In this document: positions 1-64,000 of the stretch, one piece after another | Layout: every line of letters begins with the position of its first letter | Position numbering within the stretch: the first letter of the stretch is position 1 | Assembly: GCA_037200845.1 (NCBI GenBank) | Contig: JBBCGQ010000001.1 | Span: 2,368,237 to 2,432,236, forward strand | Source of the DNA: Bauldia sp. | GTDB taxonomy: Bacteria > Pseudomonadota > Alphaproteobacteria > Rhizobiales > Kaistiaceae | DNA: 64,000 nucleotides | Direction: 5' to 3' | Notes under the pieces: model-generated | Told to the model about the DNA's origin: nothing | Seen by the model: only the letters and a program-made list of their open reading frames with translations | Database searches by the model: none | Translations under genes and position numbers: made by a program

Positions 1-928
1 CATCGCGGTCGATGCCGGTGACATCGACAAACATGCCGCCGCGATGCTCGCCCCAGCGCAGATGGTTGACGCACCAGTCCATCAGGCCCGCGAACGGCGA
101 TAGCGACGGCAGCACGCGGACGTGCACCAGCCACGCCAGCGCCGATAGAGCGCGATGCAGGATCGCCGGCGTCGGCCCGGCGCCGGTAAAGATTGACCGG
201 AGGCCGGGCCACAACGCCGGCAGCACGACGAGATCCGGAACGTCGACCAGCGAATATCGGACAGGACCGAGCGGGACGTGGCCGGGCACGACGATCGTCC
301 GCGTCACGCTGGCGACGAGGCCAGGCCGATCCACCGGTTCGCCGTCGGCGATGACGCGCACCGGCTTGCCGGCGTAGGAGGCGATCGCGCGGATGACGTT
401 GATGCCGACGCCGGCGTAAGGCGACGGGGCGATGCCCGCGGCGATCGTGTCGATGCGTTGCAGATCGCCGGCGAGGCGGCGCACGACCGCCGCCGTCAGC
501 ACCGGAAAACTCGACGCGCCGGACAGGACGAAACGGCCGAGACCGCGCGTACGGGCGTCCAGCGCCGTGATGCCCGCGACGAGAGCCGCGCTGTCCGCAA
601 GATCGAGATAGTCGGCGCCAGCGGCGAGCGCCGCCTCGACTACGGCGTAGGCACCGCGCGTGTAGGCCTGGAACGGGCCGCTGGCATCGACGACGATGTC
701 GGGGTCATGCGCTGCGATGGCCGCGGCGACACCGGCGTTGCGATCGACGACCGCCGGCACCAGCTTCGCCTGCGATGGCCGGGCGCAGAACGCCGTCGCC
801 CTGGCCAGCGAGCGGCCGGCGACGATAAGCGTCAGCCGCGGCTCGTCGGCGAGCAGGTCGCAGAGGCGCCCGCCGAAGGTGCCGTAGCCGCCGACGATGA
901 GCACCGTGAGCCGCCCGGCCTGTTTCAC
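1..928 (-). CDS. Saccharopine dehydrogenase-like NAD(P)-binding protein (3' end beyond window)
   Basis: The minus strand reads open from a GTG at 928 to the left edge, giving 309 codons without a stop. The N-terminus has a Rossmann dinucleotide-binding loop, [10 protein letters not shown], at residues 12-21, followed by a typical second strand ([11 protein letters not shown]) and the [13 protein letters not shown] segment seen in saccharopine dehydrogenase/reductase-like proteins. These enzymes use NAD(P) in the cytoplasm; the substrate here cannot be inferred. A second GTG at 904 is a possible alternative start. The ribosome binding site is weak. The gene is divergent from purL with about 110 bp between them. 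The family call is good; the specific reaction is unknown. Confidence 0.75.
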
Positions 929-1037
929 CCGCCCCGAATCCCTCTGTTTTTCAACAGCCTGCGGCCACCATACCAATCGCGGCTGGCATCCTCTATGCAT
1001 CGTCCTTGTTCGAGGATTCGGAGCCGCCACACCGAGC

Positions 1038-3239
1038 ATGAACGCCGCCGCCCGCATCACGCCGACCGTCATCGCCGCGCACGGCCTGAAGCCGGACGAG
1101 TACGATCGCATCCTGCAGCTTGTCGGGCGCGAGCCGTCGCTGACCGAGCTCGGCATTTTCTCGGCGATGTGGAACGAGCACTGTTCGTACAAGTCGTCCA
1201 AGCGCTGGCTGCGCACGCTGCCGACGACGGGGCCGCGCGTCATCTGCGGGCCCGGAGAGAACGCCGGCGTGGTCGACATCGGCGATGGCCTCGCCGTCAT
1301 CTTCAAGATGGAGAGCCACAACCACCCGTCGTTCATCGAGCCGTATCAGGGCGCCGCGACGGGCGTCGGCGGCATCCTGCGCGATGTCTTCACTATGGGC
1401 GCGCGCCCGGTCGCGGCGCTGAACGCGCTCCGCTTTGGCGCGCCGGAGCATCCGCGCACGCGCCATCTGGTGTCGGGCGTGGTCGCCGGCGTCGGCGGCT
1501 ACGGCAACTCGTTCGGCGTGCCGACCGTCGGCGGCGAGGTCAATTTCCACCGCGGCTACAACGGTAACATCCTGGTCAATGCCTTCGCGGCCGGCATCGC
1601 GAAGACGGATGCGATCTTCTATTCCAAGGCTTCGGGCGTCGGCCTGCCGGTCGTCTACCTCGGCTCCAAGACCGGTCGCGACGGCATCCACGGCGCCTCG
1701 ATGGCCTCGGCCGAATTCGACGATGCATCGGAGGAGAAGCGGCCGACGGTGCAGGTCGGCGATCCCTTCTCCGAGAAACTGCTGCTCGAGGCCTGCCTCG
1801 AACTGATGACCACCGGCGCGGTGGTCGCGATCCAGGACATGGGCGCCGCCGGCCTCACGTGCTCGGCGGTGGAGATGGGCGCCAAGGGCGACCTCGGCAT
1901 CGAGCTCGATCTCGACAAGGTGCCGACGCGCGAAGCGGGCATGACGGCTTACGAGATGATGCTGTCGGAGAGCCAGGAGCGCATGCTGATGGTGCTCCAT
2001 CCCGAAAAGCAGGCGGAGGCCGAGGCAGTCTTCCGCAAATGGGGGCTGGATTTCGCCGTCGTCGGCCACACCACCGACGATCTCCGCTTCCGCGTCATCC
2101 ACAAGGGCAAGGTCGAGGCCGACCTGCCGATCAAGGACCTCGGCGACCAGGCGCCGGAATACGACCGGCCGCATGTCGCCAAGGCGCGCCCTGCCCCGCT
2201 CGGCCGTGGCCTGAAGTCGACAGACATCGGCGCCGATCTGCTGCGCATTCTCGGCTCGCCCGACATGAGCTCGCGCCGCTGGGTGTGGGAGCAGTACGAC
2301 ACGCTGATCCGCGGCGACACCATCGAGCGGCCGGGCGGCGACGCCGGGGTGGTTCGCATCGCCGGCAGAAAGGGCCTCGCATTCTCGGTCGATGTGACGC
2401 CGCGCTATTGCGCTGCCGATCCGTTCGAGGGCGGCAAGCAGGCGGTCGCCGAATGCTGGCGCAACCTCACCGCCGTCGGCGCCCTGCCGCTGGCGGTCAC
2501 CGACAACCTCAACTTCGGCAATCCCGAGAAGCCGGAGATCATGGGCGAGCTGGTCGACGCCATCCGCGGCATTTCGGAGGCCTGCACCGCCCTCGCCTTC
2601 CCGGTCGTATCGGGCAACGTCTCGCTCTACAACGAGACCAACGGCGCCGCGATCCCGCCGACGCCGGCGATCGGCGGCGTCGGGCTGGTCGACGACGTGA
2701 CGAAGGTCGCGACCATCGCCTTCAAGGCCGCCGGCGAATGCGTGCTGTGCGTCGGCGCGCCGGCCGCATGGGGCACGCATCTCGGCCAGTCGATCTGGCT
2801 GCGCGAAATTCTTGGCCGCGAGGATGGGCTGCCGCCTTCCGTCGATCTGGCGCATGAAAAGCGCGCCGGCGATTTCGTCCGCGGCTTGATCCGCGACGGC
2901 ATCGCCACCGCCGTGCACGATGTCTCCGATGGCGGCATCGCGGTGGCGCTGGCAGAGATGGCGATGGCGTCGGGCATCGGCGTCACCACGACCGAACTGA
3001 ACGACGTCGAGCCCGCCGAGACATTCTTCGGCGAGGACCAGAGCCGCTACCTCGTCGCCATCCGCCGCGACGACCTCGACCGCGTATACGAGATGGCCGA
3101 GGCGGCCGGCCTGTTTGCGCCGTGGATCGGCACCACCGGCGGCGCCGACGTGAAACTCGGCGAGGCTGACGCGATCCCGGTTGCAAAGCTGCGCGCCGCG
3201 CATGAAAATTGGTTCCCGGCTTTCATGGCCGGCGGCTGA
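1038..3239 (+). CDS. purL: Phosphoribosylformylglycinamidine synthase subunit PurL
   Basis: PurL converts FGAR, ATP and glutamine-derived ammonia to FGAM in purine biosynthesis; in alphaproteobacteria it works with separate PurQ and PurS subunits. The 733-residue product has the length of the small-type PurL, not the 1300-residue enterobacterial form. Visible motifs are [10 protein letters not shown] (residues 46-55), the GPGENAGV loop and SHNHPS (93-98), all part of the ATP/FGAR site. I chose the ATG at 1038 because family members begin close to this point; the frame is open upstream to 897 but that stretch shows no family resemblance. A BolA-like gene follows 19 bp downstream, the usual rhizobial order. 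Confidence 0.96.
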
Positions 3240-3258
3240 ACCCGAGAGGAGCCCGATC

Positions 3259-3498
3259 ATGGCGATGAACGCCGGCGATATCGAGGCCCTGATCAAGGCG
3301 GCGCTGCCCGACGCTACGGTGACCATCCGCGACCTCGCCGGCGACGGCGATCACTATGCCGCCGAGGTCGTGTCGGCGACGTTCCGCGGCAAGACGCGCG
3401 TCCAGCAGCACAAGCTGGTCTACGACGCGCTCCGCGGCAACATGGGCGGGGCGCTGCACGCGCTCGCCCTCCAGACCAGCGTGCCGCAGGACGGCTAG
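3259..3498 (+). CDS. BolA-like protein
   Basis: A 79-residue protein with the BolA/IbaG fold signature: an N-terminal helix (IEALIKAALPDATVTI), a variable loop with GDGDHYAAEVVS, and the C-terminal RVQQHKLVYDALRG helix carrying the conserved His of the cluster-binding region. BolA proteins form [2Fe-2S]-bridged complexes with monothiol glutaredoxins and act in iron-sulfur trafficking and iron sensing. The ATG at 3259 has a good GAGAGGA site upstream. It lies 19 bp after purL, and a CGFS glutaredoxin is encoded 1.5 kb further on, so a functional pair is likely even though another gene now lies between them. Confidence 0.93.
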   Translation: MAMNAGDIEALIKAALPDATVTIRDLAGDGDHYAAEVVSATFRGKTRVQQHKLVYDALRGNMGGALHALALQTSVPQDG

Positions 3499-3501
3499 TA
3501 G

Positions 3502-3611
3502 ATGGCCGAGGCGGCCGACGTATTCCGCCTGACCGAGGGCGCGGCCGGCGAGAGCCACTTCGACAGTTTCATGGTCGACCGCCCGCTGGTCGAATTCGCG
3601 CCGCGGCGCCG
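3502..3611 (+). pseudogene. N-terminal remnant of a cupin-domain gene
   Basis: Starting 3 bp after bolA, an ATG opens a frame whose first 33 residues (with GESHFDSFMVDRPLVEFAP) resemble the N-terminus of small cupin proteins, where a GESHF motif is followed by a strand ending in FAPP. The similarity stops abruptly at about 3600, where the frame turns into Arg/Pro-rich sequence and meets the 3' end of the convergent MFS gene. The rest of the cupin barrel is missing. I infer a deletion or insertion that joined the MFS gene to the cupin gene start. The match rests on family resemblance from memory and the fragment is short. Confidence 0.5.
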
Positions 3612-3616
3612 GCCTC

Positions 3617-4765
3617 CTAGGCGGCGGCGCTGGCCGCCGGGAAGTAGCGCCACAGCAGCCGCGCCCCGAACGCGAGGCCCGGCAGCGCCAAGAGGATCGA
3701 CCACGCCAGCGGCACGCCTGTCGCGACGAGGGCCGCCGTGATCAGGCAGGCCGAGGCGCAGCCAACGTCCCATCCCGCCTCCAGCACGATGTTGAAGCGC
3801 AGCGTGCACGGCGCCGCCTTGGCGAGATTGTAGGTCGCAGTGCCGAGCGCCGGCAGGAGCAGTGGCCACAACACGGCGCCTAGCGCATTGGCGAGCACAG
3901 CGACCCACGGCACCGGCAGGCTGGCGGAGCGGAAGGCGACCAGCGCCGCCGCGACCGAAAACGCGATCGCCACCGCGCGCCGGCCGTGACCGGCGTCGAT
4001 GATGCGGCCGAGGAAGAGGCCGCACGCACCGCCAACCAGACCGGCAACCGCCATCGCGCCGCCGTAAGCGGCGAAGCTTTCGCCGAGCGAGACGAACAGC
4101 GCGATCTGCCAGATGATGATGTAGAAGGCGTCGAACCAGCCGTCGAACGCGGTCAGCATCACGCCGAGACGGGCGGCCCGGAGCGCGCCCGGCGCCTCCT
4201 GCTTGACCGCGACGTTGGGGATGCCGATGAGCGGCAGGACCGCGATCGCCTGGATCACGCCGACCGCGGCGAAGGCGATGCGTGGGCCACCGGTCACCAG
4301 CGCCCACGCGCCGATGAGAGGAGCGACGACGCCGACCACGGCCACGACTGCTTCGCGGGCGGCGATCTGGTGGCCGCGGTGCTCGGCATCGCCCAGCGCC
4401 GCGAAGGCCGCGTTGTAGGCCGGCCAGTACAGGATCTCCGCCACCGACACGACGCAGAGGAGCAGTACGAGCTGCGGCCCGACGCCATCGACCTCGGCGA
4501 GCAGCGGATACTGCACGGCAAGGCCGAGCGTGCCGGCGATGAGCAGCGGCTTCAGCCCCCAGCGCTTGGCGAGCGGCAGGATCGCGGGCCGCAGCACGAA
4601 TCGCCCGCCGAGGATCGCTGCCTGCGCGACCAGCGCATGCGGCACCGAAACCCCGGCACGGAGCAGGAAAACGAGGAAAAAGATGCCGCCGGAACCCTGG
4701 GCCAGAGCCTGGATGCCGGAATGCAGATTGACGCGATTGATCGCGTCATTCCCGAAGAACGCCAT
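3617..4765 (-). CDS. MFS transporter
   Basis: A 382-residue polytopic protein with about 12 hydrophobic segments in two halves and short charged loops, consistent with a major facilitator superfamily permease in the inner membrane. No substrate-specific motif is recognisable. The ATG at 4765 is preferred; a GTG four codons upstream (4777) is an alternative, and neither has a clear ribosome binding site. The gene runs opposite to bolA and grxD and interrupts the bolA-grxD pairing seen in related genomes; its 3' end abuts a truncated cupin gene. It is therefore probably an acquired insertion, although its base composition is not obviously foreign. Confidence 0.8.
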   Translation of the reverse strand: MAFFGNDAINRVNLHSGIQALAQGSGGIFFLVFLLRAGVSVPHALVAQAAILGGRFVLRPAILPLAKRWGLKPLLIAGTLGLAVQYPLLAEVDGVGPQLVLLLCVVSVAEILYWPAYNAAFAALGDAEHRGHQIAAREAVVAVVGVVAPLIGAWALVTGGPRIAFAAVGVIQAIAVLPLIGIPNVAVKQEAPGALRAARLGVMLTAFDGWFDAFYIIIWQIALFVSLGESFAAYGGAMAVAGLVGGACGLFLGRIIDAGHGRRAVAIAFSVAAALVAFRSASLPVPWVAVLANALGAVLWPLLLPALGTATYNLAKAAPCTLRFNIVLEAGWDVGCASACLITAALVATGVPLAWSILLALPGLAFGARLLWRYFPAASAAA

Positions 4766-4980
4766 TTTGAGGATCACCGAAAGAAGCAGACAAGCGGGAG
4801 ACCGGGCGACTGGCCGGCCGGCGACAAAGCGCTAGGTGTTGATCCCACTGGTCATCGGAAGTCCCTTCCTTCGATGGCGCGGTTTATGCCGCCAACCGGA
4901 GCGGGATGCAAGGCCGCATTGCACCGGCCCCGGCGACTTCCTATGCTATGTGCACGGAATCTTTCGGAGACTTATCGACC

Positions 4981-5328
<348 letters not shown>

Positions 5329-5331
<3 letters not shown>

Positions 5332-5382
5332 GCACCGCGCATCGTCGCGTAGGCACCGCGCATCGTCGCGGGGGGGGGGGGG
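5329..5382. repeat. 21-bp tandem duplication followed by a 13-G run
   Basis: Two perfect adjacent copies of a 21-bp unit (5329-5349 and 5350-5370) begin with the TAG stop of grxD and read TAGGCACCGCG then CATCGTCGCG. The second copy runs directly into an uninterrupted run of 13 G residues (5370-5382). Both are replication-slippage structures. They separate grxD from a decayed glycosyltransferase gene. The G run could also be a sequencing or assembly error, as long homopolymers in GC-rich DNA are error-prone. Confidence 0.85.
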
Positions 5383-5417
5383 CGGCATCAGGGGGACCGG
5401 CCGCCGCGCCGCGCGGC

Positions 5418-6159
5418 CTGATCTGTATTGGCGCTTATCCTCGCTGCGGCCTTCGTGCTGCGTGCATGGTTGGCGCTGGCCTTCCCGTCCTACGACACGG
5501 CCGACGAAATCTTCCAGGCACCAGAGCAGGCGCATCGCCTGATCTTCGGCTACGGCGTCGTGCCGTGAGAATTCGCGCTGGGTGCGCGGAACTGGCTGCT
5601 GCCCGGTCTGTTGTCCGTAGTCGTGGCGCCGGCGGGTGGATCACCGGATCGCCTGCCATCTACCTCGCGCCGTCTCGCTGGAGCTCGCCGCGCTGGCGCT
5701 GTTGCCGGTGTGGAACATCGGCCGCCGCTTCGGTAGGGACGAGGCGGCCTGCGCCGCGTTCGCCGTCGCCGCTGGCCTCGGGCTGGCGATGGACGGCGTC
5801 CAGCCGCTTGGCGAAGTCATCGCCGCCGACCTACTGCTGCCCGGCCCTGCGTTGCTGACCGGCCACGCCGCGCCGCATGCTGCTCGCCGGACTGACGCTC
5901 GGCAGCGCGGTCGCGTTCCGATTCCACCTTGCTCCGGCGGTGGCGGTCGCGGTCGTGCTCGGCTGCCGGCTCGAATTGCGCGAGCGCTGGGTGCCGGCAA
6001 TCGCCGGCCGGCTGGCCCCGATCGCCTCCAGCCGGCACGCGCTGCTTCAGCGACGGCAGCCGCACCGCCGTCTGCGTCGTCAAGCGACCGGGCCCTTGCG
6101 CGCCGGCGCCCGAACTCGAGATCGTCAACGATCCGCGGTGGAGCGGGCACCGGCGGTAG
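5418..6159 (+). pseudogene. Decayed polytopic glycosyltransferase (mannosyltransferase-like)
   Basis: Fragments of one membrane glycosyltransferase appear in successive frames. The first (from about 5428) reads LALILAAAFVLRAWLALAFP, then DTADEIFQ, EQAHRLIFGYGVVP, an in-frame TGA at 5566-5568 where the family has Trp, and EFALGARNWLLPGLL. A second frame continues with the hydrophobic stretch around LELAALALLPVWNIGRRFG (about 5676-5850), and a third with LLAGLTLGSAVAFRFHLAPA (about 5880-6000) and a C-terminal tail ending at 6159. The DE-F-Q near the first transmembrane segment and the AHRL-GYGV-P-EF block resemble GPI-mannosyltransferase/GT22-type proteins. The 5' end is lost near the G run. 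At least one nonsense codon and two frameshifts are needed, so this is a pseudogene. Confidence 0.7.
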
Positions 6160-6161
6160 TG

Positions 6162-9100
6162 TCAGAAGCGGATCGCGAACCGCGCCTTGGCGCCATGATC
6201 GGACGCGCCTGACGCGATCTGCCCGGAATAGGCGAGCGATAGCGTCGAGCGCCGTCCGATATCCCATTCCATGCCCGCCTCGATGCGGAGCGAGTCGCGC
6301 TGCCGCGGCACGCCCGCGACGGTGAACGCCGAGCCACCGGCGAATGCGAGGCTCGCCGTCGGCGTCGTATCGCCGAAGCGATGCTGCCACGCGACGAGCG
6401 CCGTCAGGCGCCCATGGGTTGCCGGAAGCGGCGCCGCGAAGCGCGCGCCGAAACTCGCGATCGTCATGACATGGTGCTCCGACGCGGCCGTCAGCGCCGC
6501 CGCGCCGCCAGCTTCGGTGAAGGCATCGGTGTCGACCGCCACGCGGGCAACGCCGGCGAACGGCTCGACGGCGACATTGCCGAATTTCGCCCGATAGGCG
6601 GCCTCGGCGAACAACTGCCCGGTGCGGGCGCCATAGCGCGCGGTGAGAACCTCGCTGAAGCCGCCGAAGGTGTCGTTCCGCACCGTGTCGATCGTGCCGC
6701 TGCTCGCAGCTCCGCCGAAGCGGAGCGCGACGGCGCCGTTCTCCACGCCGCCGTATGCCGCCACAGCGAAGCTGTCTGCCGTGGCCGACGACGCGCGATC
6801 CGGAACCGACAGGCTGGCACGCTGGTAGCTCACCGCCGCGCCGGCGCGCCAGGCGCCCGGTTCGCCGCCATCGACGCCGGCGACCAATCCGCCGATCGAG
6901 CGGCTGTAGCCGGCAGCGTTGCCGTCGCCCGTGCCGGAGCCGCTGCTGCCGAAGCCCTGCGCCCAGAGCGCGAGTCTCGGGCGGGCGGGATCGGCCCCGC
7001 CGCTGGCCTCGCTGCCGGGGCCGAACGCATCGTTCAGCCGCTGCAACACCGCCTCGCGGATGAAGCGCGTGTCGTCGAGGACGATATCCTCGAGGGTCGC
7101 GTGGATTTCACCCGACGAGAGGTCGAACGCGTTACGCGCCGCGTCCGCGCCGAGCGGCAGGATCGCATCGAACAACGCGGTGCTCGGTCCCTGCTCGTCG
7201 ATACCGCCGGCCGCCGCGATCTGGTTGGGAGTCTCGGCGACGTCGGGCAGCGCGGCGACGATGGATGTCTTCAGCCACACCTGCTTGTCGTGCGTGTAGT
7301 CGAGCGTGAAATTCACGAACGCCGAATTATCGACGACGTTGGCAAACGTTCCGGTCAGCGTGCCGCCCGTCGCATCGACGATCAGATATGTGTTGGTGTC
7401 GGCGTAGGTGCCGGGCGTCACCAGCACCGACACCATCGCGGTCGGATTGATCGTGACGGTCGTCGCGACGACCCTGTCGGAGTGATTGTCGACGTCGTCG
7501 AGCTCGACCTCATACGTCTGCCCGGCGCTGAAGGTCGCGGTGCCGGTGGTGAGCGTGCCGATCGAGTTGCCCGGCGCGATCTTGCCGGCACCCGCAAACG
7601 ACTTGATCGTGCCGCTGCCGCCAAGCGTGCCGTTCGCGGCGACGACGAAATCCGTGCTGTTCATCGTGCCGTTGACCGAAAGCAGGCCGGCGTCGACCGC
7701 GAAGGATCCGTTGATCGCCGTGCCGGCCGTGCCGGTCAGGGTCCAGTGGCCGGCGCCCTTTTTCGCGCCCGCCTCGAAATTTGTAACGGCGATGGCGCCG
7801 AAATCGAAGGTGCCGTTGGTATCGGCCGCGCCGTCGAAGGCGAAGGTGTCGACTTGCGGATCACTGCCCGCGGAGGCACTGCCGCCATCGACGCCGCCGA
7901 TAATCGAATACGTGGGGAACAACGTGATCGTGTCGGCACCGTCGTTCAGGTCAATCGCCTTACCGCTGTTACCGCGCTGGATGGTGCCTTTGACGACAAG
8001 GTTGTCGATCACCGCACCGTACGAGCCCAAGCCGTCGGGCTGCGAGTACGCCAGGTTGGCAGCGGCATAGAGGGTGCCGCCCTGCTCGATGGTGACGTCC
8101 GCGTTGAGATCGGGACCTTGGTCCGCCTGCATGCGCAACGCCTGCGTCGTGCTGAGCTGCTCGACCCGGCCCGCGATATCGAGCGTCACATGATGATTGG
8201 CATCGGTGGTCGTTGCGCGCACCAGGATTGCGTAGGAGCCGCTGTTACGGACCGTGACAGTTCCCGTCGCACCGATGGTGATGTTGTCTCCGGTGCCGGC
8301 GAAGATGCCATGCGCGTTGAACTGCCCGGACGTATCGACCTTGCCGTCGACGATTATCGTCGAGTTCGAAGCCGTACCCGAAACGTAGGTCGTGATCCCG
8401 CGCGCGCCATCTCCCTTGTTACCCAGACCGCTGTTGTTGCCGGTAATGATACTGCCCGTGCTCTTCAGCCACACGTAGGAGCCGACGCCGACATCAACCC
8501 CCAAGCCGCCGAAAGCGCCGGACGATCCCGTATCGCCGTAGGAGCGGATCGCACCGGAAAGCTCGAGATGCGCTCCGCTGCCAACGAGGATGCTGTTGGC
8601 GCCGACGCCGTGCGTCTCGATGAGGGAACCGGCAGCGGTCGTGACGGTGACGTTCGTCGCCGTCGAGTACCGGATCGCCCCGGCGCCTGACGACAGCGTC
8701 TTCAACACGCCGGTCGCGTTGAGCGTGATGTTGTCGTTATTGCCGACCGCGATCAACTCGCCGCCCGCGGTCGCTGTGGCGTCAAGTTCACCGCTGATCT
8801 TGTAGACGTTGTTGCCGGCCCGGCCGTCGAGCGCGCGGGAAGTTCCTTCTGCGCCGTTGTAGATGATCTTGCCACCCTGCGCGATCGTGATGTCTGCATT
8901 GGCGAAGCCGGGCGAGCCGGTGCCCTGCGTCGGGCCCGCAATGCCTCTTTTGGCCTGGATGGTGCCGTTGACCGTGACTGTCGACGAATTGCCTATCAGT
9001 ACGGCGTTGGTATCGTCCGCACTCGCATTGTTGCCGACGGTGGACGTGCCCAGAATCCGTATGTCGGCGTCGGCGCCAAGCCAGATCGAGGGACCGCTTG

Positions 9101-9350
9101 CCGGCGTGATCGACGCGGCAGGCTGGACGTTGACGATGACGTTGGAGCTTCCGGAAGCAATTACCCCCGTGCTCTCCGCGCCGGTGCAATTCGCCGTGGT
9201 GTTGGATGCCGGGCTCGTTGAATCGCAGGCGGCACTCGCTACCCCGCCGGCCGCCAAGACCCAGAACCCAGCCAACAGGGCGAGCGGCACTACTGCCGGG
9301 TGCATGCGACGCGCCAAAAGCCGGTACAAAACCACCACGCAACACCCCAC
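6162..9350 (-). CDS. Autotransporter (type Va) outer-membrane protein
   Basis: A 1062-residue exported protein. It has a signal peptide ending near GGVASAA, a long Gly/Ser/Thr/Asn-rich passenger with repeated short beta-strand units (GNNDNITLNATG, GTGDNITIGATG and others) typical of a beta-helix, and a C-terminal beta-barrel from about residue 797 (LALWAQGFGSSGSG) ending in ARFAIRF, the usual aromatic terminus recognised by the BAM complex. The passenger would be displayed on or released from the cell surface; its function is unknown. Starts are uncertain: the longest is a GTG at 9350, with a TTG at 9329 and an ATG at 9305 inside the signal region. It diverges from an HTH-TPR regulator 112 bp away. 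Confidence 0.88.
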   Translation of the reverse strand: MGCCVVVLYRLLARRMHPAVVPLALLAGFWVLAAGGVASAACDSTSPASNTTANCTGAESTGVIASGSSNVIVNVQPAASITPASGPSIWLGADADIRILGTSTVGNNASADDTNAVLIGNSSTVTVNGTIQAKRGIAGPTQGTGSPGFANADITIAQGGKIIYNGAEGTSRALDGRAGNNVYKISGELDATATAGGELIAVGNNDNITLNATGVLKTLSSGAGAIRYSTATNVTVTTAAGSLIETHGVGANSILVGSGAHLELSGAIRSYGDTGSSGAFGGLGVDVGVGSYVWLKSTGSIITGNNSGLGNKGDGARGITTYVSGTASNSTIIVDGKVDTSGQFNAHGIFAGTGDNITIGATGTVTVRNSGSYAILVRATTTDANHHVTLDIAGRVEQLSTTQALRMQADQGPDLNADVTIEQGGTLYAAANLAYSQPDGLGSYGAVIDNLVVKGTIQRGNSGKAIDLNDGADTITLFPTYSIIGGVDGGSASAGSDPQVDTFAFDGAADTNGTFDFGAIAVTNFEAGAKKGAGHWTLTGTAGTAINGSFAVDAGLLSVNGTMNSTDFVVAANGTLGGSGTIKSFAGAGKIAPGNSIGTLTTGTATFSAGQTYEVELDDVDNHSDRVVATTVTINPTAMVSVLVTPGTYADTNTYLIVDATGGTLTGTFANVVDNSAFVNFTLDYTHDKQVWLKTSIVAALPDVAETPNQIAAAGGIDEQGPSTALFDAILPLGADAARNAFDLSSGEIHATLEDIVLDDTRFIREAVLQRLNDAFGPGSEASGGADPARPRLALWAQGFGSSGSGTGDGNAAGYSRSIGGLVAGVDGGEPGAWRAGAAVSYQRASLSVPDRASSATADSFAVAAYGGVENGAVALRFGGAASSGTIDTVRNDTFGGFSEVLTARYGARTGQLFAEAAYRAKFGNVAVEPFAGVARVAVDTDAFTEAGGAAALTAASEHHVMTIASFGARFAAPLPATHGRLTALVAWQHRFGDTTPTASLAFAGGSAFTVAGVPRQRDSLRIEAGMEWDIGRRSTLSLAYSGQIASGASDHGAKARFAIRF

Positions 9351-9462
9351 CGATTCAGCATGTCCGCATGCCGAGACTCGCGAATTCCCTCAGGTGGATG
9401 CTATGGTTGGGGCCAGATTGCGGTAGCCGACATCTCGGGACTCGCCCGGGGCATATCGGGAC

Positions 9463-10806
9463 ATGAGTACGGAAAGCGTAGTAGATTCCCCCGCGCCCGA
9501 CCGCCGGCTGAACAGCTGGAAGGAAATCGGCGCCTTTTTCGGCAAAGACGAGCGGACCGTGAAGCGCTGGGAGGCGCAGCGCGGATTGCCGGTGCACAGG
9601 TTGCCGGGCAGCGCGCGCACCACGGTCTTCGCCTTTGCCGGCGAACTCGAACAATGGTTGCGCAGTGGCCGCGTCGAACGGCAGGCCGCCGACGCGGTCG
9701 GACCGGCGACGCCCCGGCCGTGGGCCTGGCCCGTCGTCGCGGCCGGAGCTCTGGCGCTCGTCGCTCTCGGTGTCGCCGCCGAGGTTCTGGTAAACCGCGC
9801 GCCGGTCGCGCCGCATGTCGCGACCGCGACCACGCCACCGCGCCACCAGCCGTCCGCAGCCGCGGCCGATCTCTACCTCCGCGGCACGTATTTCTGGAAC
9901 ACGCGCACGCCGGATAGCCTGCGCGAGGCGCGGCGGCTGTTCGATGCGGCGATTGCCGCCGACCCAGCGTACGCCGAAGCCTATGTCGGCCTCGCCAACG
10001 CTTACAATCTGCTAACGCAGTATACCGACATGCCGGCCGCCACCGCCTATCCGCTGGCCAAGGCTGCGGCCGAGCACGCCATCGCGCTCGATGCCAATCT
10101 CTCCGACGCCTACGCCGCGCTCGCCTTCACCACATTCTACTGGGCTCACGACCTGGCGAAGTCGCGGGCGCTTTTCGAACGCGCGTTGACGCTCAATCCC
10201 GACGCCAGCCGCACGCTGCACTGGTACGCGCTGGTGACGATGCATTCGGGCGACTTCGCTGAGCCGCTGCGCGCCATCACGCACGCGCAGGAATTGGAGC
10301 CCGAATCGCGCTCGATCCTCGCTAACAAGGGGCTGATCCTCTTTTACGCCGGCCACGCCGACGAAGCCGTGGCGCTGCTCGAAGATTTGAAGACGACGGC
10401 GCCGGAATTCCTGCCGCCCCATTATTACCTGGCGACCATCCACCTCGATCGCGGGCAGTACGGCGACTATATCCGCGAGTCGCTGGAAGCGGCGCGGCTG
10501 GAGGGCAACGACGCCATGCGCGCCACCTTCACGGCGGCCAGCCTTGCGCTGGCTTCGGGCGGCGCGCCGGCGATGTTCACGGCGATCCTCACCAGCCAGA
10601 CCGCCCAATATGCCGCCGGCAAGGAAACCGCCTTCAATGTGGCCCGCACCGCCGCCTCGCTCGGCGATCTGCAAACGGCGCTCGACTACCTGGAAAAGTC
10701 GAAGGCCGCGGACGAACCCGACATCATCGGTATCCGTCTCGACCCGCAGCTGAAGCCGCTCCACACCGACCCCCGCTTCAAGACGCTCGCCGACGCCGTG
10801 TTCTGA
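9463..10806 (+). CDS. HTH - transmembrane - TPR protein (putative membrane-bound regulator)
   Basis: A 447-residue protein with three parts. Residues 17-68 form a MerR/excisionase-like helix-turn-helix (SWKEIGAFFGKDERTVKRWE), a single transmembrane segment spans about 89-111, and residues 130-447 hold tetratricopeptide-like helical repeats (for example ARRLFDAAIAADPAYAEAY). The layout resembles membrane-anchored one-component regulators in which the DNA-binding domain is cytoplasmic and the TPR region periplasmic, although a soluble partner-binding role for the repeats is equally possible. A GGGA site precedes the ATG. It is divergent from the autotransporter gene and convergent with a LuxR regulator, whose stop is only 12 bp away. 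Confidence 0.75.
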   Translation: MSTESVVDSPAPDRRLNSWKEIGAFFGKDERTVKRWEAQRGLPVHRLPGSARTTVFAFAGELEQWLRSGRVERQAADAVGPATPRPWAWPVVAAGALALVALGVAAEVLVNRAPVAPHVATATTPPRHQPSAAAADLYLRGTYFWNTRTPDSLREARRLFDAAIAADPAYAEAYVGLANAYNLLTQYTDMPAATAYPLAKAAAEHAIALDANLSDAYAALAFTTFYWAHDLAKSRALFERALTLNPDASRTLHWYALVTMHSGDFAEPLRAITHAQELEPESRSILANKGLILFYAGHADEAVALLEDLKTTAPEFLPPHYYLATIHLDRGQYGDYIRESLEAARLEGNDAMRATFTAASLALASGGAPAMFTAILTSQTAQYAAGKETAFNVARTAASLGDLQTALDYLEKSKAADEPDIIGIRLDPQLKPLHTDPRFKTLADAVF

Positions 10807-10818
10807 CCGGCGCGCCGG
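10807..10818. other. 12-bp perfect palindrome filling a convergent intergenic gap
   Basis: CCGGCGCGCCGG occupies the entire 12 bp between the stop codons of the TPR protein gene and the convergent luxR-type gene. It is self-complementary and could form part of a bidirectional terminator, but no T-run flanks it. Confidence 0.5.
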
Positions 10819-11547
10819 CTACAACACACCATGAAGTAGCAGCAGCGCCACCGCCTGCACGCGCGACGTGACTCCGAGCTTGCGCTTCGCCTGCTCGATG
10901 TGAAAATGCGCCGTCGCCTTCGTGACGCCCATCAGTTCGCCGATCTCCCAGTCGGTCTTGCCGAGCGACACCCACTGCAGGCTTTCGATCTCGCGCTCCG
11001 TGAGTTGCGGCAGCGGCTGCGGCGTGTCGCCGAGGCCGATGGTCGTGCGACAACGCTCGTTGAGTACGCGGCAGGCGGTCTCGAGCAGCCCGCGATCGAC
11101 CGCGGCGAGGTCGAGCTTCTGCTTCGCCGCCAGGCTGACGATGCCTTCGTAGGCGCCGGTGCCGCGGATCGGGACCACGAAGCCATCGATCCAGCCGTGC
11201 GCGGTACTGGCGGCAAAGAATTCCTTGGCAACGGCGCTGGAAAAGATCGACGGATCGACCTCGCTCCACGTGAACGGCGCCATGCGCCGGCGCGACTCGG
11301 CCACGATGAAGTCGCGCTGGAAGAAGCCGTGCTCGTTGTAATAGTCGAGCCAGTCCTGCGGCCAGTCGTTGAAGAAGAAGCGGTAGTGGCGCTGCTTGCC
11401 GAGGCCGACCCAGTTACCGCCGGAGGAGCAATCGAAGCCGAACAGACGGATGACCCGGCGGAAATCCTCGATCAGCGCCGGCACGTCGGAATCGTCCGCT
11501 GCCCGCGCGATGAACGCCAGAATCTCGTTGGTGCGGTTCGTCGCCAC
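10819..11547 (-). CDS. LuxR-family regulator with autoinducer-binding domain (LuxR solo)
   Basis: A 242-residue regulator starting at a GTG at 11547 with AGGAGC upstream. An earlier in-frame start at 11598 falls inside the rpsD terminator and is rejected. The N-terminal domain has much of the acyl-homoserine-lactone pocket signature: W66, Y70, D79, W94 and a Gly near 122. The residue after the conserved Asp is Phe instead of the usual Pro. The C-terminal GerE helix-turn-helix spans about 178-238 (LTEREIESLQW, KLGVTSRVQAV). No luxI-type synthase is present in the window, so this looks like an orphan that may sense its own population, neighbours or another ligand. Confidence 0.88.
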   Translation of the reverse strand: MATNRTNEILAFIARAADDSDVPALIEDFRRVIRLFGFDCSSGGNWVGLGKQRHYRFFFNDWPQDWLDYYNEHGFFQRDFIVAESRRRMAPFTWSEVDPSIFSSAVAKEFFAASTAHGWIDGFVVPIRGTGAYEGIVSLAAKQKLDLAAVDRGLLETACRVLNERCRTTIGLGDTPQPLPQLTEREIESLQWVSLGKTDWEIGELMGVTKATAHFHIEQAKRKLGVTSRVQAVALLLLHGVL

Positions 11548-11568
11548 TCGCCGCCTGCTCCTGAAACG

Positions 11569-11600
11569 AAGAAGGCCGCCCGTAGGCGGCCTTCGCAACC
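11569..11600 (-). terminator. Rho-independent terminator of rpsD
   Basis: Read on the minus strand just after rpsD, GAAGGCCGCC and GGCGGCCTTC form a 10-bp perfect stem around a TACG loop, followed by TTCGTTT. The downstream LuxR gene is therefore probably expressed from its own promoter. Confidence 0.85.
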
Positions 11601-11610
11601 GAGCCCGCGA

Positions 11611-12228
11611 CTAGCGCGAGTAGAATTCGACCACCAGGTGGGGTTCCATGTGCACCGGGTACGGCACGTCGGTGAGCGCCGGGGTGCGCAGGAATGTCGC
11701 CGTCATCTTGGAGTGATCGGCGCTGATGTATTCCGGCACGTCGCGCTCCGGCGCCTGCACGGCCTCGAGCACGAGCGCGATCTGCTTCGACGAATCCTTG
11801 ATCGAGATGACGTCGCCGGCCTTGGCGCGGTAGCTCGCAATGTTGACGCGCTTGCCGTTCACCTGCACGTGGCCGTGGTTGACGAACTGGCGCGCCGCGA
11901 ACACGGTCGGCACGAACTTGGCGCGATAGACGATCGCGTCCAGCCGGCTCTCGAGCAGGCCGACCAGATGCTCCGAGGTGTCGCCGGTCCGGCGGATTGC
12001 CTCGTAGTAGATGTTCTTGAACTGCTTCTCCGAGATGTTGCCGTAGTAGCCCTTGAGCTTCTGCTTGGCGCGAAGCTGGGTGCCGAAATCGGAGAGCTTG
12101 CCCTTGCGGCGCTGGCCGTGCTGGCCGGGGCCGTATTCCCGCTTGTTGACCGGGCTCTTGGGACGGCCCCAGATATTCTGGCCGTGGCGTCGGTCGATCT
12201 TGTACTTCGCTTGCGCGCGCTTGGTCAT
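11611..12228 (-). CDS. rpsD: 30S ribosomal protein S4
   Basis: A 205-residue S4 protein, the standard length. It begins [20 protein letters not shown] and contains the S4 RNA-binding domain around [30 protein letters not shown] with [14 protein letters not shown], ending HLVVEFYSR. It is a primary 16S rRNA-binding protein that nucleates assembly of the 30S body. It is monocistronic here, with a strong terminator downstream, and is not in the alpha operon, as is usual in rhizobia. Confidence 0.98.
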
Positions 12229-12395
12229 CGCATAATCCCTGTCGGGTTAGGCGCCCTCCTCTGTCTCCCGTTTCGGGGAAACCGACAGGAAATCTGGGCA
12301 AGCTGCCCAAGGTTTCCGCGGGTCGCATGGAAATGCCAACGGGGACCGAAGCCCCCGTTTGACGGGCGGGGTAATACCCTGCGCCTCCCTTCCAG

Positions 12396-13691
12396 TCAAA
12401 TCAGCCGGATCAGCAGGCCAAGGACGCCGCAAACACCCAGAATCGGCAGGATGCCGAGACGCAGGCGGAATAGCGCCACCGCCGCGATCACGGCCAGCGC
12501 CAGGGCCTCCGGGTCGAGGCTCGAGAATAACGGCCAGGCGGGGCGGAACAGACCCCACGCAAGCTCGCCGACCTGCCAGAAAAGGACGTGCAGCGCGAGG
12601 AACACCGCGAGGTTGAGGATAACGCCGACCACCGCCGCGGTGATGGCGGCAAGGCCCGCGGCCACAGTGCGGTTGCCGCGCACGCGCTCGATGTACGGCG
12701 CGCCGAGGAATATCCAGAGGAAGGACGGGACGAACGTCACCCACGTCACCAGCAGCGCGCCGAGGAAGCCGCCGGCGAGCGGCGGCAGTACGCCCGGCGC
12801 GGCGTAGGCGGCGATGAAGCCGATGAAGGTGAGCACCAGCAGCAGCGGCCCGGGCGTCGTCTCGGCGAGCGCCAGCCCGTCGAGCATCTGCCCCGGCTGC
12901 AGCCAGTGATACGACGACACCGCCACCTGCCCGACGTAGGCGAGCACCGCGTAGGCGCCGCCGAAGGTGACCACCGCCATCTGGCTGAAGAAGCCGCCGA
13001 GCCCGGCGTAGAGGCTGCCCCACCCGAACCCGACGCCGACGATAATGACGGGCGCTGCCCACAGCGCGCCCCACACGGCAACGACGCGCAGCGATCGCGC
13101 GGCCGTCGGCGGCGCGACGGCGTCGGCTTCCGTATCGTCAACGTCGGCCAAGAAGAAGAAGCGCGGCACCGCAACGCCGATCAACCCCGCCCCAAGCACG
13201 ATCACCGGAAACGGAACGTGGAACGCGAAGATGCCGACGAAGGCGAGAGCGGCGAGCGACACTGCGACGCCGCCCTTCAGCGCGCGCCGGCCGATGCGGA
13301 CAACCGCATCGATGACGATGGCCAGCACCGCCGCCTTCAGCCCGAAAAACAGGCTGGCGAGCCAGGCCGCATCGTTGAACACGGCGTAGAGCGTCGAGAG
13401 CCCGAGTATCAGCGCGAGGCCGGGCAGGATGAACAGCGTGCCGGCGACGATGCCGCCGCGCGTCCCGTGCAGCAGCCAGCCGATGTAGGTGGCGAGTTGC
13501 TGCGCCTCGGGTCCCGGCAGCAGCATGCAGAAGTTGAGCGCGTGCAGGAAGCGCGCCTCGGAGACCCACTTGCGCTCCTCGACCACCATCCGGTGCATGA
13601 GCGCGATCTGCCCGGCCGGGCCGCCGAAGCCGAGCAGCCCGATCTTCGCCCAGACCGCCGTCGCTTCGCGGAACGTCGGCCCTGCGCTCAT
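12396..13691 (-). CDS. chrA: Chromate transporter, long-chain ChrA
   Basis: A 431-residue membrane protein made of two homologous CHR domains. The first carries LGFGGPAGQIALMHRM near residue 20 and the LPGPEAQQLATYIGW segment; the second carries MAVVTFGGAYAVLAYVGQ near 235 and the matching TPGPLLLVLTFIGF segment. CHR proteins export chromate driven by proton-motive force, and some homologues have other anion roles. Its start lies 8 bp after the DapB-like stop codon, making it the last gene of a trmJ-murI-dapB-like-chrA operon. That context does not suggest metal-responsive control, and no ChrB regulator is nearby. Confidence 0.93.
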   Translation of the reverse strand: MSAGPTFREATAVWAKIGLLGFGGPAGQIALMHRMVVEERKWVSEARFLHALNFCMLLPGPEAQQLATYIGWLLHGTRGGIVAGTLFILPGLALILGLSTLYAVFNDAAWLASLFFGLKAAVLAIVIDAVVRIGRRALKGGVAVSLAALAFVGIFAFHVPFPVIVLGAGLIGVAVPRFFFLADVDDTEADAVAPPTAARSLRVVAVWGALWAAPVIIVGVGFGWGSLYAGLGGFFSQMAVVTFGGAYAVLAYVGQVAVSSYHWLQPGQMLDGLALAETTPGPLLLVLTFIGFIAAYAAPGVLPPLAGGFLGALLVTWVTFVPSFLWIFLGAPYIERVRGNRTVAAGLAAITAAVVGVILNLAVFLALHVLFWQVGELAWGLFRPAWPLFSSLDPEALALAVIAAVALFRLRLGILPILGVCGVLGLLIRLI

Positions 13692-13699
13692 CGGATACC

Positions 13700-14458
13700 T
13701 CAGATCAGCGTGTCTAAGCCCCGCGTGAGCCCGACCAGCCCGACCACCTTACGCACCGCGAGCAACGTCCCGGCGACGTAGGGCGCCGCCGACGAACCCG
13801 CGTCATGGCGGATGGTCAGCCGCTCGTCGGGCGCGCCGAATATCGCCTCGACCGCGATGACGTACGACGGCAGGCGAAGCGAATGAAGCTGCACCGGCTT
13901 GCCCTCGCCGATCGCCGCGCCCCGCGCCTCCTTCGGACCGAGGATGTCGCCGACCGGCACCGACGATCCCTTGCCGCGAACGGCGGCTATGCGCTCGGCG
14001 AGCTCCTGCGTCGTGCCCGAGGGCACGTCCGGCTTCTTGGCCGAGGCGTAGTCGATCACCTCGACGTCCGGGATGTATTTCGCCGCCTCGACGGCGAAGC
14101 GCGTCAGCAGCGTCGCGGTGATGGAATAGTTGCCGGCGGCGATTACGCCCTTGCCGGCCTTTTTCGCTGCCGCGTCAATCTCGCGATAGTCGCCGGCGGT
14201 GAGGCCCGACGTGCCGATGACGACGTGCCGGCCCTTCGACAGCGCCAGCAGCGTGTGCGCCTTCACGACGCCCGGGTGCGTGTAGTCGACGACGACGTCG
14301 GAGGGCGCCGCGAGCGCCGCCTCCAGCGTCGGCACCATGCCCTCGCCCTTCCGCGCGACGCCTGCGGCGAGCATCAGGTCGTCAGCCTTCGCGATCGCCT
14401 TGACCAGTTCGCTGCCCGTCCAGCCGGTCGCACCGGCCACCACCACGCGGATCGTCAT
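13700..14458 (-). CDS. Dihydrodipicolinate reductase (DapB)-like protein
   Basis: A 252-residue protein with an N-terminal Rossmann motif VAGATGWTG, the [10 protein letters not shown] and [12 protein letters not shown] segments of DapB, and a C-terminal domain with KPDVPSGTT. DapB reduces 4-hydroxy-tetrahydrodipicolinate in lysine and diaminopimelate synthesis. In canonical enzymes the KxDxPSGT stretch is preceded by a conserved His pair that serves in catalysis; here the same positions read YASAK, so the Lys is kept but the His pair is gone. It may be a divergent DapB or a paralogue with another imine or keto substrate. It overlaps murI by 4 bp (ATGA) and is probably translationally coupled to it. 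Confidence 0.8.
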
Positions 14459-15258
14459 GTCTCTGTCCTTGCCATGCCGGGAAGCTGCGCCGGCTCCAGT
14501 CCGAGCTGATCGAGCACGCCGGCCATCGGCTGCGCCCACGCCTTGCCGGAAGTGAGATACGCCCGCCCCCCGGCCGGCGTGCCGGGAACTTCGCCGACGA
14601 CCGACACGACGCGCCGCGCGATCGCCGGCGCCGGGTCGATCCAGTGCACCGGCCACGGCGCAACGGACGCGAAGTGCCCCTGCAGGAACGGGTAGTGCGT
14701 GCAGGCGAGCACGATGGTGTCGGTACGCTGCCCTTCGCGCTCGACGAACGCCGGCTCGATCTCCGCCCAGACGGCGGCGTCGTCGATCTGCTCGCCGCGC
14801 ATGTAGGCCTCGGCGAGCGAAGCGAGATTCGCCGAGCCGACGAGGCGAACGTGGCAGTTGCCCGCGAATTCCTGGATCAGCGCGCGCGTATACTCGCGCT
14901 GCATCGTGCCGAAGGTGCCGAGCACGCTGATGAGGCCGCTGCGCGTCTCCGCCGCCGCCGGCTTTATCGCCGGCACCGTGCCGACGAACGGCACCTGGTG
15001 CGCGGCGCGGAGCGGCGGCAGCACGAGCGTCGATGCCGTGTTGCACGCGATGACCACCGCCGCCGGCTTCAGGATGTGTATCAGGCCGCCGACCATGCGG
15101 ACGACGTGCTCGGTCAGGTCCGCCTCCGCCCAGTCGCCGTAGGGGAAGCCCGCATCGTCGGCGACGTAGACGATCTCCGCGGCCGGCAATGCGCGCGTGA
15201 TCTCGCGCGCCACCGACAGGCCGCCGATACCGGAGTCGAATACGAGCAGCCGCGTCAT
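14455..15258 (-). CDS. murI: Glutamate racemase
   Basis: A 267-residue MurI making D-glutamate for peptidoglycan. The catalytic features are visible: DSGIGG at 8-13 with the conserved Asp, Cys72 in ACNTAST and Cys186 in LACTHYPFL, the two Cys acting as acid and base in the racemisation. It sits in the middle of an operon: its ATG overlaps the trmJ stop by 4 bp (ATGA) and its stop overlaps the start of the DapB-like gene in the same way. The trmJ-murI pairing is common in rhizobia. Confidence 0.96.
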
Positions 15259-16040
15259 GGCTTGCCCCGTTCGGTCGTCTCGTTGCCGTCGGGCGTCAGA
15301 TGCGGCCGTGTCGGCCGCCGCTCCAGCGCCGCGATGATGCCGCGCATGGTGCGCACCTCCTGCTCGCTGAGCTGGGCGCGCTGCAGGAAGTTGCGGATGA
15401 CCAGCGTGATGTGGTGGCGTTTCTGCGAAGGCCGGAAGAAGCCGGCGTCGTCGAGCGCGGCTTCCAGATGCTCGAACATGCCGACGAGCTGCTCACGCGA
15501 GGCGAGCGGCCGCGCTTCCTCGCCGAAGGGTAGCGTCGCGCCGCCCTCGCCCGCCAACCGCCACTCGTAGGCGAAGATCAGCACGGCCTGCGCGATGTTG
15601 AGCGAGGAAAAATCCGGATTGACCGGCAGCGTCAGTATCTCGTCCGCGAGCGAGATGTGTTCGTTCGTAAGGCCGCTCCGCTCGCGCCCGTAAAGCACGC
15701 CGACGGCGCCTCCCGCCGCGATCCGCGCCCGCGAGGCCTCCGCCGCGGCGCGCGGGCCGACCACCGGCTTCACGATCTCGCGCGATCGCGCCGTCGTCGC
15801 GTAGACAAAGTTGAGGTCCGCGATCGCCTCCTCCAGCGTCGCGAACACCTGCGTGCCGTCGATGACATGGTCGGCGCTCGCCGAGGCGGAGCGCGCCTTG
15901 TCGCTCGGCCAGCCCTCGCGCGGATTGACCAGCCGGAGGTGCGACAGGCCGAAATTCGCCATGGCGCGCGCCGCCGTCCCGATGTTTTCGGACAGTTGCG
16001 GCTCGACCAGGATGATCGCAGGCTCGGAATTCGGCGGCAT
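15255..16040 (-). CDS. trmJ: tRNA (cytidine/uridine-2'-O-)-methyltransferase TrmJ
   Basis: A 261-residue SPOUT methyltransferase. Motif 1 is [16 protein letters not shown] (16-31), followed by the knot motifs [12 protein letters not shown] (117-128) and SSLNIAQAV (145-153) that bind S-adenosylmethionine. TrmJ methylates the ribose at position 32 of several tRNAs. The C-terminal extension with [19 protein letters not shown] is typical of this subfamily. I set the start at the ATG at 16040, where the family begins; the frame is open further upstream without similarity. It is the first gene of the operon and diverges from an HdeD-like gene. Confidence 0.93.
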
Positions 16041-16129
16041 CGAGCGCCCTCCTAGCCCATCGTCAGGCGCCGCACCAGCCGCGAGGTTGTATACTGGCGC
16101 CCTACCGAATCGGGGACGGAGAAACACCC

Positions 16130-16693
16130 ATGACCAATGCCATGATGACACCCATGAGCCTGAGCGAAAGCGTGCGTGCCAACTGGGGCTGGATGCTGGC
16201 CCTCGGCATCCTGTTCATCGTCGGCGGCTTCTTCGCCTTCATCACCCCGTTCCTCGCCGGCATCGTCGTCGCGACCGTCGTCGGAGTGATCATCGTGCTG
16301 ACCGGCATCGGCCAGATCGTCCACGCCTGGCGGATGCAGTCGTGGGGCGGCTTCATCTGGCAATTGATCATCGGCATCGTCCTGCTGGTCGGCGGCATCG
16401 GCATCTACCTCAACCCGGTCAGCGGCCTGATCACGCTGACGCTGCTCGCCGCGGTCATGTTCGTGGTCAAGGGCGTCTTCCAGATCATCCTCGGCTTCCA
16501 GCTCCGTCCGCACGACGGCTGGGGCTGGATCGTCGCCTCGGGCGTCATCGCCCTCATCGTCGGCGTCCTGATCTGGATCCAGTGGCCGATGTCGAGTGGC
16601 TATGCGCTGGGCACGCTCGCCGGCATCTCGCTGGCCTTCACCGGCTGGAGCTACGTCGCGATCGCGCTGGCGGCACGGCGGCTCGCTGCCTGA
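16130..16693 (+). CDS. HdeD family membrane protein
   Basis: A 187-residue, very hydrophobic protein with six predicted transmembrane segments in the arrangement of HdeD/DUF308 proteins. It starts with the conserved WGWMLALGILFIVGG segment, and paired helices carry Gly/Ile-rich faces (VGVIIVLTGIGQIVHAW, VGGIGIYLNP). Escherichia coli HdeD is linked to acid resistance at high cell density, but the mechanism is unknown and rhizobial homologues are uncharacterised. It is divergent from trmJ. Confidence 0.88.
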   Translation: MTNAMMTPMSLSESVRANWGWMLALGILFIVGGFFAFITPFLAGIVVATVVGVIIVLTGIGQIVHAWRMQSWGGFIWQLIIGIVLLVGGIGIYLNPVSGLITLTLLAAVMFVVKGVFQIILGFQLRPHDGWGWIVASGVIALIVGVLIWIQWPMSSGYALGTLAGISLAFTGWSYVAIALAARRLAA

Positions 16694-16768
16694 TCGGGCA
16701 GATGTGACAAGACTTCCCGCGCGGGCTGCGGCAATATCTCCGCCGCAACCGCGCGGGAGGACCATGCG

Positions 16769-17059
16769 ATGACTGCGTATAACGTCGTGCGCTTCCGGGT
16801 TAAGCCCGGCCGCGAAAAGGAATTCGTCGACCTGCACAAGGCCGACGGCATCAAGGGTTTCCGCAAGCTCGCCCTGATCAAGACCGGCGACCGCACCTAC
16901 TGCCTGGTCGGCGAGTGGAACGCGATGGCCGATATCGTCGCCGCCCGCTCCGCCATGATCGCCAATCTCGACAAGCTACGCCCGCTGCTCGAGGACCTCG
17001 GCGGCGGCCTCGGCGTCACCGATCCGGTGTCCGGCGAAGCGGTGCTGGAACTGACCTAG
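16769..17059 (+). CDS. Small ABM-fold (dimeric alpha-beta barrel) protein
   Basis: A 96-residue protein beginning MTAYNVVRFRVKPGREKEFV, the start of an antibiotic-biosynthesis-monooxygenase-like ferredoxin fold, with a central TYCLVGEWNAM strand and a DKLRPLLEDLGGGLGVTDPVSGEAV tail. Such proteins dimerise and include quinol or heme monooxygenases as well as proteins with no known activity. A purine-rich GGGAGG site lies upstream of the ATG. The nearest neighbours, HdeD-like and icd, give no functional hint. Confidence 0.75.
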   Translation: MTAYNVVRFRVKPGREKEFVDLHKADGIKGFRKLALIKTGDRTYCLVGEWNAMADIVAARSAMIANLDKLRPLLEDLGGGLGVTDPVSGEAVLELT

Positions 17060-17175
17060 CAACCGCTGCCTGTAGAGAAGCGCGGGCCGGTGCATCTGCC
17101 GCACCGGCGCGTCTTTGCACGCCCATCCGGCGATGTTAAACGGCGGTATAAATCGTACCCAGGGGGCCGTTCGCC

Positions 17176-18387
17176 ATGCAGAAAATCAAGGTTGCCAATC
17201 CCGTCGTCGAGCTCGACGGCGACGAGATGACCCGCATCATCTGGCACCTGATCCGCGACAAGCTGATCCGGCCCTACCTTGACATCGACCTGCTCTACTT
17301 CGACCTCGGCATCGAAAACCGCGACCGCACCGCCGACAAGGTGACGGTGGAATCCGCCGAGGCGATCCAGCGCGTCGGCGTCGGCGTGAAGTGCGCGACC
17401 ATCACGCCCGACGAAGCCCGCGTCGAGGAATTCGCCCTGAAGAAGATGTGGAAGTCGCCGAACGGCACGATCCGCAACATCCTCGGCGGCGTCATTTTCC
17501 GCGAGCCGATCATCTGCCAGAACGTGCCGCGCCTCGTCCCCGGCTGGACCAAGCCGATCATCATCGGCCGCCACGCCTACGGCGACCAGTACAAGGCGAC
17601 CGACTTCCGCTTCCCCGGCAAGGGCAAGCTGTCGATCAAGTTCGTCGGCGAGGACGGCAAGGTGATCGAGCACGAGGTGTTCGACGCGCCCTCCTCGGGC
17701 ATCGCCATGGGCATGTACAACCTCGACGATTCGATCCGCGATTTCGCCCGCGCCTCGATGAACTACGGCCTGTCGCGCAACTACCCGGTATACCTGTCGA
17801 CCAAGAACACGATCCTCAAGGCCTATGATGGCCGCTTCAAGGACCTGTTCCAGGAAGTCTTCGACGCCGAGTTCGCGGCGAAGTTCAAGGCCGCCAAAAT
17901 CACCTACGAGCACCGGCTGATCGACGACATGGTGGCGTCGTCGCTGAAGTGGTCAGGCGGCTACGTCTGGGCGTGCAAGAACTACGACGGCGACGTGCAG
18001 TCCGACACGGTGGCGCAGGGCTTCGGCTCGCTCGGCCTGATGACCTCGGTGCTGCTGACGCCCGACGGCAAGATCGTCGAGGCCGAGGCCGCGCACGGCA
18101 CGGTCACCCGCCATTACCGCGAGCACCAGAAGGGCAAGGACACCTCGACCAACTCGATCGCCTCGATCTTCGCCTGGACGCGCGGCCTCGCCCACCGCGC
18201 CAAGCTCGACGACAACGCGCCGCTGGCGAAGTTCGCCTCGACCCTCGAGAAGGTCTGCGTCGACACCGTCGAGGCCGGGTACATGACCAAGGACCTGGCG
18301 CTACTCGTCGGCCCCGATCAGAAGTGGCTGACCACGACCGGCTTCCTCGACAAGGTCGACGAGAACCTCAAGGTGGCGATGGCGTAG
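17176..18387 (+). CDS. icd: Isocitrate dehydrogenase, NADP-dependent (class II, eukaryotic-like)
   Basis: A 403-residue enzyme of the homodimeric class II type found in rhizobia and in eukaryotes, distinct from the enterobacterial form. It starts [19 protein letters not shown] and contains the substrate-binding SPNGTIRN loop, [11 protein letters not shown]-like segment, [12 protein letters not shown], and the catalytic metal-site region [20 protein letters not shown]. It oxidises isocitrate to 2-oxoglutarate in the TCA cycle and supplies NADPH. It appears monocistronic, with a hairpin terminator directly after the stop codon. Confidence 0.97.
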
Positions 18388-18407
18388 CGCCGGCTACGGC
18401 GCCTTTT
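18387..18407 (+). terminator. Terminator of icd
   Basis: GCGCCG and CGGCGC form a perfect 6-bp stem around GCTA, beginning at the last base of the icd stop and followed by CTTTT. It overlaps the 3' end of the convergent small gene. Confidence 0.65.
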
Positions 18408-18720
18408 GCAGCACGCCGTTTGTTCTGTTGATCTGCCCCGCCGGGCGCCATGGCCGGCAGGGCTGCGCGATGACGTAGTGCAGTATGCCCAGGCCAAGGT
18501 TCACGTCGTGATATTTCTTGTTTTTGGCGCGCCCGAAGTCGGCCCACGACGCGTCATAGGCTTGCGTGACCGCCGTCTTCCAGGAAGTATCCACGTCGCT
18601 GGTGTTCAGCACCATCGGCGAGCTGAAGTTGGGCTTGCACTCCATCGGCGCGGCGTTCGCGACGGGCGCGGAGAGGAGCACGGCAGCGACTGCCACCGCG
18701 AATTTTCCGGTTTGAGCCAT
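18394..18720 (-). CDS. Small exported protein of unknown function
   Basis: A 108-residue protein with a clear signal peptide (KFAVAVAAVLLSAPVANAAP, cleavage near residue 24). The mature part has two Cys residues (MECKPNF and AQPCRPW) that could form a disulfide, and aromatic segments such as WKTAVTQAYDASWADFGRAK. I do not recognise a named family, though short periplasmic proteins of this kind are frequent in rhizobia. It is convergent with icd, with only 6 bp between the stop codons. Confidence 0.75.
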   Translation of the reverse strand: MAQTGKFAVAVAAVLLSAPVANAAPMECKPNFSSPMVLNTSDVDTSWKTAVTQAYDASWADFGRAKNKKYHDVNLGLGILHYVIAQPCRPWRPAGQINRTNGVLQKAP

Positions 18721-18928
18721 GGATCGACCTCCATCGGACGCCCCCGACTCTGATGATGCCGACGGCCGCCACGCCGGTCAAGAAAGCAGCCGTCCCTTGC
18801 CAAATGCTTCGGCAGGATTCCGGCGAGAATTGCTTCGGTTCTCCTTGTCGTCCGCGGGTTCGCGCCTAGGTCAGTGTCGACGCCGCGATTCCGCCGCGCC
18901 TCCCCTCTTTCCTTCTCGGACAAATCCC

Positions 18929-19954
18929 ATGCGCTACAAGCAACTCGGCGGGACGGGCCTGCTCGTTTCCGAAATCTGCCTCGGCACCATGACCTTCGGC
19001 GGCCGCGGCATCTGGACCAACATCGGCGAAGTGGACCAGAAGAGCGCCGACGCCATCGTCAATCGCGCGCTCGAAGCCGGCGTCAATTTCGTCGACACCG
19101 CCAACGTCTATTCGGAGGGCCTGTCGGAGGAAATCACGGGCCAGGCGATGAAGAATTCCGGCCGGCCACGCAGCGATTTCGTCCTCGCCACCAAGGCCAA
19201 CGGCTCGACCGGCAAAGGTCCCAACGACCGCGGCTCATCGCGCGGCCACATCATGGATGCGGTCAAAGCCAGCCTGAAGCGGCTCGGCACCGACCACGTC
19301 GACCTCTACCAGATCCACGGCCAGGACCAGGCGACGCCGGTCGAGGAGACCGTGCGCGCGCTGGACGACCTCGTCCGCCAGGGACACGTCCGCTACGTCG
19401 GCGTGTCGAACTGGGCGGCGTGGCGGATCATGAAGGCGCTGGGCATCGCCGACGCGCATGCGTGGGCGCGCTTCGCCTCGCTGCAGGCGTATTACACCAT
19501 CGCCGGCCGCGACCTCGAGCGCGAGATCGCGCCGCTGCTCACCGACCAGAAGGTCGGGCTGATGGTATGGAGTCCGCTGGCCGGCGGCCTGCTTTCCGGC
19601 AAGTACGACCGCGACGGCAAGGCCGAGGGCACGGCGCGCCGTGCCAACTTTGATTTCCCGCCGGTCGACAAGGACCGCGCCTTCAACGCCATCGACGCGA
19701 TGCGGCCGATCGCGACGGCACACGGCGTCTCGGTGGCGCGCATCGCGCTCGCCTGGCTGCTGCACAAGCCGTTCGTGACCACGGTGATCGTCGGCGCCCG
19801 CGACGTCGCGCAACTCGACGACAACCTGGCTGCGGTCGATGTGAAACTGACGGCGCACGAACTGGCCGCGCTCGACAAGGTGAGCGCCCTGCCCGCGGAA
19901 TATCCCGGCTGGATGATCGAGCGGCAGAACGTCGGCCGACCGCTGAGCGTCTGA
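18929..19954 (+). CDS. Aldo/keto reductase
   Basis: A 341-residue TIM-barrel oxidoreductase. It starts MRYKQLGGTGLLVSEICLGT and shows the catalytic Asp56 and Tyr61 in FVDTANVYSEG and Lys89 in LATKANG; the NADPH-binding end of the barrel has VTTVIVGARDVAQLDDNL. This is the YajO/Tas-like subfamily of aldehyde and ketone reductases; the physiological substrate is not predictable. It ends 7 bp before the convergent aconitase X small subunit. The start was chosen at the ATG at 18929 to match the family N-terminus; the open frame upstream lacks similarity. Confidence 0.92.
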   Translation: MRYKQLGGTGLLVSEICLGTMTFGGRGIWTNIGEVDQKSADAIVNRALEAGVNFVDTANVYSEGLSEEITGQAMKNSGRPRSDFVLATKANGSTGKGPNDRGSSRGHIMDAVKASLKRLGTDHVDLYQIHGQDQATPVEETVRALDDLVRQGHVRYVGVSNWAAWRIMKALGIADAHAWARFASLQAYYTIAGRDLEREIAPLLTDQKVGLMVWSPLAGGLLSGKYDRDGKAEGTARRANFDFPPVDKDRAFNAIDAMRPIATAHGVSVARIALAWLLHKPFVTTVIVGARDVAQLDDNLAAVDVKLTAHELAALDKVSALPAEYPGWMIERQNVGRPLSV

Positions 19955-19961
19955 CGTAGGG

Positions 19962-20387
19962 TTACGCGGCGGCGGGAATGGCGACCGAAGCCGCTCCCGC
20001 CTCCGCCATGACCTCCGCGGTCGGCGACGTCGCGACGCGATCGTAGTCGGCGCGCGACAATACGACGATCGGGCAGCGCCGCCCGTGCAGCGCCTCCGCC
20101 ACCATCGCCCCGACCACGAGGATCGGGTCGGGCTCGGCGAGCACGATCGCCGCCGGCGCCTTGCCGAGACGGATGGCCTCGGCCAGCACGGTGCTCGACG
20201 ACGACGAACCGCGGCCCGATGGCATGACCAGGACAACGCCGGCGAGCGAACGGCCATGCGCCGGATGATGCCGGTCGATGACCAGCCCCGCCTCCGGATC
20301 GTAGCCGCCCCAGAAGCTCAGCGGCGCGATCGCCGTCACGGGTCCCGATCCGCTGCCCGGTGTCAGACTGCGCCCGTCGAATCTCAC
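19962..20387 (-). CDS. Aconitase X small subunit (swivel domain)
   Basis: A 141-residue protein matching the DUF126/AcnX swivel domain: [19 protein letters not shown], then the signature [20 protein letters not shown] and [18 protein letters not shown]. In type II aconitase X enzymes this domain is a separate subunit that closes over the catalytic subunit. The start is a GTG at 20387 overlapping the large-subunit stop by 4 bp (GTGA), which gives the expected family N-terminus ([16 protein letters not shown]). The enzyme is expected to be a hydro-lyase; the best-known bacterial activity is cis-3-hydroxy-L-proline dehydratase. Confidence 0.9.
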
Positions 20388-21634
20388 GGCCGGCTCCGCG
20401 TCACGCGACCCGCCGCGGCCGAGGCCAGGCACTCCTCCAGCGAACCGAACGCTACGTCGATGCCGAGGTTGCCGGGCGCATAGTGCGCCCACTTGCCGGA
20501 GTTCGTCATCACCACGCCGGAGATTTCCCGCATCACGGACGTGACGTAGGTGCACGTATCGACGACGATGGTGAACCCCGCCGCCTCCAATGTTGGGAGC
20601 CAGCCGCGTTCGCCGAGCGCCGCGTAGGTATCGCGGGCGGTGTTGACGTAAAGATCGACGGACGGCGCCCGCTCGAACCCGGCGAGAAGCGGCATCAGCC
20701 GCGCAAACTCGGCAACCGAAAAATGCGGCGTCCCTAGCGCCACCGCCGAGACCGCCGCGCCGGGCCGCGCCGTCGAAAGCTGGTCGATCGCATCGCCGAG
20801 GTCGCGCTCGCCGAGCGCCACCACCCTTCCCGGTGCCACACCGCCGGTGGCGGTCGCAAGGTCGGGCGCCTCGGGCGTCAACCCGACGGCGTGGAACATC
20901 GCCATCGCCCCGCTCGACGCGCCGACTGCGCCGAGCGCCTTGAGGTCGTCCTCGCTGAGCGACGGCGGCAGGCCGACGATGGCCGCGATTTCGTTCCCCG
21001 CCCGCGCGCCGACGATGCTGCCGACGGCGACCGCAAGCGCATCGCCCGGCCACGAAGCGACGGCAGGCGGAACCGTGAAGACGATCGTCGCGAGCCGGTT
21101 CTCCGGCACATGCAACCCGGCATAGGGCACGCGGCCGGTCAGCGCCGCGGCAAGATCGATGAAGTCGCCGTAGCGGGCGGTGCGCGCACCGATCACCGAG
21201 TTGGCGAAGACGATTGCGTTCGACTCCGCCCACGCGATCTGCTCGCCGAGCACGGGCCGGAACAGCGTCTGGTAAGGCGCGCAGGTGAAACTTGAGACGC
21301 AACCCAGCGCCTCGTGCACCTCCATCAGCCGCCGCCCGGCCGCCCCCAGCGCCGGCGCACCGCGAAACAATTCCGGATGGATCAGGTCCATCGAGCCGAC
21401 GTTCAGCGTCGTCGGCACGCACACCTTGCCGCCGAGCCGCAGCACATGCTCGGCAAAATCGAGGCTCGCCTCGCCGTGATAGAGGCATCCGTCGATGTGC
21501 GCGCGCGTGATGTCGATGAAGCGCTCCGCGCCGACCGCCTCGCCGTAGCGCACCAGCAGGCCCATGGCGAAAGCCGCCGCGCCGCCCTGCGCGCCGTCGA
21601 GCAGCGCCCGGTCCTGCGCCTCGAGATTCAGCAT
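20384..21634 (-). CDS. Aconitase X catalytic (large) subunit
   Basis: A 416-residue protein of the DUF521/AcnX catalytic family. Recognisable segments are [20 protein letters not shown], the Cys-containing [34 protein letters not shown] and the C-terminal [15 protein letters not shown]. Family members bind an iron centre through Cys residues and carry out dehydratase reactions; bacterial examples act on cis-3-hydroxy-L-proline and archaeal ones on mevalonate 5-phosphate. None of the usual hydroxyproline genes (racemase, pyrroline-carboxylate reductase, ABC transporter) is adjacent. Its start is 4 bp after a potassium-channel gene, so it looks cotranscribed with the channel and alaS. Confidence 0.92.
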
Positions 21635-21638
21635 GGGC

Positions 21639-22796
21639 TCACGCGGTCGGCACCAGCACCGCCGGCCTGATCCGCCGGGCGAGCTCGGGATGGCGGGCGA
21701 CCAGGTGCCGGAGGTCGATCCGGTCGAGCGCCAGGAGCTTCACCCGCGTCAGCGCCAGCGCGGAATAGTGCTCGGCCACCGCCTGCGGATCGGGCGCCAC
21801 GCCGAACGATTCGTTGGCCACCAGCCGCCGCCGCGAATGGGTGAAGTCCACCTCCACCACGCCATCGGCGATTACGTAAAGCGCCTCGTCGCCCTGCTCC
21901 GGCTCGACGATCACCGTCCCCGCCTCGATCGTCATGGCGCGCAGGTGCGGCAGGATATCGCCCAGCACCTGCGAGCCGATGTCGGCGAACAGCGGAATGC
22001 GCGCCACCATGCCGAACGTGATGACGAAGCTGCGCTGGCGAACGACCTCGGCGAACGACGAGCCGATGATCGCGACCGGCAGCGCGATCATCAGGATGCC
22101 GCTGATCATGGTGACGCCGCCGATGATGCGGCCGAGCGCCGTCTTCGGGATGACGTCGCCGTAGCCGACGGTGGTAACCGTCTCCATCGCCCACCAGATC
22201 GCGTCGGGGATCGAGCCGAACACATCCGGCTGCACGGTGCGCTCGGCCATGTAGGCGAACGACGCCGCGACCAGCACGACCGAGACCAGGATCAGGAAAC
22301 TCGCGAGCAGCGCCGAGCGCTCGCGCCGCAGCGCCTCGGCCAGCGACTGAAATCCGGTCGAGTAGCGCCCGAGCTTGAACAGCCGCAGCAGCCGCACCAG
22401 CACGACGATGCGCAGGTGCGTATCGGTGAACGCCTCGATGAAGAACGGCGCGATCGCGATGAGGTCGACAAGCGCCGCCGGCGTCACGGCGTAGGCGAGC
22501 CGCGCCCGCCACGCCGGCTTGCCGCGGGCCCGCGGATGCTCGACCGACACCCACAGGCGAACGAGATACTCGAACGAGAAGATGACCAGCGACACGATCT
22601 CTATGCCGCTGAACAGCCAGCCGTATTGCACCGCATAGGCGGCGACCGTCTCGAACACCGCCGCGACGACGTTGATCAGGATCAGCACAACCAGAAAGCC
22701 GGAGATGACACGCGGCAGGCGCGCGTGGCGATCCACCCGCTCAAGAAGATCGAAGACGCGACGGCGGAGTTCGTGCGACCGCGCCACCGTCGCCAT
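21639..22796 (-). CDS. Voltage-gated potassium channel with degenerate cyclic-nucleotide-binding domain
   Basis: A 385-residue six-transmembrane channel. Helices S1-S4 span about 30-145, with an S4 bearing spaced Arg/Lys ([18 protein letters not shown]), and the pore has the K+ selectivity filter TVGYGD at 209-214. The C-terminal region (about 265-385) resembles the CNBD of the Mesorhizobium MlotiK1 channel ([27 protein letters not shown]), but the phosphate-binding cassette is replaced by [17 protein letters not shown], lacking the GEMAL and PRSA motifs. It may thus gate without cAMP. It lies 6 bp after alaS and 4 bp before the aconitase X genes. Confidence 0.9.
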
Positions 22797-22802
22797 CCCG
22801 CT

Positions 22803-25466
<2,664 letters not shown>

Positions 25467-25624
25467 TCGGATGGGTGCTCGTGAAGAACCGCCGCGGCCG
25501 GCGCGGGAACGCCGGATAACCGCGCGTTTCTAGCGCCCCGGCGGTTGCGCTGTCCAATGATTGTGACGCCGGCTTATGGCTTAGCGCACGGCGAACGGCG
25601 TCTGCGGCACCAATGCGGAGGACA

Positions 25625-25776
25625 GACACCCCTCCCCAAAACCGCCTTGCGGTTTTGGCCCTCCCGCAAGGGGAGGGCTCAACAGGTGGAGTTTGTTGGA
25701 GCCGACGCTTCGGCAAGGATGAACCCTCCCCTTGTGGGAGGGTCAAACGGCAAAAGGCCGTTTGGGGAGGGGTGTC
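25625..25776. repeat. Palindromic intergenic element, family A copy 1
   Basis: A 152-bp element with perfect 16-bp terminal inverted repeats: GACACCCCTCCCCAAA at the left and its exact complement at the right end. Each terminus is followed by an internal hairpin (AAACCGCC TTGC GGTTTT on the left, AAACGGC-AAAA-GGCCGTTT on the right) and a second inverted pair, CCCTCCCGCAAGGGGAGGG and CCCTCCCCTTGTGGGAGGG. Two related copies occur near 61.0 and 62.2 kb. It occupies most of the 329-bp gap between alaS and the VOC gene; I see nothing else there. It looks like a MITE-like or REP/BIME-like element. Confidence 0.85.
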
Positions 25777-25795
25777 TCTCCTCCCCACTAACCCA

Positions 25796-26140
25796 TCACG
25801 CCTCCGCGCGCGGGCTCCAGATGGCCAGCACATTCCCGCCCGGCTCCCGGAAATGGAATCGCCGTCCGCCGGGGAAGTCGTATTGCGGCACCACCACCGT
25901 ACCGCCCGCAGCCAGCGCGGCTGCCTCGGCGGCGTCGAGATCGTCGGCATAAAGGATGACTAGCGGCAGCGCGGCCGGCTTCTCCGCCGCCGCTATGCCG
26001 CCGTCGATGCCGGCTTCGTTCCACGCCGTGTAGGACGGGCCATAGTCAGTGAAGGACCAGCCGAAAGCCTTCGCGAAGAAGGCCCGGCTGGCCGCGATGT
26101 CGGGGCTGGCGAACTCGATGTAGTTGATCGCGAGTTTCAT
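25796..26140 (-). CDS. VOC (glyoxalase/bleomycin-resistance) superfamily protein
   Basis: A 114-residue single-module VOC protein: MKLAINYIEFASPDIAASRA at the start, then FFAKAFGWSFTDYGPSYTAW, and the C-terminal strand GRRFHFREPGGNVLAIWSP with the usual Glu-Pro-Gly-Gly-Asn turn. Family members bind metals and include lyases, dioxygenases and resistance proteins, usually as dimers; the substrate here is unknown. The ATG at 26140 matches family starts; an ATG at 26152 adds four residues. It lies 37 bp after recA in the same direction and separates recA from alaS. Confidence 0.85.
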   Translation of the reverse strand: MKLAINYIEFASPDIAASRAFFAKAFGWSFTDYGPSYTAWNEAGIDGGIAAAEKPAALPLVILYADDLDAAEAAALAAGGTVVVPQYDFPGGRRFHFREPGGNVLAIWSPRAEA

Positions 26141-26177
26141 CGAACGACCCATACGCTGGAGAAACGCTACCGTCCGA

Positions 26178-27266
<1,089 letters not shown>

Positions 27267-27339
27267 GTCTCGCTCCTTATTCGCCGGGGCCGCGTCGAAA
27301 GCCAGTGGGAAAGTGTGGCGCCCCTTGATGAATTTGAGT

Positions 27340-27354
27340 GTACACGTTTTGTTC
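27340..27354 (-). promoter_or_regulatory. Alphaproteobacterial SOS box (LexA site) for recA
   Basis: GTAC-ACGTTTT-GTTC on the plus strand is the alphaproteobacterial LexA direct repeat GTTC-N7-GTTC with one mismatch. It lies 74 bp upstream of the recA start, the expected place for LexA control. Confidence 0.75.
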
Positions 27355-27500
27355 TACAAGGCAAGAACGCGCTGTCCAAAATGTGTCAGCAGCAAACACA
27401 GCGCCATGCCGGCCGCCTCCTCCGACATCTCAAGTGACATCAACGGCGTGCAACTTGCTTCGGTGATTTGCCGGCACTGGCGGAATACCGAGGGGCGCGC

Positions 27501-28892
27501 GTGGATAAATACGATCTCATCGTCATCGGCAGCGGCCCGGCGGGACGCCGCTCCGCCATCCAGGCCGCCAAGCTCGGCCGCAGCGTCCTGGTCATCGAGA
27601 ATCGCCTGCGCGTCGGCGGCGTGTCGGTCCACACTGGGACGATCCCGTCCAAGACTCTCCGCGAGACCGCGCTCAATCTCTCCGGCTGGCGCGAGCGCGG
27701 CTTCTACGGCCTGGCCTACCGCGTGAAGAAGGACATCGAGGGCAAGGACCTCGGCGTCCGCCTCAGGATGACGCTCGACTACGAGATCGAGGTGCTGGAG
27801 CACCAGTTCGCCCGCAACGGCGTGCGCACCTTCGCCGGCGTCGCCCGCTTCGCCGATCCCCATACGCTGGTGGTGAAGACCAGCAACGAGGAGCACACCT
27901 TCCGCGGCGAGAAGATCATCGTCGCGGTCGGCACCTCGCCCTACCGGCCGCCGACGATTCCCTTCAACGGCCGCAACGTCTTCGACAGCGACGACATCGC
28001 CACCGAGCCGCACGTGCCGCGCAGCCTCACCGTCGTCGGCGCCGGCGTCATCGGCATCGAGTATGCGACGATCTTCTCCGCCCTCGATGTGCCGGTGACC
28101 ATCGTCGAGCCGCGCGACAATTTCCTCGAGTTCATCGATCGCGAGATCATCGACGAATTCATGCACGACCTGCGCAAACGCGGCGTCCAGTTCCGCCTCG
28201 GCGCCAAGGTCGACCGCGTCGAGGTCGACGACCAGGGCTACGCCGTCTCCTTTCTGTCGGACGGGCGCAAGGTCCGCACCGAGATGCTGCTCTACGCCGC
28301 CGGCCGCGTCGGCGCGACCAAGGATCTCGGGCTGGAACATTGCGGCATCGCCACCGACAACCGCGGGCGCATCGAGGTCGACCGCAAGACGTTCCAGACC
28401 TCCGTGCCGCACATCTATGCTGCCGGCGATGTCATCGGCTTCCCGAGCCTCGCCTCGACGTCGATGGAACAGGGCCGCATCGCCGCCTGCCATGCCTTCG
28501 GCGCGCCGGTGCCGACCGCGCCGGAATATTTCCCGTATGGCATCTACGCGGTGCCCGAAATCTCGACCGTGGGCATGACCGAGGCGCAGGCGCGCGACGC
28601 CGGCATCGGCTACGAGATCGGCATCGCCCGCTTCCGCGAAATCTCGCGCGGCCACATCATGGGCCTCGACTCGGGGATGATGAAGCTGGTGTTCTCGCTG
28701 GCGGATCGGAAGCTGCTCGGCGCCCACATCGTCGGCGAAGGCGCGACCGAACTGATCCACATCGGCCAGGCGGTGCTCAACCTCGGCGGCACGATCGACT
28801 ATTTCGTCGGCAACGCCTTCAATTATCCGACGCTGGCCGAGGGCTACAAGATCGCGGCGCTCGATGCTTACAACCGCATGGGTCCGGCCTAG
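27501..28892 (+). CDS. sthA: Soluble pyridine nucleotide transhydrogenase
   Basis: A 463-residue flavoprotein of the lipoamide-dehydrogenase superfamily, with the N-terminal FAD motif DLIVIGSGPAGRRSAIQAAK, an NAD(P) motif SLTVVGAGVIGIEYATIF, and the dimerisation domain ending ATELIHIGQAVLNLGGTIDYF. In SthA the redox-active disulfide motif is replaced; here it reads GGVSVHTGTIPSKTLRE with no Cys at all, supporting transhydrogenase over disulfide reductase. It balances NADPH and NAD+ pools. The GTG at 27501 is preferred: GAGGGG lies 5 bp upstream, and the N-terminus then matches the 466-residue Escherichia coli enzyme. Confidence 0.93.
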   Translation: MDKYDLIVIGSGPAGRRSAIQAAKLGRSVLVIENRLRVGGVSVHTGTIPSKTLRETALNLSGWRERGFYGLAYRVKKDIEGKDLGVRLRMTLDYEIEVLEHQFARNGVRTFAGVARFADPHTLVVKTSNEEHTFRGEKIIVAVGTSPYRPPTIPFNGRNVFDSDDIATEPHVPRSLTVVGAGVIGIEYATIFSALDVPVTIVEPRDNFLEFIDREIIDEFMHDLRKRGVQFRLGAKVDRVEVDDQGYAVSFLSDGRKVRTEMLLYAAGRVGATKDLGLEHCGIATDNRGRIEVDRKTFQTSVPHIYAAGDVIGFPSLASTSMEQGRIAACHAFGAPVPTAPEYFPYGIYAVPEISTVGMTEAQARDAGIGYEIGIARFREISRGHIMGLDSGMMKLVFSLADRKLLGAHIVGEGATELIHIGQAVLNLGGTIDYFVGNAFNYPTLAEGYKIAALDAYNRMGPA

Positions 28893-28917
28893 GCACGGCC
28901 TTGCCCGCACGAAAAAC

Positions 28918-28948
28918 GAAAGGCCGCCAACATGGCGGCCTTCGCTAT
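28918..28948 (-). terminator. Terminator of the BA14K-type gene
   Basis: AAGGCCGCC and GGCGGCCTT form a perfect 9-bp stem around AACAT. On the minus strand it is followed by TCGTTTTTCG, a good T-tract, 17 bp past the small secreted gene. It may also stop sthA transcripts weakly from the other side. Confidence 0.75.
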
Positions 28949-28964
28949 TTATGCCTCGCTCGGA

Positions 28965-29321
28965 CTAGCCGCAGGAATGGCGGAAGCCGTCGAAGCCGAG
29001 GTACGTGCGCGAGCCGATATCGTAGCTCTTGAAGTGCTGCACGCAGTACGAAACGGTGTGGTTCGACTGGCTGATCGCCGTGCCGAGGAACGTCCCGGCG
29101 ATCAGGCCGAGAATTCCGGCCGCGACCGCGTTGCCGCCGTTGTTGTTGTAGCCGTTGTAGTGCTGGTTCCGGTGCTGCTGGCGCCACTGCCAGTTATTCT
29201 GGTTCTGCTGCCAGTTGTACTGCCCGGCCTCGGCGGCCGGGGCTGTGACGGCGAGCGTGCCGACCGCGAGCATTGCAGCGGCTGCCAAGCTTGTGACGAT
29301 GGTTCTGGTGCGACTGGTCAT
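28965..29321 (-). CDS. BA14K family secreted protein
   Basis: A 118-residue exported protein: a signal peptide ending near APAAEAG, an Asn/Gln/Trp-rich stretch (QYNWQQNQNNWQWRQQ), a Gly-rich hydrophobic segment (AVAAGILGLIAGTFLGTAIS) and the C-terminal BA14K motif YCVQHFKSYDIGSRTYLGFD ending in HSC. The paired Cys and the SYD-TYLG-DG pattern match the Brucella 14-kDa immunoreactive protein family, reported to have lectin-like properties. It probably sits in the periplasm or cell envelope. A strong terminator follows. Confidence 0.88.
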   Translation of the reverse strand: MTSRTRTIVTSLAAAAMLAVGTLAVTAPAAEAGQYNWQQNQNNWQWRQQHRNQHYNGYNNNGGNAVAAGILGLIAGTFLGTAISQSNHTVSYCVQHFKSYDIGSRTYLGFDGFRHSCG

Positions 29322-29405
29322 GGTGGTTCCTCCTGGAAAGGGGCCCGACCGGGTCGGGTACCTGGTAGGAAGTAACGCGCCGCGGCCGGCATCGTTCCGC
29401 GATGC

Positions 29406-30794
29406 CTAGAGATCGAAGCTTTCGCCCCGCTTCGGCATGATCGCCTGCGTGCCCGTAAGCAGCCCCGCGAACGTCGTCATCACCGCCTCGTCGCCATGCA
29501 CGAGAAAGGTCCGTGCGGCCTTCGACGGCGCCTGCCACGAGAGCAGCTCCGCCTGCCCCGCGTGCGCCGAGAAACCGTTGATCGTGTAGACCTTCGCCTT
29601 TACCGGAATCTCCTCGCCCATCAGCTTCACGGTCTTGGCGCCGTCGACGATCAGGCGTGCCAGCGTGCCCTGCGAGGCGAAGCCGACGAACACGATGCCG
29701 GTCTCGCGCCGCCAGATGTTGTGGCGGATGTGGTGGCGGATGCGCCCGCCGGTCGCCATGCCGGAGCCGGCCATGATGATCGCGCCGCCGCGGATCGTGT
29801 TGAGCTTGATCGAGTCGGCCGTCTCGCTGGTGAAATGCAGACCGGGCAGATTGAGCGGATCGTCGCCGCCCTTGAACAGCGCCACCGCCTCCGCCGACAG
29901 GCACTCGAAATGATGACGGAAGATTTCCGTCGCCGAGATCGCCATCGGCGAATCGAGGAACACCTGCACCGCCGGCGCGAGCCGGCTTTTGGCGATCGCA
30001 TCGTGCAGCGCGAACAGCAGCTCCTGCGCCCGCTCCAGCGCGAAGGTCGGAATGATGACGTTGCCGCCGCGCGCGAAGGTCTCGTCGATCGCCTTGTAGA
30101 ACTCGGCGACCGACACATCGTAGGGCTTGTGGTTGCGGTCGCCGTAGGTCGTCTCCATCACGACGACATCCGACTCCGGCGGCAGCGTCGGCGGGTTCAT
30201 CAGCGGCCGGCCGCTGTTGCCGATGTCGCCCGACATCGTGACGCGGCGCTTCTCGCTCCCCTCCGTAAGCTCGAGGAAGATAGACGCCGAGCCAAGGATG
30301 TGGCCGGCATCGAGGTAGGTCGCGCGAATACCGGGCGCCACCTCGATCGGCTGCCGGTACGTGGCGACACGGCCGAAGAAATCCTGGACGTTCATCGCAT
30401 CGAGCAGCGTGTAGAGCGGCTCGACGTTCGGCACCTCGCCGTTGCGGCGCGAGAAGTGGCGCGAGCGGTGCCCCGCGTCTTCCTCGGCTATCCGCGCCGA
30501 ATCGATCATTACCAGCCGCGCCAGCTCGCGCGTCGCCGCCGTCGCAATGATCTCGCCCTTGAAGCCGCGCTTGGCGAGCAGCGGCAGCCGCCCGCAATGA
30601 TCGAGGTGCGCGTGGGTCAGCAGCAGGAAGTCGATCGCCCTCGGGTCGAAGTCGAACGGCTCGGCATTGTCCTCGTCGAGGTCGCGGCTGCCCTGGAACA
30701 TGCCGCAGTCGATCAGGATGCGCTTGCCGTTGCATTCGATGAGGTGGCAGGAGCCGGTGACCTCGCGGTCGGCGCCGTGGAAGGAAATCTTCAA
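29406..30794 (-). CDS. Metallo-beta-lactamase/beta-CASP RNA-processing nuclease
   Basis: A 462-residue protein with the MBL signature THAHLDHCGRLP (H61, H63, D65, H66), a GHILGSASIFLEL metal-site segment, TMSGDIGNSGRPLM, and the beta-CASP plus C-terminal RMMBL region (GSGMATGGRIRHHI, TINGFSAHAGQ). This architecture is that of archaeal/bacterial CPSF-like ribonucleases acting in the cytoplasm on RNA. I set the start at a TTG at 30794 with AGGA about 11 bp upstream, because KISFHGADREVTGSCHLI is where the family begins; the longer upstream reading frame has no similarity. It is divergent from psuK. Confidence 0.9.
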   Translation of the reverse strand: MKISFHGADREVTGSCHLIECNGKRILIDCGMFQGSRDLDEDNAEPFDFDPRAIDFLLLTHAHLDHCGRLPLLAKRGFKGEIIATAATRELARLVMIDSARIAEEDAGHRSRHFSRRNGEVPNVEPLYTLLDAMNVQDFFGRVATYRQPIEVAPGIRATYLDAGHILGSASIFLELTEGSEKRRVTMSGDIGNSGRPLMNPPTLPPESDVVVMETTYGDRNHKPYDVSVAEFYKAIDETFARGGNVIIPTFALERAQELLFALHDAIAKSRLAPAVQVFLDSPMAISATEIFRHHFECLSAEAVALFKGGDDPLNLPGLHFTSETADSIKLNTIRGGAIIMAGSGMATGGRIRHHIRHNIWRRETGIVFVGFASQGTLARLIVDGAKTVKLMGEEIPVKAKVYTINGFSAHAGQAELLSWQAPSKAARTFLVHGDEAVMTTFAGLLTGTQAIMPKRGESFDL

Positions 30795-30868
30795 GGTCGG
30801 GGATTCCTGATGGCGGGCGGCGGATAATAGTCGCCGGGCGCGGCATTGATAGCCGCTGCGGAGCGGCG

Positions 30869-30884
30869 GAAATTGACAATTTTC
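30869..30884. promoter_or_regulatory. Near-palindrome between the beta-CASP nuclease gene and psuK
   Basis: GAAATTG-A-CAATTTTC is an imperfect AT-rich palindrome in an otherwise GC-rich divergent intergenic region. It overlaps a TTGACA hexamer (30873-30878) that could be a -35 element, though no convincing -10 follows on the plus strand. It may be an operator shared by both genes. Confidence 0.35.
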
Positions 30885-30935
30885 ATCAATATCGCGGCAT
30901 GACATGCGTGGAATCATTCGCAAGTCGGCGTCACC

Positions 30936-31949
30936 ATGGCTAAAACCGGTGGCAGCCGGGGGCACGAGCATCAGCACATGGAAGATCACGCGCGGCCGTT
31001 CGATACGGTGACCGTCTTCGGCGGCGCCACGCTGGACCGCGTCGCGCGCTCGAGCGCGCCGCCGGTGATGGGCGCCTCCAACCCCGGCACCGTCCGCCAC
31101 CTGCCGGGCGGCGTCGGCTTCAACGTCGCCACCGTGCTTGCCCGCCTCGGCTTCCCGACGCGCATGGCGACCGTCGTCGGCAGCGACGCCGCCGGCGAGG
31201 CGATCGTCAACGCCGCGAAAGTCGCCGGCATCGATACCGCCGGCATGACGGCGCTGAAGGGCGCCACCACCGCCGGCTACCACGCCACCTTCGACGACAC
31301 CGGCAACTTGATCATCGGCATCGCCGACATGAAGATCTGCGAGCAGATCACGCCGGCGATCATTGTCGAGGCCGTAGCGAAAAGCGGCCCGCGCGACTTC
31401 TGGGTGATCGATGCCAACCTGCCGGCCGAGACGCTGGAGTTCCTGGCCTCGGAAGCGACCCACGCCCGCCGCCCGATCGCGGCGCTGACCGTTTCGCCGG
31501 CAAAGGCCGTGCGTCTCGTCCCGATCCTCGACGACCTCACCTACGTCTTCACCAACCGCAAGGAAGCCGCGACCCTGCTCGGCCGCGATCCCGACGACGT
31601 CGCACTGTCGCCGATGGCGATGGCGACCGAGTTGGCCGGCCACCGCTCGGCGAGCATCATCGTCACCAACGGCACCGAGCCGCTGGCGGTGGCAAGCGGC
31701 GGCGAGGTCCGTTCGTTCATGCCGCTGCGCGCCGCCGCCCGTGGCGTCAACGGCGCCGGCGACTCGCTTGCCGCCGGCACCATCCTCGGCCTCGCCGAGG
31801 GCCACACGCTCTACGACGCCGTCCGCTTCGGCCTTGCCGCCGCCGCGCTTGCAGTGGAGGCCGGCAGCATCATCGCCGCCCCGTTCAGCGCCGACGCGCT
31901 GGCCGAGCGCCTCGCCGGACCGGCCAGCCGCGAGCGCATCGCGTCGTGA
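30936..31949 (+). CDS. psuK: Pseudouridine kinase (PfkB family)
   Basis: A 337-residue ribokinase-fold enzyme: VTVFGGATLDRVARSS near the start, the substrate-binding HLPGGVGFNVATVLARLG, and the C-terminal catalytic GVNGAGDSLAAGTILG with the base Asp. PsuK phosphorylates pseudouridine to the 5'-phosphate. The specificity is inferred from its overlap with psuG: the psuG GTG and the psuK TGA share the tetramer GTGA. The first ATG (30936) gives an odd His-rich leader; an ATG at 30978, just before DHARPFDTVTVFGG, is an equally likely start. Confidence 0.88.
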   Translation: MAKTGGSRGHEHQHMEDHARPFDTVTVFGGATLDRVARSSAPPVMGASNPGTVRHLPGGVGFNVATVLARLGFPTRMATVVGSDAAGEAIVNAAKVAGIDTAGMTALKGATTAGYHATFDDTGNLIIGIADMKICEQITPAIIVEAVAKSGPRDFWVIDANLPAETLEFLASEATHARRPIAALTVSPAKAVRLVPILDDLTYVFTNRKEAATLLGRDPDDVALSPMAMATELAGHRSASIIVTNGTEPLAVASGGEVRSFMPLRAAARGVNGAGDSLAAGTILGLAEGHTLYDAVRFGLAAAALAVEAGSIIAAPFSADALAERLAGPASRERIAS

Positions 31950-32857
31950 CGAAGCCGCCGCTGGTCATCTCCGACGAGGTCGCCGCCGCGCTCGCCGCGC
32001 ATCGCCCCGTCGTGGCGCTGGAAACCACCATCGTCAGCCACGGCATGCCGTGGCCGCAGAATTTCGAAACCGCGCAGGGCGTCGAGGCGGAAGTGCGCGG
32101 CGCCGGCGCAGTCCCGGCGGCCATCGCCGTCATCGACGGCAAGCTCCGCGTCGGCCTCGATCTCAAGACGCTGGAATGGCTCGCCAAGGCGAAAGACGTG
32201 CTGAAGCTGTCGTCGGCCGACCTCGCCTACGCCCTCTCCGCCGGCAAGCACGGCGCCACCACCGTTGCCGCCACGATGATCGCCGCAAAACTTGCCGGCA
32301 TCCCGGTGTTCGCCACCGGCGGCATCGGCGGCGTCCACCGCGGCGCCGAGACGACCTTCGACATCTCGGCCGACCTGACCGAACTCGGCCGCACCGGCGT
32401 CGTCGTGGTGGCGGCCGGCGCCAAGGCCTTGCTCGACGTGCCGAAGACGCTGGAGTTCCTGGAGACACAGGGCGTACCGGTCGTCTGCTATCGCAGCGAC
32501 GAGTTCCCCGCCTTCTGGTCGCGGTCGAGCGGCCTCCCCGCCCCGCTCCGGATGGATTCTCCTGCGGCGATCGCCGCCTTCATCCGCGCCCGCAACGGCC
32601 TCGGCATGACCGGCGGCGTGCTGATCGCCAACCCGATCCCGCCGGGCGACGAGATCCCGGCATCGGAGATACGCCCGGCCATCGAGGCCGCCGTCGCAGC
32701 CGCCGCCCGCGACGGCATCGCCGGCAAGGGCGTGACACCGTATCTGCTCGACGCGATCCTGAAACATACCGGCGGACGCAGCCTGACGGCCAACATCGCG
32801 CTGGTCCGGAACAACGCGCGCCTCGCGGCCGAAATCGCGGTGGCGCTCACGGGCTAA
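31946..32857 (+). CDS. psuG: Pseudouridine-5'-phosphate glycosidase
   Basis: A 303-residue PsuG breaking the C-glycosidic bond of pseudouridine 5'-phosphate to uracil and ribose 5-phosphate. Family hallmarks are VVALETTIVSHGMPWPQN, SSADLAYALSAGKHGATTVA, FATGGIGGVHRGAE and VVCYRSDEFPAFW, with the C-terminal GKGVTPYLLDAI and NIALVRNNARLAAEIA. It starts at a GTG overlapping the psuK stop. Together they salvage pseudouridine from degraded tRNA and rRNA. No dedicated transporter is seen nearby. Confidence 0.97.
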   Translation: MTKPPLVISDEVAAALAAHRPVVALETTIVSHGMPWPQNFETAQGVEAEVRGAGAVPAAIAVIDGKLRVGLDLKTLEWLAKAKDVLKLSSADLAYALSAGKHGATTVAATMIAAKLAGIPVFATGGIGGVHRGAETTFDISADLTELGRTGVVVVAAGAKALLDVPKTLEFLETQGVPVVCYRSDEFPAFWSRSSGLPAPLRMDSPAAIAAFIRARNGLGMTGGVLIANPIPPGDEIPASEIRPAIEAAVAAAARDGIAGKGVTPYLLDAILKHTGGRSLTANIALVRNNARLAAEIAVALTG

Positions 32858-32867
32858 TCCCACTGAC

Positions 32868-33022
32868 GTCGTCCCCGCGGATGCGGGGACGAAACGAAGA
32901 GGATGCGCGAGCTCGCCGCCCCTCCCTCGTCGCCCCGGCAAAAGCGGGGGCCAGCGCTACCGCCAGACAAGGACGTAACGCCCGCGCTGGATTCCGGTTT
33001 CCGCCGGAATGACGAGGAGAAA
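32868..33022. repeat. Palindromic intergenic repeat, family B copy 1
   Basis: Two hairpin blocks fill the gap after psuG. The first is GTCCCCGCGGATGCGGGGAC (32871-32890), an almost perfect hairpin. The second pairs CCGGCAAAAGCGGGGGCCAG with the CTGGATTCCGG and TTTCCGCCGGAATGACG block ending near 33016. The same CCGGAATGACG/CTGGATTCCGG module recurs at 48.7 kb. I see no gene in this stretch. Confidence 0.7.
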
Positions 33023-33062
33023 CCTCCCGCATTAGCCCGTTGTTGAGAAACCCTGAGGCAAA

Positions 33063-34166
33063 GTGCGCGCCATGCAGACGCGCACGATCGCCCAGTCCAG
33101 CCTAACCGGCGCCTTGATCGCCGGCCTGCCGCCGACCCGCTTCCGCGACATCGACCGGCGGCTTGCGGCCGCGATCCTGATCGTCACCGCCCTCGCCATG
33201 CTGGTGCTGCTGGCGATCGCGCTTCGCTTCACCCCGCCGGCGGAAGCGCCCGACACGGACAACGGCGACCGGGCGATGTACGAGCGCGTCGTCGAACGCA
33301 TGCACGCCGGCGAGAATTACTACACCGCCGCCCACACCGAGCTGCACGACGGCCGCTACGGCACCCAGTCCGTCTTCAACTGGCGCCTGCCGACGCTGTC
33401 ATGGATCGACAGCCGCTTCCCCTCGCTGCTGTGGGCCAGCATCGTCCTCGGCCTCGGCGCCATCGGCGCCGTCTTTGCCGGTGCCAAGCTGGTGCGCGAC
33501 ACCGCCGACAAGCCGACGGCCTACATCGCCGCCTTTGCCCTCGCCATGTGCCTCGCCGCCTGCGCCACCGGCGCCGGCGTGCTGTTCACCGAGATCGTCG
33601 CCAGCGTGATGATCCTCGCCTCCGCCTCGGCCTACGGCCTCAAGCGCCCGGCGATCGGGTTCGTCCTCGCGCTGGCCGCGCTGTTCGTGCGCGAACTGGC
33701 GGCGCCGTACGTGCTGGTGTGCATCTATTTCGCCTGGCGCGACGGCCGCCGCTCCGAGCTGGCCGGATGGGCCGCGGGCCTCGTCGCGTTCTTCGCCTAC
33801 TTCGCCTGGCACTACATGATGGTGGAGGGCCAGCACGCGGCGGGCGACTTCTCCTACGTCGACGGCTGGATCCAGTTCGGCGGCATGTCCTTCGTGCTGT
33901 CGACCGCCGCCTTCAACGGCATGCTGCTCGCCGCCCCGCTCTGGGTGTCCGCCATCGTCGTGCCGCTCTGCCTTCTCGGCCTGATCGGCTGGCGCGCACC
34001 CGAAGCCGCCCGCATCGGCGTCACCGTCGCGGTCTACATGGCGACGTTCCTGATCGTCGGCAAAGCCTTCAACGACTACTGGGGCGCGCTCTACACGCCG
34101 CTGATGAGCATGGGCCTGGCTTTCGCGCCGGCCGCGATCCGCGATCTGGTGACGCACCGGGCCTGA
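33063..34166 (+). CDS. Polytopic membrane protein, unknown (possibly GT-C-like)
   Basis: A 367-residue protein with about nine transmembrane segments. After the first helix (AAAILIVTALAMLVLLAIAL) there is a periplasmic-looking loop with acidic and aromatic residues (DNGDRAMYERVVERMHAGEN, YGTQSVFNWRLPTLSW), a layout like membrane glycosyltransferases of the GT-C class, but no catalytic motif can be assigned. The end is LVTHRA. A GAGG site precedes a GTG at 33063; an ATG at 33072 is an alternative. It stands alone between two palindromic repeats. Confidence 0.65.
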   Translation: MRAMQTRTIAQSSLTGALIAGLPPTRFRDIDRRLAAAILIVTALAMLVLLAIALRFTPPAEAPDTDNGDRAMYERVVERMHAGENYYTAAHTELHDGRYGTQSVFNWRLPTLSWIDSRFPSLLWASIVLGLGAIGAVFAGAKLVRDTADKPTAYIAAFALAMCLAACATGAGVLFTEIVASVMILASASAYGLKRPAIGFVLALAALFVRELAAPYVLVCIYFAWRDGRRSELAGWAAGLVAFFAYFAWHYMMVEGQHAAGDFSYVDGWIQFGGMSFVLSTAAFNGMLLAAPLWVSAIVVPLCLLGLIGWRAPEAARIGVTVAVYMATFLIVGKAFNDYWGALYTPLMSMGLAFAPAAIRDLVTHRA

Positions 34167-34172
34167 CCCAAC

Positions 34173-34277
34173 TCCGCTTTCCCCGGGAAGGCGGGATCCA
34201 GGTAACGAAGCGCGCTCGCGCTGGCGGTCGGTCCTGCTGACGGACCTGGATCCCCGCCTTCGCGGGGACAGCGGGAG
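34173..34277. repeat. Palindromic intergenic repeat, family B copy 2
   Basis: Left arm CCGCTTTCCCCGGGAAGGCG plus GGATCCAGG is complementary to the right arm CCTGGATCCCCGCC plus TTCGCGGGGACAGCGGGAGT, about 29 bp per arm with a few mismatches and a ~45-bp spacer. It fills the gap between the membrane protein gene and the convergent cckA gene and could act as a bidirectional terminator. Confidence 0.75.
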
Positions 34278-34282
34278 TGGAG

Positions 34283-36817
34283 TTACCGCCCCAGCGTCTC
34301 CTTCACCGCGACGGCAAGCTGCTTCAGCGAGAACGGCTTCGGCAGGAAGGAGAATTTCTCGCCGTCCGGCAGGTTCTTGCGGAAGGCATCCTCGGCGTAG
34401 CCCGAGATGAAAATGATCTTGAGGTCGGGCCGGGTCTTGCGCAACTCGCGCAGCATCGACGGGCCGTCGAGTTCCGGCATGACGACGTCCGATACGACGA
34501 GATCGACCGCGCCGCCCGATTCCTTCATCACCTCGAGCGCGTCGATGCCCGACGTTGCCTCGAACACCTTGTAGCCGCGCGACTGCAGCGCGCGGGCGGC
34601 GAAGGCGCGGACGGCTTCCTCGTCCTCGACCAGCAGGATCGTCGCCGTGCCGGTGAGGTCGGCGATCTCGGCATTGGTTTCGACCTGGCCGGCGGTGACT
34701 TCGCCCGCCGCCGGGATGTAGCGCGGCACGAAGATGCGGAAGACCGTGCCCGAGCCGAACACCGAGGTGAAGAAGATGTGCGCCCCGGTCTGCTTGACGA
34801 TGCCGTAGACGGTGGAGAGGCCGAGGCCGGTGCCCTTGCCGACCTCCTTGGTCGAGAAGAACGGCTCGAAGATTTTGGCCTGCACCTCCGGGGACATGCC
34901 GGTGCCGGTGTCCTCGACTTCGATCAGCACGTAGTCCGCCTTGGGCAGCGGCTTGTAGCCGAACTGCTGGCTGTCGGCGGCATCGAGGTTGCGCGTGCGG
35001 ATCGACATCGTGCCGCCGGCGGGCATCGCGTCGCGGCCGTTGACCGCGAGGTTGATCACGACCTGCTCGAACTGATTGAGGTCGAACTTGATCGGCCAGA
35101 GGTCGCGGCCGTGGTTCATCTGCAGCTTGACGTTCTCGCCGAGCAACCGCTCGAGCAGGATCGAGATGTCCGAGAGCGTGTCGCGCAGCAGCAGCACCTG
35201 CGGGCGGAGCGTCTGGCGGCGCGAGAAGGCGAGCAGTTGGCGCACCAGGCCGGCGGCCCGGTTGGCGTTCTGCTTGATGTTCATGATGTCCTGGAAGGAC
35301 GGGTCGCTCGGCCGGTGGTTGGCGAGCAACAGGTCGGAGAAGCCGATGATCGCGGTCAGCACGTTGTTGAAGTCGTGCGCGATGCCGCCGGCAAGCTGGC
35401 CGACCGAATCCATCTTCTGCTGCTGGCGGACCTGGTTTTCCAGCGTCCGCTGCTCGGTGATGTCGATGGCGTTGACGATCACCGCCTCGATGCCGCCCGC
35501 ACCTTCGGCGACCGGGTTGATGTAGAAGCGGACGCTGCGCTCGCGATCGGCCGACAGCGTCGCGTCGATCTGCACGACGCCCTGCCCCTCGGTCGCCGAC
35601 TTCAGCGCATCGGCAAGCTTGGCGCGCTCGGTCTCGCCGACCAGATCGACCAGCCGGCGCGAGCCGCCGCCCATGATCGAGGTGCCGAACAGGCGCAGGA
35701 ACGACGCGTTGGTGCGCCCGATGCCGCCCTTGGCATCGATCGCGGCAATGGCGATCGGCGTGTTGTTGAAGAAGCGCGAGAAGCGCACCTCGGCGGCACG
35801 CAGCGCCTCGGAGCTTTCCTCACCCGGGCTGCGGTTGAGCACCAGCGTCCGCGTCGCGCCCGGCGCGCCGTCGGCGGTGACCGGCACGCGGTGCAGGAGG
35901 CGCACCGGCAAACTCTGGCCGTTCTGCTTGGTGAGATCGAGGTCGATGACGGTCGTGCGGTTGCGCGTCTCTTCCTCTGACGGCGACGACAGCAGCGCGA
36001 TCGCGTCGCCACGCACGATCGAGGCGAGCGTCAGCGAGCCCGGCTCGAAGCGCGTGAGATCGATACCCAGCCACTCGGCGAGCGTCGCATTGAGATAGAC
36101 GATGCGGCCGTCGGGCTCCGCCGACAGGAAGCCGGCGGGCGCGTGGTCGAGATAATCGATTGCGTACTGCAGTTCCTGGAAGACCGATTCCTGCCGCAGG
36201 CGTTCGCTCGAAATGTCGGCGACGCGCCAGGCGATCAGCGGACGCTTGCGGCCGCTGACGGCGAGCGGCCGGCCGGAAATGCGATACCAGCGCGCCCCCT
36301 CGCCGCTTGCGGCGTCGAGCGGCCCCGGCATGCGCACCTCTTCCTCGCCGGTGTCGCCTTCGCGCACGTGCTGCGCGATCCGGTAGATCGCCTCGGTCGC
36401 ATCGGCATTGCCGGAAAACGCCCGCTCGACCGAGTGCACTTCCTTGGCGTCGGTCGCGCCGATCAGTTCGCCGTAGGCGCGGTTGGCGTAGACGAAGCGC
36501 CCGACGAGGTCGGTGAGGATGACGCCCTCGCCCATCGCATCGACGAACGCCTTGCCGACGCTGTCGTCCTGCCCGCGCGCCGTGAAGCGGATGATGCCGA
36601 TGGCGCCGCCGAGCAGCGCCACCACGCCGACCATCGAGAGAATGCCGAGCAGGCCCAGCAGGAACGGCTCGCCGCGATCCGGCTGCAGGAGCATGAGGCC
36701 GATCGAAACGCCGACCAGCGCGAAGGAGAGAACGATCAGCCGACCGACACCACTGATGCGTTCCGTCCGGTCGAGGACCGGCTGAACGGGCGCTGGCGTC
36801 GTTGCGCGATCGGACAT
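34283..36817 (-). CDS. cckA: Cell-cycle hybrid histidine kinase CckA
   Basis: An 844-residue membrane sensor kinase. Two transmembrane helices span 27-44 and 52-76. PAS-type segments lie at about 90-205, 215-330 and 345-455. The HisKA phosphoacceptor is His481 in LAGGIAHDFNNVLTAIIGFS, followed by the ATPase with N593 (NLAVNGRDAM) and the G boxes (DTGTGM, GKGTGLGLS). The receiver starts at about 725 and has Asp777 in VVSDVVMPELDG. CckA drives phosphate through ChpT to CtrA and CpdR, controlling replication, division and motility. The domain order, the LAGGIAHDFNN box and the position near recA and dksA fit rhizobial CckA. Confidence 0.97.
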   Translation of the reverse strand: MSDRATTPAPVQPVLDRTERISGVGRLIVLSFALVGVSIGLMLLQPDRGEPFLLGLLGILSMVGVVALLGGAIGIIRFTARGQDDSVGKAFVDAMGEGVILTDLVGRFVYANRAYGELIGATDAKEVHSVERAFSGNADATEAIYRIAQHVREGDTGEEEVRMPGPLDAASGEGARWYRISGRPLAVSGRKRPLIAWRVADISSERLRQESVFQELQYAIDYLDHAPAGFLSAEPDGRIVYLNATLAEWLGIDLTRFEPGSLTLASIVRGDAIALLSSPSEEETRNRTTVIDLDLTKQNGQSLPVRLLHRVPVTADGAPGATRTLVLNRSPGEESSEALRAAEVRFSRFFNNTPIAIAAIDAKGGIGRTNASFLRLFGTSIMGGGSRRLVDLVGETERAKLADALKSATEGQGVVQIDATLSADRERSVRFYINPVAEGAGGIEAVIVNAIDITEQRTLENQVRQQQKMDSVGQLAGGIAHDFNNVLTAIIGFSDLLLANHRPSDPSFQDIMNIKQNANRAAGLVRQLLAFSRRQTLRPQVLLLRDTLSDISILLERLLGENVKLQMNHGRDLWPIKFDLNQFEQVVINLAVNGRDAMPAGGTMSIRTRNLDAADSQQFGYKPLPKADYVLIEVEDTGTGMSPEVQAKIFEPFFSTKEVGKGTGLGLSTVYGIVKQTGAHIFFTSVFGSGTVFRIFVPRYIPAAGEVTAGQVETNAEIADLTGTATILLVEDEEAVRAFAARALQSRGYKVFEATSGIDALEVMKESGGAVDLVVSDVVMPELDGPSMLRELRKTRPDLKIIFISGYAEDAFRKNLPDGEKFSFLPKPFSLKQLAVAVKETLGR

Positions 36818-37072
36818 GAAGGACGCTTGGTGCCCCCGGGCGGCTCGCGAATCAGTCTCGGGCGGAGTGAATCAAATCGGGCGCCGCTATCCAAGGACAA
36901 TGGTCACACCGGCCGCATAATTCAACGCGACCGCAGCATTCCCACCACGCCGGCACACCGCGCCGCCTCGCATTCCAGAATAGTTCGCCGGAAAAAGTTG
37001 TCTTTCGCGGCGATTGCGCCAAACTGACAATGCCAATGGCGGCATGGCACGGAAGATGCGGGGCGAAAGCCG

Positions 37073-37939
37073 ATGTTCGGCTCTTGGGGCGGATTGATCC
37101 TCCAGTTCACGATCACCCTGGTGGTCGTACTGGTCCTGATCGCCGTGGTTTACTGGCTGGTTCGCCGCTATTCCTCCGGTGGTCTTGGCCGTATCGGCCG
37201 CGGTCGCGTGCCGCGCCTGGCGGTGATCGACGCCATGCCGGTCGACGGCCGCCGGCGCCTGGTGCTGGTGCGCCGGGACAACGTCGAGCACCTGATCCTG
37301 ATCGGCGGACCGACCGACATCGTGGTCGAGCAGGCGATCGTGCGGCCCCGCCAGCGCCCTGCTGCGGCGCGCCCGCAGACTTCGGCCCCGCCTGCCCCGG
37401 CAGCCAACGACCCGCCGTTCGAGGCGCCGTTTGCCCCCGAAAATTCACCGATCCCCTTCCCGACGGCGCGCCCGCAGTCGGCCGCCGGCGCCCCGCCGCC
37501 GTCGTATCGTGCCGAAAATCCGCCGATGGCGCCCGCCGCCTCGGCGCCGCCGCCACCCGCCTACCCGCCGGCCACCGCGCAGCCGATCGAGCGCCCGTTC
37601 TCGCCGATACGGCGCGCCACCGCGACGGCGCCCCGCCCGGAACCAGCGCCCGCGCCGCCCCCGGCACCGACCGTGGTCCAGTTCGAGCCGATGGCCGACA
37701 CGGCACCGCTGTTCCCCGAACTGCCGCAGGCCCCGACCTATGACGAAGCTGCCGGCACGCCCTTCAGCCGCCGCGCCGGCGACCTCAACGGCTCCGGTAC
37801 CCACGAGCCCGAACCGGAGCCGGAAGCCAATCCCTACGCCGCGCCGAGTCCCTCCGCCGACGAGACGGCGGCGAAGGTGAACGACCTCGAGCGCGAGATG
37901 GCCCGCCTGCTGGGCGAGATCACCGCCAAGCGTCCGTAG
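37073..37939 (+). CDS. FliO-domain membrane protein with Pro-rich tail
   Basis: A 288-residue protein with a single N-terminal transmembrane helix (7-29, LILQFTITLVVVLVLIAVVY) followed by a FliO-like cytoplasmic domain at 30-92 (RVPRLAVIDAMPVDGRRRLV, NVEHLILIGGPTDIVVE). The next 160 residues are low-complexity Pro/Ala. A short charged helix, NDLEREMARLLGEITAKRP, ends the protein. FliO helps build the flagellar export gate, but no flagellar genes are near. The gene is divergent from cckA, an arrangement I recall in other rhizobia, and may be a FliO-like protein with a separate role. Confidence 0.75.
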   Translation: MFGSWGGLILQFTITLVVVLVLIAVVYWLVRRYSSGGLGRIGRGRVPRLAVIDAMPVDGRRRLVLVRRDNVEHLILIGGPTDIVVEQAIVRPRQRPAAARPQTSAPPAPAANDPPFEAPFAPENSPIPFPTARPQSAAGAPPPSYRAENPPMAPAASAPPPPAYPPATAQPIERPFSPIRRATATAPRPEPAPAPPPAPTVVQFEPMADTAPLFPELPQAPTYDEAAGTPFSRRAGDLNGSGTHEPEPEPEANPYAAPSPSADETAAKVNDLEREMARLLGEITAKRP

Positions 37940-37979
37940 GCGGTTTTCCGCAGTTTTCCGCCACTTTAACCCACGCTGA

Positions 37980-38037
37980 AACGTGACGTTTTCGTCATGT
38001 TCTTGTTGTTGTTCCTGCCGGACCCCATCGCTATATT
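37980..38037 (+). promoter_or_regulatory. Putative dksA promoter with adjacent palindrome
   Basis: TTGTTC (38009-38014) and TATATT (38032-38037) are spaced 17 bp apart and resemble a sigma-70-type promoter 40 bp upstream of the dksA ATG. Just before it, AACGTGACG (37980-37988) and CGTCATGTT (37993-38001) form an imperfect inverted repeat around TTTT, a possible operator or the end of the upstream transcript. Confidence 0.55.
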
Positions 38038-38076
38038 CCGCGCCGAATTGATAGCCGAGTCAGGGGTCTAGCCTTC

Positions 38077-38493
38077 ATGCCCAATACGCGCCTGCAGGAA
38101 TATCGGCCGACCGAAAAAGAGCCGTTCATGAGTGATCGGCAGCGCGAGTACTTCCGCGTCAAGCTGCTCACCTGGAAGGAAGACATCCTGCGCGAGGCGA
38201 AGGAAACGCTGCAGCACCTCCAGGACGAGAGCACCAACCACTCCGATTTCGCCGACCGCGCCTCCTCCGAGACCGACCGCGCCATCGAGCTGCGCGCCCG
38301 CGACCGCCAGCGCAAGCTGATCTCCAAGATCGACGCAGCGCTGCAGCGCATCGACGACGGCACGTACGGCTACTGCGAGGAAACCGGCGAGCCGATCAGC
38401 CTCAAGCGGCTGGATGCGCGTCCGATCGCAACGCTGTCGATCGAGGCGCAGGAGCGTCACGAGCGCCGCGAGCGCGTCTATCGGGACGAATAG
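38077..38493 (+). CDS. dksA: RNA polymerase-binding transcription factor DksA
   Basis: A 138-residue DksA with its N-terminal coiled coil (ILREAKETLQHLQDE) and the acidic tip motif DFADRASSETD (57-67) that enters the RNA polymerase secondary channel. It acts with ppGpp to adjust rRNA and amino-acid promoters. The C-terminal zinc finger is largely lost: of the four Cys in the canonical protein only C100 remains (GYCEETGEPI, then ATLSIEAQE). This zinc-independent pattern, like Pseudomonas DksA2, is usual in alphaproteobacteria. A good promoter lies upstream. Confidence 0.96.
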   Translation: MPNTRLQEYRPTEKEPFMSDRQREYFRVKLLTWKEDILREAKETLQHLQDESTNHSDFADRASSETDRAIELRARDRQRKLISKIDAALQRIDDGTYGYCEETGEPISLKRLDARPIATLSIEAQERHERRERVYRDE

Positions 38494-38652
38494 ACGAACA
38501 AAAGCCGGATTCCCGGGTTGTGACGGCTGTCACTGCCTGTCATGCGCGCCGTCTATATTTGTTTGCCAACGATTGGTTCGCGGCTTGCGGGCAGCGCTTG
38601 GGGCGCTAAGCATTCCGCACGGCCGTCCGGCCCCTTTGGAGGAGACTTGGAC

Positions 38653-39189
38653 ATGAAGACTCTGTTCACCACGCTCGCCGCCGCGACGATGGCGATGGCC
38701 ATTGCCGGCAGCGCCTACGCCAAGGACTGCAACGCCGTGGCGCAGGCCGCGGTCGATGCCCAGACCCATCCGGTCGGTTCGATGGCGCTCGGCTGCGCCG
38801 TCGGTGCGGGCCTTGGCTCGCTCTTCTCGAACGGCCAGGCCGGCGCGATCGCCGGTGGCTGTGTCGCCGGCGGCGCCGGCGGCGCCATCCTGTCGGCCGA
38901 GAAGCGCACCCAGATCTACAACGCCGCCTACGCCCAGTGCGCCGGCAGCGGCCCGGCGCCGACGCCGGTCGCCTACTCGACCTTCCCGCCGCCGAGCACC
39001 TCGGCCAACACGCCGTACGCGACGCAGGTCAACGTCCGCATCGGGCCCGGCAAGGACTATCCGGTCCAGGAACAGCTCCCCGCCAACACGACCGTGTCGG
39101 TCGCCGTCTGCGCCTCGACCGGCTGGTGCCAGGTCGGCGGCTACAAGGGTCCGGGCTGGGTGTCGCAGTCGCTGCTCACCTTCAACTAG
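38653..39189 (+). CDS. Exported SH3-domain protein
   Basis: A 178-residue secreted or periplasmic protein. It has a signal peptide (MKTLFTTLAAATMAMAIAGS then AYA), a Gly/Ala-rich segment like a glycine-zipper (GCAVGAGLGSLF, AGAIAGGCVAGGAGGAIL), and a C-terminal bacterial SH3 domain (VNVRIGPGKDYPVQEQLPAN, GWCQVGGYKGPGWVSQSLL). Such SH3 domains often bind peptidoglycan. A strong GGAGGAG site precedes the ATG at 38653, and a hairpin terminator follows, so it is monocistronic. Confidence 0.88.
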   Translation: MKTLFTTLAAATMAMAIAGSAYAKDCNAVAQAAVDAQTHPVGSMALGCAVGAGLGSLFSNGQAGAIAGGCVAGGAGGAILSAEKRTQIYNAAYAQCAGSGPAPTPVAYSTFPPPSTSANTPYATQVNVRIGPGKDYPVQEQLPANTTVSVAVCASTGWCQVGGYKGPGWVSQSLLTFN

Positions 39190-39207
39190 CCCGACGAAGA
39201 TCATGCG

Positions 39208-39246
39208 CACGCCCGCGGGAGACATCTCGCGGGCGTGTTTCATTTG
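39208..39246 (+). terminator. Terminator of the SH3-domain gene
   Basis: CACGCCCGCG and CGCGGGCGTG form a perfect 10-bp stem with a 10-nt loop, followed by TTTCATTT, 19 bp after the stop codon. Confidence 0.8.
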
Positions 39247-39255
39247 GGGCGGAGC

Positions 39256-39774
39256 GTGAAACATCTTCTGCTTCTTCGTCACGCCAAGACCGTGCCGGCT
39301 GAGCGCGGCATGGCCGACCGCGACCGCCCGCTCACCGCCCGCGGCCACCGCGACGCCCGCCTGATGGGCACCGCGATCGCCGAGGGCGGCATTCCCGACC
39401 TGATCCTCTGCTCGCCGTCGCGCCGCACCCGCGAGACGCTGGAGGGAATCGTCGAGACGCTGGCGAGCGAGCCGAAGATCACCTTCGTCGACCGCCTCTA
39501 CGACGGGCGTGACGCGACCTACGACGACGTCATCGCCACGCACGGCGGCGGCGCGGCGCGCCTGCTCGTGATCGCGCACAATCCGACCATCCACGCCACT
39601 GCGGTGGCGCTGTCCGTCAAGGGCGACAGGAAACTCCGTGCCGCGATGGCGGCGAAGTTTCCGACCTCCGCCCTGGCGGTGATCGCCATCGACACGCCGG
39701 ACTGGCACGTGGAGCCGGGCGAGCTGGTCGATTTCCGCCGGCCCAAGGATCTGGGCGGCGAGGCCGACGACTAG
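39256..39774 (+). CDS. SixA-type phosphohistidine phosphatase
   Basis: A 172-residue histidine-phosphatase-superfamily protein with the catalytic LLLLRHAKT (R8-H9), a second active-site block CSPSRRTRETLEG, and VIAHNPTIHA with the C-terminal catalytic His. SixA-like enzymes remove phosphate from phosphohistidine in signalling proteins such as Hpt domains or PTS proteins. The start is a GTG at 39256 with GGAG just upstream. It precedes ycjX by 34 bp in the same direction. Confidence 0.87.
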   Translation: MKHLLLLRHAKTVPAERGMADRDRPLTARGHRDARLMGTAIAEGGIPDLILCSPSRRTRETLEGIVETLASEPKITFVDRLYDGRDATYDDVIATHGGGAARLLVIAHNPTIHATAVALSVKGDRKLRAAMAAKFPTSALAVIAIDTPDWHVEPGELVDFRRPKDLGGEADD

Positions 39775-39808
39775 GGCGGCACTGGCGCCCCACCCTGCGC
39801 TCGCATAC

Positions 39809-41263
39809 ATGGGGAAGATGCAGCTAACCACGCTGACCGACGAAACCCGCCTGGTTCTGGCCAATATCGGCGACCGCGCCTTCGGTTTTGTCACCCCGAC
39901 CGTGCGCCTCGGCGTCACCGGCCTCGCCCGCGCCGGCAAGACCGTGTTCATCACCGCGCTGATCCACAACCTGATTCACGGCGGCCGCCTGCCGCTGTTC
40001 AAGTCGTACGCCGCCGGCCGCGTCGCCGGCGCCAGGCTGCAGCCGCAGCCGGACGACGACGTGCCGCGCTTCGACTACGAGCGGCACGTGAAGTCGCTGG
40101 TCGAGGACCGCATCTGGCCGGAATCGACCCGGCAGATCTCCGAGGTGCGTCTCACCGTCCGCTACGAGTCGGCGTCGTTCTTCTCGCGCACCATCGGCAG
40201 CGGCAAGCTCAATCTCGACATCGTCGATTATCCCGGCGAGTGGCTGCTCGACCTGCCGCTGCTGCGCAAGAGTTACGCCGAGTGGTCGCAGAGCGCGATC
40301 GCCAAAGCCGGCCTCGCCGGCCATCGTGGACACGCCGCGCCCTGGCTCGCGCGACTCGCGACGCTGTCGCCGACCACGAAGGAAGACGAGGGGCAGGCGC
40401 GGGAACTGGCGACGCTGTTCACCGCGTATCTCCGCGGCACGCGCACCGCCGACGGCGCGCTGTCGACCGAGCCGCCCGGCCGCTTCCTCATGCCGGGCGA
40501 TCTCGACAACTCGCCGGCCCTCACCTTCGCGCCGATGAACGTCACCGACGACGGCGCGCCGGGCACGCTCGCCCGCATGATGGCGCGGCGCTACGAGGCC
40601 TATAAGGCGATCGTCGTGCGGCCCTTCTTCCGCGATCACTTCGCCCGCCTCGACCGGCAGATCGTGCTCGCCGACGTTCTGTCCGCGCTGAACGCCGGCC
40701 CGGCTGCGGTGGCCGAACTGGAGACGGCGCTGACCGAAGTGCTGTCGGCGTTCCGCCTCGGCCGCTCGGGCTGGTTCGGCGGCATCGTCAACCGCAACAT
40801 CGACCGCATCCTGTTCGCCGCCACCAAGGCCGATCACCTGCACCACGGCGACCACGACCGGCTGGAGACGATCCTCGGCCGGCTCGTCTCCCGCGCCGTC
40901 GAGCGCGCCAAATACGCGCGCGCCAAGGTCGAGGTGCTGGCGCTGGCCTCCGTGCGCGCCACCCGCGAGGCAAGCGTCACCAGCGCCGGAGAGACGCTGC
41001 CCTCGATCATCGGCACGCCGCTGCCCGGCGAAGCCGTCGACGGCCGCACCTTCGACGGCAACAGCGAGGTCGCGATCTTCCCGGGCGACCTGCCCAAGAA
41101 CACCGACGTGCTGTTCAAGCCCGACGCCGCGCCAACCGACGTCCGCTTCGTCCGCTTCCGCCCGCCGAAGCTCGAGCGTACCGCCGAGGGCCTGACGCTC
41201 TCGCTCCCGCATATCCGTCTCGACCGCGCGCTGGAATTCCTGCTCGGAGACAAGCTCGCATGA
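39809..41263 (+). CDS. ycjX: YcjX family P-loop NTPase
   Basis: A 484-residue DUF463/YcjX protein. The P-loop is GLARAGKT (38-45), and DIVDYPGEWLLD (137-148) gives the G3-like DxxG region; downstream are SYAEWSQ and the ATKADHLHHGDHDRLE segment with a TKAD-type base-specificity motif. YcjX proteins are Ras-like GTPases associated with envelope or heat stress and usually encoded with YcjF. The ycjF start overlaps its stop by 4 bp (ATGA), indicating translational coupling. Confidence 0.93.
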   Translation: MGKMQLTTLTDETRLVLANIGDRAFGFVTPTVRLGVTGLARAGKTVFITALIHNLIHGGRLPLFKSYAAGRVAGARLQPQPDDDVPRFDYERHVKSLVEDRIWPESTRQISEVRLTVRYESASFFSRTIGSGKLNLDIVDYPGEWLLDLPLLRKSYAEWSQSAIAKAGLAGHRGHAAPWLARLATLSPTTKEDEGQARELATLFTAYLRGTRTADGALSTEPPGRFLMPGDLDNSPALTFAPMNVTDDGAPGTLARMMARRYEAYKAIVVRPFFRDHFARLDRQIVLADVLSALNAGPAAVAELETALTEVLSAFRLGRSGWFGGIVNRNIDRILFAATKADHLHHGDHDRLETILGRLVSRAVERAKYARAKVEVLALASVRATREASVTSAGETLPSIIGTPLPGEAVDGRTFDGNSEVAIFPGDLPKNTDVLFKPDAAPTDVRFVRFRPPKLERTAEGLTLSLPHIRLDRALEFLLGDKLA

Positions 41264-42246
41264 CGCGCCGCCCGACATCGTTCAACCTCGACGAGGTGCG
41301 CTTCGAGGCGGAGGATCTCTACCCCGGCGCCGAGGCCGAGGAGAACGCCGCGCTGGAAAAGGGCCTCGCCGTCGCGGTCGCGCCGCTCAAGCCGCGCCGC
41401 TGGCTTAACGTATTCTTCGCCGCGGCCGGCGGCTTGATCGCGCTGGCGATCGGCATCGGCATCGACAACCTCGTCCGCAGTTTGTTCGAGCGGAACGATA
41501 TTCTCGGCTACCTCGCTCTCGCCCTCACCGCCGTCGCCGTCATCGCCCTCATAGCTCTGGCCTGGCGCGAGATCGCGGCGCTGCTGCGTCTGCGCCGCGT
41601 CCATCACATCCACGCCCGCGCGGTCGAAGCCGCGGCCAATGACGACCGCGACGCCGCAGTGCTCGTCATCCGCGAGATCGACGCGCTCTACCGCCGCCGC
41701 CCCGAGACGGCGCGCGGCCGCGCCAAATTGGCCACCAACCGCGGCGAGATCATCGACGGCCGCGACCTGATCGGCCTCGCAGAGACGGAACTGCTGCTGC
41801 CCTTCGACGAGTCGGCCCGGCGCATGGTGCTGGCCTCGGCGAAGCGCGTGACGCTGGTCACCGCCATCTCGCCGCGCGCCCTGATCGACCTGCTGTTCGT
41901 CGGCTCCGAGATCCTGCGCCTCATCCGCCGCCTCGCCGTGCTCTACGGCGGCCGGCCGGGGACGATCGGCTTCCTGCGCCTGGCGCGCGAGACCATCGGC
42001 CACCTCGCCGTCACCGGCGGCATCGCCGCGGGCGACTCGCTGGTCCAGCAGATCGTCGGCCACGGTGTCGCCGCGCGCCTGTCGGCAAGGCTCGGCGAGG
42101 GCGTCATCAACGGGCTGCTCACCGCCCGCGTCGGCATCGCGGCGATTGAGGTGTGCCGTCCCCTGCCCTTCGTCGTCGGCACGCCGCCGCGCATCGCCGA
42201 CGTCATGGCGGCGCTGAGGCCGCTCGCCGGCGACAAGAGTGACTAG
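41260..42246 (+). CDS. ycjF: YcjF family membrane protein (TIGR01620/DUF697)
   Basis: A 328-residue inner-membrane protein with two adjacent transmembrane helices at about 48-66 and 79-100, an Arg-rich cytoplasmic linker, and a conserved C-terminal DUF697-like region (ISPRALIDLLFVGSEILRLI, SARLGEGVINGLLTARVGIA). It is the partner of YcjX, to which it is coupled by an ATGA overlap. In enterobacteria the pair belongs to the phage-shock regulon; no pspA or pspF is visible here. A palindromic repeat follows. Confidence 0.93.
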   Translation: MTRRPTSFNLDEVRFEAEDLYPGAEAEENAALEKGLAVAVAPLKPRRWLNVFFAAAGGLIALAIGIGIDNLVRSLFERNDILGYLALALTAVAVIALIALAWREIAALLRLRRVHHIHARAVEAAANDDRDAAVLVIREIDALYRRRPETARGRAKLATNRGEIIDGRDLIGLAETELLLPFDESARRMVLASAKRVTLVTAISPRALIDLLFVGSEILRLIRRLAVLYGGRPGTIGFLRLARETIGHLAVTGGIAAGDSLVQQIVGHGVAARLSARLGEGVINGLLTARVGIAAIEVCRPLPFVVGTPPRIADVMAALRPLAGDKSD

Positions 42247-42260
42247 CTCGCAGGGCGCCG

Positions 42261-42368
42261 TCGGTCCTCCCCCGCAAAGCGGGGGAGGGGGACCGCCGAA
42301 GGCGGTGGCGGGGGGCACCCCCTCAGTCGGCTTCGCCGACAGCTCCCCCGTAAACGGGGGAGCACCGA
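42261..42368. repeat. Multi-hairpin intergenic repeat, family C
   Basis: Four hairpins in a row: TCCCCCGCAAAGCGGGGGA, CCGCCGAAGGCGG, GTCGGCTTCGCCGAC and TCCCCCGTAAACGGGGGA, all enclosed by outer arms TCGGTCCTCCCCCG and CGGGGGAGCACCGACC. It lies between two convergent genes and may double as a bidirectional terminator. The layout resembles families A and B but the sequence is distinct. Confidence 0.75.
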
Positions 42369-42381
42369 CCGTGATGTGCCT

Positions 42382-43047
42382 TCAGATCACGACGCTGATG
42401 GTGAAGCCGTCGTAGCCTTTGACGCCGACGGTCTGCACCGCCGTCGTTATCACGCGCTTCTCCCCCTTGAGACGCTCGACCAGCTTGTGGACGCCTTTGA
42501 CCGACGCGTCGGTGCTTTTCGGATCGGCGACCGCGCCGCCGCGCACGACGTTGTCGATGATGATGAGGCTGCCCTTGCGCGTCAGCTTCATCGCCCAATC
42601 GAAATAGTCCGCGTTGCTCGGCTTGTCGGCATCGATGAAGACCAGATCGAACGGCTGTGGCTTCTCGGCGGCGAGCTTGGGCAGCAGGTCGGTGCCGCGG
42701 CCGAGCCGTAGCTCGATCTTGTCGGCCAGCCCCGCCCGCTCGAAATTCGCCCGCGCCACGTCGGCGTGCTTCTTCTCCACCTCGAGCGTGATCAGCTTGC
42801 CGCCCTTGGGCAGCGCCCGCGCCAGCCAGATCGAGGAGTATCCGCCGAGCGTGCCGACCTCGAGGACGCGCTCGGCGTTGACCGAGCGGGCGAAGATGTT
42901 GAGCAGCATCCCCTGGTTCGGCGCGACCGCGATCTCCGGCAGCCCGCCGTCGCTGCTCGCCTTGAGCACGGCCTCCAGCACCGGATCCTTGCCGAGCAGC
43001 GCGCCCTCGAAGTAGGCGTCGACCGCATCCCAACGCTTGTCGTCCAT
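42382..43047 (-). CDS. Class I SAM-dependent O-methyltransferase (family 3)
   Basis: A 221-residue CCoAOMT-like enzyme. It contains NQGMLLNIFARSVNAERVLE, motif I VLEVGTLGGYSSIWLA (61-76), the acidic ribose-binding strand LITLEVEKKH, and the metal/substrate region FDLVFIDADKPSNADYFDWA with IIIDNVVRGG. Family members methylate catechol-type hydroxyls using a divalent metal; the natural substrate is unknown. It is monocistronic. Confidence 0.93.
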   Translation of the reverse strand: MDDKRWDAVDAYFEGALLGKDPVLEAVLKASSDGGLPEIAVAPNQGMLLNIFARSVNAERVLEVGTLGGYSSIWLARALPKGGKLITLEVEKKHADVARANFERAGLADKIELRLGRGTDLLPKLAAEKPQPFDLVFIDADKPSNADYFDWAMKLTRKGSLIIIDNVVRGGAVADPKSTDASVKGVHKLVERLKGEKRVITTAVQTVGVKGYDGFTISVVI

Positions 43048-43240
43048 CGTTCCTGCCTCCCTTTATGTGCCAGCCGGCGATTGTCGCCCCATCCGCGACC
43101 CACGGCCATCCTGGAACCTACCGTTGCATCGTGACAACAGTTGCGACAAATCGGCCAGACACATCCAGCAACATGTTGTCCACAGGCCGCTGCTTGGGGC
43201 ATGTCAACGGGCGGGAGCGACAAGCCGCACGGGATTTGGC

Positions 43241-43855
43241 ATGCGCAAGATAATGTTGGCCGCGATGGCGGCAGCGGCCCTGGTGATGGGCGTAGCGTCG
43301 GCGAACGCCAAGATCATTACCCAGTACGATGCCCAGACGGGGAAGATCACCACGATCGACACCGACTGGCAGTACCTGGCGCCGGCCGGGCACAATTACT
43401 CGCCGATTCCGCGCGAGACCGTCAGCTACGACGGCCCCTACGGCCCGAACACGATCGTCGTCAACACGACCGAGCGCCGGCTCTATTACGTCATGGAGAA
43501 CGGCCAGGCGATCAAGTACGGCATCGGCGTCGGCCGCGAAGGCTTCACCTGGCAGGGCACCGACCGCGTATCGCGCAAGGCCGAGTGGCCGGGCTGGACG
43601 CCGCCGGCGGTGATGATCGCCCGCGAGGCCGCCAAGGGCCGCAAGCTGCCCGCCTACATGAAGGGCGGCATCGGCAACCCGCTCGGCGCCCGCGCGCTTT
43701 ACATCGGCGGTCGCATCTATCGCATTCACGGCACGGCGGAACCCTGGACCATCGGACAGGCGGTTTCCTCGGGCTGCATCCGGCTCGTCAACGACGACGT
43801 CATCGATCTTTACGATCGCGTGGCGGTGGGGACCAAGGTCGTCGTTCTGAATTGA
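43241..43855 (+). CDS. L,D-transpeptidase (YkuD domain)
   Basis: A 204-residue exported enzyme: a signal peptide (KIMLAAMAAAALVMGVASAN), then a YkuD catalytic domain from about 69 (NTIVVNTTERRLYYVMENGQ) ending in the active-site block with His163 (HGTAEPWTIG) and Cys179 (SSGCIRL). It forms 3-3 peptidoglycan crosslinks or attaches proteins to the wall. L,D-transpeptidases matter in polar-growing rhizobia, where new wall inserted at the pole is rich in 3-3 links, so a link to the GPR-like protein of this window is plausible but not shown. Confidence 0.95.
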   Translation: MRKIMLAAMAAAALVMGVASANAKIITQYDAQTGKITTIDTDWQYLAPAGHNYSPIPRETVSYDGPYGPNTIVVNTTERRLYYVMENGQAIKYGIGVGREGFTWQGTDRVSRKAEWPGWTPPAVMIAREAAKGRKLPAYMKGGIGNPLGARALYIGGRIYRIHGTAEPWTIGQAVSSGCIRLVNDDVIDLYDRVAVGTKVVVLN

Positions 43856-43875
43856 GGGGCGTACCCTCGGGGCAC

Positions 43876-43908
43876 GAAGGGGCCGGCGGGTAACCGCTGG
43901 CCCTTTTG
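43876..43908 (+). terminator. Terminator of the L,D-transpeptidase gene
   Basis: AAGGGGCCGGCGG pairs with CCGCTGGCCCTTTT around GTAA (one bulge), 21 bp after the stop codon; the arm ends in TTTT. Confidence 0.65.
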
Positions 43909-43951
43909 GATTCTGGGATGGCACTTCGAAGGCTGGAGCGTGCTCAACACT

Positions 43952-44056
43952 CCGCTTCCCCCGCAAAGGCGGGGGCCCAGGAGGTAGTTTGGTGCACTAA
44001 GCTCGCGGCAAGTACCTGCCGTCCCACCTGGACCCCCGCCTTTGCGGGGGAAGCGG
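43952..44056. repeat. Palindromic intergenic repeat, family B copy 3
   Basis: The left arm runs CCGCTTCCCCCGCAAAGGCG then GGGGCCCAGG, and the right arm is its near-perfect complement, CCTGGACCCCCGCC then TTTGCGGGGGAAGCGG. Each arm itself folds (CCCCCGCAAAGGCGGGGG). The spacer is about 45 bp. It lies between the L,D-transpeptidase gene and the convergent cupin gene. Confidence 0.8.
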
Positions 44057-44063
44057 CGTGTGA

Positions 44064-44579
44064 CTACCGCCAGAGTTCGTGCAATCCGCCACTGGCGCCC
44101 GTGACCGGATCGGTCGCCGGCCGCGCCACCTGAACGATGCGGGCGCGGATGCGCGCCGTGTCCTCCGCGCCTTCGCGGAAAAGATCGCGATCCGTCCCCG
44201 CCGGATTGGCGCCCAGCGCATACGCGCCGACGACGAGAAAATCGTTTGACGACGACACGCGCTTGTGGCCGACGCCCGCCGGGATCAGCACCGCGTCGCC
44301 GGGCTTCACCTGCACCATCCGGCCGTTCGCCTCGCCGCCGAAGCGGAGTTCCGCCGTGCCGGCCGCGACGCCCAGCGCCTCGTGCACGTTCGAATGATAG
44401 TGGTGGAACGGATAGACCGTGTAGCGCCAGCCGTCGCCCCAGTTGTTGGCACGGAACAGCGCCTCGAAGGCCGCCGCGGTATCGGCGGTCGGCGCGAGCG
44501 CACCCGCGTAGAGGATCAGCGGCAGCCGGTTGTTCGGGATGTCGCCATCGTCGGCGAAGAAGTGCGGCTCGGCTTTCAT
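44064..44579 (-). CDS. Cupin family protein (YjlB-like)
   Basis: A 171-residue single-domain cupin. The metal-binding motif 1 region is VYPFHHYHSNVHEALGVAAG, and motif 2 follows in VKPGDAVLIPAGVGHKRV; the N-terminus PHFFADDGDIPNNRLPLILY matches YjlB-type proteins of unknown function. It probably binds a divalent metal in the cytoplasm. The ATG at 44579 is chosen by family similarity, and it is divergent from the MMPL exporter with 68 bp between. Confidence 0.85.
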   Translation of the reverse strand: MKAEPHFFADDGDIPNNRLPLILYAGALAPTADTAAAFEALFRANNWGDGWRYTVYPFHHYHSNVHEALGVAAGTAELRFGGEANGRMVQVKPGDAVLIPAGVGHKRVSSSNDFLVVGAYALGANPAGTDRDLFREGAEDTARIRARIVQVARPATDPVTGASGGLHELWR

Positions 44580-44647
44580 CAGCGGAAGTTTGACAGCCCT
44601 CCGCCGCACGGTCAAAACGGTGGGCGGTGTAGTCGTTCCGGTCCTTC

Positions 44648-46942
44648 ATGCGGTCTATCGGTTTCGGTCTGGAGCGTATCGCGTGGCCCGCCCTTCGCTG
44701 GCCGCTGGCAACGGCCATCGTATTCGCGGCGATTCTGGCGGTCGCCGTCTTCGGCGTGACGCGGCTCGCCTTCGACGAGGACCTCCGCAATACCTTCGCC
44801 AGCGACTCGGTCGGCTTCCGCACCTACGTCGAGACGACCAGCGAATTCGTCGATCCCGAGAACGAGACCATCGTCCTGATCGAGGGCGATCACCTCGGAG
44901 ACCCGGCCACGTTCCAGAAGCTGCAGGACCTGCAGTTCGAATTGCAGGTGGCCGACGGCGTCGATGGCGTGTATTCGCCCTTCGCGCTCCGCGCCCCGCC
45001 CGACGCTGACGGCAACGCGCCACCGCTGGTCGGCGACCCCGGCGCCGGCCTGACACCGGAGCTCGCCGCCGCGATCCGCGCCAACCCGCTGATGGGATCG
45101 AAGCTGCTGTCCGCCGACGGCAAGGCGATGGCGTTCTTCGTCACCCCGGCCGAGCCGAAGGCGCCGCTGGCCGTCTCCCGCGTCTTGAACGGCACCATCG
45201 AGAAGACCGCCGCCGATGTCCTCGGCCCCGACAGCGGCGTGACGGTCACCGTCACCGGCTACCCGGCGATCCGCATCGCCATCGTCGATATCCTGAAGCG
45301 CGACCAGATCGTGCTGAACGGCATCGGCGCCATCATCGGCCTTGCCATCAGCCTGGTCGCCTTCCGCTCGCTCGTCGGCGCGCTGATGACCGCGGTGCCG
45401 TCGATCCTGTCGGCCGGCATCGTGCTGGGCGGCATGGGCCTGTTCGGCGCCAAGGTGACGGTGATGTCCAACGTCATCCCGGCGCTGGTGATGATCCTCG
45501 GCTACGCCGACGGCATGCACCTCAGCCACGCCTGGCGGAAGCACCGCGACGAGGGCAAGACGCCGCTGGAAGCCGAGTGGCTGGCGCAGAAGGAAGTCGG
45601 CGCCGCGTGCATGCTGACCGCGCTCACCGTCGCCGGTGCCTTCGCCTCGCTGGCTCTGACCGACATCGGCCTGGTGCGGAGCTTTGCCTGGACCGGCGCG
45701 GTCGCGATGCTGGTCGCCTGCCCGATCATGCTGGTCGGCCACGCCCTGGCGGCGCTCGCCCTCGGCCGGTTCTGGAAGGTGAACCGCGGCACCGCCCTCG
45801 ATATCCTCACCCGCTCGGAGGGACCGAGCGAGGCGCTCGGCCGCTTCGTCGTGCGCCATGCGCGCGGCCTCGGCGTGATCTCGGGCGTGCTGCTCGTCGT
45901 CTGCGGCGCGCTCTACTGGATGGTGCCGCCCGAGCATTCGGTGCGCGAGCACCTGCCGACGAACAATGTCGCGAACGCCGCTCTTGGCCGCTACGACGAC
46001 AAATTCGACGGCGCCTTCCCGCTGGAGGCCGTCGTGCCGGCGACGCCCGGCGTCGGCGCCACCGCACCGGCACAGTTGCTGCGTATCAAGGCCGTGCACG
46101 AGGCGCTCGCCGCGGTGCCGGGCGCCAGCGCGCCGCTGTCGCTGTGGAGTCTGGTCCAGTGGGTGGGCGGCGGCGCCGACGAGGCGACCAGCGATAAGCT
46201 CGACGCGATCCTCGACCAGCTTTCGCCGCAGGCGCGCAGCCGCCTGATCGGCAGCACGACGCGCGCCGCGCTCGTCTCCGCCAACGTCCGCGAAATGCCG
46301 GCGCGGCAGTTGACGCCGCTCATCGCCAACGCCGAGGCCGCCGTGAAGGCCGCCGGCGGGCCGGACGTCGTGCTCACCGGCGTCATGGCGGTCACCAACG
46401 CCGAGGCCTCGCGCACCATCGCCAACCTCAACTGGAGCCTGGCGACGGCCGTCTTCGGCGACGTCTTCCTGCTGGTCATCGCCTTCCGCAATATCCCGAT
46501 CGGCATCGTCTCGTCGCTGGCCAACACGCTGCCGCTATTCGCCACCGGCGCCCTGCTCTATCTGACCGGGCGCGGCATGCAGTTCACCGCCGTGATCGCG
46601 CTGACCGTCGCCTTCGGCATCGCCGTGGACGACACGATCCACTACATCAACCGGCTTCTCGTGCTGCACGGCCCCGAGGTGCCGCTCCGCCGGCGGATCG
46701 TCGAGACGTCGCGCGACGTCGGGCCGGTGCTGATCGGCACCACCATCGTCATCCTCGCCGGCCTGTCGACGACTTTCGCCAGCGGCCTGCCGACGATCAC
46801 GCTGTTCGGCGTCATCGCCGGCATCACGCTGGTCGTCGCCATGACCGGGGACCTGATCGTCATGCCGGCGTTGATGTACGGGTTCGCCCGCCGCTGGTTC
46901 GAGCGGCCGGGAACGGAAAGCGCGGAGACGGAAAAAGAATGA
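44648..46942 (+). CDS. MMPL/RND-type transporter
   Basis: A 764-residue membrane protein with the RND/Patched-like fold of two repeats. One helix (TAIVFAAILAVAVFGVTRLA) is followed by a large periplasmic loop, then five helices with GYADGMHLSHAWRKHRDEGK, and the pattern repeats after residue 400, with the second helix set carrying ALTVAFGIAVDDTIHYINRL. The acidic pair Asp-Asp in that helix fits proton coupling. MMPL proteins move lipids, hopanoids or other hydrophobic molecules to the periplasm or outer membrane. No membrane-fusion or TolC-type gene is adjacent. A secreted-protein gene overlaps its stop by 4 bp. Confidence 0.9.
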   Translation: MRSIGFGLERIAWPALRWPLATAIVFAAILAVAVFGVTRLAFDEDLRNTFASDSVGFRTYVETTSEFVDPENETIVLIEGDHLGDPATFQKLQDLQFELQVADGVDGVYSPFALRAPPDADGNAPPLVGDPGAGLTPELAAAIRANPLMGSKLLSADGKAMAFFVTPAEPKAPLAVSRVLNGTIEKTAADVLGPDSGVTVTVTGYPAIRIAIVDILKRDQIVLNGIGAIIGLAISLVAFRSLVGALMTAVPSILSAGIVLGGMGLFGAKVTVMSNVIPALVMILGYADGMHLSHAWRKHRDEGKTPLEAEWLAQKEVGAACMLTALTVAGAFASLALTDIGLVRSFAWTGAVAMLVACPIMLVGHALAALALGRFWKVNRGTALDILTRSEGPSEALGRFVVRHARGLGVISGVLLVVCGALYWMVPPEHSVREHLPTNNVANAALGRYDDKFDGAFPLEAVVPATPGVGATAPAQLLRIKAVHEALAAVPGASAPLSLWSLVQWVGGGADEATSDKLDAILDQLSPQARSRLIGSTTRAALVSANVREMPARQLTPLIANAEAAVKAAGGPDVVLTGVMAVTNAEASRTIANLNWSLATAVFGDVFLLVIAFRNIPIGIVSSLANTLPLFATGALLYLTGRGMQFTAVIALTVAFGIAVDDTIHYINRLLVLHGPEVPLRRRIVETSRDVGPVLIGTTIVILAGLSTTFASGLPTITLFGVIAGITLVVAMTGDLIVMPALMYGFARRWFERPGTESAETEKE

Positions 46943-47445
46943 GAGCGATACTCGCCGCCGCGCTGATCTCGCTGATGCCCGCCGCGGCGCTCGCCGCCGA
47001 CGATGCGCTGCTGGCCAAGCTGGTCGGCGAATGGACCGGCCGCGGCATGATCGTGGTGAAGCCCGGCAGCGACCCGGAACGCGTCTTCTGCAAGCTCACC
47101 AACACGCTCAAGGATGACGGCAAGACGCTGGACCAGAAGGGCCGCTGCTCGCTGGCCTCGTCGTCCGGCCGCATCGACGGCGAGATCAGGGCCGACGGCG
47201 GCGGCAAATATTCCGGCACGCTGGCGAGCCTCGCCTCGCGCGGGCCGGCGTCGCTGGCCGGCACTGGCAACGCGTCGCGGCTCGATCTCAACGCGTCGTT
47301 CATCGATACGCTGACCGGCCAGCCCGATACCTCGGTCAATACGATCGAGGTCCTTCCCGGCGGCTACAGACTTTCCACCGTCAGGAAGGACCCCAGGACC
47401 GGAGCCAGCTACGCCTCGAGCACGATCACCTTCTCGGCCGACTAG
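46939..47445 (+). CDS. Small secreted protein coupled to the MMPL transporter
   Basis: A 168-residue exported protein with a signal peptide (MRAILAAALISLMPAAALAA). The mature part starts LLAKLVGEWTGRGMIV and alternates Gly-rich beta segments (GRIDGEIRADGGGKYSGTL), suggesting a small beta-barrel or lipocalin-like fold; one pair of Cys (FCKLTN, GRCSLA) could form a disulfide. I do not recognise a named family. The ATGA overlap indicates coupled translation with the MMPL gene, so it may be a periplasmic carrier for the exported lipid. Confidence 0.75.
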   Translation: MRAILAAALISLMPAAALAADDALLAKLVGEWTGRGMIVVKPGSDPERVFCKLTNTLKDDGKTLDQKGRCSLASSSGRIDGEIRADGGGKYSGTLASLASRGPASLAGTGNASRLDLNASFIDTLTGQPDTSVNTIEVLPGGYRLSTVRKDPRTGASYASSTITFSAD

Positions 47446-48083
47446 AAGCCGAGGTGCTCGCGGATCAGGATCAACGTCAGGCGGCCGGGCCGCTCGCCGT
47501 GGATCGTCAGCACCTTGAGGATTGCGCTGTTGAAGCCATAGGCCGCGAGCGCACGCTCGTTCTCGAGCGGGAACACGTGCTCCTTCAGGCGCTGCTGCGC
47601 CTCCTCGATGTCCTTGACGATCTTGTGCGTGCCGACGACCCAGATCACCTTGCCGGCGGCGTAGGTGTACTGGCCGAGCTGGCTGCCGCTGGCCGATGCA
47701 ATCAGCAGCGAGCCGTCCTCGGTGACGGCGGCGACGCTGCCCAGCGAATAGTCGGGCGCGGCGGCCAGCTTGCGCTGCTCGCGCTTCTTGTTGGGATCGC
47801 CGTAGATCGCCATCAGCTTGGGCTTCAGCGCGTCGTACTTGCCCGACTCGTTGATGGCCGCGGCAATGCCGGTCTCGTCGAGCGTCTTGGAGGCGTTGGT
47901 CATCACCTCGGCGCCCTCGGGGATCAGCTCGAGGACCTTGGCCTTGGCTTCGGCGGCACTGTCGACGACGAAAACCTCGATGCCGGCCTTCTCCAGCGCC
48001 GCCTTGGCGTTGGCAATGCTGGTCTCGTCGGCGAGGGCGATGTGGCGGGGATCGGGGACAAAGGCTTGTGTGACGGCGTTCAT
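47442..48083 (-). CDS. LUD-domain protein (lactate-utilisation type)
   Basis: A 213-residue LUD/YkgG-like protein with ANAKAALEKAGIEVFVVDSA, the VMTNASKTLDETGIA motif, SVAAVTEDGSLLIASASGSQ and VIWVVGTHKIVKDIEEAQQR, all typical of stand-alone LUD proteins related to LutC. LutA and LutB are not nearby, so lactate oxidation is uncertain. AGGAGC lies upstream of the ATG at 48083. Its stop shares the tetramer CTAG with the convergent secreted-protein gene, and an HxlR regulator is divergent 105 bp upstream. Confidence 0.88.
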   Translation of the reverse strand: MNAVTQAFVPDPRHIALADETSIANAKAALEKAGIEVFVVDSAAEAKAKVLELIPEGAEVMTNASKTLDETGIAAAINESGKYDALKPKLMAIYGDPNKKREQRKLAAAPDYSLGSVAAVTEDGSLLIASASGSQLGQYTYAAGKVIWVVGTHKIVKDIEEAQQRLKEHVFPLENERALAAYGFNSAILKVLTIHGERPGRLTLILIREHLGF

Positions 48084-48115
48084 GGCATGGCTCCTAGAGT
48101 GCTTGAAACTATCGG

Positions 48116-48130
48116 TTAGATAATTAGATA
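48116..48130. promoter_or_regulatory. Direct repeat in the LUD/HxlR divergent promoter
   Basis: TTAGATA-A-TTAGATA is a perfect heptamer direct repeat in an AT-rich island between the divergent LUD and HxlR-type genes, a likely operator for the regulator. Confidence 0.45.
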
Positions 48131-48188
48131 TAGCACTATAGAAAATCAAGTACTCGCGGAATCGCTCCGCCTGTGATAGGTAGCCGCC

Positions 48189-48554
48189 ATGCCACGCAAC
48201 CCGCCCGCCGCCGACAATTCTGCTTGTCCGTCGCGACATCTCCACGCAGGGGTGAGCCTGCTCCAGGAGAAGTGGGTGCTGCTGATCGTGAAGGTGCTTC
48301 TGTCCGGCCCGCAGGGCTTCAACGACATGGCCCGCAACACCGGCGACGTGAACTCAACCACGTTGGCCCAGCGCCTGGCGCGGCTCGAGAAGGCCGGCAT
48401 CGTCAAGAAGACGGTGCAGTCAGTGATGCCGCCGAAGACCAGCTACGAGCTGACCGAGTCGGGCTTCGCGCTCCGCCCGACGATCGACGCGATCGAGTCG
48501 TGGGCGGAGAAATACGGGCTGGCCTGCGAGGCAGAGAAGTCGGACGCGGCGTAA
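48189..48554 (+). CDS. HxlR-family transcriptional regulator
   Basis: A 121-residue winged-helix regulator. It opens with a Cys in ADNSACPSRHLHAGVSLL, then EKWVLLIVKVLLSGPQGFND, the recognition region NSTTLAQRLARLEKAG, and the wing plus YELTESGFALRPTIDAI helix. HxlR proteins often sense electrophiles or oxidants through the N-terminal Cys. The divergent LUD gene is the probable target. The start lies 105 bp from the LUD start. Confidence 0.9.
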   Translation: MPRNPPAADNSACPSRHLHAGVSLLQEKWVLLIVKVLLSGPQGFNDMARNTGDVNSTTLAQRLARLEKAGIVKKTVQSVMPPKTSYELTESGFALRPTIDAIESWAEKYGLACEAEKSDAA

Positions 48555-48562
48555 GACTGCTG

Positions 48563-48652
48563 TCACCTACGCGCAGGCGTCATCCCCGCGCATGCGGGGA
48601 TCCAGTACACGCCGACAGGACAATGTTTACTGGGTCCCCGCCTTCGCGGGGA
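48563..48652. repeat. Palindromic intergenic repeat, family B copy 4
   Basis: CGTCATCCCCGCGCATGCGG plus GGATCCAGT is complementary to the block ACTGGGTCCCCGCC plus TTCGCGGGGACGACG around a ~30-bp spacer. Each arm holds its own hairpin (CCCCGCGCATGCGGGG and CCCCGCCTTCGCGGGG). Confidence 0.75.
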
Positions 48653-48689
48653 CGACGGCGGGTGTCAGATCACCTTCTCACGCGTCACC

Positions 48690-48772
48690 CCGGCGAAGGC
48701 CGGGGTCCAGCGCAACCGCCTCGGCTTGCGCAGACGACTGCGCTGGATTCCGGCTTTCGCCGGAATGACGGA
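48690..48772. repeat. Palindromic intergenic repeat, family B copy 5
   Basis: CGTCACCCCGGCGAAGGCCG plus GGGTCCAGCGCA is complementary to TGCGCTGGATTCCGGC plus TTTCGCCGGAATGACG. The right block repeats the one near 33.0 kb. Copies 4 and 5 lie side by side between the HxlR gene and the convergent flavoprotein gene. Confidence 0.75.
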
Positions 48773-48776
48773 AAGG

Positions 48777-50277
<1,501 letters not shown>

Positions 50278-50314
50278 CTATAGGCGATTCCGCCCTACCC
50301 TGCCAGTGCAGCGG

Positions 50315-50632
50315 TCACCGGGATAGGTATGCGGCGATGAACTGGTTGGCGGCGGCGAGCGCGGCTTCCAGATTGGAAAGATTCTGGTCGCCGGCCTCAA
50401 CCGCGGCCGCGGCGGTCGCCACCGCCCCGGCGCCGATAGCGCGGGCCGAGCCGAGGATCAGGTGCGCCGCCTCGCGCCGCTCCGTCCCGGTGGCCCTGGC
50501 GAGGCGGGCAAAGTCGGCCGGGGAGCCCTCCAGGAACATGCGCAGCACGTCGCGGCCGAGCGCCTCGTTGCCGCCCGTCTGGCGCGCCAGATGTGCAAGA
50601 TCGACAGGAGGATGGGCGGTGGTCGCTTCCAT
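50315..50632 (-). CDS. Hpt-domain protein (phosphotransfer-like)
   Basis: A 105-residue all-helical protein with the Hpt core: DLAHLARQTGGNEALGRDVL, MFLEGSPADFARLARATG, then the phospho-accepting His57 in EAAHLILGSARAIGA. The His and the following Gly are kept, but the usual Lys three residues after the His is Leu here. It may act in phosphorelay with CckA-type kinases, or be a decayed one. The ATG at 50632 is preferred over a TTG at 50674, because the CtrA box then has room for a promoter. It is divergent from the GPR-like gene. Confidence 0.8.
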   Translation of the reverse strand: MEATTAHPPVDLAHLARQTGGNEALGRDVLRMFLEGSPADFARLARATGTERREAAHLILGSARAIGAGAVATAAAAVEAGDQNLSNLEAALAAANQFIAAYLSR

Positions 50633-50687
50633 GGGCGCTGGATTAGCCGTTCCGTCAGTGTCTCCGGCCAGCAACGGGCCGGGATTC

Positions 50688-50703
50688 TTAAGATATCGTT
50701 AAC
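50688..50703. promoter_or_regulatory. Perfect CtrA-binding site
   Basis: TTAA-GATATCG-TTAAC is an exact match to the CtrA consensus TTAA-N7-TTAAC. It lies 56 bp upstream of the Hpt gene start and 600 bp upstream of the GPR-like gene. Its position suits cell-cycle control of the Hpt gene directly, and of the GPR gene if its promoter is distal. Confidence 0.75.
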
Positions 50704-51135
50704 GGCAAAAACCTCGGCAATCCCGGGTTGTGCGCGCCTCCGGCCGGTTTGCTGTCGCGGCTAAGTACGGCCTTCCCGGCGTCGATGCTGCAGCGCAGTC
50801 GGACGCTTCGCCGGCCCTCAACGCCCCTCATCCGCCGATTTGCGAGGATTTTCGTCAAAACCGCCGATGTTTCGGACCACGGCGCGCGAGTTTTCCACCG
50901 CCCAGTTCGTAGCCATCACACCCCGCGAGGGGTACCCTTCGGCGTCACTCAAACTGCACGCAACCGCCCGCCGCCATTCGCCAGTTACGCGCGCGCGTTC
51001 GCTTCCGTGTCGAGCCGTCACCGGCATGTTCTTGAACCTGTTTACGGTCTTAGCGGTGAACGCTCGAAGATTCCGGGTTCCTCTGCCATGAATGTGCCAC
51101 TAGGATGATTTAGCGGCATGGGTGGAGGCCACCCG

Positions 51136-51263
51136 GACTGGTCAGTTTTACCAGTCTTTGCGCGGCGTGCGCCGCGGGAGGGGGAAAGTTTGTGCGGAGC
51201 GTCCGCACGCCTCGATCTCGCGACGTTCGCTTGCGCTATTGCCGGGCGTTGATCTGCCCGGCA
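51136..51263 (+). other. Cluster of four hairpins in the GPR leader
   Basis: In 128 bp there are GACTGGT/ACCAGTC (51136-51156), CGCGGC-GTGC-GCCGCG (51161-51176), GTGCGGA-GCG-TCCGCAC (51192-51208) and TGCCGGGC/GCCCGGCA (51240-51263), all with perfect 6-8 bp arms. They lie 41-168 bp ahead of the start codon and could form a structured 5' leader. Confidence 0.55.
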
Positions 51264-51304
51264 GGCCCGATGTGGTTTTGAGTTCGGCGCGAGGCGGATT
51301 GTAA

Positions 51305-54300
51305 ATGGCAACTACCCCGAGAACCAAGAACCCCAACGACGCCGCCCTCTCGGCGGTCGAAGAGGCGCTCAGGCTCGACTATACGCCCGAGGACGGCGCG
51401 CCCGCTCCCGACACAAGTGACGATGGCCGCCGGGATCGCGCGGCCCGCACCAGCGCCAACGAACCCCGCACCACCGCCAGCCAGCGCCGTCCAGAGCAGC
51501 CGCGCGTCCCCGCGCCGCCGCGCCGTGGCGATGCCGCCGCGCCGCAGCCGCCGCGCCCGCGTGACGAGCCGCGCCGCGCCGCGGAGGAACCGCGCCGCGA
51601 TCCGCCGCCGCGCACTTTCGCCGAGGGCCCGAACGAGGCGCCGGCGCCTGTAAACCCGGTCCGCGCCCGCGCCGCCGAGCAGCGCCGCAGCCGCTTCGCC
51701 GCAAACGACGACCGCCGCACGGTCGCCGGCCCGATGCGCCGCCCCTCGCGCCTCATCTATCCGGCCGCGATGGTGCTCTCCGCCGCCTGGGCAATCTTCG
51801 TCGTCGTCTACGCAATGTCGACCGGCGGCCTCACCGGCGAAGGCGGCGACATCGTCACCAATCCGCGCTTCCTCAACGTCGCACTGTTCCTCTTCGTCCC
51901 GATCGGCTTCGTCTGGGCCATCGCCTCGACCATGTGGCGGACGCAGGAACTGCGCTACGTCGCCCGCTCCGTCTCCGACATGGCGATCCGCCTGTCCGAG
52001 CCGGAAAACATGGCGACCGACGCCGTCATCAACGTCAGCCAGGCGGTGCGCCGCGAAGTCGCCGCCGTCGGCGACGGCATCGAGCGCGCGCTCGCCCGCG
52101 CCTCGGAACTGGAACTCCTCGTCCACAACGAAGTCGCGGCGCTGGAACGCTCGTACTCCGACAACGAAACGCGCATGCGCGCGCTCATCGACGACCTCGC
52201 CGGCCAGCGCGAGGCGATCGTCATCAACTCCGAGCGCGTTCGCACCTCGATCGTCTCGGCGCAGGAAGCCCTGTCGAAGGACCTCCGCATCGCGTCGGAA
52301 TCTATTTCCGACAACGTCACCACCGCCGGCAACCGCATCACTGCGGCGCTCACCGACCGCGGCGAACAGATCACCGCCGCGCTCGGCACCGCCGGCGAAG
52401 CGATGGTCGACCAGCTCTCCGCCCGTGGCGAGGACCTCGTCTCGCGCCTGGCCGACACCGTCAGCGACGTCGCCGTCTCGCTCGCGCAGACCGGCGCGGA
52501 AGTCACCGACGCGCTGCTCGCCCGTTCGTCCGAGATCAACGAGACGCTGTCGTCGACCGGCCGCGCCATGGCCGACACGATCAGCGAGCGCGGCCAGGAG
52601 GTGAACGACACCCTCTCCTCCGTCGGCGCCGAACTCATCGCCGGCTTCGAAGGCCGCACCGAGGACATCACGAAATCGATCAGCGAAACCGGCAACATGG
52701 CCGCCGCGACGATTTCCAAGCATGTCACCGAGGTGAACGAGGCGTTGAAGTCGAACGCCGACTCCCTTCTTGTCGACCTCGCGCTCCGCGGCCAGGAAAT
52801 CGCCGACAAGCTCGACGAGACCGGCACGCGCATCGCCGAGACGATCACCAACCGCGGCGGCGAGCTCGCCGACCGCCTGTCGCGCACCGGCGACCGCATC
52901 TTTGAATCGATCGCGGTCAACGGCACCGAACTGAACGAGCGCCTCGCCTCGACCGGCGAAGCCATGGCCAACCTGATCGAGACGCGCACCAACGGCCTGC
53001 GCGAGGCGATCAACTCGGCCACCACCTCGGTCTACGACTCCTTCGACGAGCGCAGCGCCGAGCTGACGCAGCGCCTCGCCTCCGTCGGCGGCGAAGTCGC
53101 CAAGGCGATTGCCGTCCGCGGCATGAAGATCAACGAGACGATCATCGCCTCGGGCAACGAGATCGCCGAGACGGTCGCCTCGCGCGCCGGCGCCATCCAC
53201 GAGCGCATCGTGGACAGCGGCACGCGCATCGCCGACCGCATCATCGACCAGGGCAACACCATCCACGAGCGCATCGTGGAGTCCGGCTCGCAGATCGCCA
53301 ACGAGATCGAGTCGCGCGGCGCCTCCATCCACGAGCGCATCCTGTCGTCGTCGCGCGAGATCGCGGATTCGATCGAAGGCCGCGGCACCGCCATCTACGA
53401 CTCGATCGTCGAGGCGACGCAGCACATCGGCGACGCCATCGAAAGCCGCGGCACGTCGATCCACCAGAAGATCCTCGCCTCCGGCCGCGATGTCGCCAAC
53501 GCCATCGAAAGCCGCGGCGTCACGATCCACGAGAAGATCATCACCTCGGGCACCGAAGTCGCCGATGCCATCGACCAGAAGGGCCAGGCGATCCACGGCA
53601 AGGTCGTCGAAGCCGGTACCAAGTTCGGCGACATCATCCAGCGCCGCAGCCAGGAACTGGGCGACGTGCTGGAGAACCGCTTCGCCAAGATTTCGGAACT
53701 GGTCAGCGAGCGCGGCCCGGAACTGATCACCTCGCTTTCCGAGCAGGCGCACTCGATGGAGACCGCCCTGCAGAGCAAGCTGTCGCAGTTCGGCGACGGC
53801 ATCCGCCTCAAGATCGAGGACGTCTCCGAGGCGCTGGAATCGAACGCCCACCGCATCGCCGAGGCGCTCGACCACCGCTCGCGCCAGATCAACCAGACGC
53901 TCATCGAGCGCACCCGCGAGATCGCCGAGACGTTCACCTCGGGCCAGACCGAGTTCGCGGCGCTCATCGACGATCGCCTGATCGAGGTCGGCGGCAGCCT
54001 GACCTCGCGCATCGAGACGCTCGCCGAGACGCTGACCGAGCGCGCCAACTCGATCACCGACTCGCTTGCCGCGCGCAGCGAAGACGTGGCCCTCACCATC
54101 CGTGAGACCGTCACCGACGTCACGCAGCGCCTGACCAACGAATCGAACGAGGCGACCCGCTCGATCCGCTCGTCGGCCGCCGAAGCCTCGACCATCCTCG
54201 GCCGCGCCATCAACGAGATCGAGGGCATGTTCGGCGCCCGCGCCAACGCGGTCACCGAGGCGCTGGAAGTGCGCACCCGCGACTTCAACGAGGTGCTCGG

Positions 54301-56056
54301 CGCGCGCTCCGGCGAGCTGGCCGCGCTGCTGGACGGCCGCTCCAACGCGCTGCTCTACACGCTCAACAATACCGGCGCGCAGGTCGTCGAGATGGTGGCG
54401 ACGCGCAGCGAGGAAGCCGCGCGCACGCTCATGGCGAGCGGCCAGCAGGTCGCCAACACCTTCGTGTCGACCAACAACACGCTGAAGACCGAAGTTGCCG
54501 ACATCTCGACCCGACTCAAGCAGTCGAACGACGTGCTGAACGCGCTGCTCGGCTCGACCTCCGACAACCTCGCCAAGATCGAGACGCAGCTCGCCACCCG
54601 CTCGACCGAGTTCAAGGCCGCCATCGGCCACGCGGTCGAGGCGACACAGCTTTCCACCAACGAGCTCGGCGGCCAGGTCGGCAAGCTCCGCGACGTCTCG
54701 CGCGAGATCATCGAGGGCGTCGGCAGCGTCGTGAAGCGGTTCGAGGAGCAGAGCACCTCTCTCGGCGCCGCGACCCGCAACCTCGCCGACGTCAACCGCC
54801 AGATCCAGACCACCGTCGAGGAGCGCCGCCCGCAGCTCGAGCAGCTCACCGCCGGCCTCAAGTCGCGCAGCGAGGAACTCGACGGCCTGATGAAGTCGTT
54901 CACCCGCATCATCGCCGAGACGCTGAAGACCGCCGAGGAGCGCGCCACCGCCGTCAGCCGCATGCTGACGGAGAACACGGCGACCGCCACCAAGGGCGTC
55001 ATCGACAACTTCGAGACGATGAACCGCACCGCCGGCACCGAAAGCCGCAAGGCCGCGGACGCGGTGCGCGAGTCGAACAAGGCCATGATCACCGACATGG
55101 GCCAGGCGATGACCGAGCTGTCGCGCCGCTTCGCCGAAGCCTCGCGCGAGATGCGCCAGGCGACGCAGGACCTGCAGCGAGACCTGTCGGTCACCCGCGA
55201 GGAACTGCGCCGCGGCGTGCTCGAACTGCCCGAGGAGGCCCGCGAGGGTGCCGAGGCCATGCGCCGCGTCGTCGGCGACCAGATCAAGGCGCTCAGCGAG
55301 CTGTCCGAGATCATCAATCGGCACGGCAAGAATTTCGACCTGTCGAGCCCGGCGCTGGGCGAGCCGCGCATCCGCCTCGAGGCGACCGCGGTCGCCGTAG
55401 AGCCGGTGCAACTGGCGCCGACCGTCGCCGAGCCGGCCGCGGCGCGCTACACCGCCGAACCCCGCCGCGGCGGCGGCAACGGCAATGGCAACGGTGCCGC
55501 GGCTCCGCAGCCGGTCCCGGTGGCGAAGTCGCCGGCCCGCTCGGTGCCGCGCCAGGCTCCCGCCGCGCTCCGCACGGCTACGGCCAGCGACGAGGCCGGC
55601 GAAGGCTGGGTCTCCGACCTGCTGCGCCGCGCCTCGACCGACGACGAGGCCCCTGCTCCGACAATCGAACGTCCGCAGACCGCCGTGGTCCCGGCCGAAG
55701 CCAACGGCTCCGCCGCGCCGGCGGGCCTCGGCGCCATCTCGGCCGACATCGCCCGCGCCATCGACCACGACGCCGCGGTCGAGCTCTGGGCCCGTCACAG
55801 CAAGGGCGAGAAGAACCTGTTCACCCGCCGGCTCTACACGCTGTCGGGCCAGCAGACCTTCGACGAGATCCGCAAGAAGTATCAGCGCGACGGCGACTTC
55901 CGCGCCGCGGTCGACCGCTACGTCTCGGATTTCGAGAAGCTGCTCGCCGAGGTGACCAAGTCGGGCAAGGACCGCGCCGCCGGCGGCGCGTACCTGACCT
56001 CCGACACGGGCAAGGTCTACACGATGCTCGCCCACGCCTCGGGCCGCTTCGACTAA
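51305..56056 (+). CDS. Giant coiled-coil membrane protein, Growth Pole Ring (GPR/RgsE)-like
   Basis: A 1583-residue protein. Residues 1-145 are disordered and Pro/Arg-rich. Two transmembrane helices lie at about 150-171 and 190-210. A very long amphipathic helical region follows, with the C-terminal domain at about 1480-1583 (AAVELWARHSKGEKNLFTRR, TFDEIRKKYQRDGDF, KVYTMLAHASGRFD). The middle has tandem 22-residue repeats (from about residue 630, of the type SIHERILSSSREIADSIEGR), an apolipoprotein-like 11-mer-based periodicity. The layout and composition match the Agrobacterium GPR and Sinorhizobium RgsE proteins that form a ring at the growing pole, which are longer (over 2000 residues). It is monocistronic with a strong terminator. 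Confidence 0.8.
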   Translation: MATTPRTKNPNDAALSAVEEALRLDYTPEDGAPAPDTSDDGRRDRAARTSANEPRTTASQRRPEQPRVPAPPRRGDAAAPQPPRPRDEPRRAAEEPRRDPPPRTFAEGPNEAPAPVNPVRARAAEQRRSRFAANDDRRTVAGPMRRPSRLIYPAAMVLSAAWAIFVVVYAMSTGGLTGEGGDIVTNPRFLNVALFLFVPIGFVWAIASTMWRTQELRYVARSVSDMAIRLSEPENMATDAVINVSQAVRREVAAVGDGIERALARASELELLVHNEVAALERSYSDNETRMRALIDDLAGQREAIVINSERVRTSIVSAQEALSKDLRIASESISDNVTTAGNRITAALTDRGEQITAALGTAGEAMVDQLSARGEDLVSRLADTVSDVAVSLAQTGAEVTDALLARSSEINETLSSTGRAMADTISERGQEVNDTLSSVGAELIAGFEGRTEDITKSISETGNMAAATISKHVTEVNEALKSNADSLLVDLALRGQEIADKLDETGTRIAETITNRGGELADRLSRTGDRIFESIAVNGTELNERLASTGEAMANLIETRTNGLREAINSATTSVYDSFDERSAELTQRLASVGGEVAKAIAVRGMKINETIIASGNEIAETVASRAGAIHERIVDSGTRIADRIIDQGNTIHERIVESGSQIANEIESRGASIHERILSSSREIADSIEGRGTAIYDSIVEATQHIGDAIESRGTSIHQKILASGRDVANAIESRGVTIHEKIITSGTEVADAIDQKGQAIHGKVVEAGTKFGDIIQRRSQELGDVLENRFAKISELVSERGPELITSLSEQAHSMETALQSKLSQFGDGIRLKIEDVSEALESNAHRIAEALDHRSRQINQTLIERTREIAETFTSGQTEFAALIDDRLIEVGGSLTSRIETLAETLTERANSITDSLAARSEDVALTIRETVTDVTQRLTNESNEATRSIRSSAAEASTILGRAINEIEGMFGARANAVTEALEVRTRDFNEVLGARSGELAALLDGRSNALLYTLNNTGAQVVEMVATRSEEAARTLMASGQQVANTFVSTNNTLKTEVADISTRLKQSNDVLNALLGSTSDNLAKIETQLATRSTEFKAAIGHAVEATQLSTNELGGQVGKLRDVSREIIEGVGSVVKRFEEQSTSLGAATRNLADVNRQIQTTVEERRPQLEQLTAGLKSRSEELDGLMKSFTRIIAETLKTAEERATAVSRMLTENTATATKGVIDNFETMNRTAGTESRKAADAVRESNKAMITDMGQAMTELSRRFAEASREMRQATQDLQRDLSVTREELRRGVLELPEEAREGAEAMRRVVGDQIKALSELSEIINRHGKNFDLSSPALGEPRIRLEATAVAVEPVQLAPTVAEPAAARYTAEPRRGGGNGNGNGAAAPQPVPVAKSPARSVPRQAPAALRTATASDEAGEGWVSDLLRRASTDDEAPAPTIERPQTAVVPAEANGSAAPAGLGAISADIARAIDHDAAVELWARHSKGEKNLFTRRLYTLSGQQTFDEIRKKYQRDGDFRAAVDRYVSDFEKLLAEVTKSGKDRAAGGAYLTSDTGKVYTMLAHASGRFD

Positions 56057-56077
56057 CCGTCGACGCACGAGTTTCGA

Positions 56078-56107
56078 GCGGGCGCCTTCGGGCGCCCGTT
56101 TTCGTTT
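56078..56107 (+). terminator. Terminator of the GPR-like gene
   Basis: GCGGGCGCC-TTCG-GGCGCCCGT forms a stem of about 9 bp with a TTCG tetraloop, followed by TTTCGTTT, 21 bp after the stop. The convergent MFS gene ends just beyond. Confidence 0.85.
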
Positions 56108-56111
56108 GGCG

Positions 56112-57299
56112 CTACTGCACGCGCCGGCGCACGGCAAGCAGCGTCAGGAACGACAGCCCCGCCACCGGCGCCATGACGAAAAATCCGTCGATGCCGAGCG
56201 CATGGTAGATCGGTCCGGCGAGCGAGGTCGCCACCGCCATCGACACGCCGGTGACCATGGCGAAGATGCCCTGCGCCGACGCCGTCATCTTCTCCGGAAT
56301 CATGCGCGCGATGGTCTGCTGCGCGCCGAGGTACGTGGCGCCGAAGGTCAACCCGTGCAGCGCCATCGTGAAGGCGAAGCCGGCGAAGCCCAACGGCGGC
56401 ATCAGCGGGAAAAGGATCCAGCGCACGACCGTGGCGCCGGCGCCGATGAGCAGCAGATTGTGCGCACCGAAGCGTTTCACCAGCGGCCGCGCGAAGGCGA
56501 ACACCGAGATTTCGCACACCAGGCTGAACGCCCAGAACGCGCCGATCTGGAACGACGAATAGCCGAGCGCGTGCCACTCGATGCTGCCGAAGGAATAGAG
56601 GATGGCGTGGCTGCCCTGCACGACGCCGACGGCGATGAGGATGGCGAGGAACGCGCGGTTGCCGAGCACCTCGCGCGACGAGCGCACGTCGGGCTTGGCC
56701 GCGTCGTCCTCGGCCCGCACCGCCGGCGGTGTCCGCGGCAGCACGAACGAGATGCCGGCGGCGAAGAACAGCGCGATGAGCAGGAAGAAATAGATGTCGT
56801 CGGCGACGAAGATGCCGAGCAGCGCGCCGCTCGCAAGGTTCGCCACGATGAAGGCGACCGAGCCGCCCATGCGCATGCGCCCATAGTCGAGGCCGAAGCG
56901 GCGGACGCCGGTGAGCGCCAGCGCCTCGACCGGCGGCAGCGCCATGCCGAAAATGGTGAAGGCGATGCCGGTGGTGATGAGCAGCGACCAGAAGTCGTGC
57001 GCCGGATAGGCAAGCAGAAAGAGGAACGCCGCCGGCACCGTGAAGCTGATGGTGGCGAAGCGCCGGCTCGGCGCCCGGTCGGCGTAGAGCCCGGAGAGCG
57101 GCGTCAGGAACACGCGGATCAGTTGCGGCAGCGCGATCACCTGCGCGATCTCGATCTCGGAGAGGCCGCGCGCCTGCAGCCACACCGGGAAGAACGGCGT
57201 CGAGATGCCGCCGAAGATGAAATAGCCGGCGTAGAAGATCCACATCCGCAGCACGTAGTGCGACGGCGCCGCGGTAACGGCGTTGGGCTCGGTTGTCAT
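56112..57299 (-). CDS. MFS transporter (HcaT/LacY-like branch)
   Basis: A 395-residue, twelve-helix transporter. The start YVLRMWIFYAGYFIFGGIST followed by PFFPVWLQARGLSEIEIAQV resembles the MFS_1-like/3-phenylpropionate permease (HcaT) group. Helical pairs carry ALPPVEALALTGVRRFGLDY and GRMRMGGSVAFIVANLASG. The substrate is not predictable from the sequence. It is convergent with the GPR-like gene and 54 bp downstream of the phosphotriesterase-like gene in the same direction, so it may be part of that operon. Confidence 0.85.
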   Translation of the reverse strand: MTTEPNAVTAAPSHYVLRMWIFYAGYFIFGGISTPFFPVWLQARGLSEIEIAQVIALPQLIRVFLTPLSGLYADRAPSRRFATISFTVPAAFLFLLAYPAHDFWSLLITTGIAFTIFGMALPPVEALALTGVRRFGLDYGRMRMGGSVAFIVANLASGALLGIFVADDIYFFLLIALFFAAGISFVLPRTPPAVRAEDDAAKPDVRSSREVLGNRAFLAILIAVGVVQGSHAILYSFGSIEWHALGYSSFQIGAFWAFSLVCEISVFAFARPLVKRFGAHNLLLIGAGATVVRWILFPLMPPLGFAGFAFTMALHGLTFGATYLGAQQTIARMIPEKMTASAQGIFAMVTGVSMAVATSLAGPIYHALGIDGFFVMAPVAGLSFLTLLAVRRRVQ

Positions 57300-57353
57300 C
57301 TGTCGGGGCCGGCGAGAATCGTGTGGGCGGCGAGGAAACTAGCTCCAGCCACC

Positions 57354-58271
57354 CTAGCGGGCAAACGCCCGGAAAGGATTATCGCGGGTAATGGTCGCGA
57401 TCGTGCCGGCATCGACGCCGGAGGCGGCAAGCTTCGGCAGGAAGACATCGTGCAGGTAGGTGTACGGCTTCGGCGTGCCGCCCTTGGGCAGCGCCGGGTC
57501 GTACCAGCCGCGATCATGGCTGAGCAGAAGCTGACGCCCAAAGCCGGCATCGAGCACGCGATGGATATTCTCGATGTAGCTCTCGTCCGAGCCGTGCACG
57601 CCGATCCAGTCGTACTCGATGAAGGCGCCGCGCTTCGCGACGGCCAAGTGCATCGCCGGGTCGGGCTCCGCTTGCGTATGGATCGAGATGAAGCGCGACG
57701 CTGAATGGCCGGCCTTCTCGATGATGTCGAGTTGGTCCATCACGACCCGGCCCTTGATCGTATGGCTGCCGATTGCGGCGTTGGTCTTCACCGCCGCGCG
57801 GGCCGCGGCGCGGAGAATCTTGGCCTCGACCGGCGTGATGCCATCGTCGCCGGCGCTGACCTTGATCCAGGCCGCCTTCACGCCGGAATTCTCGATGCCC
57901 TCGGTGAGCTCGGCCAGCATCCAGTCGGCGAGCCTGTCCTCCGACCACTCGTGCCCGAACGGCGGCACCCAGGGCTCGCGGTAAATCCCGGTCGGCACCA
58001 CAATCGGAAAGTTGGTCGCCTGCGAGACGGCGAGGTCCATGTCAGCGCGCCGCCCGACGCCGACGGTGGAGCATTCGACCAGCGCGGTGTAGCCGAGTTT
58101 CTTGATCCGCTCGATCTCCGGCGCCATCAGCGCCACGACGTCGGCGGCCTCCGCCTCGCCGTAGCCCGGCTTGTCCCAGGTGCGCAGATCCACGAACACG
58201 TGCTCGTGCGGCAGCATCGCGCCAAGCTGATCGGCGCGCAGCGGCCCGAGCGTGGTGATCAGTTCCGTCAT
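57354..58271 (-). CDS. Phosphotriesterase-family hydrolase (lactonase-like)
   Basis: A 305-residue TIM-barrel amidohydrolase. The first metal ligands are His22 and His24 (LPHEHVFVD), the bridging Lys is probably in AAWIKVSAG, further His residues are in AIGSHTIKG and SIHTQAEPD, and the last metal ligand is Asp in LLSHDRGWY. This PTE/PHP group hydrolyses phosphotriesters, lactones or related esters; natural activities are often lactonase. It overlaps the threonine-dehydratase-like gene by 4 bp (ATGA), implying coupled expression and perhaps sequential reactions. Confidence 0.88.
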   Translation of the reverse strand: MTELITTLGPLRADQLGAMLPHEHVFVDLRTWDKPGYGEAEAADVVALMAPEIERIKKLGYTALVECSTVGVGRRADMDLAVSQATNFPIVVPTGIYREPWVPPFGHEWSEDRLADWMLAELTEGIENSGVKAAWIKVSAGDDGITPVEAKILRAAARAAVKTNAAIGSHTIKGRVVMDQLDIIEKAGHSASRFISIHTQAEPDPAMHLAVAKRGAFIEYDWIGVHGSDESYIENIHRVLDAGFGRQLLLSHDRGWYDPALPKGGTPKPYTYLHDVFLPKLAASGVDAGTIATITRDNPFRAFAR

Positions 58272-59260
58272 GGATTCTCCGCCAGCGCCAGCGCCCGCGC
58301 CAGCACGGGCGGATCGATATTGCCGCCGGAGAGGACAACGACGACCGTCGCGCCGCGCGCCATCGCCGCCTTGCCCGATAGCAGCGCGGCGAGGCCGACG
58401 GCGCCGCCGGGCTCCACCACCAGCTTCAATTCGCGGAACGCGAAGGCGACTGCGGCCAGCGCCTCGGCATCGCTGACCGACACGGCGGTAGCGCTGTTGG
58501 CGCGGTTGAGGGCAAAGCCGATATCGCCCGGCGACACGGCGAGCAGTGCGTCGCAGACCGAGCCCGCGGTCGCCGCGTTGGCGACGATGCGATCCTCGGC
58601 GAGCGAGCGGCGGTAGTCGTCGAAGCCGTCCGGCTCGACCAGCACGGGCTCGATCGACGGATAAGCATGACGCAGCGCCAGGCCGACACCGGACGACAAT
58701 CCGCCGCCGCCACACGGCACGAGCACCGCATCCGGCACGACGCCACGCGCCGCGCAATCTTCCGCGACCTCGAGGCCGATGGTTCCCTGCCCGGCGATGA
58801 CGTGAAAATCGTTGTAGGGATGCACCAGCGTGCCGCCGTGTTTCGCGATCAAGGCCGCGACGACAGTGTCGCGATTCTCCGTCCGCCGGTCGTAGGTGAC
58901 GACGCGCCCGCCGCTCCGCTCCGTCCGTTCCCGCTTGATGGCAGGCGCATCCGCCGGCATGACGATGATCGACGCCGCCCCGAACAGACGCGCCGCCTCG
59001 GCGACGCCCTGCGCATGGTTGCCCGACGACACCGCGACGATGCCCGCCGCGCGCACCTCGTGGGTCAGCGCCGCAATCGCATTGTAGGCGCCGCGGAATT
59101 TGAACGTGCCGGTGCGCTGGAGATTCTCCGGCTTGATCAGCACGCGCGCGCCGGTCACCTCGTCGAGGTACGCGCTGGAAAGAAGCGGCGTCCGCACTGC
59201 GTGGCCGGCGATACGCTTCGCCGCGGCACGGACGTCGTCGATGGTCGGAACCTGCACCAT
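58268..59260 (-). CDS. Threonine/serine dehydratase-like PLP enzyme
   Basis: A 330-residue fold-type II PLP enzyme. Lys54 in RTGTFKFRGAYNA binds the cofactor, SSGNHAQGVAEAARLF binds the substrate carboxylate, and PCGGGGLSSGVGLAL is the phosphate-binding loop. There is no C-terminal ACT regulatory domain, so it is of the catabolic type. Such enzymes deaminate threonine, serine or hydroxyaspartate-like amino acids. Its stop overlaps the PTE-like start, and it begins 9 bp after the LysE gene stop. Confidence 0.9.
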   Translation of the reverse strand: MVQVPTIDDVRAAAKRIAGHAVRTPLLSSAYLDEVTGARVLIKPENLQRTGTFKFRGAYNAIAALTHEVRAAGIVAVSSGNHAQGVAEAARLFGAASIIVMPADAPAIKRERTERSGGRVVTYDRRTENRDTVVAALIAKHGGTLVHPYNDFHVIAGQGTIGLEVAEDCAARGVVPDAVLVPCGGGGLSSGVGLALRHAYPSIEPVLVEPDGFDDYRRSLAEDRIVANAATAGSVCDALLAVSPGDIGFALNRANSATAVSVSDAEALAAVAFAFRELKLVVEPGGAVGLAALLSGKAAMARGATVVVVLSGGNIDPPVLARALALAENP

Positions 59261-59269
59261 GCCGGCAGC

Positions 59270-59863
59270 CTACTCGAAAAGCGTCGGCACGACCGAGACG
59301 ACCAGCAGCACCGCCATGCCGATGTTGAACCACAGGCGGTTGCGGTCGTCCTGCAGGAAGCCGGCGATGGCACGGCCGAACAGAGTCCAGGCGACGCCGT
59401 TGGGCAGGCAGACCAGGCCGAAGAGCAGCGCGATGATACCGACCTCGACGACCTTGTTGCCGCCGGCGGTGGTGAACAGCGCCAGCGCGCCGATGCCCAT
59501 GGCCCACGCCTTGGGATTGACCCACTGGAACGCCGCCGCCTGCAGGAAGGTCACCGGCCGGCCGTCGGCGGCCACGGCATGCGGCCGCCCCGCCGAGGCG
59601 ATCTGCCAAGCGAGCCACAAGAGGTAGACGAACGACACCCATTTGAGGACGGTATGCACCGCCGGGTACGCATCGAAGACGTAAGTCAGGCCGAAGCCGA
59701 TCGCGACAATCATCACCGGGAAGCCGAAGGCGACGCCCAGAATATGCGGAAAGGTGCGGCCCAATCCGAAGTTGGCGCCGGACTGCAGCATCATCAGGTT
59801 GTTCGGCCCCGGCGTGACCGAGGACACGACGACGTAGCCGAAGAGAGGCAGGAGCGTTTCCAT
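59270..59863 (-). CDS. LysE/RhtB-family amino-acid exporter
   Basis: A 197-residue membrane protein with about six transmembrane helices. The family signature is at the N-terminus (YVVVSSVTPGPNNLMMLQSG) with the FLQAAAFQWVNPKAWAMGIG region in the middle. LysE/RhtB members export amino acids such as lysine, threonine, homoserine or homoserine lactone. It is the first gene of an operon (LysE, PLP dehydratase, PTE-like) and shares a divergent promoter region with the FAH-family gene. Confidence 0.93.
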   Translation of the reverse strand: METLLPLFGYVVVSSVTPGPNNLMMLQSGANFGLGRTFPHILGVAFGFPVMIVAIGFGLTYVFDAYPAVHTVLKWVSFVYLLWLAWQIASAGRPHAVAADGRPVTFLQAAAFQWVNPKAWAMGIGALALFTTAGGNKVVEVGIIALLFGLVCLPNGVAWTLFGRAIAGFLQDDRNRLWFNIGMAVLLVVSVVPTLFE

Positions 59864-59897
59864 GGGGCGCCGTCTTTGGGGACCGTCTTTTTCTATT

Positions 59898-59916
59898 AGG
59901 TCAATGATACTGACCT
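59898..59916. promoter_or_regulatory. Inverted-repeat operator between LysE and FAH genes
   Basis: AGGTCA-ATGATAC-TGACCT is a perfect 6-bp inverted repeat with a 7-bp spacer, 35 bp upstream of the LysE start and 108 bp upstream of the FAH gene. A single regulator could control both directions; no regulator gene is adjacent. Confidence 0.55.
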
Positions 59917-60023
59917 TTTGCGGAAATACCAGTAGGTGCAAACGCGATTTGCCCCTTGAGCCATGCCGTCGATCGGGCTACGCCGACACGTCTTTCACAC
60001 GGGGTTTTGGGGGATTCTGCGAA

Positions 60024-60875
60024 ATGAAGCTCGTCCGTTTTGGGCCGAAGGGCCGCGAGAAGCCCGGCATCGTCGACAAGGCCGGCGTCATCCGCGACCT
60101 GTCGCGCGTCGTCTCCGACATCACGCCCGAGACGCTCGCCGACGGTGCCATCGCCAAGATCAAGAAGGCGAAGATCGCGGACCTTCCGGCCGCCCCGAAG
60201 AACGCGCGCCTGGGGCCCGTCGTCGGCGGCGTGCGCAACTTCATCGCCATCGGCCTCAACTACGTCGACCACGCCAAGGAGACCGGCGCGCAGATTCCGA
60301 AGGAGCCAATCGTCTTCAACAAGGCGCCATCGTGCATCGTCGGCCCGAACGACGATGTGCAGATCCCGCGCGCTTCCAAGAAGACCGACTGGGAAGTCGA
60401 GCTCGCCGTCGTCATCGGCAAGGGCGGCAGCTACATCGACGAGGCGAAGGCGCTGAGCCACGTTGCCGGCTTCACCGTCTGCCACGACGTCTCCGAGCGC
60501 GAGTTCCAGCAGGAGCGCGGCGGCCAGTGGACCAAGGGCAAAGGCTGCCCGACCTTCGGTCCGATCGGCCCGTGGCTGGTGACGCGCGACGAGATCAAGG
60601 ACGTGCAGAACCTCGACATGTTCCTCGATATCGACGGCAAGCGCGTGCAGACCGGCAACACCGAGACGATGATCTTCGGCGTGGCGTTCCTCGTCTCGTA
60701 CCTAAGCCAGTTCATGGCGCTGGAAGCCGGCGACGTCATCACCACAGGCACGCCTCCGGGCGTCGGTGCCGGCATGAAGCCGCCGAAGTTCCTGAAGGGC
60801 GGCGAAACGATCCACCTCGGCATCGCCGGCCTCGGCGAGCAGACGCAGAAAATCCTGCCGTACAAGGGGAAGTAA
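60024..60875 (+). CDS. Fumarylacetoacetate hydrolase family protein
   Basis: A 283-residue FAH-superfamily enzyme. The metal-binding Glu124 and Glu126 are in TDWEVELAVVIGKG and the third ligand Asp in VCHDVSEREFQ; FIAIGLNYVDHAKETG and ITTGTPPGVGAGMKPP are family motifs. Members cleave C-C bonds of acylpyruvates or act as oxaloacetate decarboxylases and related hydrolases in aromatic or sugar-acid breakdown. The start at 60024 follows a GGGGG-rich stretch. It is divergent from the LysE-led operon and shares its operator region. Confidence 0.92.
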   Translation: MKLVRFGPKGREKPGIVDKAGVIRDLSRVVSDITPETLADGAIAKIKKAKIADLPAAPKNARLGPVVGGVRNFIAIGLNYVDHAKETGAQIPKEPIVFNKAPSCIVGPNDDVQIPRASKKTDWEVELAVVIGKGGSYIDEAKALSHVAGFTVCHDVSEREFQQERGGQWTKGKGCPTFGPIGPWLVTRDEIKDVQNLDMFLDIDGKRVQTGNTETMIFGVAFLVSYLSQFMALEAGDVITTGTPPGVGAGMKPPKFLKGGETIHLGIAGLGEQTQKILPYKGK

Positions 60876-60916
60876 GCTTCCGCCATCCGAGGGACGCCGG
60901 TTCGCGTTGACCGCGA

Positions 60917-61065
60917 GACACCCCTCCCCAAAACCGCGACGCGGTTTTGGCCCTCCCACAGGGGGAGGGCTCAAGCGGAGTCTGGTAGAGCGTGGTTTTC
61001 CAACACGACGAACCCTCCCCTTGTGGGAGGGGCAAAACGCCGGAGGCGTTTTGGGGAGGGGTGCC
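60917..61065. repeat. Palindromic intergenic element, family A copy 2
   Basis: A 149-bp copy in the same orientation as the one near 25.7 kb. Termini are GACACCCCTCCCCAAAA and TTTTGGGGAGGGGTG, with hairpins AAACCGCGACGCGGTTTT and AAAACGCCGGAGGCGTTTT and the inner pair CCCTCCCACAGGGGGAGGG and CCCTCCCCTTGTGGGAGGG. It fills the gap between the convergent FAH and EamA genes. Confidence 0.85.
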
Positions 61066-61108
61066 TCCCCTCCCTGCTTGGCGCTGCATTCCGGCGTCGA
61101 AGGTGGAC

Positions 61109-62050
61109 TCAACTCACCGTCGTCGGCGTCTGCGCCCGCTTCGACCGCGTGCGTTCGATGCCCAGCTTGCGCTCGCGCCAGATGACAAACAGCCCGGCGA
61201 GGATGACGATGCCCGCGCCCGAAAGAACGATCGCGCTCGGCCACGTGCCGAAGATGAGCAGGCTGACGACCAGCGTCCAGATCATCGAGGTATAGTCGAA
61301 CGGCGCGATCAGCGACGCATCGCCGAAGCGGTAGCTCTGCGTCAGCAGCACCTGCCCGATGCCGCCGCAGATGCCGGCGCCGACCAGCGCCGCGAGATCG
61401 AGCGCGTCGGGAACCGCCCAGCCGAAGGGCAGCGACGCCAGCGCGAACACCGCCGTGAGCAGCGAGAAGTAGACCACGATCGTCGCGGCCGGCTCGATGC
61501 GCGTCAAACTCCGCGTCTGCGTCGCGGCGAGCGCCGCCGCCACCGCGCCCGCAACCGCGAAGCCGGCGCCCATGACGCTGCCGCGCGCGACCTGGCTCGC
61601 CGCGGGCCCGACGTAGTCGGAGAGGATCACGAGCACGCCGCAAAGGCCGACCGCCACCGCCGACCAGCGATAGGCGTGCACCTTCTCGCCGAGCAGGAAC
61701 ACCGCGAACACGACCGTGAGCAGCGGCGAGGCGTAGCCGATCGCGGTGGCATCGGCGATCGGCAGCAGCGACAGCGCCGTGAAGCTGCAGAACATCGCGC
61801 TGGCGCCGGCGATCGAGCGCACGACATGCCCGCCGAAACGCGGCGTGCGGAAGATGCGCGGGAACTCGCGCCACCCCACCCACGCAGCGACCGGGATCAG
61901 CGCGAAGAACGAACGGAAGAATACGATCTCGCCGACGGGATAGCGGTCGCTGACGAGCTTGATCAGCGTCGCCATGCCGGTGAAGACGAGCGTCGAGATG
62001 ACCTTGAGCGCGATACCGACAAGCGGCTGCGCCGACGTGTACTGCGCCAT
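61109..62050 (-). CDS. EamA/DMT-family transporter
   Basis: A 313-residue protein with ten predicted transmembrane helices in two EamA repeats: the first with ALKVISTLVFTGMATLIKLV and FFRSFFALIPVAAWVG, the second with AATIVVYFSLLTAVFALASL. It is of the S-adenosylmethionine/purine or drug/metabolite transporter kind; the substrate is unknown. The ATG at 62050 fits the family N-terminus; the reading frame continues upstream into repeat DNA without similarity. Confidence 0.9.
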   Translation of the reverse strand: MAQYTSAQPLVGIALKVISTLVFTGMATLIKLVSDRYPVGEIVFFRSFFALIPVAAWVGWREFPRIFRTPRFGGHVVRSIAGASAMFCSFTALSLLPIADATAIGYASPLLTVVFAVFLLGEKVHAYRWSAVAVGLCGVLVILSDYVGPAASQVARGSVMGAGFAVAGAVAAALAATQTRSLTRIEPAATIVVYFSLLTAVFALASLPFGWAVPDALDLAALVGAGICGGIGQVLLTQSYRFGDASLIAPFDYTSMIWTLVVSLLIFGTWPSAIVLSGAGIVILAGLFVIWRERKLGIERTRSKRAQTPTTVS

Positions 62051-62176
62051 GAGAGGAAGCCAACCCACCACACGGCGCGGAGTCGGGCAAGGCTTCGCGG
62101 CGGTGTTCGGATGCGAACTGGGCGGGTGTAACAATCGGCGAGTGAGCAGGCGGCACGCCGTTGAGAGAGGATGAGA

Positions 62177-62328
62177 GACACTCCTCCCCAAAACGCCTTC
62201 GGCGTTTTGACCCTCCCACAAGGGGAGGGTTCATCCTTGCTGGAACGTCGAGTTTCACCAAACTCCGCTTGAGCCCTCCCCTTGTGGGAGGGCCAAAACA
62301 GCATTTCGCGGTTTTGCGGAGGGGTGTG
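62177..62328. repeat. Palindromic intergenic element, family A copy 3 (inverted)
   Basis: A 152-bp copy in the opposite orientation, more diverged at both ends (GACACTCCTCCCCAAAA, TTTTGCGGAGGGGTGTG). Its core, reversed, matches the first copy: GGGAGGGCTCAA then a GGAGTTTGG stretch and AAGGATGAACCCTCCCC. It fills most of the 311-bp gap between the EamA gene and the molybdenum hydroxylase gene; nothing else is seen there. Confidence 0.82.
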
Positions 62329-62361
62329 CCTCCTGCCCGCAGCTCCTGCCGCCTGCCGCGC

Positions 62362-64000
62362 CTACCTGCCGCCAGCCGCGCGGATCGCTTCCCAAACCCG
62401 CAGCGGCGTCGCCGGCATGTCGATGCCCGGCACGCGGTACTCCCGCCACAGCGCCTCGGCGATGGCGTTCATCACCGCCGGCGAGGAGCCGATCGAGCCT
62501 GCCTCCCCTGCCCCCTTGATGCCGAATGGATTGGTCTTGGCCGGCACGTTGCGCGTCTCGAAATTGAGGAACGGAATGCCGTCGGCGCGCGGCATCGCAT
62601 AATCCTGGAACGTCGCGGTCAGCAACTGGCCGGAGGCGTCGTAGACCGTGCGCTCGTAGAGCGCCTGGCCGATACCTTGCGCCACGCCACCGTGGATCTG
62701 GCCCTCGAGCAGGATCGGATTCACCGTCGCGCCGAAGTCGTCGACGATCGTGTAGTTGACGATGGTTGTGACGCCGGTCTCCGGATCGATCTCGACTTCG
62801 ACGACGTGGGTGCCGTTCGGATAGGTCGGCTCCGGCTGCTCGAACGATTCGTCGTAGGCGCGGAGCACCGATTTGTCGGCGGTGGATCGCGCCAGTTCGG
62901 CGAGCGTCAGCCCGCGGTTGGTGCCGGCGACGCGCACCGTGCCGTCGTGGAACTCCAAATCGTCGGCCCTTGCTTCCAGCCGCACTGCCGCGGCGGCGCG
63001 AAGCTGGCCGGCCAGCTTGATCGAGGCGCGGTCAACGGACACAGCACCAAGCGGGATCGACCGCGAGCCGCCGGTCCCCTCGCCCGTCGGCACGCGGTCG
63101 GTATCGCCCTGGATGACGGTGATCTTGTCGTAGTCGAGCCCGAGGTGGCCGCCGATGAACTGTGCATAGGCGGTGGCGTGCCCCTGCCCGTTGGTCTGCG
63201 TGCCGATCAGCAGCGTCGCCGTGCCGTCGTCGTTGAGGATGACGGTGGCGCCCTCGCTGCCCGGGAAGGCGCACGCCTCGACGTAGGTGGCAAAGCCGAT
63301 GCCGCGCGCCTTGCCGGCGGCCTTCGCTGCCGCGGCGCGTGAAGGAAAGCCGGCGAAGTCCGCCTGCGCCAGCGCCTTCGTCATGTGACCGTCGAATTCG
63401 CCGCTGTCGTAGATGCGGCCGCCCTGCGTCGTATAAGGCAGCGCCTCCGGCCGGACGAAATTACGCCGGCGTATTTCCGCCGGGCCGAGGCCGGCGTCGC
63501 GCCCGCAGATATCGACCAGCCGCTCGATCAGGTACGCCGCCTCGGGCCGCCCGGCGCCGCGATAGGCATCGACCGGCACCGTGTTGGTATAGATGCCGCG
63601 GCCGAAGGCGTAGAGCTGCGGAATGTCGTAAACGCCGGTCGACATCGTCAGGCCGCCTTCCGGAATGTGCGGGCCGTACTGAGACAGGTAAGCACCCATG
63701 TCGGCGAGAAGATCGACGCGCATGGCGAGGAATTTTCCGTCCGCGTCCATCGCCATTTCGGCGACCGCAATGTTGTCGCGCCCCTGGCTGTCGGAGAGAA
63801 AATGCTCGCTCCGCTCGCCGATCCATTTAACCGGCTTACCGAGTTGCTTCGCCGCGATCGCCGCCAGCGGATACTCGTGGTAGCAGAACGACTTGGTGCC
63901 GAAGCCGCCGCCGACGTCGGGCGTGATCACGCGGATCGCCTTCGGGTCGATGTGCAGGATGTCCTTGGCGATGATGTCGCGCATGCCGTGGCCGCCCTGC
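62362..64000 (-). CDS. Molybdopterin-binding hydroxylase large subunit (CoxL/xanthine dehydrogenase-like; 5' end beyond window)
   Basis: A partial gene with 546 codons visible, open to the right edge. QGGHGMRDIIAKDILHI begins the visible part; VITPDVGGGFGTKSFCYHEY, the active-site loop VDAYRGAGRPEAAYLIERLV and the catalytic Glu in KGAGEAGSIGSSPAV follow. The AYRGAGR loop marks a form II (CoxL-like) protein, not the AYRCSFR of true form I carbon monoxide dehydrogenase. Such enzymes oxidise purines, aldehydes or aromatic N-heterocycles with a Mo-pterin and [2Fe-2S] partners. The visible C-terminus is complete; the small and medium subunits would lie outside the window. Confidence 0.93.
   Translation of the reverse strand, partial: QGGHGMRDIIAKDILHIDPKAIRVITPDVGGGFGTKSFCYHEYPLAAIAAKQLGKPVKWIGERSEHFLSDSQGRDNIAVAEMAMDADGKFLAMRVDLLADMGAYLSQYGPHIPEGGLTMSTGVYDIPQLYAFGRGIYTNTVPVDAYRGAGRPEAAYLIERLVDICGRDAGLGPAEIRRRNFVRPEALPYTTQGGRIYDSGEFDGHMTKALAQADFAGFPSRAAAAKAAGKARGIGFATYVEACAFPGSEGATVILNDDGTATLLIGTQTNGQGHATAYAQFIGGHLGLDYDKITVIQGDTDRVPTGEGTGGSRSIPLGAVSVDRASIKLAGQLRAAAAVRLEARADDLEFHDGTVRVAGTNRGLTLAELARSTADKSVLRAYDESFEQPEPTYPNGTHVVEVEIDPETGVTTIVNYTIVDDFGATVNPILLEGQIHGGVAQGIGQALYERTVYDASGQLLTATFQDYAMPRADGIPFLNFETRNVPAKTNPFGIKGAGEAGSIGSSPAVMNAIAEALWREYRVPGIDMPATPLRVWEAIRAAGGR

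Follow-up and report, generated by a model that had tools for sequence, protein, structure and literature searches.

A conserved, probably functional CtrA box upstream of a ShpA-like histidine phosphotransferase gene in Bauldia and its relatives

CtrA is a master regulator of the cell cycle in bacteria. In the window (the whole stretch of Bauldia sp. DNA analysed here, 64,000 nucleotides long), an exact full CtrA site lies upstream of hpt, which encodes a stand-alone histidine phosphotransferase (Hpt), and this site recurs upstream of the orthologous gene in relatives. We consider it probable that this site works as a CtrA box in the hpt promoter, and that the Hpt most likely acts in a phosphorelay leading from a ShkA-like hybrid kinase to a TacA-like response regulator. 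The site itself is of a known kind; its target broadens a relay type that has already been described.

The sequence TTAA-GATATCG-TTAAC occupies positions 50688-50703 exactly (TTAAGATATCGTTAAC; plus-strand context C-TTAAGATATCGTTAAC-G, with positions 50687-50704 reading CTTAAGATATCGTTAACG), and is the sole exact TTAA-N7-TTAA in the 64 kb scanned, where a mean of 0.01 per window is expected from dinucleotide-preserving shuffles. The sequence-only reading had proposed a full CtrA site at this place, and both the exact TTAA-N7-TTAAC consensus and its spacing bear that out. The conserved unit is a 17-mer (50687..50703, minus strand, delimited by exact match and family conservation), one base longer than the 16-mer first reported; on the hpt strand it reads GTTAAC GATATC TTAAG. 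The box is intergenic, with the hpt ATG 54 bp downstream of it and, in the other direction, the start of the divergently oriented open reading frame for a large GPR-like protein 601 bp away; with the alternative hpt start, a TTG at 50674, it lies 12 bp upstream. By reading of the sequence, the part of the hpt 5′ region that separates the box from the ATG (50633..50686, minus strand) contains GCTAATC, a weak -10-like string that is a candidate promoter element only, and inspection by eye of the sequence downstream of the box across the family, for a sigma-70 promoter in which the box would occupy -35, gave no consistent result in the window. A GATTC (GANTC, the CcrM-type methylation site) at 50683-50687 abuts the box, and a few relatives (L045, L052) likewise have a GANTC no more than about 20 bp from theirs.

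Conservation of the site ahead of hpt orthologues is seen both within the family and, as an enrichment at one particular gap length, across the order. The sequence-only reading had named lack of conservation, together with lack of CtrA binding, as what would refute it; the first of these, the one open to computation, does not apply. The relatives that bear names are Bauldia and Kaistia species, which places the window in the Kaistiaceae or near that family. (A contig search with the Hpt alone as query returned no relatives, and the initial alignment of the GPR-like protein was too divergent to serve as query.) The 17-mer GTTAA[CG][CG]AT..[CT]TTAAG is present upstream of hpt in 10 of the 11 non-Kaistia family genomes that keep the gene, with a mean information of 1.71 bits per column over the stack of 10, against about 0.4 bits per column in its unalignable flanks (60 bp above, 100 bp below). 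Family genomes with the exact box upstream of hpt belong to six genera, and the named Bauldia loci likewise have the box there. It is absent upstream of hpt in Kaistia (7 hpt-bearing genomes) and in one Bauldia-like genus (locus L048); since these keep hpt without the box, control of hpt by the box is not universal. A full TTAA-N7-TTAA that resembles the promoter box of the Bauldia relatives occurs inside one Kaistia hpt coding sequence (L058, positions 1751-1767).

Across the order, 19 of 77 non-redundant hpt upstream regions contain an exact TTAA-N7-TTAA, compared with 0.47 in shuffles, and at each of the other gap lengths scanned (2 to 13) the same regions yield between 0 and 5 exact TTAA pairs. 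When one mismatch is allowed, the 7-base gap is found in 51 of 77 regions; no other gap exceeds 28, and shuffles give 7.1. Loci from outside the family still contribute 10 exact and 42 one-mismatch occurrences at gap 7 (0.64 and 6.8, respectively, in shuffles); TTAA pairs upstream of hpt are thus enriched order-wide at the 7-base gap only.

The hpt gene (50315..50632, minus strand) encodes a 105-amino-acid single-domain protein that scores 27.4 bits against Pfam Hpt (cut-off 24.6), with the phospho-acceptor His57 and Gly61 invariant in an alignment of 32 sequences. AlphaFold predicts a confident four-helix bundle (pLDDT 95), for which Foldseek returns 2OOC, titled ‘Histidine Phosphotransferase ShpA from Caulobacter crescentus’, as the best fold match; the same entry is the best PDB profile match (E 3.8e-13) and the sole match in a single-sequence PDB search (E 1.5e-6). 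When ShpA was used as the query against this genome, hpt was the sole significant match (E 9e-7; the next at 0.18). Judged by sequence and predicted structure, the protein is ShpA-like: what had been described as a divergent Hpt-like protein does carry an Hpt domain above the cut-off, and can be named more specifically as the genome's closest match to Caulobacter ShpA. The lysine of the HxxKG motif, kept in 2OOC and in most Hpts of the order, is missing here (HLILG) and is also lost in the Bauldia-type Hpts; in yeast Ypd1, the residue at this position contacts the receiver (PMC6341664).

Two Hpt domains in the genome exceed the PF01627 cut-off, one in a CheA-type protein and the other in the stand-alone hpt product, and about ten hybrid kinases are indicated by adjacent HATPase and receiver matches. 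ShkA-ShpA-TacA is the stalk and G1/S relay of Caulobacter. There, the three proteins form one relay and tacA is a direct CtrA target (PMC7010744). A candidate counterpart of the kinase is encoded at G000:C1:373731-376007 (L147:832-3108), and its residues 254-756 match 6QRJ, which is Caulobacter ShkA (PMC8534201), at E 1e-93 across DHp-CA-Rec1-Rec2 (pseudo-receiver, receiver). The residues aligned with ShkA R324 and Y338, the c-di-GMP site, are kept (with a numbering offset of 12 deduced from the construct), and the protein has an extra N-terminal membrane/PAS part. The DDR motif between REC1 and REC2 is missing, TPA being aligned there, and we therefore name the kinase ‘ShkA-like’ only.

The candidate terminal regulator is an NtrC-type sigma-54 response regulator of 505 amino acids (G000:C1:2835707-2837221; L153:1008-2522), with the Pfam architecture receiver, sigma-54 AAA and Fis HTH. 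An exact CtrA box lies at -70 of its gene; in the upstream regions of its orthologues, exact gap-7 sites occur in 3 of 28 and none at other gaps, and with one mismatch allowed gap 7 is found in 15 of 28, other gaps reaching at most 9. We infer its TacA identity from the CtrA box, from its co-variation with the other two genes, and from ruling out the neighbouring NtrC- and NtrX-like genes, themselves named by eye.

This co-variation was examined in 28 family genomes. Both hpt and the ShkA-like gene are present in 15 of these, neither in 9, and 4 are discordant (Fisher P 2.7e-4, a statistic that, like those for divergence below, ignores shared ancestry). The discordant genomes comprise G012, a fragmented draft, G007 and G021, which have hpt with an intact histidine and no detectable ShkA-like gene, and G015, where hpt codes for arginine in place of the phospho-acceptor histidine and the search turned up no ShkA-like gene, though the box at this locus (L052) is exact. 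In 5 genomes that lack both, identity to the window genome's copy is 52-59% for the TacA-like protein and 63-68% for CckA, while 13 genomes that retain both have a TacA-like protein conserved at least as well as CckA (Mann-Whitney P 0.0015; P 0.019 in Kaistia alone). Thus, as far as gene content tells, loss of hpt and loss of the ShkA-like gene tend to go together, and divergence of the TacA-like protein tends to accompany them.

The pathway that would act on the box is encoded in the genome. The CckA kinase, noted earlier as lying in the same window, is confirmed there as an equivalog (cckA, the hybrid kinase feeding CtrA; 34283..36817, minus strand; NCBIfam NF046020, 1249.7 bits against a cut-off of 1000), and elsewhere in the genome are encoded CtrA (equivalog, 430 bits, cut-off 350) and ChpT (PF10090). 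In the mechanism we propose, the CckA-ChpT relay would make CtrA~P, which would bind the hpt box and presumably activate hpt, rendering its transcription cell-cycle dependent. The Hpt would most likely pass phosphoryl groups from the receiver domain of the ShkA-like kinase to the TacA-like regulator, whose gene CtrA~P may also activate via its own exact box. CtrA would in this way govern the supply of the Hpt and the TacA-like regulator, two members of a second phosphorelay, and the ShkA-like to Hpt to TacA-like relay would become ready for use during the phase of the cycle in which CtrA is active.

An unlikely but serious alternative is that CtrA controls hpt, and that the Hpt serves one or more other hybrid kinases, or a branch leading off the CckA network, instead of a relay of the ShkA-TacA type. 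A sole stand-alone Hpt above the cut-off beside about ten hybrid kinases would suit such a role, as would the two family genomes that keep hpt without a detectable ShkA-like gene; however, hpt is both the best and the only match to ShpA in the genome, and the genomes that have lost it along with the ShkA-like gene also carry a diverged TacA-like protein, which argues for the ShkA-like to TacA-like relay.

The intergenic region that holds the box is shared by two divergent genes. The GPR-like gene (51305..56056, plus strand; growth pole ring / RgsE type) encodes a protein of 1583 amino acids with Pfam apolipoprotein repeats (PF01442 at 8.7e-43), and a 2Fe-2S ferredoxin gene (49921..50241, minus strand; Pfam Fer2) is, by synteny, the conserved neighbour downstream of hpt; the order fdx-hpt-GPR is kept in nearly all examined loci of the order. 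Like GPR of Agrobacterium and RgsE of Sinorhizobium, this is a large apolipoprotein-repeat protein, encoded next to hpt in a conserved order, although it is shorter than GPR and RgsE (2115 and 2089 amino acids; PMC8262873, PMC7327166).

Among non-redundant loci, 37 have hpt and GPR separated by 300 bp or more; exact gap-7 boxes occur within the hpt-proximal 150 bp in 10 of these (other gaps at most 2), and within the GPR-proximal 150 bp in 2 (other gaps 0 to 1); with one mismatch allowed, the GPR-proximal count is 4 of 37 at gap 7, versus 1 to 3 at other gaps. Because the enrichment is hpt-proximal, with none GPR-proximal, hpt is the likely target of the box. Distances in the 44 loci with a site point the same way, with a median of 105 bp to the hpt start (interquartile 89-129) and 220 bp to the GPR start (interquartile 155-341).

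That the box might instead control the GPR-like gene, alone or together with hpt, and so tie polar growth to CtrA, seems quite improbable to us. Such control is compatible with an intergenic region common to both genes, and with the Beijerinckiaceae-type loci, where the hpt-GPR intergenic region is short, with sites at 84-103 bp from the GPR start. However, family boxes lie 317-630 bp from the GPR start and usually 12-126 bp from the hpt start, the gap-7 enrichment adjoins hpt and not GPR, and the Kaistia near-matches adjoining GPR (CTTAAAGAATGGTGAAT), seemingly one-mismatch boxes, proved to be the GPR start codon and first codons. The link from the box to the polar-growth scaffold that the sequence-only reading had entertained is therefore not borne out, and its suggestion of direct CtrA control over the GPR gene, which the comparative data do not support, is corrected here. 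With no sign that the box belongs to it, the GPR-like gene may be functionally linked to hpt, control by the box being probably not the form of that link; any effect of the relay on polar growth is putative.

Two further features of this region were recorded. In Beijerinckiaceae-type loci (L084, L095, L108, L109, L122, L123, L125, L128 and L136), two CtrA-like sites about 72 bp apart, at conserved spacing, lie between hpt and GPR. In the window, a GC-rich inverted repeat (TGCCGGGCGTTGATCTGCCCGGCA, 51243-51268) lies just upstream of the GPR-like gene, and an Rfam search of the hpt-GPR intergenic region, the repeat included, gave no matches.

The arrangement can be set beside two known systems. 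It agrees with the CtrA regulon of Caulobacter and Rhizobiales in its full site of exact consensus and spacing, its intergenic position, the encoded CtrA, CckA and ChpT, and a site at rcdA, and differs in that the target is a stand-alone Hpt. With ShkA-ShpA-TacA of Caulobacter crescentus (PMC7010744) it shares a stand-alone ShpA-like Hpt, a ShkA-like hybrid kinase in which a pseudo-receiver precedes the true receiver, and an NtrC-type sigma-54 regulator with a CtrA box. In contrast to that system, hpt here bears its own CtrA box, the kinase has its extra N-terminal part and lacks DDR, and the Hpt lacks the HxxKG lysine; the TacA-like regulator is a candidate orthologue of Caulobacter TacA. In the open-access literature we found no report of a CtrA box on a stand-alone Hpt or on a Rhizobiales hpt locus, and no described link between CtrA, ShpA and Rhizobiales, the sole match concerning Caulobacterales; the main text of the Sinorhizobium meliloti CtrA paper mentions neither an Hpt nor SMc00190 (PMC4433202).

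If the proposed relay is correct, the phosphotransferase and the terminal regulator of a relay in Rhizobiales would both be under CtrA, and three genes can be named for it (hpt, the ShkA-like gene and the TacA-like gene). A conserved box on a ShpA-like gene next to GPR, whose ShkA-like and TacA-like partners are lost or diverge along with it, predicts a second cell-cycle relay of the Caulobacter type in polarly growing rhizobial relatives. More tentatively, and with considerable doubt on our part, polarly growing Rhizobiales might keep a complete CtrA-timed relay of the ShkA-ShpA-TacA type that acts in development of the new pole or growth pole; a role in pole development would, if true, explain why hpt stands beside GPR throughout the order.

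Genome-wide (3.15 Mb), TTAA-N7-TTAAC gives 18 strand matches, corresponding to 14 distinct sites, while a reversed-pattern control in the same genome gives 2; because of this excess, selection probably acts on most of the exact sites. Extended to the longer form CTTAA-N7-TTAAC, the pattern gives 5 matches, and 0 in the control. That the hpt box is a functionless chance match is very hard to credit: one TTAA-N7-TTAA does turn up in 1% of window shuffles, and about 2 genome matches are expected from the reversed-pattern control, but conservation of the 17-mer amid unalignable flanks, and the gap-specific enrichment upstream of orthologues, already contradict it.

One site of the longer form, CTTAAGAAATGGTTAAC, lies upstream of rcdA (DUF1465, NCBIfam equivalog), whose S. 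meliloti promoter is bound by CtrA in ChIP-seq, its expression being unaltered upon CtrA depletion (PMC4433202). Two exact boxes 33 bp apart (L033; G000:C1:1358118 and 1358151) lie upstream of a gene for a predicted protein of 89 amino acids with no Pfam or NCBIfam matches. Further exact boxes are located between dnaG and rpoD (L036, G000:C1:2575851), upstream of an outer-membrane beta-barrel gene (L038, G000:C1:2780503), and upstream of a polysaccharide flippase gene (L042, G000:C1:3025547).
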